Shown: positions 1-41,541 of the stretch, one piece after another
Layout: each line of letters opens with the position of its first letter
Numbering within the stretch: position 1 is the stretch's first letter
Source of the DNA: Pseudomonadota bacterium
Lineage (GTDB): Bacteria > Pseudomonadota > Gammaproteobacteria > Competibacterales > Competibacteraceae
Assembly (NCBI GenBank): GCA_030917925.1
Contig: JAUPTV010000011.1
Location: 1-41,541 of the forward strand
Length of the DNA: 41,541 bases
Direction of reading: 5' to 3'
Made by a program: the position numbers and the translations under genes
Notes under the pieces: model-generated
Database searches by the model: none
What the model saw: only the letters and a program-made list of their open reading frames with translations
Told to the model about the DNA's origin: nothing

Positions 1-178
1 ATTGCCCGTGTCCCAGGCCATCGGCGAGAAACAAATACACCTTCCCGGCGCACTCCCCCCAGGCGCACTGGTCGCCACAGTAGGGATCATTGGCTAATGC
101 TCGGGTGACTGCGCCAATGGCGAATGCGCCATCCTCAGTATGTTCATCCAGACGGGTGATTGCGGCTTGATCGCTCAT
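1..178 (-). CDS. RsbX/SpoIIE-type PP2C serine phosphatase, N-terminal part only
   Basis: The first 59 codons of a gene that runs off the left edge of the window. I translated it by hand from the ATG at 178. Near residue 53 it reads ADGLGHG, the metal-binding Asp-Gly motif of the RsbX/SpoIIE branch of PP2C phosphatases, and Gly35-Asp36 may belong to the same metal site. In stressosome modules this enzyme removes phosphates from RsbS and RsbR and resets the complex; that role is inferred here from family and position. The start overlaps the stop of the upstream RsbT-like gene as ATGA, so translation is probably coupled. The catalytic C-terminal half lies outside the window, so activity cannot be judged. 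A SpoIIE-like output phosphatase is an alternative. Confidence 0.75.
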   Translation of the reverse strand, partial: MSDQAAITRLDEHTEDGAFAIGAVTRALANDPYCGDQCAWGECAGKVYLFLADGLGHGQ

Positions 179-633
179 AGCGCCTCGCGGGAAATTGTTA
201 TTTTGGCCGGGTTCAGCGGCGGCGTTAACCATTTACAACCGCGAACGCGGGTCTCCTGGCCCGCCTTGGAATCAATTTCCAGTTCATCCAGCAACCGCTG
301 AACCCCGGACAGGCCACAACCCAGACTGCCCCAGGTGCTGTAGCCGTCGCGCAGCGCCAGTTCAATGTCCGCGATACCAGGGCCACGGTCGCGGGCGATG
401 ACCTCAATACCGATTCGGTCCTGGTCAGTGATGGTGCGCAGACAAATCTCGCCGCTGCCAGCGTGATGGCAAATGTTGATCGCCAGTTCGGTGACCGCAA
501 TCGCCAGATGGTAAGCAGCGGTTGAACCGAAACCCAGGCGTCGGGCCATGATTAGCACATCGCGCCGCGCCTCGGCGGCGTGAATTTCATCGCTGATCGG
601 GATGCACCAGGTTTCCGACAGGACTTTGTGCAC
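175..633 (-). CDS. RsbT-like serine kinase (HATPase), second copy
   Basis: A 152-residue GHKL/HATPase protein of the anti-sigma serine kinase family. The ATP-binding boxes are visible: the N box around Glu49-Asn53, the G1 box DRGPGI at 82-87, and the glycine-rich lid GLGCGLSG. Kinases of this family phosphorylate STAS proteins (RsbS, RsbR) or bind downstream phosphatases. It sits 12 bp after a more typical RsbT gene and overlaps the PP2C gene, so it belongs to the stressosome operon. It differs from that RsbT: the usual Arg in the N box is Ile (ELAIN rather than ELTRN), and the C-terminus is a different, basic tail. It may be a paralogue with its own STAS partner, or an output anti-sigma kinase like RsbW. 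The family is clear; the partner is unknown. Confidence 0.85.
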   Translation of the reverse strand: MHKVLSETWCIPISDEIHAAEARRDVLIMARRLGFGSTAAYHLAIAVTELAINICHHAGSGEICLRTITDQDRIGIEVIARDRGPGIADIELALRDGYSTWGSLGCGLSGVQRLLDELEIDSKAGQETRVRGCKWLTPPLNPAKITISREAL

Positions 634-645
634 CAGGCAAGGCCC

Positions 646-1080
646 TCAAAAGGACAGCGCACGCGGGCGTTTCATCGCGATCATCAGACAGGTATAGCCG
701 GGCCGCGACGTGAGGTGAAATTCATCCATCAGCCGTTGCACCCCTGGCAGACCCGCCCCCAGGCCGCCACTGGTGCTATAGCCGTCGCGCATGGCCAGTT
801 CGATGTCGGGGATGCCCGGACCATGATCCTCAACCACCACCTGGATATAGACTTCGTGGTCGCTGCTGGCGTTGATGATCCGGCACTCGCCCTCCCCCGC
901 GTATTGCAGGACATTTCGAGTCAGTTCGGAAACGGCAGTCGCCAATCGGGTTTGGTCAGCGCTGCCCAGACGGAGGGCAGCGGCCAATTCCCGGGCGCGA
1001 TGCCGCGCTTTCAGGATATCCGTAGAGTCGCGAATCGGGATGGTGGACTCAGCATTCTCTTGAGGAATCAGCGTATCCAT
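646..1080 (-). CDS. rsbT: RsbT switch-protein kinase
   Basis: A 144-residue HATPase-fold kinase. The motifs are an N box with Glu52 and Asn56 (SELTRN), a G1 box EDHGPGI at 84-90 and a lid GLGAGLPG at 106-113, all as in RsbT of the Bacillus stressosome. RsbT is held by RsbR/RsbS; on stress it phosphorylates both, leaves the complex and activates an output protein. Its ATG shares a base with the RsbS stop (TAATG), which supports tightly coupled synthesis of kinase and antagonist. The order RsbR-RsbS-RsbT is the standard module order. The cell-wide output in this organism is not visible in the window. Confidence 0.9.
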   Translation of the reverse strand: MDTLIPQENAESTIPIRDSTDILKARHRARELAAALRLGSADQTRLATAVSELTRNVLQYAGEGECRIINASSDHEVYIQVVVEDHGPGIPDIELAMRDGYSTSGGLGAGLPGVQRLMDEFHLTSRPGYTCLMIAMKRPRALSF

Positions 1081-1469
1081 TATTCATCCTGATCCGTTGA
1101 GATGCTGTCGCCCCGTTGCTGGATGCGCCGATTCAGCCGCACCAATCCTTCGTTAAGGTTAAAGGTGGTTTCCACGCCGATCAAGCCGCGCCCCATTTCG
1201 ATCAGGGTCAGGGCGACCGCGGGATGCATCCCACAAACTACCACCTCGGCACCGAGCAGCCGCGCCATGTTGGCGGTGTCGTTAATCGTGCGGGCCATGA
1301 AGGAATCCACCACTTCCATCGCGGTAATGTCAATCAACAGCCCGCGCGCTTCGATATCGGCAATGGCGTGCAGCACATCGCCCTGAAACTGCATGACTTC
1401 CGCGTCCGTCAGATCTACCTGAATGGAAGTCAGCAAAATGTCGCCCAAGCGCAGAATCGGGATTTTCAT
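1080..1469 (-). CDS. rsbS: RsbS stressosome scaffold/antagonist (STAS domain)
   Basis: A 129-residue single STAS-domain protein. The segment VVDSFMAR around residue 56 carries the conserved phospho-acceptor serine (Ser56), in the place of Ser59 in Bacillus RsbS. RsbS and RsbR co-assemble into the stressosome core and sequester RsbT until Ser56 is phosphorylated. The start ATG at 1469 lies just after the RsbR stop and is preceded by AAGGA at good spacing. With RsbR upstream and RsbT overlapping downstream, the module is complete. The C-terminal 20 residues form a charged tail beyond the STAS fold. Confidence 0.92.
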   Translation of the reverse strand: MKIPILRLGDILLTSIQVDLTDAEVMQFQGDVLHAIADIEARGLLIDITAMEVVDSFMARTINDTANMARLLGAEVVVCGMHPAVALTLIEMGRGLIGVETTFNLNEGLVRLNRRIQQRGDSISTDQDE

Positions 1470-1472
1470 GGC

Positions 1473-2345
1473 CTATTCCTTGATGGGGACGATGCGCTTG
1501 CCCACCCGTAACAGCCCTTCGGCAATGCCGGCGCGTAGCGTCGCACGGGTCGTCACTTCGGCAAAGTTGACGCCGAGCTTGACCAGGGTCTGTGCGCCAT
1601 CCGGGTTAATGCCGGTCATGACCACTTGGGCACCGAGCATCTGTGCGGCGGCGATGGTTTTCATGATATGGCCGGCGACGCTGGTATCCAGCACCGGGAC
1701 GCCAGTGACATCGAGAATGGCCACGGTCGCTTCGTATTTGGCGATAGCTTCCAGCAACCGCTCGGTGATCTGCCGGGCGCGCTGGGTGTCGATGACGCCG
1801 ATCAGCGGCACCATCACCACCCGATCCCAGAGTCGAACCACCGGCGTGGACAGCTCCAGCAGCGACAGGCTTTGCTGGGCGATAATGCGCTCGCGGGTTT
1901 CCAGATAGGCGTCGTAGAGGGTCACGGTCAGACGATCCAGCACATGATCCATGGAAATGATCAGCGTATTCAGCACGCGGCAAGCCGGGGGGGCGTCCTG
2001 CAGCAGGGCGCGTATCAGTAATTGCTTGATGACGGAGATATACAGCACGGTATCGTTGTGCTTGATGCCATGCTTGGCGTGCTTCACCGAGAAATCGTAC
2101 AGCAGGGTGGCGATTTTGCTGCCCGGCACCGGTTCCCATCCTTCCGGGGGAATCGCGCCGCTGAACAATTTGCGCAGTTCATCCAGGAGCTGCCGCGATT
2201 GCAGGCGTAGCAAATCCTCGTTAATGGCGGTATGCGGGTATTTTCGACGCCAGGTTAACAGGACGCTGTTCATCCAGGCATTGAGCAATTCCTCCTGGCG
2301 GATCTCCAGAACCTGTCCCAGAGTAAAATCAGCGGATTCGGTCAT
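1473..2345 (-). CDS. rsbR: RsbR-type stressosome sensor (RsbRD-like N-terminus + STAS)
   Basis: About 290 residues. The helical N-terminal half (roughly 10-155) resembles the RsbRD_N sensor class, not a LOV or haem-globin sensor. A linker helix leads into a C-terminal STAS domain (about 165-285). Both regulatory threonines targeted by RsbT appear conserved: one in GVIDT (Thr187, matching Thr171 of Bacillus RsbRA) and one in PVLDTSVAGH (Thr221, matching Thr205). I chose ATG 2345, with AAAGG about 9 bases upstream, over a TTG three codons earlier that would leave no spacing. It follows the soluble chemoreceptor gene by about 30 bp. The input signal cannot be read from the sequence. Confidence 0.88.
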   Translation of the reverse strand: MTESADFTLGQVLEIRQEELLNAWMNSVLLTWRRKYPHTAINEDLLRLQSRQLLDELRKLFSGAIPPEGWEPVPGSKIATLLYDFSVKHAKHGIKHNDTVLYISVIKQLLIRALLQDAPPACRVLNTLIISMDHVLDRLTVTLYDAYLETRERIIAQQSLSLLELSTPVVRLWDRVVMVPLIGVIDTQRARQITERLLEAIAKYEATVAILDVTGVPVLDTSVAGHIMKTIAAAQMLGAQVVMTGINPDGAQTLVKLGVNFAEVTTRATLRAGIAEGLLRVGKRIVPIKE

Positions 2346-2376
2346 CTTCAACAACCTTTAATAGGTGTTTAATCAT

Positions 2377-3480
2377 TTAGAACAATTCGATTTTCGGCGG
2401 AGCATCGTCGTCGCCGTCATCACCCATGCCCTGACCATGCCGACTATCTTCCTCAAGATAATCGGTGAGTACCTGCGCCAGATCCTGGCCCAAATCAGGC
2501 GACGAGGCGCGGGCCGGGTCATCGAGGGCCGTTTGCAACACCTCGCAATAGCGCGTTTGGGCGGCGAGAACGCGCTCCAGTCGCTGGCGCACCACATCCT
2601 GGTATTGAATATTGCCCAGCGTCTCCACGATGGCGCTGGCCATATTCATATTGTATTCCTTAACCACCGTCATCAGCGTTTTATAGTACTGCTTCATGTC
2701 CTCATAGCTGGCTTGCAACTTGTGGACAGACTCAATGACGTGGGTCGCTTCCTGCATATCCTGGCTGAAATCGCGATGCATCCGGTCATCGAGATAAGCG
2801 CGGACCGTGGAGTGAATATTTTCAACCGCATGGATAATATGGCCAGCGGTTTCTCCCGATTGGCCGGCCAGCCGCCGCACTTCATCCGCCACAACCGCAA
2901 ATCCCTTGCCATGCTTGCCCGCATGGGCGGCCTGAATAGCGGCATTGATCGCAACCATATTGGTTTGCCGACTGATGGTCGAGATGGTGTCGGCCATTTC
3001 GCCCAGCTTCATAATGGCGTTGATGCGGTCAATAAGTTCGGTGGACGCCTGACGTTCAGTCTCAATTTTGACCGGTAAGTTCTGCAAAAATTGGCTGATG
3101 TGGCCGATAATCTCGGTGCTTTGCTCGATCTGGGTCTGCAAATCCAGCGTTTCCTGATCGGCCTTGGTCAGATAATCAATGAGATGGGTTGCGGTCTGAT
3201 CCAGTCCCCGGACCTGAGTGATGATGTCGACGGCTGACTGTTCGGTTTCCTGAATGACCAGTCGCAGCGATCCATCGAAGGATTGAGTGATTTTCTGCGC
3301 GTGTTCAATAACCGCCTGACAGCCGGAACCGGCATCCAGCAGTGGCGCTGTCTCCAGTGTTGGGGCCTGCCGGTGGAACCGCGAATGGAGCGCTTCAGCG
3401 GCAGCATGAAAGGGTTGGGTAAACCGGGCTTTCAGCTTGTTCCATAACACCCGCGCTGCTGCTTGGGATTCTGCGTCCAT
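2377..3480 (-). CDS. Soluble chemoreceptor-like protein with CheZ-like motif
   Basis: A 367-residue cytoplasmic methyl-accepting-type protein with no membrane segment. The receptor hairpin tip lies at about 165-205 (SRQTN...[13 protein letters not shown]), flanked by coiled coil. Several tip residues differ from the usual consensus: Gln183, His186 and Lys189 stand where Glu, Arg and Glu are typical. A further helix at 280-315 carries QYQDVVRQ. Its Asp295-Gln299 spacing matches the catalytic Asp-x3-Gln pair of the CheY phosphatase CheZ. The protein ends in an acidic stretch followed by PPKIELF, a possible short docking peptide. It lies between a CheY gene and RsbR, so it may link the chemosensory and stressosome arms. 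The receptor-like fold is clear; the phosphatase idea is inference. Confidence 0.8.
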
Positions 3481-3486
3481 TACGCC

Positions 3487-3858
3487 TCAGGTTCCCGGCA
3501 ATACCTGCTTGACCACCGCCAGCAGATCCTTACCGGCCACTGGTTTGACCAGCCAGCCGGTCGCGCCAGCGGCCTTACCTTCCTGGCGTTTGGCCTGTTG
3601 GGATTCGGTCGTGAGCATGAGAATCGGCGTAAAGCGGAATGGCGGCAGTTTACGGGTTTCCCGAATCAACTCAATGCCGGTCAGGCCCGGCATATTCTGA
3701 TCGGTAATCATCAGGTCGGGTTTCAAACCGCCCTTAAGTTGCGCCAGAGCATCCGTGCCGTTCGACGCGGTTTCAACCTGGAAACCGGCTTTTTTCAACA
3801 CTTCACTCAGACTCATCAGCATGGTGGTGGAATCGTCCACCAGAAAAATAGTTTTCAC
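3487..3858 (-). CDS. CheY-like single-domain response regulator
   Basis: A 123-residue receiver domain without an output domain. The acidic pocket Asp8-Asp9, phospho-acceptor Asp53, Thr83 and Lys105 are all in place, so phosphorylation by the nearby CheA is expected. The start is GTG at 3858, preceded by GGGAG eight bases upstream. Its neighbours are the soluble receptor with the CheZ-like motif downstream (6 bp gap) and the small STAS-like gene upstream (about 60 bp gap). It is the second CheY of the cluster. With no flagellar gene nearby, a non-motor target is possible, for example a stressosome or pilus component. Confidence 0.92.
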   Translation of the reverse strand: MKTIFLVDDSTTMLMSLSEVLKKAGFQVETASNGTDALAQLKGGLKPDLMITDQNMPGLTGIELIRETRKLPPFRFTPILMLTTESQQAKRQEGKAAGATGWLVKPVAGKDLLAVVKQVLPGT

Positions 3859-3919
3859 TCGTCAATCTCCCGAAGGCTGGCCGCGCATTTTAAGCGATTT
3901 CCAGTGTTGAAGCGTATCT

Positions 3920-4162
3920 TTAGCGCCTATTTTTCAACGCGGGCATTAACCATCGCGCCAGGTCGGGATCATCCGGCGGCAACGTGACCATGACTTTGGC
4001 GGCCATCAGCACTTGCAGAATCGCCGTATGCAGGTGCGTACACTCTTTGAGTTTCACCTTGGCCCGCTGCTGATCCTGCAACCATTGCAATAGCGGCTCG
4101 GCTTCCTCCACCGTGCAAACGCCCTTGAAGCACGCTACATTTTTCATCATCTCGACGGGCAT
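3920..4162 (-). CDS. Small STAS-like protein in the chemosensory operon
   Basis: An 80-residue protein that starts inside the cheA stop (TGATG overlap), so it is surely translated with CheA. The pattern of a buried strand, then KECTHLHTAILQVLMAAK, then a strand and a final helix resembles a minimal STAS fold (MlaB/SpoIIAA type). Thr46 stands where STAS antagonists carry a phospho-serine. Such a protein could bind or be phosphorylated by the RsbT kinases of the same operon; this is inference. It is shorter than most STAS domains (about 100 residues), and the fold is assigned by eye only. Confidence 0.65.
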   Translation of the reverse strand: MPVEMMKNVACFKGVCTVEEAEPLLQWLQDQQRAKVKLKECTHLHTAILQVLMAAKVMVTLPPDDPDLARWLMPALKNRR

Positions 4163-6771
4163 CAGATCAACTCCTTCAGATTAATCACCAACATCACCGA
4201 ACCATCGCCCAGCAGCGCGGTACCGGCGTATTGCCGCAGGCTGCCCAGAACGCCTTCCATGGGTTTGAGAATCACCTCCATGCCTTCGCGGAAGTCATCG
4301 ACCACGATGCCCACATTTTCGCCATGCACCCGCACCACCAGGATCGCCAGGGCCGCATCGCTGGCCACGGGTTCCGACATATTCAGCAAACGCCGCAACC
4401 GCGCCAGGGGCACCAGTTGATCGCGCAGCATAAAGGCTTCGCGATGCTTGATGGAATAAATCGCCGAGGGCGGGAGTCGCACGGTTTCCACGACCAGATC
4501 CATCGGGACGCCCAGCGGTTTGTTGTCCAATTCCACGGCCATGACATGGGTGACCGCCATGGACAAGGGCAAGGTGAGCCGCAGATCGGTGCCTTTGCCC
4601 GGTTGACTGTGCAACGTCACGGTGCCGCCGACTTTCTCGATAGAAGTACGCACCACGTCCATACCGACGCCCCGCCCGGAAATGTCGGACACCTGTTCAG
4701 TCGTGGACAGGCCGGGGGCAAAAATGAGCTGGATAGCATCATGATCGCTCATTGTCTCGGCTTGCTCCGCGCTCACCAGGCCGCGCCGCGCCGCCTTGTC
4801 CCGCACTGCGGCCACATCAATGCCCCGACCGTCGTCAGTGATTTCAATGGCGACGCTGTCGTTGTCCTGATAGGCCTTGACCCGAATGGACCCGTCTTCC
4901 GGCTTGCCCAGCAGCAAGCGCTCCTCGGGCGGTTCGATGCCATGATCAATGCTGTTGCGCAGAATGTGAATCAGCGGATCGGCCAGCCCTTCGATGATGT
5001 TCTTGTCCGCTTCGGTCTCTTCACCGGTCACGATCAACTGGATTTTCTTGTCGAGTTTCTTCGACAAATCCCGCACCAGCCGGGGAAAGCGTTGGAAGAC
5101 ATGGCCGACCGGCATCATCCGCACTTGCATGATCGCGCTTTGCAAATCCTGGGCGATGCGGTTGATGACGCCGTACTGTTCCTTGATCTCGCGGGCCAGA
5201 TCGCGATTGCCATAGACCCGTTCCGCCCGTTGCGCCAGATAGGGCAGGCTGTTCTTGGCGACGACCAGTTCGCCGATCAAATCCATTAGCCGATCCACTT
5301 TGTGCTGGTCGATCTTGAGGGTTTTGATCGCCTGCTTTTCGCCGCCGGCGGGTTCCTCAGTGGGTTTGGTCTTTTGCGCCGTTGCGGCAGCCGGGGTGTT
5401 TTCCGCCCGATCATCTTCCTCCGCTTCGGCCAACTGCGCTAATAGACCGCGCAAGAGACCGGAATCCCGGGTTTCGCGGGCCGTCTCCCGCAGTTCTTCG
5501 AGTTCTTCCAGCAATTGGTCGTGACCGGCATACCGCAGACTGTTGCCAATGACGGCGCAGATGGACAGCAAGCGCCCGGTCCAGGCTTCCGGTGCCACCG
5601 GCATTTCCAGAATGCGGGATTGCTCGGCGATGATGTGCTGGAACGCCTTATGTTCGACAACGGTCAAGGCGCGGGGTGCGGTCGAGGCATGGAACTCGGC
5701 AGCGGTCGGTCCACCGGCTTCCTCGGCGCTGGCGCGCAGGATAGCCAGCCAATCCGGTCCCTGTTGTGTGTGCATCGCCTCCAGCAGAGGGCGAAGGGTC
5801 ATATCAGCGGCCGATTGATCCAGCAGTCGGCGCAGCCAGCGCAACGCCGAAGCGATCCACGCCTCCGGCTCGCTGTGTTCCAGCAGTGCGTCGACGATGC
5901 CGCGTAGCCCGTCCCAGTCTTCCTGATCGACCAGCGACCGCGCTTCTGCCACAAAGCCCGTATAATCAGCGTCGGCATCGTGGCGACCCGTAGGCACAAT
6001 CAGCACTTCCGGCGGTGTTTCCAGCAGGATGATCTGATCGGGGACATAGCGGAACAGCGTCGCCAGTTCGGCAAACGGGCCGCTGGCCACACCCTCGAAA
6101 CAGAGTAGACACTGATAGGCGTCCATCTCGGTGAGCGGGGGCCAGGGTTCGGTCGGGCCGATGGCCAACAGTTCAAGTCCCGGAGCCTGGCGCACCAAGT
6201 GGAAGGGGTCTTCGCCGCTGAAAAAGCATTGCGCATCGGGCGTGTAGCGGAACAGCGTGAGCCGTGCGCCCGTCCCGGCGAGCCGTGCGTACAGAATGGC
6301 GCGGTCGTCTTCGAGCAATTGCCCCAGCCAGTCCAGATCGGCGAACGTCGGGGCGGCGATGGCAGGAGCCGCTTCCTCCGATGGCCGGTTGCCGAGGAAC
6401 GCCCGCAACGGGGCGCTGAGGGTCCGGGCGGTCGTTTCAAATTCATCCGGCAGGGTCTCGGTGCGTTCCAGGACATCGAGCCATTGGTTGACCTGATCGA
6501 AGGCGTCCAGCAGCAGGTCGATCATGCGCCGATCCAGGCGTAATTCCTGGGAACGCAGGGTGTCGAGCAAGTCTTCGGCGGCATGAACCAGGATGGTGAC
6601 CGGGCGGATTTCAAATAGCCCGGAACTGCCCTTGATGGTGTGGACTGCCCGGAAAATTTCGTTGAGCTTGTCCAAATCCTCGGGATTATTTTCAATCGCC
6701 AGCAGACCCGCGCTGGTCATTTCCAGTTGATCGCGGCTTTCGGCGATAAATTGCGCCAGTAACGGACTCAT
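4162..6771 (-). CDS. cheA: CheA chemotaxis histidine kinase
   Basis: An 869-residue hybrid-length CheA. The Hpt domain covers 1-110 with phospho-His44 (AVHTIKGSSG). A P2-like response-regulator-binding segment lies at about 145-255. The region 260-480 has no domain I recognise. The P3 dimerisation helices are at about 485-550, and the ATPase domain is at about 590-735 with Asn606 (ILRNSIDH), the G1 box DDGRGID and the G2 box GRGVGMD. A CheW-like P5 domain closes the protein (737-869). All residues needed for autophosphorylation are visible. It is larger than E. coli CheA (about 650 residues) because of the middle region. Its ATG overlaps the upstream CheY stop as ATGA. Confidence 0.95.
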   Translation of the reverse strand: MSPLLAQFIAESRDQLEMTSAGLLAIENNPEDLDKLNEIFRAVHTIKGSSGLFEIRPVTILVHAAEDLLDTLRSQELRLDRRMIDLLLDAFDQVNQWLDVLERTETLPDEFETTARTLSAPLRAFLGNRPSEEAAPAIAAPTFADLDWLGQLLEDDRAILYARLAGTGARLTLFRYTPDAQCFFSGEDPFHLVRQAPGLELLAIGPTEPWPPLTEMDAYQCLLCFEGVASGPFAELATLFRYVPDQIILLETPPEVLIVPTGRHDADADYTGFVAEARSLVDQEDWDGLRGIVDALLEHSEPEAWIASALRWLRRLLDQSAADMTLRPLLEAMHTQQGPDWLAILRASAEEAGGPTAAEFHASTAPRALTVVEHKAFQHIIAEQSRILEMPVAPEAWTGRLLSICAVIGNSLRYAGHDQLLEELEELRETARETRDSGLLRGLLAQLAEAEEDDRAENTPAAATAQKTKPTEEPAGGEKQAIKTLKIDQHKVDRLMDLIGELVVAKNSLPYLAQRAERVYGNRDLAREIKEQYGVINRIAQDLQSAIMQVRMMPVGHVFQRFPRLVRDLSKKLDKKIQLIVTGEETEADKNIIEGLADPLIHILRNSIDHGIEPPEERLLLGKPEDGSIRVKAYQDNDSVAIEITDDGRGIDVAAVRDKAARRGLVSAEQAETMSDHDAIQLIFAPGLSTTEQVSDISGRGVGMDVVRTSIEKVGGTVTLHSQPGKGTDLRLTLPLSMAVTHVMAVELDNKPLGVPMDLVVETVRLPPSAIYSIKHREAFMLRDQLVPLARLRRLLNMSEPVASDAALAILVVRVHGENVGIVVDDFREGMEVILKPMEGVLGSLRQYAGTALLGDGSVMLVINLKELI

Positions 6772-7142
6772 GCGCGGTGCTCCCCAGTCAGCAGGCGGGC
6801 CGTCGTGATCAGTGATTCGGGACGCACCGGTTTGTTGAAGTACAGGTTCGCGCCAGCAGCATAAGCAGCGTTGGCGTCCTGAATCTGGCCCTCGGTGCTA
6901 ATCATGATCGCCGGCGTCGCGCAAATCGTTGGCTCCTGACGGATCGTCCGCAACAGCGTGTACCCGTCCATTTTCGGCATGTTGATATCCACGATATACA
7001 GATCGAAAGCCTCGGTCAGCGCCTTTTCCAGCCCCTCATAACCGTTGCCGGCCTCCTCGACCGCGAAGCCTTCTGCTTCCAGCACCTGCCGGTAATACAT
7101 CCGCACCGTGGCGGCGTCGTCAATAACCAGAATCTTTTTCAT
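6768..7142 (-). CDS. cheY: CheY-like single-domain response regulator
   Basis: A 124-residue receiver domain with Asp8-Asp9, phospho-acceptor Asp52, Ser82 in the Thr/Ser switch position and Lys104. It is directly upstream of cheA with a 4-base overlap, the usual place for the primary CheY of a chemosensory cluster. The ATG at 7142 follows cheR by about 34 bp. No DNA-binding or enzymatic output is attached, so it works by protein contact. The target is not evident because no motor genes are in view. Confidence 0.93.
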   Translation of the reverse strand: MKKILVIDDAATVRMYYRQVLEAEGFAVEEAGNGYEGLEKALTEAFDLYIVDINMPKMDGYTLLRTIRQEPTICATPAIMISTEGQIQDANAAYAAGANLYFNKPVRPESLITTARLLTGEHRA

Positions 7143-7176
7143 CTTTTCAGCACTCCCGATGGCGACTCGCAGCGGG

Positions 7177-8022
7177 CTATCGCGGTTTTTGGTAAATGAT
7201 GGCTTCCGGGAACTTGCGGACCTTGAACAGCGGGGTAATGCGGCTCATGGATTCCGAATGGCCCAGGCAGATAAAGCCGCCGGGATTCAGCGCGTTGAAC
7301 AGCGTTTCCGCTGCAATCCGCCGCGAGGTATCGTCGAAATAAATCAGCAGGTTGCGACAGAACACCACGTCAAAATCGCGGTAGGCGCGCATTTGCGCCA
7401 GGTCGGAGAGGTTGACCTGGGTGAAATCGACCGACTGGCGCAAGTCGTCATTGATCTGATAGCTGCCGTCATAGAGCGCGGTGAAATACTTGCGTAACAG
7501 CGGCGGCGGCAGATGGGCGACTGACCGCTGGTCGTAACGACCCTGCCGCGCCTTCTCCAGCATCGTCGTGTCGATATCCGAAGCAATCAGTTCAATGGCG
7601 TAGTCATCGACCCGTGGCCAGTATTCGAGCAGATAAATCGCCAGCGAATACGGCTCTTCCCCGGAAGAACTCGGCAACGACCATATCCGGATCGGTTCAC
7701 TGGGCCGCTTGCGGGTCACGATTTCGTTCAGGACCGAATTGACCAGGCAGGTGAACTGATACTCTTCGCGGAAAAAGTAGGTTTCGTTGACCGTCATGAT
7801 GTTGATGAGCTGTTGCAACTCCTTGCCCGAGGTCTCGAAACGCAACATCACGAAATAATTGCGAAAGCTGGTGTTGTTGGTCGCCAGAATCCGGTCGATC
7901 AGGCGCTTGTCGACAAAATAGCGCTTGTTTTCCTCAAAATGGATGCCGGTTTTTCGATAAAAAAAATCCCGGAATTTCTGGAATTCTTCTTCGGTGATAG
8001 CGAGGGGCACGGGCGCATTCAA
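7177..8022 (-). CDS. cheR: CheR chemoreceptor glutamate methyltransferase
   Basis: A 281-residue SAM-dependent methyltransferase. The N-terminal helical CheR domain (about 10-75) carries the NIMTVNETYFFREEYQF segment, followed by the catalytic fold with SLPSSSGEEPYSLAIYL (SAM loop), ASDID and VFCRNLLIYF. It methylates glutamates on receptor coiled coils; CheB in the same operon reverses this. The start is TTG at 8022, chosen because AGGAG lies eight bases upstream and no in-frame ATG exists nearby. There is no C-terminal TPR extension. The substrates are probably the two soluble receptors encoded in the cluster. Confidence 0.95.
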   Translation of the reverse strand: MNAPVPLAITEEEFQKFRDFFYRKTGIHFEENKRYFVDKRLIDRILATNNTSFRNYFVMLRFETSGKELQQLINIMTVNETYFFREEYQFTCLVNSVLNEIVTRKRPSEPIRIWSLPSSSGEEPYSLAIYLLEYWPRVDDYAIELIASDIDTTMLEKARQGRYDQRSVAHLPPPLLRKYFTALYDGSYQINDDLRQSVDFTQVNLSDLAQMRAYRDFDVVFCRNLLIYFDDTSRRIAAETLFNALNPGGFICLGHSESMSRITPLFKVRKFPEAIIYQKPR

Positions 8023-8052
8023 GGGGATCGCTCCTGCGGCTGGGGATGAGGT

Positions 8053-8685
8053 TCAAGCGCCATGGCCCTGAATCCGGCGAATGGCGGTTTGGGTGCAGAA
8101 CTGCATGAAGGGATCGTCAGCGAACCGTTCCGGTAGCGCCGTCAGGGCGGGAATTGCCTCGGGCGTCCCGATCTCGGCCAGCCCATCCACCGCCGCGGCG
8201 CAGGCGTTGATATTGTCATCGCGCTCGATCACGTCCTGGAGCCAGGCCGGAGCCTGGGGATGGCGCAGGTTGGCCAACACGTTGATGGCGAAAATCCGGT
8301 AATCGGCGTCGTCATCCGCCAGCATCCGTTCTATGTAGGGCGAAACCGCTTCAGGCAATTGCTGCAAGGCCTCGATGACCTGATTGCGCAAGGCGGCGTC
8401 CTCGCTGCGCAACAGTGGCATCAGACCACAGACCACCGGATTGCCGCCGATCTGAATCAGACTGGTGAGGATCGCCTCGCGCACCGGCGTTTGGGTTTCC
8501 TGCTCCAGGCGGTCACAGAGCGCATCGGCGGCGTCGGAAAAAGCTGCCAGATCCAGTGCCGCCCAGCGCCGCTGTTCCGGGGCATCCGCTTCGAGTTGAC
8601 ATAGCAGGCCCGCACGGTCGCGGGATTGATGGCGGAACTCACGGGGAGCGTCGCCAGTAGCATCGTGTTTTTTAATGAGCGTCAT
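8053..8685 (-). CDS. HEAT-repeat protein of the chemosensory cluster
   Basis: About 210 residues, made of paired helices with HEAT/PBS-lyase-like repeats such as DDADYRIFAINVLANLRH and NINACAAAVDGLAEIGTPEAIPAL, which recur about every 30 residues from residue 40 to the end. HEAT proteins are interaction scaffolds. Lying between cheB and cheR, it may organise or modulate the adaptation enzymes or the array; that is inference. I prefer ATG 8685. A TTG at 8721 would add 12 residues but has no ribosome site. It lacks the Glu pair typical of phycobilin lyases, so a lyase role is unlikely. Confidence 0.8.
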   Translation of the reverse strand: MTLIKKHDATGDAPREFRHQSRDRAGLLCQLEADAPEQRRWAALDLAAFSDAADALCDRLEQETQTPVREAILTSLIQIGGNPVVCGLMPLLRSEDAALRNQVIEALQQLPEAVSPYIERMLADDDADYRIFAINVLANLRHPQAPAWLQDVIERDDNINACAAAVDGLAEIGTPEAIPALTALPERFADDPFMQFCTQTAIRRIQGHGA

Positions 8686-8727
8686 GTGGGGGTCCCGGGA
8701 ACTTGGTTTTTGATCTTTCAACAGGCT

Positions 8728-9801
8728 TTAGTACAGCCAGCGCAGGACGTGTTTGGCGATCTGATCGCAGGGAGCGATGACGGTTGCGCCGTTGCGGTTA
8801 ATGAGTTCGGCAGGCATCCCGAACACCACCGCAGTTTCTTCGGATTCGGCGACGGTCCGGCCACCGCGCTGGCGGATTTCAGTCATGGCGTCGGCTCCGT
8901 CGTAACCCATCCCGGTTAGCATCACCCCGATGATCTGTTCAGCGGGATAGTGTTCCAGGGCGCTGCGTGCCAGCAGTTCTACCGAGGGGTGCCACAGGTA
9001 GGCCGAATTTTCCGGCTGCGACAGGGCAATCATGCCGTTGGGGCGCCGTCCGAGAATGATGTCAGCGCCGCCGCGCCCGATATAGACGTTGCCGGGTTCG
9101 ATCAGGGTGGGCTTCTTCACTTCCTGAACCGGAATATTGCACAGGGTGCCCATGCGGTTGGCGAAGGGACCGGTGAAGTTGGCGGGCATGTGCTGGGCGA
9201 TGACCACCGGCCAGGGGAAATCGGCGGGCAGGCGCGGCAGGATTTCTTCCAGAGTACGCGGGCCGCCGGTAGAAACGCCAATGACGACGACGCCGGTCGG
9301 AAGGTTCTGCTTGGGGCGTGTCTCCACTTTTTTGGCGGTGGATTCGCTGGTCAGGCGATTTTGCTGACGAATGCGATCCGCCAGACCACGGGTCTTGCGA
9401 ATCTTGGCTTTCGCCGCGCCGCGCACTTTGGCGATCAGATCAGCGTGAATGACGTCGATACTGAGCGAGATGGTGCCGCCGGGTTTGCAGATGTAGTCGA
9501 CCGCGCCGAGGCTCAAGGCTTCCAGAGTGGCCAGTGCGCCCTTTTCGGTCAGCGAGGACACCATGATCACCGGGCAGGGATGTTCGACCATGATCCGACT
9601 GAGCGCGGTCAGACCATCCATCTCCGGCATGTTGATGTCCAGGGTGACGACATCCGGTTCAAACCCCGGCAGTTCGTGCAGGGCCTCAAGGCCGGTGCGG
9701 GCAGCGCGAATGATGAAATCGCCCTCGCTCTCGAACAACTGGGTGAGATGCTTGCGCATCAGGGCGGAGTCATCAACAATCAGGACTTTGATTTTGCTCA
9801 T
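8728..9801 (-). CDS. cheB: CheB protein-glutamate methylesterase/deamidase
   Basis: A 357-residue two-domain protein. The N-terminal receiver has Asp10-Asp11 and phospho-acceptor Asp55. The C-terminal methylesterase domain has the catalytic triad Ser177 (GVSTGG), His204 (AQHMP) and Asp301 (GMGYDGA). It removes methyl groups from receptor glutamates when phosphorylated by CheA. The lengths match the family. It is separated from the triple-CheW gene by 145 bp holding a hairpin repeat, so transcription or mRNA processing may change here. No clear Shine-Dalgarno site precedes its ATG. Confidence 0.95.
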   Translation of the reverse strand: MSKIKVLIVDDSALMRKHLTQLFESEGDFIIRAARTGLEALHELPGFEPDVVTLDINMPEMDGLTALSRIMVEHPCPVIMVSSLTEKGALATLEALSLGAVDYICKPGGTISLSIDVIHADLIAKVRGAAKAKIRKTRGLADRIRQQNRLTSESTAKKVETRPKQNLPTGVVVIGVSTGGPRTLEEILPRLPADFPWPVVIAQHMPANFTGPFANRMGTLCNIPVQEVKKPTLIEPGNVYIGRGGADIILGRRPNGMIALSQPENSAYLWHPSVELLARSALEHYPAEQIIGVMLTGMGYDGADAMTEIRQRGGRTVAESEETAVVFGMPAELINRNGATVIAPCDQIAKHVLRWLY

Positions 9802-9847
9802 TTTTATGATGAGAATATTTTTCAGTGGTCTAAGTCGTCAGGCGCAG

Positions 9848-9936
9848 GCAAGACGCCCTCACCCCCAACCCCTCTCCCAGAAGGAGAGGGGAGTCAAGGT
9901 AATGACTCCTCTCCCATTGAGAGAGGGGAGCGAATG
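9848..9936. repeat. Intergenic palindromic repeat with two hairpins
   Basis: This stretch between the triple-CheW gene and cheB holds a perfect 9-bp stem (CCCCTCTCC at 9869-9877 with GGAGAGGGG at 9883-9891, 5-base loop). A second, weaker stem has CCTCTC at 9908-9913 and GAGAGG at 9921-9926. The C-rich sequence resembles widely scattered REP-like intergenic elements in GC-rich bacteria. It has no run of T on the minus strand, so it is a poor intrinsic terminator and may rather stabilise or process the mRNA. Confidence 0.7.
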
Positions 9937-9946
9937 ATGACGTTGC

Positions 9947-11518
9947 CTAATGCATCGCCTGTTTCAGGGCGTGGACTTCGCCGCCTTCCAGCAGCTTGTC
10001 CACATCCAGCAGCAGGATCATGCGTTTTTGCTGCTGAAGGTTGGCGACCCGCCGAATCAGCCGACTGGTTTCATCAGACAGATGCGGCGCTTCTTCAATT
10101 GCCTGACGCGGAATTTTCAGCACTTCGCTCACCGAGTCAACAATAAAGCCGGTACGCACGCCATTGATCGTGAACACCATGATCCGTTGCCGGTCATTGC
10201 GTTCCATGGTGGACAGACCGAAGCGCCGCCGCTGATCCACCACCGGCAGCACCGTGCCACGCAGGTTGATCACGCCTTCGATAAAATCTGGCGCTTTGGG
10301 GACATGGGTCAACTGCTCCGGCACTCGCACAATCTCCTGCACCGAGTCGATGGGGACGCCGAATTCTTCCTTGAGCAGCCGGAACACGACCATCTGCTCG
10401 TCATCGCCGATAGCGCCCTGGGTTTCCACGGTTTTCTCCATGACTTCGCCCTCTTCGCGCAATTCTTTAACGACCGCCGCCGCTTCGCGGAATGCGTTGT
10501 GCGCAAACATCTTTTCCGCGGAAATGATCGACACCAGCCGCTTGCCGTCATTGAGTCGGCAGATTTCGGCAATGTCAGCGATGGCTTCATCCCGGGCCAG
10601 CAGCGCCGGCATCGGGTCCACCAGACTGCTGCTGACCCGCAGCACCTCGTTCACCGTGTCCGTCACCACGCCGACCGACTGCTGATCACCGCCGGACAGG
10701 GAAATCACCACGATGCGGTTATGCTCGTTGAGGGCTTCCATGGGCAGGTTGAACATCTTGCGCAGGCTGACCAGTGGCAGTAACCGCTGGCGCAGGGTCA
10801 TCACCCCCAACACATGCGAGGCCGATTTGGGAACATGAATGATCTGTTCCGGCACCTGCACGATTTCCTGCACCCGCTCAATGGCGATGGCGTATTCCTG
10901 GTTGGCAACCACAAAGCTGACCAGTTGCAGCTCGTCGCTGCCGACGCCCACCGCTTTGGCGGTGTCGTGGGATTCTACGCTTTGCGAACCGGTGGCCGCT
11001 GCCTGGGTGGCATGTCGATCCAGGGCGGCAAACTCGCTTTTGATGAGCTGGGCGAAGTCCAGAATCATCACCATTTCATGGCCGCCGACGTTTTTAATCA
11101 CGCCCAGCAGCAGATCGGAATCGATGGTGGCCTGAATCGCCGCTGCACTCTCGATCTGATCCAGTTCAACGGTGATGACACTAGCCACGCGGTCGACGAC
11201 AAAGCCGGCCGGTGCGCCAAAATCAATCACCAGCGCCCGGCTGGCGTCGTCATGTTCCCGATCCGGGAACCGGAACAAGCGCCGCAGGCTGATTACGGGC
11301 AACACCAGGCCGCGCAAGTTGGCCAACCCTTCCAGACTGGGCGGACTGAGCGGGACACGAACAGCGTCGGGAACGCGAATAATCTCGCGCACCGGTGCCA
11401 TGGGCACAGCGAAAACTTCCTGGCCCACGAAGAACGTGACAAATTGCCGCGCCTCCAGATGCGCCGCCTGGTCATCCAGGATTGCGCCGCCGGTTGACGT
11501 TTCTACTATCGTTGTCAT
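9947..11518 (-). CDS. Triple-CheW scaffold protein
   Basis: A 523-residue protein built from three CheW domains at about 22-165, 195-340 and 372-515, joined by linkers of about 30 residues. Domains 1 and 3 keep the NLRG..LPV segment that includes the CheA/receptor-contact Arg. Domain 2 reads TLRQRLLPLV, so the conserved Gly is Gln. CheW couples receptors to CheA; one chain with three modules could bridge several partners or set ring geometry. It is the only CheW-type adaptor in the cluster apart from the CheA P5 domain. It carries no receiver domain, so it is not CheV. Confidence 0.92.
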   Translation of the reverse strand: MTTIVETSTGGAILDDQAAHLEARQFVTFFVGQEVFAVPMAPVREIIRVPDAVRVPLSPPSLEGLANLRGLVLPVISLRRLFRFPDREHDDASRALVIDFGAPAGFVVDRVASVITVELDQIESAAAIQATIDSDLLLGVIKNVGGHEMVMILDFAQLIKSEFAALDRHATQAAATGSQSVESHDTAKAVGVGSDELQLVSFVVANQEYAIAIERVQEIVQVPEQIIHVPKSASHVLGVMTLRQRLLPLVSLRKMFNLPMEALNEHNRIVVISLSGGDQQSVGVVTDTVNEVLRVSSSLVDPMPALLARDEAIADIAEICRLNDGKRLVSIISAEKMFAHNAFREAAAVVKELREEGEVMEKTVETQGAIGDDEQMVVFRLLKEEFGVPIDSVQEIVRVPEQLTHVPKAPDFIEGVINLRGTVLPVVDQRRRFGLSTMERNDRQRIMVFTINGVRTGFIVDSVSEVLKIPRQAIEEAPHLSDETSRLIRRVANLQQQKRMILLLDVDKLLEGGEVHALKQAMH

Positions 11519-11545
11519 CAGGAATGCTCCTGTCGTAGGGAGCCG

Positions 11546-13480
11546 TTACTGGGCGCTTTGCAGTTCGTCGGCCAGCGAGGAGATTTCCTCAATCGCGGCG
11601 GCCAACTCTTCGGCTCCCTGCGATTGCTGCGTCGCGGCTGCCGCCGCCTGGGTGGCCGCCTGTTCCGCCTCGGAGGCAGCGGAGGCAATTTGATCGACGC
11701 CTTTCTTCACTTCTCCCAGTGAAGACGCGATGTTGGCCGAATCTGCGGCAATCGATCTATTCCCCTTCAGCACTTCACGCGTGTCGGCTTCCATCGTCAC
11801 CAGATTGCTGGTGATGGCTTTGGTTTTTTCGACTTCGGCGGCGGCGTTGGCGGCGATATTTTCCAGATCGCGCCGCACTGCGCCGATCTGGTCCTGGACC
11901 GCCTTGACCATGTCCTTGATGCGCTCGGCATTTTCCGAAGAATCATGGGCCAGGTTGCGAATGTCGGTCGATACCACCACAAACCCCTTGCCGAACTCGC
12001 CGGCGCGGGCCGCTTCAATCGCACCGTTGACCGCCAGCATGTTGGTCTGGATGGAGACGGTGGTAATGGCGTCCACGATCTTGTCGATGCGTCGGCTCAC
12101 CAGCTCCAGGGCATTGATCTGGTCGCGGCTCTTGCGGGTTTCTTCCAGACCCTTAAAGACACCAGCCACCAGTTCATCGATCACCGTCTTGTTCTGGTTG
12201 AGCAGGGTGCTCATGGCCTGGCTTTTTTCGACCGCGTTCTTGGACTGTTGATCAGAGATTTGGGCGCTCTTCTCGATTTGGACAATAGCGGCGGCGGATT
12301 CCTGGGCACCGGAACTCTGTTGTGCCGCGCCTTTACGAATCTGGTCAATGGCCGCCCCAATCTGCGCGGCGGCCCGGTTAATTTCCTGAACGGCAGCGGA
12401 CAATTCTTCGGCGGCGGAAGCGACTTCCTCGGCACTCTTGGTGATATTGGTGCTGTTTTTCAGATCCTCGGCCAAACCCGACAAATCCCCGGCAGCCTGT
12501 TCGGACTGGGACAGCGCCTGCGTCTGCTGGCTGACGGTCTTGACCGCTTCCTCGCAGGCGGAAGATTGCTCCTCAGCAGCGGCGGCGATGGCTTCTGAAC
12601 CTTTCTGCGCATCCAGGGCGGCGCGTTTGGACTCCTGACAGGCGGTGTTGATCTCCTGAGCGCCCTGGATAATCTCATTCAAATCAGTCCGAACTTGTTC
12701 GAGTTGCTGGGTGATGATCTTGCCCTTTTCCGCCTCGGCCCGGATGCCCTCCGCCGACTGGTTGATGCCCCCGGAGATACTCTTGACTTCGTCCTGAATC
12801 TGTTTGACCAGTTCCTGGATTTCTTTGGCGCTCTTTTCCGAGGTTTCCGCCAAGGTACGCACTTCATCGGCGACGACTGCGAAGCCTTTGCCATGCTGAC
12901 CAGCGCGGGCAGCTTCAATCGCGGCGTTCAGGGCCAGCAGGTTGGTCTGGTCGGCAATGCGCGCCACGGCTTTGACGATTTCGCCGATATTGGCGGCCTG
13001 CTTCTCCAGTTCCGCCACCATTTTGACGGAGCCGGCCTGCTGTTCAGCGGCAGCACTGACAGCGGTTACGGTCTTGGCGATTTCACCGCTGACCATGGCG
13101 GTCAGGGTTTGCAGGGTTTCCGATCTCTGCAGGGAGGTCGCCGCTGCCTTCATGCTGTTATCGATCGCGTTGGAAATCATGGTAACGCCGCGCAGCGATT
13201 CCTGGGCCGCGCCGGAAGCTTCTTCAGCGCCGGCAGCGATTTGATCCATGGCGCGCTTCAGTTCTTCGACGGCGGAAGCCGCTTCGTTGATGCCGCTGGA
13301 TAACTGCGTGGTGGCGGATGCGATACGTTCAGCGGCTTGCTGCTGCTTGGCCATGGTGCGGGCGCGGCGGCGTTCGGCTTCTGCCTGACGTTGCAGTTGT
13401 TGCTTATGGGAGGAATCGGAGTCGCCTGATTCGTCAAGCGCCGCGCCGGGTTTGTTTGAAGTCTTCTTCACCAGTGCCAT
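11546..13480 (-). CDS. Soluble chemoreceptor with two tandem signalling tips
   Basis: A 644-residue, Ala/Glu-rich, fully coiled-coil cytoplasmic receptor without membrane segments or a ligand domain. It has two complete receptor hairpin tips: IADQTN...[12 protein letters not shown] (about 174-210) and VSIQTN...[12 protein letters not shown] (about 474-510). The two QTN motifs (178 and 478) are exactly 300 residues apart. A shared AQES motif at 92 and 392 has the same offset, so the protein is an internal tandem duplication. Repeated EQ/SA-rich heptads look like methylation regions. The N-terminal 45 residues are polar and basic. The GGAG ribosome site lies about 9 bases before the ATG. It is the first receptor in the operon, next to the triple-CheW gene. 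Confidence 0.9.
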
Positions 13481-13501
13481 TGAGTGATCTCCAGGGGGTT
13501 G

Positions 13502-13666
13502 TCATTCAGCCGTCAACCGGCTGTTCAATTGAGAATTGACCGCTTGCGGCGGCAAATCCTGCAGGCGTTCGGCTTGGTGCAAGAAGTTCGCCAGATAGTC
13601 GTCGGGTAGTTTGAGATCAGCAAGGGTGACGACATCGCGTGGGGCGAAGCCGTGGTCAGCAGTCAT
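13502..13666 (-). CDS. Possible small protein of 54 residues
   Basis: I found a short frame by hand between the HDOD gene and the tandem receptor gene. It starts ATG at 13666, ends TGA at 13502-13504, and its stop lies about 21 bases before the receptor ATG. The product begins MTADHGFAPRDVV, then has an amphipathic region (LADLKLPDDYLANFLHQAE) and no cysteines or membrane segment. Codon third positions are mostly G or C, like the neighbours. No convincing ribosome site precedes the ATG, and the frame stays open further upstream, so the start is uncertain. I do not recognise a family. It could be a small operon protein or leader region. Confidence 0.4.
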   Translation of the reverse strand: MTADHGFAPRDVVTLADLKLPDDYLANFLHQAERLQDLPPQAVNSQLNSRLTAE

Positions 13667-13754
13667 CGGGGGGAGCGTCGCCAGGCGGCGATCAGATGCC
13701 GCGAGGAACGATGGGGGCGGGGAGAGTCTTGAAAAACCGTGGATTGATGAAACC

Positions 13755-13772
13755 AGACGCCTGATGGCGTCT
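13755..13772 (-). other. Short hairpin at the HDOD stop codon
   Basis: AGACGCC (13755-13761) and GGCGTCT (13766-13772) form a 7-bp stem with a TGAT loop that covers the stop codon of the HDOD gene. On the minus strand it is not followed at once by a T run, so it is a weak terminator at best. It could partly separate the HDOD gene from the receptor operon. Confidence 0.4.
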
Positions 13773-15198
13773 ACCCCTCCGCTGGCAATCGCAACACCGC
13801 TGACAGACTGTCGAGTTCCGCTATACTGGCATGGACGCGCATCAGCGCTTCCATCGCCTGTTCACGGGTGATGCCCAGCGTGAACATCGCCAGGGCAGGC
13901 AACCGACCATTCATATCTTCGCCTAAACCGAAGTGATGCAACAGACGATCAGCGAGCAAGACCAGATTGGAGTATTCAGCATGCGGTTGTGTGCAATCTT
14001 CATTGTGATGCCAGCGCACCGCGGCGATCACTTCCTCGGGCATCGCCCAGGACTGCATGAGCCAGGCACCAATATGCCAGTGTTCGACGCCCAGAACATA
14101 GCGCTCTACCGCACTGAGTTGCACATGATGATTGACCGCCAGAAAGCGGTTGAACAGGAAGAAGCGGGCCGGGAAGATATGCCCCAGCACCAGATAGCCG
14201 AAATCGTGCAACAACCCGCAGAGATAGGCCAGTTCCGGTTTGATGTCCAAAATTTCGGGTAACAGCTTGGCTAACTCGCTGGCCAACGAGGCGCAATAGA
14301 TGCTGCTTCGCCAGAAATTTTCCAGACCCACCGGGCCATCAACGGGAATATGAAAGGTTTGGCTCATGCTGGAGCCAAGCAGCAGATTGAGCGTACTTTC
14401 AACCCCCAGCACTTTCTGAATCGCAGTCTCCAGCGAATCCACCGGCCCCGAATAACCGTGCAACGGCGAACGCGCCCAGTACACGATCTGGGCCGCCAGG
14501 CTGGGATCATGTTCAACAATCTTGAGGATATCCTCAACGGTGGCATTCGGTTTGGCGCGCAGGTCCATAATCGATTGCGCCGTTTGCGGCATCAACGGAA
14601 GTTCAGTGATTGCCTCAATGCCTTCACGCAACTGACTCGGCGTGTAACGCCGGGTGAGATTGGTCAGATTTTGCGGGGTCATCACCTGTGGGTCGCTAAA
14701 CTGGGCATCCAGGTCTTCAGTCGATACTGCGAAGCGCTCCCAGCGAGCGGTTGTCAGCAGTTGGCGGAAATCAGCGGCGCGCATACTGACCAGCACATCG
14801 CCATTACCACCGTCAAAATAGATCTCTGCTTCATCGTCAGCGATCAGGCTGAGGTCGGCCAGCGCTGGAATGGCGAATGCGCCGGGCAAGGGCGGATGGC
14901 TACCAGCCTTGCAGCCATTTTTTTCGAAAAAATGATGGGTTTCAACGCCATAAACGGGATCAAGATCGCGTTTCATCACTTGGCAAAGTATTGAAAAATC
15001 GAGAATATAGCTGCATGGTAAAATGGCCATGGCTCGCCCGGCGGCATCTTCGAGCAAAACCGTGCGAGCAATCTGTCGGGGAGCGATGTCGAGCCTGGCC
15101 GCAGCCTGGGGCAGACTTTCGACTGATGGACAGTCAATCAGTCGGTAGGGAAAACCTTGTTGGTCCAGATGGAATCGAACGATGTCGGGAAGGTTCAT
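13771..15198 (-). CDS. YbaK-like deacylase domain fused to HDOD domain
   Basis: A 475-residue two-domain protein. Residues about 1-155 resemble the YbaK/ProX family that deacylates mischarged tRNA. Residues about 190-400 form an HDOD domain (ITELPLMPQTAQSIMDL near the start, then CGLLHDFGYLVLGH). HDOD proteins are signalling or regulatory adaptors and are often found with chemosensory and c-di-GMP genes. The HD pair is present, but other phosphohydrolase ligands are not obviously complete, so catalysis is unlikely. This fusion architecture is known in proteobacteria. As the first gene of the minus-strand run it may be part of the chemosensory operon. A weak ribosome site precedes the ATG. Confidence 0.85.
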   Translation of the reverse strand: MNLPDIVRFHLDQQGFPYRLIDCPSVESLPQAAARLDIAPRQIARTVLLEDAAGRAMAILPCSYILDFSILCQVMKRDLDPVYGVETHHFFEKNGCKAGSHPPLPGAFAIPALADLSLIADDEAEIYFDGGNGDVLVSMRAADFRQLLTTARWERFAVSTEDLDAQFSDPQVMTPQNLTNLTRRYTPSQLREGIEAITELPLMPQTAQSIMDLRAKPNATVEDILKIVEHDPSLAAQIVYWARSPLHGYSGPVDSLETAIQKVLGVESTLNLLLGSSMSQTFHIPVDGPVGLENFWRSSIYCASLASELAKLLPEILDIKPELAYLCGLLHDFGYLVLGHIFPARFFLFNRFLAVNHHVQLSAVERYVLGVEHWHIGAWLMQSWAMPEEVIAAVRWHHNEDCTQPHAEYSNLVLLADRLLHHFGLGEDMNGRLPALAMFTLGITREQAMEALMRVHASIAELDSLSAVLRLPAEG

Positions 15199-15267
15199 AG
15201 CAAGCTATTTGATCCAAGTGTAGTTATTGCCGTCACCCTTATAGCGCTGATGGTATCCAGACTGAGT

Positions 15268-15609
15268 TTAATTAGTACGCGGATTGGATTCCGCCCGCTG
15301 GATATCGACCTGACGCTTGGGCAATTCGGTATAAAAATCATATTTGGGTTTCAAGGGTTCGGATGCGGCCGGTGCCGAAGCGGCAACCGCTGGCGCTGGC
15401 GAAGGCACCGGGGTTGCCGGAGGGGCAACCGGTTTGACGGGCGGCGCGGCGGCAACTGGCGTTTCCGGCGCACGGTCGCCCTTGATATACGCCAGCAAGC
15501 CACCGAACAGGCCCACCAGGATCAGCGTGACCACCAGAAGACCATGCCGACGCACGGACTGGCGGCGCTGCCGGGGCGACCGGGATTTGTAATCGCGGCG
15601 AAGACTCAC
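15268..15609 (-). CDS. FtsN-like membrane protein lacking the SPOR domain
   Basis: 113 residues: a basic cytoplasmic N-terminus (1-22), one membrane helix (about 23-42), a Pro/Ala-rich periplasmic linker and a short [13 protein letters not shown] segment (89-101). The FYxxLP motif occurs in FtsN-type cell-division proteins that are commonly encoded just after argS. In those, a C-terminal SPOR domain binds denuded peptidoglycan; here the chain stops right after the motif. The downstream gap to the next gene is only 69 bp, so no shifted SPOR remnant can be hidden there. The start is GTG, overlapping the argS stop (GTGA). It may retain the division-activating part alone. Confidence 0.7.
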
Positions 15610-17387
15610 ATAACCTCCGGTGCCGATACGCCCAGCAACGCGAGACCGTTTCGGATAACTTGCCCGGTCGCCAGGCTCAAATTCAGCCGGGCATCGCGCA
15701 AAGCGTCATCGTCAACCAGCACCCGATGTTCGTTGTAATAGGTGTGGAAGGCGTTAGCTAATTCCCGCAGATAGTGCGCCAATTGATGCGGTTCATGGTC
15801 GAGCGCGGCCGTTTCCATCACCTCCGGATACCGGGACAGCGCGACCAGTAGCGCTTCCTCATGGGATTCGGTCAACCGCCCAAGATGCGCTTGGCCACGC
15901 GCTTCGTCACGGGAGAATCCCTTATCGTGTAACTGCTTGAGTACGCTGCTGATCCGGGCATGAGCGTACTGGATATAGTAAACCGGATTGTCCTTGGACT
16001 GCGATTTGGCCAGATCCAGGTCAAAATCCAGGTGCTGTTCACTCTTGCGCACGACATAGAAAAACCGGGCGGCGTCATTGCCGACTTCCTGGCGCAGTTC
16101 GCGCAGGGTTACGAATTCGCCGGAACGGGTAGACATGGGAACCCGTTCGCCGTTGCGGTAGAGAATGGCAAATTGCACCAGCAACATATCCAGCCGGTCA
16201 GGATCTTCGCCCATCGCTTGCAGGGCGGCCTTGACTCGTGGAACGTAGCCGTGATGGTCAGCGCCCCACACATCAATCACCCAGTCGAAACCGCGTTCAA
16301 ATTTTTCCAGGTGATAAGCGATGTCGGACGCGAAGTAAGTGGTCTGGCCGTTTTCCCGCTCGACCACCCGATCCTTTTCATCGCCGAAAGCGCTGGAGCG
16401 AAACCACAGCGCCCCATCCTGCTCGTAGAGGTAGCCGGCGTCACGCAACCGATGGAGGGTTTTGTTGACGGCACCCGTATCCGCCAGGGCGCGTTCCGAA
16501 TACCACTCGTCATACACCACGCCAAATTCCGCCAGGTCGTCGCGGATGTCGTCGAGAATCGTATTCAGGCCGAGTTCGAAAATATAGCGATAACGCGGCT
16601 CGCCCAGCAGGGTGCGGGCGCGTTCCACCAGGGCGTCAATATGCGCTTCCTTGTCCCCTGGCGTCACTACATGACCTTTTTCATCGCGGATTTCATCCTG
16701 GGGCAGGTCTGCGAAGATGTGCTGCGCTGACGCCCTATAAGCGCTGCCGTGCTCGATATAGAGCTTGATGGCGATGTCGCGCACATACTCGCCCCGGTAG
16801 CCGTTGCTGGGAAACTGGAATTTCTCGCCGCAATGCTCCAGATAGCGCAGCCAGAGGCTGGCCGCCAGAATATTCATTTGCCGACCGGCGTCGTTGACGT
16901 AGTACTCGCGGTGAACCTGATAGCCGACCGCTTCCAGCAGGTTGGCGACGGTCGCGCCGAATGCCGCGCCACGGCCATGACCAACGTGCAGTGGCCCGGT
17001 GGGATTAGCGGAGACAAACTCCACCTGCACCCGCCGCCCGCCGCCGAGTTGGCTCCGGCCAAAGCGCTCGCCGTGCTCCAGAATGTCGCCCACGATGGCC
17101 TGATAAGCCACCGGCGTGAGGAAGAAGTTAATGAAGCCCGGTCCGGCAATTTCCACTTTGACCACCTGCGCCGAGGCTGGCAGCGCGGCGACAATGCGCT
17201 CGGCCAGATCACGGGGTTTGCAACGGGCGGTTTTCGCCAGCGCCAGGGCTATGGTCGAGGCAAAGTCGCCATGCGTCCGGTCGCGGGTGCGCTCCAGCGG
17301 AATCGCCGGGAGTGGGCCGTCGGGCAATAGCTCCGATGGCAGCGCTTGCAGCGCCTGAGCCAGGAGATTTTGCAAATGTGTTTTCAC
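15606..17387 (-). CDS. argS: Arginyl-tRNA synthetase
   Basis: A 593-residue class I aminoacyl-tRNA synthetase that charges tRNA-Arg in the cytoplasm. The N-terminal Add1 domain is followed by the HIGH-type motif HVGH within [14 protein letters not shown] (near 130-145). The KMSKS-type loop is MSTRSG, as usual in ArgS, and an anticodon-binding helical domain completes the C-terminus. The length matches the family. The start is GTG at 17387 with GAGG seven bases upstream. Its stop overlaps the FtsN-like gene. Confidence 0.97.
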
Positions 17388-17415
17388 AGGGAAGCCTCGC
17401 GCAGGGAGTTCGATT

Positions 17416-19290
17416 TCAACTGATCATACCCAGCTTGAAGTGGTAGGTAATGAATTTTTTGAATTCGTTGACGATCTTGAACGAATCGCGTAGCAATTCC
17501 CGTTCCAATTTATTCAGTTCCTTGGGGTTCAGGTAATTGTCCTGCGGCAGATTCTGCTGAACTTTGTTCAAACCGGCCTTGACCCGCAAGGTGGAGAGAT
17601 AGGTAAACACCTCGATCAACTCCACGCCAAACGATGACCGGAACAGGTTGCGCTGATTGAGGGCCAGAATGCGGTCAATCGTATTGGTCTGCGGCAGCCG
17701 GTATTCCAGCGCCAGACTGCGAATGCCATGCACAATCGGGAAAATGCCGCCCTTTTTGAGATCCAGTTCATCCCGGTGCTTTTCCACCACGAAGTTGGTA
17801 AAAAAGCCCAGCGGGGTCTCAAACGCGACCGTGGCCTTGGCAAACTGGGCGTAGAAGGCGCGATGGTCGCCCAGCAACCGGTACATGTGGTCCTTGACAT
17901 GGCGCAGCAGATTATCATCGCCGGCGACCGCCATCGCGTCGAAAAAGATGGCGAATTGCAGGAAAGAGTCCTGAGTCGGATGGACGATCCACTGGAATAA
18001 TTCATCCTTGAACGCCTTGACGGATTTGCTCCAGTAGGTATTTGACACCATGATGTTACCAGGGCAGCGCGGATAGCCAAACTCAATCAGACAGTCCGTG
18101 AACTCGCCGGTGATCCGCTCCAGGTCAGGGCAAGTGAACCCATCGCGCAAAATCAGGGCGTTATCCTGATCGGTTTTCAGTACCTGTTCCTCGCGGCCTT
18201 CGCTGCCCAGCACCAGCAGACAAGCATCTGCCAGCAGTTCCGGCGGAGCCAGCAACTCAAAGATCTTGCGCAACATTTTTTTGTTCAGTTCCGACACCAG
18301 TTGCATGATGTAGCGGATCTTGATGCCTTTGGTATGCAGATCGCGGATGACATTGACCAGATCCTGGCTGGCCCACTTCAAATCGGCTCGGGATCGCGCC
18401 CGCTCAATTTGCAGGGCGATCAGATGTGAGTGGTTGGACAGATAACTGAGCAGGTCGATTTGTTCGAGAATGCCATGCAGCGTAGAGCCTTCACGGATCA
18501 CCAGCCGGTTAATATCGTGGTGGGTCATCCGCAGCAGCGCGTTGAACAGGAAATCGTCGGGTGCCATGCCGATGAGTTCATAAGTCGCCAGTGGCCCCAC
18601 GGGTTCATCAACGGAGCGCCGTTCGATAATAGCGGCTTCCCGCAAATCCGTGGCGGTCACAATGCCGAGTTCATCGCCGTCCTGCACCAGCACCGAGTTG
18701 GTTTTATGCGCTTTCATCGCCAGAGCGGCATCGCGGATGGAACTGTTCGCGTCCACAAACACCGGCGGATGGATATAGGCGTCCTGAATTTTGGCCAGGG
18801 TAAATGACGATAAATCGCGGGTATCACCGGTCTCACGCAGGGTGGCGAGCCGCTGGGAAATCCGTTGGTCATAGAACGCCGCCAGCGCTGGATAGCTCTG
18901 TACAGCCCGCAGGAAAACGGGCCGGGGCAAGAGAAAGCAGCGGGTCGGTTCATGGACCACAAAACTGTGTTTGCTAGTGCCTTCCAGCAGGGCGCTGGGG
19001 TCAAAAGCGTCCTCGGCGGCGTAGATGGCCGTGATGCACCACAAGGGGGAACTGCCGGACGGTGTGCCGTCCCCCTGATCGGTCACGGAGGGATCGCCAT
19101 CCACTTCGTACACCGCCCCGTCGATGATCAAGTAGAGGCAAGCGGGCGTTTCGCCGACTTTTACCAACACGTCGCCAACGGCATAGTGGTCAACGGTCAA
19201 TTCCCTGGCAATCGGCTCCAGTTCTGCTACGGAGAGCCGGTTAAAGGGCGGCAAACGGGCGATAAATGCAGTTTGATCCGGAGTCGTCAC
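17416..19290 (-). CDS. cNMP-binding/CBS/DUF294 nucleotidyltransferase-like protein
   Basis: A 624-residue multidomain regulator. A cyclic-nucleotide-binding fold lies at about 10-130, a pair of CBS domains at about 165-290 ([22 protein letters not shown]), and a DUF294 GlnD-like nucleotidyltransferase domain at about 320-460 with [18 protein letters not shown] helical DUF294_C domain follows. Such proteins often lie beside acetate symporter genes, as here, and are thought to sense nucleotides; the substrate is unknown. The start is GTG at 19290, with AGGA about ten bases upstream. A strong terminator separates it from actP, so it probably has its own promoter between them. Confidence 0.88.
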
Positions 19291-19323
19291 AACGATTCGG
19301 TCCTGATAGCCAGCGATACATGA

Positions 19324-19359
19324 AAAACCCCTTCGCGGCGATCACCGGAAGGGGTTTGA
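19324..19359 (-). terminator. Rho-independent terminator after actP
   Basis: AAACCCCTTC (19325-19334) pairs with GAAGGGGTTT (19348-19357), and the inner CGG/CCG can extend the stem. Read on the minus strand the hairpin ends in GGGGTTTTTC, a T run directly after the stem. It lies about 65 bases after the actP stop and just before the GTG start of the DUF294 gene, so it ends the DUF485-actP transcript. Confidence 0.82.
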
Positions 19360-19422
19360 TCTTAACAGGTTGCCGCCGGTTAGGCTTTCAAATTCCCCCT
19401 GGAAAAGCAGGGGAACTGAAGC

Positions 19423-21111
19423 TTAGTGGCTGGCAGCGCCTTCAGCGCCAATGCCGGTCTGGCAGCGCACATTCTGCGCCTCAAAGGACTCGCATTCCTT
19501 CTTGCCCTGCTCGCTGTTATCCATGATCGAGCCGATCCAGATGCCCGCGAAGGAGATGACGATTGAGAACAGCGCCGGGTTCTTGAACGGGAAAATCGCT
19601 TCGGCGTTGCCCAGCACGTCCTTCCATACGGTGGGACCGAGAATCACGAACAGCGTCGAACTGACCAGACCCAGCCAGCCGCCCAGCAATGCGCCCCGGG
19701 TGGTCATCTTCGACCAGTAGATCGATGCGATCAGGATCGGGAAGTTGGCGCTGGCGGCCACCGCAAAGGTTAAACCCACCAAATAGGCGACGTTTTGCCG
19801 TTCAAAAGCGATACCCAGCAGGATCGCGATAATGCCCAACACCACAGTGGCCATCTTGGATACGCGCACTTCCTGCTGCTCGTCAACGTTGCCATGCGCC
19901 CAGACGCTGGCGTACAGATCATGCGAAATCGCCGAAGCGCCAGCCAGGGTCAGACCGGAGACCACCGCCAGAATCGTGGCGAAGGCGACCGCTGAAATGA
20001 AGCCGAGCAGCAGATTGCCGCCGACCGCTGCGGATAATTGCACCGCCGCCATGTTCTGGCCACCCTTGAGGGCCAGTGCGCCAGTCTTCGGATCAGTGAC
20101 CATGAAACCGGATTCAGCCGGCATCAGCAGCACGATGGCGCCGAAACCGATCAGGAAGGTCAGGATGTAGAAGTAGCCGATGAAGCCGGTGGCGTAGAAC
20201 ACGGATTTACGCGCTTCCGTCGCATTCGGCACGGTGAAGAACCGCATCAGGATGTGGGGCAGACCGGCGGTGCCGAACATCAGCGCCAGACCCAGTGAGA
20301 TGGCTTCAAGCGGACTGGTGACCAGGGCACCTGGTCGCATGAGCGCGTCTTTCTTGGCGTGAATCTCGGTGGCCTTGCGGAACAGCGCCTCGGGAGCCCA
20401 AGAACCCTCAGTGGCGACATACAGTGCGCCGAACGCGATGAATGTGGCACCGCCCAACAGCAGGCAGGCTTTGATGATCTGCACCCAGGTGGTGGCCAGC
20501 ATTCCGCCGAAGGTGACGTACAGAATGATCAGGATACCGACGATGGTCACCGCATAGATGTAATCCAGACCGAACAAGACTTGGATCAGCTTGCCGGCAC
20601 CGACCATCTGGCCGATCAGATAGAGTACGACGACGACCAGCGAGCCGGTAGCGGCCATGCTGCGCATCGGCACCCGCTGGAAGCGGTAGGACACGACGTC
20701 AGCATAGGTGTACTTGCCGAGGTTACGGAGCTGTTCGGCCATCAGGAACATGATGATCGGCCAGCCAACCAGCCAGCCGACCGAGTAGATCAGGCCGTCA
20801 TAGCCGTTGATGAACACCAGGCCGGAGATGCCCAGGAAGGAGGCGGCGGACATGTAGTCGCCGGCGATGGCCAGGCCGTTCTGGAAACCGGTGATGCCGC
20901 CGCCGGCAGCGTAGAAGTCCTTGGCGGTCTTGGTGCGCTGCGCCGCCCAGTAGGTAATACCCATCGTGCCGGCGACAAAGGCCAGGAACATGATGATGGC
21001 GGGGATGTTGACCGCCTGCTTCTTGACTTCGCCCATATCACCGGCGGCCAGTGCCGCGCCGGCAACGAGGCTCAGGGCGAGAGCGGTCAGTGCGTTCTGC
21101 CAGAGTCTCAT
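19423..21111 (-). CDS. actP: Cation/acetate symporter ActP
   Basis: A 562-residue sodium:solute symporter (SSS family) with an N-terminal signal-like segment and about 13 membrane helices. Typical features are the [14 protein letters not shown] segment after helix 1 and repeated small-residue helices. ActP takes up acetate, and related short carboxylates such as glycolate, with a cation. The ATG overlaps the stop of the DUF485 gene as ATGA, the standard yjcH-actP arrangement. The terminator downstream closes the unit. The substrate range cannot be set from sequence. Confidence 0.93.
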
Positions 21112-21416
21112 AGGACTTCCTCCTTGATTTCGGCGGTGAGGCGGTCGAATTCCGAATTCGCACGGAAGACGTAAATGCCCGTCAGGATGAAAGCGCTGAC
21201 GATCACGCCGAGGCCAATTGGAATCCCGACGGTGGTAATGGCACCTTCCCAGAGCGGCTGGGCGAGGAATTCCTTGTTGAAAGCGATGGTCAGGATGAAA
21301 CCGTAGTAGATCAACAGCATGAGTGCCGCCAGTATCCAGGCGAACTTGGAACGCTTGGAGATCAGCTCATGGTATTTGGGATTGCTTTTTATCGCATGCA
21401 CCAAGTCTTGTTGCAT
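21108..21416 (-). CDS. yjcH: DUF485 membrane protein (YjcH-like)
   Basis: A 102-residue inner-membrane protein with two hydrophobic helices (about 27-50 and 60-88). DUF485 proteins are encoded with ActP and are thought to assist or regulate it. The 4-base overlap with actP supports coupled expression. The 189 bp upstream are very AT-rich for this genome and must hold the promoter, since priA ends there. Confidence 0.92.
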
Positions 21417-21605
21417 CGTTATAGCCCATGGGTGGTGGTGGAAATCTTAGTGGTTCGCTTGGAGGCGGAAAGGCGCTACAAGCTTTTAAATTCTAGCTGC
21501 ATCCTGCGTTAAGTAAAGTCACCATAGTTCAATTATTTTTTAATATTCTGAAATTATTACAATGCGGGTGAGCAGAAAAGTCGTCAACGCCGAATTAAGC
21601 GCAAT
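21417..21605 (-). promoter_or_regulatory. AT-rich upstream region of the yjcH-actP unit
   Basis: The 189 bp between the priA stop and the DUF485 start include an AT-rich core at about 21525-21565 (runs such as ATTATTTTTTAATATT), unlike the GC-rich surroundings. AT-rich DNA here fits a promoter with upstream activator or nucleoid-protein sites. I could not fix a -35/-10 pair or a sigma-54 site with confidence. Confidence 0.45.
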
Positions 21606-23804
21606 TCAATACAATTCGAGTGGGTCCACATCCAGCGACCAGCGCACCTGACGATCCTGGCGCTCCGCCCAGAGCAGCGCAGTCCAGCGCTGGAGAAAGC
21701 GGTGCAAATCCTGACGTTGTGCGGCCTGCATCAGCAGATGCGCCCGGTAGCGGCCAGCGCGGCGCTCCATCGGGGCCGGGGCTGGTCCCAGCAACTCCAG
21801 GCCATCCGCCAGTGGTTCGGCCAGCGCCCGCGCCTTTAATAGAAACGCCGTCGCGCGTTCCGCATCCACCGCGTCAGCCCGCAGCAGCGCTTGGTGGGCG
21901 AACGGGGGAAGCAGGGCGGCCTGCCGTTCCGCCAGCGCCTCCTCGGCAAACGCGGGATAACCCCGCGAGACGAGGGTGCGCAACAGAGGATGATCGGGAT
22001 GATGGGTCTGGATGATCACCGTTCCCGGTTTCTCCGCCCGTCCGGCCCGTCCGGCGACTTGTAGAATCAGTTGCGCCATCCGTTCACTGGAGCGGAAGTC
22101 GATGCCGTACAGCCCCTGGTCGGCGTCAACAATCCCCACCAGCGTCACATCAGGAAAGTGATGCCCTTTAGCCAGCATCTGCGTACCGACCAGCAGGCGG
22201 CGGCCACCCGCGTGAATATCCGCCAGCAACGCTTCCAGACTGCCGCGCCGCCGGGTGCTGTCGCGATCCATGCGGGTCAGGCCGACTTCGGGAAATTCCT
22301 GGCGCAGGGCGGTTTCCAGCCGTTCCGTACCCTGGCCAAAACCCCGCAGATCCACACAGCCGCATTGTGGACAGGCCGTATCCACGGACCGATGATCGCC
22401 GCAGTGATGGCAGATCAGGCGTTGACGGCGCAAATGCAGGGTCATGCGAGCGTCGCAATGCCGACACAGGCTCAGCCAGCCGCATTCATGGCAGAGCAGA
22501 ACCGGGGAAAAACCGCGCCGGTTGAGAAACAGGAGTACTTGCTCGTCTCGGTCCAGATGGGCGCGGATGCGTTCCAGCAAGGGTTGTGACAATCCCTCGC
22601 GCATCGGTTGACGGCGCACGTCAAGAATATGGATCGGCGATTCCGTGCCACCGCCGACCCGATCCGGCAGGGACAGTAATTGATAGCGTTCACGCTGGGC
22701 GTTGTAGCAACTTTCCAGTGCCGGAGTGGCGGAACCGAGGACGACCGGAATGCCGAGTTGCCGTCCCCGAACAATGGCCAGGTCGCGGGCGTGGTAGCGG
22801 AAACCCTCCTGCTGCTTGAACGACGGGTCATGTTCTTCATCAATAATTAGGACACCCGGCGCTTGCAGGGGCGCAAACACGGCGGAACGGGTGCCGACCA
22901 CCACTCGGGCGCGGCCCTCACGCGCCATCAGCCAGGCTTTGAGGCGCTCTTCATCGCTTAGGCCGGAGTGTGAGACGGCCAACGGTCCCGGCAGTCGTTC
23001 CCGAAAGCGAGCCAGCAATTGCGGAGTCAGGCCGATTTCCGGGGTCAGCACCAGCGCCTGCCGACCTTGCGCCAGCGCCGCTTCAATCACTTGCAGGTAG
23101 ACCTCGGTTTTTCCGCTGCCGGTGACGCCTTCCAAAAGGAACACCTGAAACCGGCCTAACGCGGCGGAAATCGTAGCAACCGCTTCTGCCTGGGCAACAT
23201 TCAACACCGGCGGGGAGTGAGATGTAGGAACCGGGGTTGCGCCTTCCAGCGCTGCGATCTGTTCGGCCCAACCCTTGTCCCGCAACGTGCGCAAGGTGGC
23301 GGCACTGTGGCTGACGACTGGACGCAGGGTTTCCGCTTCAGCGCCTTCCGGGCAACGCGCCAGATAATCCAGCATCCGCCATTGCACCGGGGCGCGGCGC
23401 AGGCTGTCGTCAGCGAGCGCCACCAAACCCGCCGCAGTGATGCGCCACAAGGGCGTCGGCGTAGGGACAGTCGCGGGTTCGCCTTGGCGCAATAGCACTG
23501 GTAAAGCGGTAGTGAACACCTCGCCAGGAGGATGGTGATAGTAGCGCTGCGCCCACTGGATCAGCGCCAATACATCCGGCGGCAACAGTGCTTCGGCATC
23601 GAGGATGGCCAGCGCTGGACGCAGGTTAGCCGGGTCGATGGCGGTATCAGCCGCCAATTCCACCAGAAAACCGACCATCTGTTGTCGCCCGAAGGGAACC
23701 TGAACCCGCATACCCGGTTGCAGAATAGCGGGGTCGCAGTTCAGCGGGGGCAGGTAATCGAAGGTCTGGTACAGGCGCGAGGGAACTGCAATGCGCAAAA
23801 TCAA
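21606..23804 (-). CDS. priA: Primosomal replication-restart helicase PriA
   Basis: A 732-residue superfamily 2 DNA helicase that reloads the replisome at stalled forks. Visible are the N-terminal 3'-binding region, Walker A GVTGSGKTEVY, Walker B DEEHD, and a zinc-binding insert of paired CxxC motifs (CHECGWLSLCRHC, CHHCG, CPQCGC). Helicase motifs such as GTQMLAKGHHFPDVTLVGI and QVAGRAGRAEKPG follow. The apparent start is TTG at 23804; there is no in-frame ATG close by and no convincing ribosome site, so the N-terminus is uncertain by several residues. A repeat element lies just upstream. Confidence 0.95.
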   Translation of the reverse strand: MILRIAVPSRLYQTFDYLPPLNCDPAILQPGMRVQVPFGRQQMVGFLVELAADTAIDPANLRPALAILDAEALLPPDVLALIQWAQRYYHHPPGEVFTTALPVLLRQGEPATVPTPTPLWRITAAGLVALADDSLRRAPVQWRMLDYLARCPEGAEAETLRPVVSHSAATLRTLRDKGWAEQIAALEGATPVPTSHSPPVLNVAQAEAVATISAALGRFQVFLLEGVTGSGKTEVYLQVIEAALAQGRQALVLTPEIGLTPQLLARFRERLPGPLAVSHSGLSDEERLKAWLMAREGRARVVVGTRSAVFAPLQAPGVLIIDEEHDPSFKQQEGFRYHARDLAIVRGRQLGIPVVLGSATPALESCYNAQRERYQLLSLPDRVGGGTESPIHILDVRRQPMREGLSQPLLERIRAHLDRDEQVLLFLNRRGFSPVLLCHECGWLSLCRHCDARMTLHLRRQRLICHHCGDHRSVDTACPQCGCVDLRGFGQGTERLETALRQEFPEVGLTRMDRDSTRRRGSLEALLADIHAGGRRLLVGTQMLAKGHHFPDVTLVGIVDADQGLYGIDFRSSERMAQLILQVAGRAGRAEKPGTVIIQTHHPDHPLLRTLVSRGYPAFAEEALAERQAALLPPFAHQALLRADAVDAERATAFLLKARALAEPLADGLELLGPAPAPMERRAGRYRAHLLMQAAQRQDLHRFLQRWTALLWAERQDRQVRWSLDVDPLELY

Positions 23805-23825
23805 GCGTGGCGACTCATCCAGCCT

Positions 23826-23907
23826 TTCCCGATGATCGCCGAACTTCCGGATTCCCCTCCTTGGCTAAGGAGGGGTGGCGCGAAGCGACGGGGTGGTTCG
23901 GGATGTC
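23826..23907. repeat. 82-bp dispersed repeat, copy 1
   Basis: Nearly identical to positions 26145-26226 (3 differences by eye over 82 bases, same orientation). The core is a perfect hairpin, CCCCTCCTT (23854-23862) with AAGGAGGGG (23867-23875). It lies between bamB and priA. Together with copy 2 it brackets the yfgM-bamB pair. Confidence 0.9.
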
Positions 23908-23958
23908 AGCTACTTAGGTTGAAAAGAGAGGGGTTGAGGAAAATGCAGTCAAAACGCT

Positions 23959-25122
23959 TTACCCGCCAGCGCGGAACGCCGCCAGCGTACCGCCCTGGCC
24001 CTGAACGAACACGATGTCGCCAGCGACAATGGGCGGCGCGATGATCGCTTTGCTGGCGGCTCGGGTCCGGCCAACGATCCGGCCATCTTCCTTGCGCAAC
24101 CAGTGCAGATACCCCTCGAAGTCACCGACGACCACATAATCTGTCGTCGCGGCAGGCGCGGATAACCGCCGCCCGTTCATCTCCGGTTGCTTCCAGAGCG
24201 TCCCGCCGCTGGCGCGATCCAGCGCCAACACCGCATCGGTGTCATCACTGAGGTAGACCTGTCGCGCATCCACGTCCAACCCGGCGTGACTGGACAAATC
24301 CCGGCTCCAGATCAGGTTGCCATCGCGCATATTTATTGCGGCCACATTCCCGTGATAGGCCGCCAGATACAGCATATCGCCCTGTGTTTTGGGTTCGGAA
24401 TCAATGTCGATCAGCCGTTCAATCTCGGTGCGTCCGCGTGGCGCAGCAATGGTCTTCTCAGTCAGCGGCAAGCCCTTGGCCAGCGCCAACACGAGCAATT
24501 TACCGTTATCCAGACCGGTGATGACCAGATCCTGAGTGATGAGTGGGGGGGCGTTGCCGCGCAGGCTGAGGGCAGGCATGGCGTGACTGTAGGTCCAGCG
24601 CTGTTCGCCGGAACGACTGTCAAGGCCGGTGAATTTGCCATCAATCGTGCGCACGACCACGATGCCTCGGGCGGCGCGCGGCGACGCCAGCACTTCACTG
24701 GAAAGTTGAGCGCGCCAGGCTTCCTGGCCATTCTCCTGGCGCAATGCGACGACCTCACCTTTGCGCGTTCCGACCAGCGCCAGACCATCATCGCTAATGC
24801 CTACGCCCCCGGAGATCGGCAATCCCGTCGCGGTTTCCCAAACCCGTTGTCCGCTGAGGGCATCCAGCGCCATGACCATCCCGTTATGGCTGGCAGCGTA
24901 AATCCGCCCATCGTTCAAAGCCGGAGTCAGGCGGATGAACTGGTCTTCAGCGCCGGAACCGACCTGGATTTGCCAGAGTTGTTGAACGCTGATCGTCGGC
25001 TCGGCAATGGTTTTCAGCTCCGCCGGGGGGATTGAGTTATCCGATCCGCCGAACCAGCCGCCGACCGTGCTACAACCCGAGCTCAGGATCAGGATGAGAA
25101 TGGAAAGGACAGATCGGATCAT
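23959..25122 (-). CDS. bamB: Outer-membrane assembly lipoprotein BamB
   Basis: A 387-residue beta-propeller lipoprotein. The signal peptide ends in a lipobox LSSGC, so Cys17 would be the lipidated residue. Repeated PQQ-type blades follow (for example [26 protein letters not shown]). BamB helps BamA insert beta-barrel proteins from the periplasmic side of the outer membrane. The ATG overlaps the yfgM stop as ATGA, the conserved yfgM-bamB pair. der (engA), the common next gene, is replaced by a repeat and priA. Confidence 0.95.
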
Positions 25123-26096
25123 GACGATGGACCTGATGCAGGGGGAACGGGAGGCAATGGGTTCGACTCAACAGGCACCTCGGGAACAGCGGCTGGAATT
25201 TCGGCGGGTACCGGAACCTCGGCAGGCGCGGCGGGAACCTCAGCAGGTACCGGAACCTCAGCAGGTACCGGAACCTCGGCAGGTGCTGGAGTTTCAGCGG
25301 GTATGGCTGGAATTTCAGCGGGTACCGGAACCTCGGCAGGCACGGCTGGAATTTCAGCAGGTACCGGAACCTCGGCAGGCACGGGAATCTCGGCAGGTGC
25401 TGGAGTTTTGACAGGTACTTCAACCACAGCAGGTTCAGCCGGTGGCGGAGGAGGAGTAGGTGCAGCAATCACCGTGTCGGCGGTCGGCGGCGTCAGATTG
25501 TCCAGCTTAATGCGTAACAGCGGACTGGTTCCGCCGGTGGCCAATGCCTCGGTATAGGTGGTTCGCGCTTTCGCGGGATCATTGCCCGCCAGAAGAATAT
25601 CGCCGCGCAATTCCTGGCGCTCGGCGTTGAGACCTGCGGTATTCACCTGCTCCAGTTGTTTCTCCGCTTCGGCTAATTGACCGGCGGCGAACAGCACCCG
25701 CGCCAGCCGCAGTCGGGCAATGTCACGGAATTCGTCAAGTTTGGCGTGATCGATGACCCATTGCAGTCGCTGGATGGCCGTCGCCTGATCGCCGCTGTCC
25801 ACCGCCAGTTTGGCTAATCGCAGGGTCGCCAGTACGGTATAGGCGGAATGGGGAAAATCGGCGAGCAACCCCTGACCCCGCTGGCGGGCTTGATCAACGT
25901 CCGGTTTTTCCACCGCTTCGATGAAAGCATCGTAAGCGAGTGACGCTTTTTCCGCCTGGGCATCGCGATAGGAGAGCCAGTACCGCCAGCCGAAGATTGC
26001 AGCGATGCCGAGCGCAATGCCCACGATGATGCTGACGCCATTATCCCGCCACCATTTTTTCAGGTCTTCGACGCGTTCGTCGTCGGTGTATTCCAT
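25119..26096 (-). CDS. yfgM: YfgM-like periplasmic chaperone with repeat tail
   Basis: A 325-residue inner-membrane protein: a short cytoplasmic start, one membrane helix (about 20-40), and a TPR-like periplasmic region (45-200), as in YfgM, an ancillary SecYEG partner. From about residue 226 to 310 there is an added tail of PVPAEVP/PAEIPA-type hexapeptide repeats, absent from E. coli YfgM (about 206 residues). The tail is low-complexity, acidic and proline-rich, probably extended, and could span the periplasm or contact the wall. The repeat array is also visible in the DNA. It is coupled to bamB by overlap. Confidence 0.88.
25195..25412. repeat. Tandem short repeats encoding the Pro-Ala-Glu-Val tail
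   Basis: Imperfect 18-24 base units such as GGTACCGGAACCTCGGCAGG recur about ten times inside the 3' part of yfgM. They encode VPAEVP/IPAE-type units. Such arrays can change length by slippage or recombination. Confidence 0.85.
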
Positions 26097-26144
26097 CGGT
26101 TTGTCTGCTCCGGCAATTCAGTTGGATTCGTTGATTATAGCTGT

Positions 26145-26226
26145 TCCCGATGATTGCCGGACTTCCGGATTCCCCTCCTTGGCTAAGGAGGGGTGGCGCG
26201 AAGCGACGGGGTGGTTCGGGAGGTCG
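26145..26226. repeat. 82-bp dispersed repeat, copy 2
   Basis: Direct copy of 23826-23907 with three base differences. The hairpin core is at 26173-26181 and 26186-26194. It fills the gap between hisS and yfgM, on the other side of the yfgM-bamB pair. Confidence 0.9.
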
Positions 26227-26249
26227 GTGACTCTGGAGGATCAGAAATT

Positions 26250-27533
26250 TCAGGCCGTTTCCTCAAGCGCGGCTGATAACCAGGCGGCAACCTGATCCTG
26301 CGGCAGGGTGATCTGTTGACTCTGCGCTTCACGCAACGGCTTGATCGCGACCGTGCCGGCGTTGATTTCATCCTCGCCCAGAATCAGGGCAAACCGGGCA
26401 CCGCTGTGATCAGCGCGACGAAATTGCGCCTTAAAGCCGCCGCCGCCGCAATTCATCCGCAACCGTAGCACTGGCCCGGCGTCGCGCAACTGCTCGGCCA
26501 GTCGTAGTGCGGCGCGTTGAGCAGCATCGCCGACCGCGATCAGATAAGCATGAGGGGCGGAATCTGCGCCCGGCAGGCCGGTGGCCGCGAGCATCGCTAC
26601 CAACCGTTCCAGACCCATCGCGAATCCGATGCCGCCAGTGGGTGAACCGCCCAGTTGCTCAATCAGCCCATCGTAGCGACCACCAGCGCAAATCGTCCCC
26701 TGTGAACCCAATACGTCTGTGACCCATTCAAAAACCGTCTGGCTGTAGTAATCCAGACCGCGCACCAGTCGGGGATTGATGGTATAGGCGATGCCTGCCG
26801 TGTCCAGCAGATCCTGTAATGCCGCAAAATGCGCCTGGGATTCAGCGTCGAGATGGTCGAGCAGCGATGGCGCTTCCGCGATCACCGTTTGCATGGCGGG
26901 ATGCTTGCTGTCCAGAATCCGCAGGGGGTTGGTGAGCAAGCGCCGCCGGCTATCGTCATCCAGTTCGCCCTGGCGTGTGGTGAAATAGGCGACCAGTCGT
27001 TCCCGGTAGGCGGCGCGGGCAGCGCTGGAACCCAGTGAATTCAGTTGCAGAGTGACGTTCTGGATGCCAAGTCGCCGCCACAGTCGGGCGGTCAGACTGA
27101 TCAATTCGGCGTCAATATCAGGACCGGCCATGCCATAAGCCTCAGCGCCAATCTGATAAAACTGGCGGTAGCGGCCTTTCTGGGGGCGTTCATAACGGAA
27201 CATCGGGCCGATATACCACAGCCGCTGCGTCTGATGATGCAACAAACCGTGTTCAATGCAGGCCCGGACGCAGCCCGCCGTGCCTTCGGGACGCAGCGTC
27301 AGGCTTTCACCGTTGCGATCATCGAATGTGTACATCTCTTTTTCGACAATATCGGTGACTTCGCCAATCGAGCGGGCGAATAACTCGGTTTTCTCGACCA
27401 GCGGCAGGCGGATTTCCTGATAGCTGTAGGCGGCCAGCACGTCGCGGGCGGTTGTTTCCAGCGCCTGCCACAACGCAGATTCCACGGGCAGGATGTCATT
27501 CATGCCCCGAATGGCTTGAAAAGTTTTCGCCAT
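26250..27533 (-). CDS. hisS: Histidyl-tRNA synthetase
   Basis: A 427-residue class II synthetase starting [16 protein letters not shown], the usual HisS N-terminus. An upstream in-frame extension is rejected because ATG 27533 lies five bases after the rodZ stop and gives the family length. Seen are motif 2 ([15 protein letters not shown]), the histidine-specific [15 protein letters not shown], the glycine-rich GGRYDGL, and motif 3 ([11 protein letters not shown]). The C-terminal anticodon-binding domain ends near 425. It charges tRNA-His in the cytoplasm. It sits between rodZ and yfgM; ispG, often present here, is missing. Confidence 0.97.
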
Positions 27534-27537
27534 GGGG

Positions 27538-28578
27538 TTATTCACGGCCCAGGGTGAAACGGCTGACCGTGCCACGCAAGGGGAGATAGGTGGTGGTATC
27601 GACCAGCCGGTCGTCCAGCATAATGCGGGCAGCCGGGGCATTACCCAGTTTAACTTTGAACGGTGCCAGACCTGACAAAGTGTGCGTTGTATTGGCTTTC
27701 ATCAGGCTACTGGTCAGGACATTACCCTCGGCATCCCGGATCTCGACCCAACAATCATTGCTGAATTCCAGCAGCAGTTTGGCTTCCTCATGCTGATTGG
27801 CGGGCGCGCCGGGATCGCTGGTCCGTATCGCAAAGGCCGCTGATTCTGCGGTGATCGGTTGAACGCCGGATACTGAAAACGCCGATGTCGCCGATGCAGA
27901 ATTGGGCGGTGATGTGACGATAGTGGTCGGCGCAGGCGCTGCAACTGTGGGCGGAACGGAAGCTGATAACGGCGAAGCAGTCGGAGCTGTTTCACGGTTC
28001 AGCGAGGTGATCGGGGCCGGCGCAGGCGTTTCGACCGGGCCAGGCTGGAAGGGGTACTGAACCACCTGAGTCCCCGCATTCGACAGTTCCTGGACCGTCG
28101 AACTCCCCGTGGCTGGTCGATCTCCCGACCATGACCCGGCCAGCCAGCCCGGATCCAGATCCGGCAGATGCTGGATAGCGGTCCAACCAATGCCCACCAG
28201 CACCACCAGATAAGCCAGACCACGCAGATCGCGCGCCCGGGCCTGGCGCCGGAGCGGAAGTACGACTTGCAATGGCGGCGGATCCTCACGGCGGGAACCC
28301 GTTTGCTGTTGAAACCGCTCCAGCACCTCTTGGTCCGGCATATCCAGCAATCGGGCATAGCGGCTGAGATAGCCACGGGCGAACACGGGCGGTCCCAATC
28401 GGGCAAAATCGTCAGCCTCGATGGCTTGGACAATCGCGGAATTCAGCATGAGATGCCGGGCCGCTTCACGGGGTTCGAGTCCGTGGCTGGCGCGAACCAG
28501 GGCGAACCAGGCGCCTAACGATTCCGCAGGGGCGCTGGGCGTTTCGGGGGTGAAATCGGTAGCGATCTCGTTGGACAT
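27538..28578 (-). CDS. rodZ: Cytoskeletal cell-shape protein RodZ
   Basis: A 346-residue bitopic membrane protein. The N-terminal helix-turn-helix (about 25-95, with [20 protein letters not shown]) binds MreB. A membrane helix lies at about 118-137. A long Ser/Thr/Pro/Ala linker follows, then a C-terminal periplasmic DUF4115 domain (about 262-335, ECWVEI-like segment [15 protein letters not shown]). RodZ links MreB to the elongation machinery and sets rod shape. The ATG follows the pilW stop by 3 bases, as in the conserved pilW-rodZ order. Confidence 0.93.
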
Positions 28579-28581
28579 GAT

Positions 28582-29343
28582 CTATTCCGGCTGTTTCAGG
28601 CGTCGGGTTTCATCAGAGTTGGGGAACTGCGCCATCAGGACCGCTTTATAGTCCCGATGCAGCATGGGGTCGCCGTCCGGCGAAGATTCAATGGTAATCC
28701 CCAGCCACAGGCTTTGCAGCGTGGGACGGCTTTGGCTGTGATAGCGTTGCAGGAAGGCGCGGGCTTGCAACGTCTTGCTCTGCTTTTGGCTCAACTGGGC
28801 CATTTCAAACAGGGCGCTGGTATTGTTAGGGTTGATCTCCAGCGCTTTCCGCAGCCAGGTTTCAGCCTGGGCCTGGTCATCGCGCTGGCGGGCGCAAATC
28901 GCCATGCCTGCCCAAGCCTCAGCCGCCGTGGCCCCGGCATTGGCCGGATCGTCGGCGATGCGCTGAAATTCGCTTTCACCCTCGGCGGTGCGCACCGGTT
29001 CGCGCAGGCACAGGAACCGTGCATAGTTCAACCGGGCCAGGGTGTAGTCCGATTTCTGGTCAATGGCTTTTTTATAGTGAATTTCCGCTGGACCGTACTC
29101 GCGGATTTCCTCATACAGTACGGCAATCGCGTTATGGGCCTCGGGGTAGTTGTCCTTGAATTGCAGGGTCTTGAGCAATTTTTCCGTAGCGACTTCGAAG
29201 TGGCCCGACTGCATGTAACCGATGCCCAGCTTGAAATTGGCCTCAGCGACGTCCTCATTGAAGTCCCGTTCCTGGGTACTGGCGCAAGCGCCCAGCAGTA
29301 AGGTCAGGGACAGGGTGAGCGTAGGCAGAATGATGCGTCGCAT
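28582..29343 (-). CDS. pilW: Type IV pilus biogenesis lipoprotein PilW/PilF
   Basis: A 253-residue outer-membrane lipoprotein that helps assemble the PilQ secretin. The true start is ATG 29343 with AGGGAGA upstream; the longer upstream frame is rejected. The signal peptide ends in lipobox LLGAC. Several TPR units follow (for example FKLGIGYMQSGHFEVATEKLLK, DYTLARLNYARFLC, AETWLRKALEINPNNTSALF). It sits between rlmN (13 bp gap) and rodZ, the classical gammaproteobacterial order. Confidence 0.92.
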   Translation of the reverse strand: MRRIILPTLTLSLTLLLGACASTQERDFNEDVAEANFKLGIGYMQSGHFEVATEKLLKTLQFKDNYPEAHNAIAVLYEEIREYGPAEIHYKKAIDQKSDYTLARLNYARFLCLREPVRTAEGESEFQRIADDPANAGATAAEAWAGMAICARQRDDQAQAETWLRKALEINPNNTSALFEMAQLSQKQSKTLQARAFLQRYHSQSRPTLQSLWLGITIESSPDGDPMLHRDYKAVLMAQFPNSDETRRLKQPE

Positions 29344-29356
29344 GAGGGGTTCTCCC

Positions 29357-30481
29357 TTAACCGACAACAAGTGGCGGCGGGCGTTCCAGCCGCCGACCCC
29401 GCGCCTGTACCTGGCCAGCGAGCTGGCCGCAGGCGGCGGCGATGTCATCGCCCCGGGTCTTGCGCGTCACCACGGTCAAATCATGCGCCAACAATATCGC
29501 ATGGAAACGGGCAATGGTTGCCGGGTCAGACCGCTGGTAGCGGGCATTGGGAAACGGGTTGAACGGAATCAGGTTCACCTTGGACGGGATGTCGCGGATC
29601 AGCGCCGCCAGCGCCCGGGCGTGCGCTTCAGAATCATTGACCCCCGCCAGCAGCACATATTCCCAGGTAATGCGGCGGTGCGGTTTGTCCGCGATATAGT
29701 GCTGGCACGCCGCCAGCAGTTCCGCGAGAGGGTATTTACGATTCAGCGGCACCAGTTCATTACGCAAGGCATCGGTCGGCGCATGCAGGGAGACGGCAAG
29801 GCTGACTTCGGAGACATCGCGTAATCGGTAGAGCGCGGGAACCACGCCTGCCGTACTCAGCGTGACCCGGCGCTTGGAAATCCCGAAGGCCAGATCGTCC
29901 TGCATCAGGTCGGTCGCTTTCACCACACTGGCGAAATTCAGCAGCGGCTCGCCCATGCCCATCAGCACGATATTGGTGATGATCCGGTCGCCGTTACGCC
30001 GCTCGCCGAGCAGTCGGCTGGCCTGCCAGACCTGGCCGATGATTTCGGCGACGGTGAGATTACGGTTAAAGCCCTGTTGGGCGGTGGCGCAGAACGAACA
30101 GTCCAGCGGGCAGCCGATTTGCGACGACACGCACAGGGTGCCGCGATCCGGTTCGGGGATAAAGACGGTTTCAATGCAGTTACCGCTGTCCAGCCGAATC
30201 AGCCACTTGTGGGAGCCATCCCGCGAAGCCTGGTCGAGCGCCACTTCCGGCAGGCGGATTTCCGCAGATTCAGCCAACCGCTCCCGCAGCGCCTTGCTTA
30301 GATTGGTCATGGCGGCGAAGTCAATGACGCGCTCGTGGTAAATCCACTTCATGACCTGGGTGGCGCGGAAGGGTTTTTCGCCCAGAGCGACGAAGAACGC
30401 TTCCAGATCGGAACGATCCAGATCGAGTAAATTGACCTTGCCAGCCGTTGCCATCATTACCGATGCCGGGTTCTGAATCAT
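29357..30481 (-). CDS. rlmN: RlmN 23S rRNA/tRNA (adenine-C2) methyltransferase
   Basis: A 374-residue radical-SAM enzyme that methylates A2503 of 23S rRNA and A37 of some tRNAs. The cluster-binding CxxxCxxC is visible in [19 protein letters not shown], followed by GMGEPLLN. The C-terminal [11 protein letters not shown] carries the second catalytic cysteine. The ATG directly follows the ndk stop with no gap; ATG codons at residues 9 and 10 are alternative starts. The C-terminus extends slightly beyond the usual end with a basic tail. Confidence 0.96.
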
Positions 30482-30910
30482 TCAGCGGGCGGAAATCAGA
30501 TCAGCCTGACTGAAAAAGAAAGCAATTTCAGTTGCGGCGGTTTCGGGCGCGTCCGAGCCGTGGACGGTGTTGCGGGTGACGCTGACCGCGAAATCGCCGC
30601 GAATGGTGCCCGGCAGTGCCTTGCTGGGGTCAGTGGCCCCCATCAGTTGGCGGTTTCGGGCGATAGCGTTTTCGCCTTCCAGGACGAGAGTGATGATCGG
30701 GCTTTCCGTCATGTATTTCACCAGTTCAGCGTAGAACGGGCGTTCCCGATGGACCTCGTAAAAGGCTCCTGCCTGTTCCGGGGTCAGATGGACCATCCGG
30801 GCCGCAATGATCCGCAAACCCTCTTCCTCGAAACGGGTGATGATCTTGCCAATGAGGTTCTTGGCGACGGCGCCAGGCTTGATAATGGACAGGGTGCGTT
30901 CAACGGCCAT
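30482..30910 (-). CDS. ndk: Nucleoside diphosphate kinase
   Basis: A 142-residue enzyme that balances NTP and dNTP pools by phosphate transfer. The active-site NTVHGSD places the phospho-histidine at His117. The N-terminal [10 protein letters not shown] and the GTIRGDF loop are canonical. The ATG is preceded by GGAG. It heads the ndk-rlmN-pilW-rodZ gene run; the 141 bp between it and hisG contains no hairpin I would call a terminator. Confidence 0.97.
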
Positions 30911-31051
30911 GCAATGCTCCAGGTGGCAATCGGGATAATCGATCAGGGGGATTGGGGTTAGGCAATAAACCCGACGGGCTATCGAGTCTATGGGAGAAGT
31001 TTAGCGATATTATAGAAGGAACGGGCAATGTATTCACCGATTCTGGAACAG

Positions 31052-31924
31052 CTAGACCATTTTTTTCAGATCGTATTCCAGAATGCCCTGAGCGCCGGCG
31101 ACAATCAGACGCGGCAATAAATCGCGCACCATCTCCCGGTCGACCACGGTTTCCAGCGCCAACCAGTCGCGGTCGTAGAGATGACTGACGGTGGGGGCGT
31201 GCAGACTGGGCAGCAGGCGCACCACCTGGTCGAGTTGCGCCGCTGGCACGTTCATTTTCAGCGCGACTTTGTGGCGGGCGGTCAGCGCCGCACGGGTCAG
31301 CAGGGCGATTTGCTCAATCCGGGCTTTTTTCCAGGGGTCCTCCAGGGCCGCACGATTGGCGATCAGGCGGGTGGTGGTATGCAGCAAATTGCAAACGATG
31401 CGCAGACCGTGGGCGCGGATGGTGCTGCCGGTTTCGGTAATTTCCACTGCGGCGTCCACCAAACCCTCAACCACCTTGGCTTCGGTGGCACCCCAGGAAA
31501 ATTCTACGGTCGCATCGATGCCGCGTTCGGCCAGGATGCGCCGGGTGAAGCCGACCAGTTCGGTAGCGATGCGCTTGCCGGCCAGGTCTTCCAGGGCGTT
31601 AATCGAGGAATCGCCGCGCACAATCAAGACCCAGCGGGCGGGTTGGTCGGAGCTTTTGGAATAGCTGAGTTCAGCGATTTCCACGACATCGGCCTGGCTT
31701 TCCATAATCCAGTCCAGCCCGGTCAGGCCGGCGTCCAGGGTACCGTTAGCCACATAGCCAGCCATTTCCTGGGAACGGACCAGCGCACAGCTCATTTCCG
31801 GGTCGTTGATGGTGGGAAAGTAATTGCGGCTGTGGGCGCTGATGGTCCAGCCGGCCTGGCCGAACAAGGCGATGGTGGCGCTTTCCAGACTGCCTTTGGG
31901 GATACCAAGTTTGAGTTGCCGCAT
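31052..31924 (-). CDS. hisG: ATP phosphoribosyltransferase, long form
   Basis: A 290-residue HisG that catalyses the first step of histidine synthesis (ATP plus PRPP). The PRPP-binding loop EITETGSTIRAHGLR and a C-terminal regulatory ACT-like domain (about 210-288) identify the long form, which works without HisZ and is inhibited by histidine. It stands alone here: no other his biosynthesis gene is adjacent. A stop-proximal weak hairpin is not obvious. Confidence 0.94.
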   Translation of the reverse strand: MRQLKLGIPKGSLESATIALFGQAGWTISAHSRNYFPTINDPEMSCALVRSQEMAGYVANGTLDAGLTGLDWIMESQADVVEIAELSYSKSSDQPARWVLIVRGDSSINALEDLAGKRIATELVGFTRRILAERGIDATVEFSWGATEAKVVEGLVDAAVEITETGSTIRAHGLRIVCNLLHTTTRLIANRAALEDPWKKARIEQIALLTRAALTARHKVALKMNVPAAQLDQVVRLLPSLHAPTVSHLYDRDWLALETVVDREMVRDLLPRLIVAGAQGILEYDLKKMV

Positions 31925-32085
31925 GATGAAATCCGGGATTGGGGTGGTGAGAATAGGGTTGCTATTTTATTCAAGGCGCGCGGAGATGTCCCGTGCGCCG
32001 CGTAGAATCCGCAATCTGCGAAGCGTTGCAAGCGCCCATCGATGTTGTCAAGGTTTCAGAGTTGGTCTGATCGAAGTTGCAGTAT

Positions 32086-33231
32086 TCAAAAAGGTTCTTC
32101 AGGATGATCGGCATAGCGTTTAGCAATCTGGACAAACTCGTCCATCAGGGCCAGAAAGGCATCGACAATATCGGGATCGAAGTGCTTGCCGCGTCCTTCA
32201 GTGATAATGCTGACGGCCTGTTCCAGGGGAAATGCCTCCTTGTAATGTCGCCGGGAGATGAGCGCATCGAAGACATCGGCCAGCGCCATGAGCCGGGCCG
32301 CTACCGGGATCGCATTGCCGGCGAGTCTGCTGGGGTAGCCGGAACCGTCCCATTTCTCATGATGCCCACCCGCGATTTGCCGGGCGGTTTCGAGAAAAGC
32401 CAGGGGCGAATTGGCAGGTTGGGATCCCGCACGGCTGCTGACATGGTTGATTGCTTCGCTAATGGTGTCAGCGCCGATGGCGGCATGGGTCTTCATAATC
32501 TCGAACTCTTCCACCGTCAGCTTGCCCGGTTTCAGCAGAATGGCGTCGGCAATGCCGACCTTGCCAATATCGTGCAGGGGCGCGGCCTTGGCAATGCGCT
32601 GGCGCTGCGCGGTGTCAGCCAGTTCGGCGGCAAAGCGCGGATGATCGCGCAAACGTTCCATTAGCGCCTCAATGTAGGCTTGCGTCCGGTGCAGATGGTT
32701 GCCGGTTTCGTTGTCGCGCTTTTCCGCCAGCAGCGCCAGACTGTGCAGACTAACATCCTTGATCAGTTCATTCTCGGCCATCCGGCGGCGCACTTCGCCT
32801 TCAAGGTAACTGTTCTGATCGGCCAGCCAGTCCCGCGCCTGTTTGAGTTCGAGATGTGTGCGCACCCGCGCCAGTAAAATCGCTGGTTTGATCGGCTTGG
32901 CGATGTAGTCCACCGCGCCGAGCGCCAGTCCGCGCTCTTCGTCTTCATCGGCATCCATGGCAGTCACGAAGATCACGGGTATATCGCACGTCCGGGGATC
33001 AGCCTGTAGTTCAGCGATGACCTGGTAGCCGTCCATTTCGGGCATCATCACATCGAGCAAGATGAGCGCAGGTACGGGCGGATTGACGACCGCCTTCAAG
33101 GCTCTCCGCCCGGAATTAGCGACGCGTACTTGGTAGTAAGGTTGCAATAACTGACCAATGACGGTCAGATTTTCCCGCGTGTCGTCTATAATCAGAATCG
33201 CCTGTCGTTTTACCGCGTCTTCAACGCTCAT
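32086..33231 (-). CDS. Response regulator with HD-GYP c-di-GMP phosphodiesterase
   Basis: About 381 residues: receiver domain (10-130) with Asp16-Asp17 and phospho-acceptor Asp60, a coiled linker, then an HD-GYP domain with HDIGKVGI and HHEKWDGSGYP, the metal and substrate motifs of active enzymes that hydrolyse c-di-GMP. The start is ATG 33231, chosen because AAGGAGG lies five bases upstream; a TTG five codons earlier has no ribosome site. It is divergent from the GGDEF-EAL response regulator across a 536-bp gap. No cognate histidine kinase is adjacent. Confidence 0.93.
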   Translation of the reverse strand: MSVEDAVKRQAILIIDDTRENLTVIGQLLQPYYQVRVANSGRRALKAVVNPPVPALILLDVMMPEMDGYQVIAELQADPRTCDIPVIFVTAMDADEDEERGLALGAVDYIAKPIKPAILLARVRTHLELKQARDWLADQNSYLEGEVRRRMAENELIKDVSLHSLALLAEKRDNETGNHLHRTQAYIEALMERLRDHPRFAAELADTAQRQRIAKAAPLHDIGKVGIADAILLKPGKLTVEEFEIMKTHAAIGADTISEAINHVSSRAGSQPANSPLAFLETARQIAGGHHEKWDGSGYPSRLAGNAIPVAARLMALADVFDALISRRHYKEAFPLEQAVSIITEGRGKHFDPDIVDAFLALMDEFVQIAKRYADHPEEPF

Positions 33232-33767
33232 CCAGTCCTCCTTCAAATCGTTATTTAAATGCGCGGTTTGTTCGATGTCATGTCCGCAGCGCGTCAGCCA
33301 TTTCGGCGAGCGAACCCTTGCTGCCGATGGCGTGGCGTAACCCCTGACGATAAAATGGCGCTATCAAGTCTAATTTTGTCACCCGATGGAAAACAAAAAA
33401 CCGGAGGTTTGTCAAAGTGATGGCCACGAAATTAACGTGAAACGATTTTTGAGTATAGACGCCCCCGGAAGGCGCTTCCGAATTATTCAGGTAATTTCCA
33501 ATAAAGCCCGCCATACTGGACAGAATGACACATTGTTGACGTGCTTTAACCACACGCCTTGTAGAAAAATTTTGAAAAAGCAGGCTAATATAACCTTTTC
33601 AGGAAATCGCCTCAGGCGCAACCGCCAGCCAATAACTTTTGGGGATATCGATCGTGACCCGCAAAAACCTGCAGGATGATCTCCGGAAATTGCCTGCTGA
33701 CGAGAGGTATCTTCACTTGAATGTTTCGACTCCAGCAACGCTTTGTAGCGACCGGGAGAAGGCGCGG
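33232..33767. promoter_or_regulatory. Divergent intergenic region between two c-di-GMP genes
   Basis: 536 bp without a convincing gene. It must carry the promoters for the HD-GYP gene (leftward) and the GGDEF-EAL gene (rightward). The middle (about 33350-33640) is AT-richer, with runs such as GAAAAATTTTGAAAAAG. An open frame at 33386-33679 (+) has no recognisable features and is probably chance. I could not fix specific operators or -10/-35 boxes. Confidence 0.5.
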
Positions 33768-36263
33768 ATGATCGGTGAAAATCAGGAATCAACGATAATG
33801 GTGGTGGATGATGCCCCGATTAATTTGAAAATTCTGGGGGTGTTGCTGCATCGACACGGCTACCGCGTGATGCAGTTTACCCGTGGCGAGCTGGCTTTGC
33901 GCGCTGCTGCCCACGAACCGCCGGAACTGATCCTCCTGGACATTATGATGCCGGAGATGGACGGTTTCGAAGTGTGTCGGCGATTGAAGGCAGATGAGGC
34001 GCTTCAGGCCATTCCCGTCATTTTCATTAGCGCTCTGGACGATACGGCAGACAAAGTTCGGGCCTTTACCGAAGGCGGAGTGGATTATGTCGCCAAGCCT
34101 TTCCAGGAACAGGAACTCCTGGCCCGCGTCAAAACGCATCTGAGCCTGCGCCGGATGCAGCGGGAACTGGAAAAACACCAGCGTGATCTGGAAGCGCTGG
34201 TCGATGAAAAAGTCCATCACCTGCACACCGTTCTGGATGCTGCTCAGGCCGGTACCTGGGAGTGGAATATTCAAACCAATGCCATTCAGTTCGATGATCG
34301 CTGGGCGCGTACGCTGGGTTACCAGTTGCAGGAACTGGAACCCACGACTCAGGCGACCTGGGAGAGCCGCGTTCATCCGGATGATTTACCCATGATGCTG
34401 AACGCTATGTCCCAGAATATGGACGGCGAGCGAGAGCGCTATGAAGCCGAGTACCGTATCCAGCACAAGAACGGTCAGTGGGTATGGCTGCGCAGTCTGG
34501 GCCGCGTGATGCAGCGAACGCCAAATGGCGAGCCGCTCCTGATGGTGGGCATTGATATTAATGTTACCGAACAGAAGACCCATCAGGCGAAACTGGAGTT
34601 TGTCACGCATCACGATGCGTTGACCGGGCTGCCTAATCGCGGTTTGTTCGCCGAGTTCTTGCGGGCGATGATGACCATTTGTCGCCGATCCCGGGCCAGG
34701 TTGGCAGTCGCCTATATTGATATCGACGGCTTTGCGGCTATCAACCGGATCTACGGTCGCCAGACCGGTAACCAGTTGATCATCGAACTGGCCCGGCGGA
34801 TACAGGAATCAGTGCGCGAGCGCCGCCATGTAGCGCGTATCGGCGGCGATGAACTGGCGGTGATCCTGAGCGGGCTGGAGCGAGCGGATGCATTCCGTGC
34901 GCCGGTGCAGCGCTTGATCGAGGCCGTGTCCCGTCCGATCGTTATCGATAAGCAGAATATCGTCATGACCGCCAGTATCGGTATCACCCTGTTTCCCCAG
35001 GCCGATAACGTGGATGCCGAGCAGTTGCTGCGGCAGGCCGACCAGGCGATGTACCAGGTCAAGCTGGCCGGCAAGAACCGTTATCATGTTTTCGATTCCG
35101 AGCATGATGGGAGCGTGCGCGAGCGGTATGAACGGATTGATGATATCCGCCAGGCGCTGATGCGTCAGGAGTTTGTGCTGTACTACCAGCCCAAGGTCAA
35201 TTTGCACAGCGGTGTCTGTATCGGTTTTGAGGCGCTGATCCGTTGGCAACATCCCGATCGTGGTCTGTTACCACCCGGCGCATTTCTGCCGGTCCTCGAA
35301 CAACATCCACTGTTGATCACGCTGGGCGACTGGGTGATCGAGGCCGCACTGGAACAACTGGCCGGCTGGAATGCCGACGGGCTGAAAACGACGGTCAGCG
35401 TCAATGTTGATGGTTTGCAGTTGCACGATCCCGAATTTGCCGCCCGACTCGAGCGGCAACTGCAAGCGCAACCGTCGGTGACGCCGCAGCAACTGGAACT
35501 CGAAATTCTCGAAACTGGCGCACTCGCGGACATGGCCCGGGTTTCGGCCCTGATTGAGGACCTGCAAGGCCGGGGGGTGGCTTGTGCGCTGGACGACTTC
35601 GGCACCGGATTTTCGTCGCTGACCTTCCTCAAGCGCTTGGCGGCGCATACGGTCAAGATCGATCAAAGCTTCGTTCGCAACATGCTGACCGATGTCGAAC
35701 AGGCGGTCATTATTGACAGTATTGTCGGGCTGACGCGCCGCTTCGAGCGTCAGGTGCTGGCCGAGGGAGTGGAAACCGAGCTTCATGGCAATCTGTTATT
35801 GGAGCTTGGCTGCGAACTGGGCCAAGGCTATGGCATTGCCCGACCGATGTCGGCCGACGCCGTTCCCAAATGGATCGCCAGTTGGCGTCCACCGGCGTCA
35901 TGGCGCGAAAGCAAGGCGGTAGTTTACGAAAATATGCCGATATTCTTCGCCGAATTGCAGCACCGCGCCTGGTTTGACGCCCTGCAAAATCATTTGGACG
36001 GTAGCGAATGTTCGCTACTGCTGAACTTTAATCAATGCAGCTCAAAACGATGGTTGCATAACATAGAGATTATCGAGCGCTTTGGTCACCGTGCCGACTT
36101 TATCGCGCTCGATGCGCTGCACGATGAACTCCACGCGGAAGCGGTCAAGTTCATGGCGTGGCGCCACGCACATCAGCCTGACAAAATCGAGGCATCCCTG
36201 CCCGAACTGCAGGCGCTGAGCAATCTGTTATTGAGTGAGTTGAAGCTATTGCGCCATTCGTAG
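33768..36263 (+). CDS. Response regulator-PAS-GGDEF-EAL protein with C-terminal CZB-like domain
   Basis: About 831 residues. The receiver domain (8-125) has phospho-acceptor Asp58. A coiled linker and a PAS domain with PAC follow (about 150-270), then GGDEF (about 275-440) and EAL (about 455-705). The GGDEF signature is GGDEL and lacks other substrate residues, so cyclase activity is doubtful. The EAL domain keeps EAL, Asn546, DDFGTG, Lys630 and AEGVET, so c-di-GMP breakdown is likely. The final 100 residues match a chemoreceptor zinc-binding pattern: His732 (HRAW), Cys757 and His785/His789 (HDELH). I chose ATG 33768 with AAGG six bases upstream; an earlier TTG frame is less likely. It is the only long plus-strand gene here. 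Confidence 0.9.
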   Translation: MIGENQESTIMVVDDAPINLKILGVLLHRHGYRVMQFTRGELALRAAAHEPPELILLDIMMPEMDGFEVCRRLKADEALQAIPVIFISALDDTADKVRAFTEGGVDYVAKPFQEQELLARVKTHLSLRRMQRELEKHQRDLEALVDEKVHHLHTVLDAAQAGTWEWNIQTNAIQFDDRWARTLGYQLQELEPTTQATWESRVHPDDLPMMLNAMSQNMDGERERYEAEYRIQHKNGQWVWLRSLGRVMQRTPNGEPLLMVGIDINVTEQKTHQAKLEFVTHHDALTGLPNRGLFAEFLRAMMTICRRSRARLAVAYIDIDGFAAINRIYGRQTGNQLIIELARRIQESVRERRHVARIGGDELAVILSGLERADAFRAPVQRLIEAVSRPIVIDKQNIVMTASIGITLFPQADNVDAEQLLRQADQAMYQVKLAGKNRYHVFDSEHDGSVRERYERIDDIRQALMRQEFVLYYQPKVNLHSGVCIGFEALIRWQHPDRGLLPPGAFLPVLEQHPLLITLGDWVIEAALEQLAGWNADGLKTTVSVNVDGLQLHDPEFAARLERQLQAQPSVTPQQLELEILETGALADMARVSALIEDLQGRGVACALDDFGTGFSSLTFLKRLAAHTVKIDQSFVRNMLTDVEQAVIIDSIVGLTRRFERQVLAEGVETELHGNLLLELGCELGQGYGIARPMSADAVPKWIASWRPPASWRESKAVVYENMPIFFAELQHRAWFDALQNHLDGSECSLLLNFNQCSSKRWLHNIEIIERFGHRADFIALDALHDELHAEAVKFMAWRHAHQPDKIEASLPELQALSNLLLSELKLLRHS

Positions 36264-36282
36264 CGATAATGGATTGGGAGTT

Positions 36283-36939
36283 TCATCGCCCCACTATCTT
36301 GTCCATACCGAATTTGCGGAAACATTCCGGGTCAATGCCCCGCTGAATACTCTTGGCATCTTTCAAGGGACTTTGGCATAAGCAACAACGGTTGGATTCC
36401 ATAGAAAAAATCGCCAGTGGATCTGCAGCAAAGGCATAATAAAAATCTCTGACAATTACGGTGTTTTCTGGTGGGCCGGTGATAGCAAGCCAGTTATCAC
36501 TGTGATCAACAACGCCGGCGAAAGGCTTATTATTGTGGATCAAGGCGATTTCATGACAATTATCAAAAAACAGTGTTTGGTATTTTCCATATTCAACAGT
36601 ACCGGATCGGTCCCGGACCGTAATTTTCCGATAAACGGGTTTGATAATGATAATGGCGTCATCATGGCCTGGAATTTGAAAATTCCACATCACATTTGAA
36701 ATATGGCGGTGGGGCTTATTGATCAATTCATCAGACTGTTGAAGGAAATTCCAGGCGACTAATGGAGTATTCGCATCATCTTTATCATCAAGCGACGCAA
36801 AGACACCGCCCTGTAATGACTCAACGGTTCTTTTTTGCCGGATTTGATCTTTCAATTTTCGATATAATCGACCTCCTCGCGAATTGGCAGGATGTTTCGA
36901 TAAGTCAGCGATTCGATCATCAATGGGAACTATAGGCAT
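36283..36939 (-). CDS. Orphan protein with DUF6011-like zinc motif
   Basis: A 218-residue protein of unknown role. The C-terminus (about 184-211) reads CCLCQSPL...SIQRGIDPECFRKFG, like the DUF6011 treble-clef pattern CxxC...S...GxGPxC, which probably binds zinc. The rest looks like a mixed beta domain with aromatic strands (ISNVMWNFQIPGHDDAIIII). DUF6011 motifs are frequent in phage and mobile-element proteins. The gene is AT-richer than its neighbours, which suggests transfer. The ATG has AAGGA eight bases upstream. It converges on the EAL gene with a 19-bp gap. Confidence 0.7.
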   Translation of the reverse strand: MPIVPIDDRIADLSKHPANSRGGRLYRKLKDQIRQKRTVESLQGGVFASLDDKDDANTPLVAWNFLQQSDELINKPHRHISNVMWNFQIPGHDDAIIIIKPVYRKITVRDRSGTVEYGKYQTLFFDNCHEIALIHNNKPFAGVVDHSDNWLAITGPPENTVIVRDFYYAFAADPLAIFSMESNRCCLCQSPLKDAKSIQRGIDPECFRKFGMDKIVGR

Positions 36940-37124
36940 TATCGCAATCCTTTACAGGTCGTGGTGTTTTGAAATGTGTGGTTCTTCGTGGGTTCTTGTG
37001 AGCAGCCAAGGCGGGTTGAAGTGTTAAGAGTTAGTTTAAAAAATAATTGGCGTTGAACAAGTTTGGCGGGCTGGAAGCGGATTGGTTGCCGTCCAGCCAG
37101 CGGTAAAGATGGTAACTGATTGAT
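36940..37124. other. AT-richer spacer before the dnaJ terminator
   Basis: About 185 bp with no convincing gene. A 72-residue minus-strand frame covers it but has no family features. The promoter for the orphan DUF6011-like gene should lie here. The base composition is lower in GC than in the heat-shock genes to the right. Confidence 0.4.
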
Positions 37125-37160
37125 TAAAAAACCTTGGTCCTGGTCAGGGTTGCCCAAGCT
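37125..37160 (-). terminator. Probable terminator after dnaJ
   Basis: On the minus strand, CTTGG pairs with CCAAG, with inner CCT/AGG pairing, followed by GTTTTTTAATC (forward 37125-37160). It lies about 17-50 bases after the dnaJ stop, the expected end of the hrcA-grpE-dnaK-dnaJ transcript. The stem is interrupted, so strength is uncertain. Confidence 0.5.
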
Positions 37161-37176
37161 CGTAAAAGGCCAGGTT

Positions 37177-38304
37177 TCAGGATTTCATATCCTCGAAAAA
37201 TTTCTTCACGCCGTCCAGCCAACTGCCTTCCTGGGGCGCATGTTGCTTGCCGCCGGCCTGCATAGTTTCGGCGAACTGCTGCAACAATTCCTTCTGTTCC
37301 TTCGTCAAATTCACCGGCGTTTCCACCACCACCCGGCACAACAAATCACCGGTCGCACCGCCGCGCACGGGCCGCACACCCTTACCGCGCAGCCGGAACA
37401 CCTTGCCGGTTTGCGTCTCCGCCGGAATCTTCAGGTTGATGCGCCCATCCAGCGTCGGCGCTTCCAGTTCCCCGCCCAGCGCCGCCGTCGTGAAGCTGAT
37501 CGGCACGTCGCAATACAGATCATTGTCTTCGCGGGTGAAAATCGGATGTTGCTTGACCCGGATTTGCACATACAAATCGCCGGGTGGTCCACTGTTCTCG
37601 CCCGCCTCGCCTTCTCCGGCCAGCCGGATGCGGTCGCCATTGTCCACCCCCGCTGGCACTTTGACCGACAGCGTTTTCTGCTCCTCGGTCCGGCCACTGC
37701 CCCGGCAGGTTTCACAGGGTTCGGGAATGATGGTGCCCCGCCCCTGACAGCGCGGGCAGGTTTGCTGGATGGAAAAGAAGCCCTGCTGCATCCGCACCTG
37801 GCCCACGCCCCGGCAGGTCGGGCAGGTGGTCGGCTTGGTGCCGGGCTTGGCACCGCTGCCCGCGCAACCCGCGCAACTCACCAGCGTGGGCACCCGAATT
37901 TTGGCGGTCGTGCCGAAGACGGCTTCTTCCAGCGTCAAATCCAGGGTATAGCGCAGATCGGAACCCCGATAGCTCTGACCGCCGCCGCCCCGCATCCCGC
38001 CAAAAATATCGCGGAACACCCCGCCAAAAATATCGCCCAGATCGGCTGGCCCGCCACTAAAGCCGCCGCCCGCCGAACCATCAACTCCGGTATGGCCAAA
38101 CTGATCGTAAGCAGCCCGCTTGCGCGAATCGCTCAGTATCTCGTAAGCCTCCTTGGCTTCCTTGAAATGATCTTCGGCAACGTTGTCACCCGGATTGCGG
38201 TCAGGATGATGTTTCATCGCCAACCGCCGATAGGCCTGTTTGATTTCGGCGTCACTGGCGTTGCGGGCGACATTGAGAACTTCGTAATAATCACGCTTGG
38301 ACAT
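37177..38304 (-). CDS. dnaJ: DnaJ (Hsp40) co-chaperone
   Basis: 375 residues: J domain (1-70) with the essential HPD (KHHPDRNPG), a Gly/Phe-rich linker (about 75-125), four CxxCxGxG zinc repeats (about 145-205), and the C-terminal substrate-binding and dimerisation region. DnaJ delivers unfolded proteins to DnaK and stimulates its ATPase. Length and order are canonical. It follows dnaK by 105 bp holding a hairpin; no strong ribosome site precedes its ATG. Confidence 0.97.
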
Positions 38305-38354
38305 GGTTTTGCATTACTGGCGACTGCCGGGTTGTATTCGTTCACAAACCAAAG

Positions 38355-38385
38355 AATCCGGGAGCGCCCTTCGCACTCCCGGATT
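38355..38385 (-). terminator. Hairpin between dnaK and dnaJ
   Basis: AATCCGGGAG (38355-38364) and CTCCCGGATT (38376-38385) form a perfect 10-bp stem with an 11-base loop, 25 bases after the dnaK stop. On the minus strand it is followed by CTTTGGTTTG, a broken T tract. It may act as a partial terminator or mRNA stabiliser that lowers dnaJ relative to dnaK. Confidence 0.65.
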
Positions 38386-38409
38386 CATCGTTTAACGCAG
38401 CCGTGGCGT

Positions 38410-40353
38410 TTACTTTTTGACTTCCTCAAACTCGGCGTCGACGACCCCGTCATCCGCCGGCTTGTGGCCATGGCCGCCAGGACCACCGGGTCCGCCATGC
38501 GGGCCGCCAGGACCGTCTTCCGGTCCACCGCCGCCCTGACCGTACAGCCGCTCGGCCAGTTTACCGGACAGATCGCCCAGCGTCCGAGTCTTGGCTTCAA
38601 TGGCGTTCTTGTTGTCGCTCTTGGCCGCCGTGCGCAGATCGCTAATCGCCGCTTCAATCGCTGACCGTTCGCCACCTTCGACCTTATCGCCCAGATCGCG
38701 CAGCGTCTTCTCGGCAGCGTGAATCAGATTTTCGGCCTGATTCCGCACATTCACCAGTTCGTGGAACTTCTTGTCTTCCTCGGCATGGGCCTCGGCGTCG
38801 CCGACCATCCGCTTGATCTCGTCCTCGGACAGCCCGGAGGACGCCTTGATAATGATGCGGTTCTCCTTGCCGGTCGCCTTGTCTTTGGCCGAAACATGCA
38901 GAATGCCGTTGGCATCAATATCAAATGTCACTTCAATCTGCGGGACGCCACGCGGCGCGGGCGGAATATCCTGCAAGTCGAACTTGCCCAGTGACTTGTT
39001 GGCCTGGGCCATCTCGCGCTCACCCTGCATGACATGCACGGTGACTGCGGTTTGATTGTCGTCCGCCGTCGAAAAGGTTTGCTGCGCCTTGGTCGGAATC
39101 GTGGTGTTCTTCTCGATCAGTTTGGTCATCACCCCGCCGAGGGTCTCGATACCCAGGCTCAACGGCGTCACGTCCAGCAGCAGCACATCTTTCACCGTGC
39201 CGCCCAGCACCCCGCCCTGAATCGCCGCGCCAACCGCGACCGCTTCATCGGGGTTCACATCCTTGCGCGGCTCCTTGCCGAAGAACTCGCGCACCTTTTC
39301 CTGGACCTTGGGCATCCGGGACTGACCGCCGACCAGCAACACATCATCGATCTGCCCCACGCCCAGACCGGCGTCTTTCAACGCCACCCGACACGGGGTG
39401 ATGGTCTTGTCGATCAGATCTTCAACCAGCGACTCCAGCTTGGCACGGGTCAATTTCAAATTCAGATGCTTCGGCCCACTGGCGTCAGCCGTGATATAGG
39501 GCAGATTGATGTCGCTCTGCTGACTGGAGGACAGTTCGATCTTGGCTTTTTCCGCGCCTTCCTTGAGCCGTTGCAGCGCCAGTGGATCGTTGGCCAGATT
39601 GATGCCGCTTTCCTTCTGGAACTGCTCGATCAGGCAGTCGATGATCCGCTTGTCGAAATCTTCGCCGCCCAGAAAGGTGTCGCCATTGGTGGAAAGCACT
39701 TCAAACTGCTTCTCGCCGTCCACTTCCGCGATTTCAATAATGGAAATATCGAAGGTGCCGCCGCCCAGGTCATAGACCGCGATCTTGCGATCCTTGGTGC
39801 TGGACTTGTCCATGCCGAAGGCCAGCGCCGCCGCCGTCGGTTCGTTGATAATGCGCTTGACTTCCAGACCAGCGATGCGCCCGGCGTCCTTGGTCGCCTG
39901 CCGCTGACTGTCGTTGAAGTAGGCCGGCACCGTGATGACCGCTTCAGTGACCGGGTGGCCGAGATAATCTTCGGCGGTCTTCTTCATCTTCATCAGCACC
40001 CGCGCCGAAATTTCTGGCGGGGCCATCTTCTTGCCACGCGCCTCAACCCACGCATCGCCATTCTCATTCTTGACGATCTTGTAGGGAACGAGGTCGATAT
40101 CCTTCTGCACTTCCGGCTCGCCAAAACGCCGGCCAATCAGCCGCTTGACCGCAAACAGGGTGTTTTGCGGATTGGTGACCGCTTGGCGCTTGGCCGGTTG
40201 GCCGACGGTAATTTCACCGTCTTCCATAAAGGCGACGATGGACGGGGTGGTCCGGTCGCCTTCGCTGTTTTCAATCACCCGGGGCTTGCCGCCCTCCATA
40301 ATGGCTACGCAGGAATTGGTGGTACCCAGGTCGATGCCGATGATGTTGCTCAT
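38410..40353 (-). CDS. dnaK: DnaK (Hsp70) chaperone
   Basis: 647 residues: N-terminal ATPase starting [19 protein letters not shown], phosphate loops [14 protein letters not shown] and [14 protein letters not shown], the interdomain linker [19 protein letters not shown], then the substrate-binding beta domain and helical lid. The tail is Gly/Pro/His-rich (near 605-635) and ends in an acidic EFEEVKK. It refolds proteins in the cytoplasm with DnaJ and GrpE. It is preceded by a sigma-32-type promoter. Confidence 0.98.
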
Positions 40354-40397
40354 ATTCTTGACTCTCTAAAATCGGGAATTCGGTGCGGTAAATCTTG

Positions 40398-40413
40398 ACT
40401 TGTCTTTACAAGT
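40398..40413. promoter_or_regulatory. Inverted repeat at the dnaK start site
   Basis: ACTTGT-CTTT-ACAAGT is a perfect 6-bp inverted repeat with a 4-base spacer. It overlaps the dnaK -10 box and the expected start site. It could be an operator or a 5'-end hairpin in the mRNA. It does not match the HrcA CIRCE sequence. Confidence 0.45.
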
Positions 40414-40438
40414 GGGGATGATCAGGCCGGTTTTCAAG
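40410..40438 (-). promoter_or_regulatory. Sigma-32-type promoter of dnaK
   Basis: On the minus strand, CTTGAAA (40432-40438) and CCCCACTT (40410-40417) are separated by 14 bases, against the E. coli heat-shock consensus CTTGAAA/CCCCATNT. The expected start is about 50 bases before the dnaK ATG. It lies just after the grpE stop, giving dnaK its own heat-shock start. Confidence 0.85.
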
Positions 40439-40447
40439 GCGGCATTT

Positions 40448-41062
40448 CTAACCGGCAGGTTTGGGAACGGCCTGGGCCACGATGACCTTAGCGGGCCGGA
40501 TCAGCCGCTCATTGAGAATGTAGCCCTTCTGCATGACCTGAATCACCGTATTCGGCTCGGCCTGGTCGGTGGGTGCCATCGCCATGGCTTCGTGCAGGTT
40601 GGGATCGAATTTGGCGTCCTGTGGATTGACTTCGCGGATACCGAATTTTTCCATGGCCGCCGCCAATTGCTTCAAGGTCAGATCGACCCCTTCACGCAAC
40701 TGAGCGATATCGACCGCGCCGTTGGCCGCCGCCAGTCCCAGCTCCAGGCTGTCGCGCACTGGTAATAATTCGCTGAAAAACCGTTCCAGGGCGAATTTGT
40801 GGGCATTTTGCACGTCGCGCTCGGCCCGCTTGCGCAGATTTTCCATCTCGGCGTGGGCACCCAGATACAGTTTCCAATGTTCGTCGGCCTTGGCTAGAGC
40901 CTGATCCAAATCCCGCTGCATCTCATCGAATTCCTCACGGCTGACCAGAGTATCGGCTGCCTGATCGTCGGTAAAAGCCGCCAGAGATTCCGCGAAAGGA
41001 TGATTCGTCTCCGGAGCATCGGGTTGGGGACGAGTGGGCTGGATCGGTTCGGTAGGGGTCAT
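40448..41062 (-). CDS. grpE: GrpE nucleotide exchange factor
   Basis: About 204 residues. An acidic, disordered N-terminus (1-55) is followed by a long coiled coil (60-130, with YLGAHAEMENLRKRAERDVQNAHKFALERF) and a C-terminal beta domain ending in VIVAQAVPK. GrpE releases ADP from DnaK. I chose ATG 41062; a TTG eight codons upstream is less likely. It lies between hrcA and dnaK, and a sigma-32-type promoter precedes it. Confidence 0.95.
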   Translation of the reverse strand: MTPTEPIQPTRPQPDAPETNHPFAESLAAFTDDQAADTLVSREEFDEMQRDLDQALAKADEHWKLYLGAHAEMENLRKRAERDVQNAHKFALERFFSELLPVRDSLELGLAAANGAVDIAQLREGVDLTLKQLAAAMEKFGIREVNPQDAKFDPNLHEAMAMAPTDQAEPNTVIQVMQKGYILNERLIRPAKVIVAQAVPKPAG

Positions 41063-41124
41063 GATGGTCTGTTCTCTGTAACGCAAAATTCGGGTGGGGC
41101 GGCGGATGCCGTTTTATGCCGGAT

Positions 41125-41152
41125 AAGTGGGGATGCCAGGCGGAAATTCAAG
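41125..41152 (-). promoter_or_regulatory. Sigma-32-type promoter of grpE
   Basis: On the minus strand, CTTGAA (41147-41152) and CCCCACTT (41125-41132) are separated by 14 bases, close to the heat-shock consensus and nearly identical to the dnaK promoter. The predicted leader is about 55 bases before ATG 41062. Confidence 0.82.
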
Positions 41153-41200
41153 GGAGTTGCGCCTATCAGGCCGATCCGGCATAGCAGGTTCAGGGAAAGC

Positions 41201-41541
41201 CTACTCTTTCCGCGCATTCAACGCTGCCGCCAACAACCGGGCCGTGACATCCACCACGGGAATCACCCGGTCGTAGGCCATGCGGGTCGGACCGATGACG
41301 CCCAGTACGCCTAGCACCTGCCCTTCCACGCTGTAGGGCGCAGTGACGATGCTGCACCCTTCCAGCGCTTCAAAGCCCGATTCCTCGCCGACGAAGATTT
41401 GCACCCCCTCGGCGTGCAAGCACTGATCAAATAGATGCAGCAAATCCCGCTTGTGGTTGAAGGCTTCAAACAGTTGCCGCAATTTGTCGAGATCGGACAG
41501 GTCAGTGCATTGCATCAAATGGGTCTGGCCCGCCACGACAT
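41201..41541 (-). CDS. hrcA: Heat-shock repressor HrcA, C-terminal part only
   Basis: The last 110 or so residues of HrcA; the DNA-binding start lies beyond the right edge. The segment HAEGVQIFVGEESGFEALEGCSIVTAPY and the final GVLGVIGPTRMAYDRVIPVVDVTARLL are typical of the HrcA C-terminal domain. HrcA represses heat-shock operons by binding CIRCE elements, with GroEL as modulator. The frame is open to the window end, so the internal Met at 41536 is not the start. It leads into grpE after about 140 bp. Confidence 0.93.
   Translation of the reverse strand, partial: VVAGQTHLMQCTDLSDLDKLRQLFEAFNHKRDLLHLFDQCLHAEGVQIFVGEESGFEALEGCSIVTAPYSVEGQVLGVLGVIGPTRMAYDRVIPVVDVTARLLAAALNARKE

Follow-up and report, generated by a model that had tools for sequence, protein, structure and literature searches.

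The window, by which we mean the whole 41,541-nt stretch of DNA analysed, carries at 33768..36263 of the + strand a gene whose 831-residue product (the window protein) has the domain order REC-PAS-GGDEF-EAL-CZB. The open reading frame spans 33639-36263 (+), with the stop codon of the gene ending at 36263. An in-frame TTG at 33639 is a less likely start than the ATG at 33768; the latter is preferred because it agrees with the start of an orthologue in another genome (G022, described below), the two proteins beginning at nearly equal positions relative to the receiver domain. This receiver (REC) domain (33795..34133, +; Pfam Response_reg, E 2.9e-28) has D14, D15, D58 and K110 of the phosphorylation site and is followed by a PAS domain (34284..34553, +; Pfam PAS_3, E 1.2e-22). 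The GGDEF domain, with the motif GGDEL (34608..35081, +; Pfam GGDEF, E 1.3e-41), and the EAL domain (35139..35846, +; Pfam EAL, E 3.6e-68) were also placed by alignment to solved GGDEF-EAL structures. The CZB core, residues 732-794 (35961..36149, +), is defined by Pfam, by the alignment and profile of related proteins and by an AlphaFold2 model of the tail; beyond it, the helical tail continues to 36260.

The nearest signalling gene in the window is a divergent neighbour (32086-33246, -) encoding a receiver and HD-GYP protein (Pfam Response_reg and HD_5), likely another c-di-GMP phosphodiesterase. It has close relatives in 25 of 40 genomes of the order. A conserved pairing of the two genes was considered and is not claimed, given that the search of G022, a genome that is 88% complete, returned no close relative of the neighbour. 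On the other side, and convergent with the CZB gene, lies a gene (36283-36939, -) for a 218-residue protein with several cysteines and a C-terminal match to DUF6011 (Pfam, E 4.2e-8).

Identity of the C-terminal domain

A first-pass annotation of this DNA had proposed that the tail is a CZB domain, and had named a profile search, a structure prediction and the conservation of the ligands in orthologues as tests. The residues that it listed are where it placed them: HRAW begins at residue 732, C757 lies within NQCSSKRW, and HDELH occupies 785-789. Aligned with relatives, they give the 3His/1Cys set in the order H-C-H-H, consisting of H732, the first predicted zinc ligand (35961..35963, +), C757, predicted to hold zinc as a thiolate from within the atypical loop CSSKRW (36036..36038, +), and the predicted ligands H785 and H789 (36120..36134, +). 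The tryptophan of HRAW, three residues past the first histidine, is the one published for diguanylate-cyclase CZB domains (PMC8262984).

The profile search does find CZB, weakly when the window sequence is taken alone. Pfam CZB (PF13682) matches residues 732-794 of the whole protein with E 3.5e-4 (21.3 bits) and the isolated tail, which no other family matches, with E 2.2e-5 (25.1 bits); a six-frame search of the genome gives 26.3 bits for the same tail. All of these single-sequence scores (21-26 bits) fall below the curated cut-off of 29.4 bits, and most fold-search hits are generic four-helix bundles, as might be expected if an amphipathic helical tail resembled CZB by chance. The relatives speak strongly against such a resemblance. 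All 11 related GGDEF-EAL tails used for comparison match CZB (best E 6.8e-14), and a profile built from the CZB part of these 11 sequences, with the window tail excluded, scores that tail at 98.9 bits, compared with 11.2 bits for the best of 2000 shuffles. H732, W735, C757, W762, H785 and H789 are invariant in the alignment of the window and the 11 relatives, and the position of the tail after EAL is shared across the whole family. Chance resemblance is thus practically refuted, and we give it almost no credence. The relatives supply the strong support that the Pfam match of the window tail alone does not, and the tail is, on comparison of sequences, a real but divergent CZB domain.

AlphaFold2 models the tail as a set of helices (mean pLDDT 81) covering tail residues 17-39, 55-60, 63-69, 72-97 and 101-127, as expected for CZB, although helical bundles are common. 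Searches with the model using Foldseek and VIA-align are not diagnostic: they returned mostly generic helical bundles and did not list the CZB domain of DgcZ, which is evidence in neither direction. DosC (PDB 4zvc) was among the structural matches with a Z of 10.7, a value that helical bundles unrelated to CZB also reach. When the PDB was searched by sequence with the isolated tail, no CZB structure came up, and the one match, to an aminopeptidase (E 0.34), is put down to chance. The full-length AlphaFold2 model (mean pLDDT 61, pTM 0.39) is too poor to indicate the arrangement of CZB and EAL.

Variation in the Cys loop and loss of ligands

The consensus of the CZB Cys loop is cysteine, a small or hydrophilic residue, a hydrophobic residue, glycine, any residue, a tryptophan-like residue and a hydrophobic residue; the glycine is nearly universal, and a side chain at its position would clash (PMC8262984). 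In the window the loop reads CSSKRWL against C-R-F/L-G-x-W, so that the Cys, Trp and Leu of the consensus are retained, while S759 replaces the hydrophobic residue and K760 the glycine. Among 58 distinct related tails, a set that includes a few on EAL-less or incomplete proteins, the glycine position is occupied by Gly in 42 and by Ser in six; Lys there, and Ser at the hydrophobic position, are each seen in the window tail alone. Since no more than 42 of the 58 have the Gly, its absence does not exclude membership of the CZB family, and the loop consensus beyond the cysteine is best described as typical and not strictly required. The two substitutions could nevertheless weaken the predicted zinc site, and the atypical loop may change zinc affinity or the reactivity of the cysteine.

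CZB lies directly C-terminal to EAL in the window protein and its homologues alike, and a survey of 370 genomes sampled from the class (Gammaproteobacteria) found GGDEF-EAL-CZB tails in 29. The genome from which the window comes has 34 EAL matches and three EAL-CZB proteins. Two loci of this genome (L003 and L004) have a CZB domain followed by what looks, by eye, like a CheW-like domain, so that EAL-CZB and CheW-CZB types are apparently both present in it. A scan of viral contigs found no CZB relative, just an end fragment of an EAL domain. Across the 58 tails, H-C-H-H is kept in 43 and at least one ligand is missing in 15; on a tree of 48 rows the ligand changes number nine by parsimony, of which well-supported branches force at least four. 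Because 15 tails have lost a ligand, zinc binding is not obligatory in the GGDEF-EAL-CZB group, where the full ligand site is common yet dispensable. The 3His/1Cys set is therefore less ubiquitous in these proteins than reported, its ligands having been lost repeatedly. Several tails have lost the cysteine, and often other ligands too, with the tail itself kept (L031, L038, L039, L079, L093, L116, L120, L122 and L127); these are apparent natural losses of the zinc site.

An orthologue in another genus

One genome of the order, from another genus of the same family (G022), encodes an 835-residue protein with the same architecture and 55% identity to the window protein. It is the sole orthologue found, and a tree of GGDEF-EAL sequences joins it to the window protein as its sister (100% support). 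Identity between the two varies from domain to domain, being 71% in REC, 44% in PAS, 56% in GGDEF, 70% in EAL and 29% in CZB. Against this low background all four CZB ligands are shared, as are W735 and W762, so that the test of ligand conservation set beforehand came out in favour of the assignment in the one orthologue available. The other histidines and cysteines of the window CZB have fared differently, six of seven being replaced (Fisher p 0.015 against the ligands kept), and the chance that four random CZB columns would all be identical between the two proteins is 0.006. Retention of the ligands in a fast-evolving domain points to selection on the site, as modest evidence.

The gene for the orthologue (L068, on G022:C97) sits between two genes for PAS-type sensor kinases, one of which reads, by eye, as a hybrid kinase. 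These may be its cognate kinases, and their presence fits the receiver domain of the orthologue.

The data above also bear on whether the CZB tail might be no more than a structural or dimerisation helical bundle, in which zinc is absent, or static and non-regulatory, and the Cys loop has degenerated. Replacement of the hydrophobic residue and the glycine of the loop by S759 and K760 would fit such a role, as would the 15 relatives that keep a tail without full ligands and the much faster change of CZB than of EAL relative to the orthologue. The joint survival of four ligands and two tryptophans at 29% identity speaks against it, and we regard a purely structural tail as rather unlikely, though to be taken seriously.

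Catalytic domains and likely output

The catalytic set of the EAL domain is complete (E488, N546, E579, D609, D610, K630, E666 and Q686), the signature reading EALIRW from residue 488. The GGDEF domain, with GGDEL at residues 359-363, retains both metal-binding aspartates, Asn326 and GGDE. In FKxIND, however, the Lys has become A323 and the Asp R327; also lost are the GHxxGD Asp (N335), the Asp of the RxxD I-site (Arg353) and the final residue of the motif (F to L363). The roles of these residues are well established for PleD-type cyclases. An active cyclase is expected to have intact nucleotide-binding residues together with GG(D/E)EF, and the window protein has neither. The cyclase domain is thus partly degenerate, several nucleotide-contact and I-site residues having been replaced, much as the first-pass annotation supposed, and its description of the protein as a likely phosphodiesterase appears reasonable.

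It might be argued that the main output is instead synthesis of c-di-GMP, or both reactions, with GGDEF an active cyclase under CZB control as in DgcZ; GGDE, both metal aspartates and Asn326 are after all present, and the orthologue retains both the GGDEF motif and the guanine-contact Asp. The substitutions A323, R327, N335, L363 and the I-site Arg make this improbable for the window protein. Residual binding of GTP by its GGDEF domain is possible, but on balance the protein more likely acts as a phosphodiesterase.

Proposed function

Taken as a whole, the best explanation is that the window protein is a response-regulator c-di-GMP phosphodiesterase with a metal or redox input through CZB, and we consider this probable, though far from assured. 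The domain order, the positions and conservation of the ligands, the complete EAL domain and the degenerate GGDEF domain are observed; zinc binding, phosphodiesterase activity, and the coupling of the two together with its sign, we infer. The protein would break down c-di-GMP through its EAL domain in response to two or three inputs, namely phosphorylation of the receiver, a signal sensed by PAS, and the metal or redox state read by the C-terminal CZB. The three histidines and one cysteine would most likely bind zinc, and loss of the metal or oxidation of the cysteine would alter the helical bundle and hence EAL activity. The precedent is E. coli DgcZ, in which the attached catalytic domain is inhibited by zinc and oxidation of the cysteine lifts the inhibition (PMC8262984); by analogy, it would count in favour of CZB control of an attached EAL enzyme. 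Also in favour of the explanation are the CZB profile and relatives, the ligands kept in the orthologue, the complete EAL set and the helical-bundle model of the tail. Counting against it are the changes in the Cys loop, the ligand losses in 15 of 58 tails, the single orthologue and the poor full-length model. We put forward more tentatively, as possible but doubtful, a fuller version in which switching of the phosphodiesterase by zinc or by oxidation of the CZB cysteine, with a relaxed loop shifting zinc affinity, is combined with two-component phosphorylation in one chain, giving a degradation counterpart to DgcZ.

Comparison with known CZB systems

The first-pass annotation set the protein against DgcZ; its placing of CZB after a likely phosphodiesterase stands, but the combination is not new, having already been catalogued in proteobacteria. 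The seven CZB subgroups of Perkins et al. (2021) include CZB-bearing diguanylate cyclases that also contain EAL, and EAL-CZB proteins (3.4%), which according to that paper degrade c-di-GMP (PMC8262984). In Acidithiobacillus, CZB is found on 62 GGDEF-EAL proteins; AFE_1712 and AFE_1725 of this genus are known members of the GGDEF-EAL-CZB and EAL-CZB types (PMC6416229). The window protein is a real, somewhat divergent addition to these catalogued GGDEF-EAL-CZB proteins. In common with the GGDEF-EAL-CZB and EAL-CZB types it has the 3His/1Cys site and the Trp of HxxW, and its CZB is C-terminal to EAL as in the Acidithiobacillus GGDEF-EAL-CZB proteins; it differs from them in its N-terminal receiver, its GGDEL motif and its Gly-less CSSKRW loop.

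In E. coli DgcZ (YdeH), too, a c-di-GMP enzyme carries a CZB whose four ligands are of the same types, but there the CZB is N-terminal, the GGDEF cyclase is active and EAL is absent, whereas the window CZB is C-terminal and degradation is the likely output. The CZB chemoreceptors (H. pylori TlpD, Salmonella McpA) share a C-terminal cytosolic CZB with the window protein; their output is chemotaxis signalling, in contrast to its predicted turnover of c-di-GMP. The c-di-GMP enzyme DosC also contains a CZB-like helical bundle, but as its middle domain (Pfam DosC_2nd, PDB 4zvc); unlike the window CZB, it does not lie C-terminal to EAL.

A 2022 review lists DgcZ as the only tested zinc-responsive c-di-GMP enzyme, and our searches of open-access literature turned up no CZB phosphodiesterase that had been tested. 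Control by CZB has been measured for the synthesis of c-di-GMP, in DgcZ, and for chemotaxis, with no measured phosphodiesterase case found; the window gene is one of many suited to asking whether CZB also controls the degradation of c-di-GMP.
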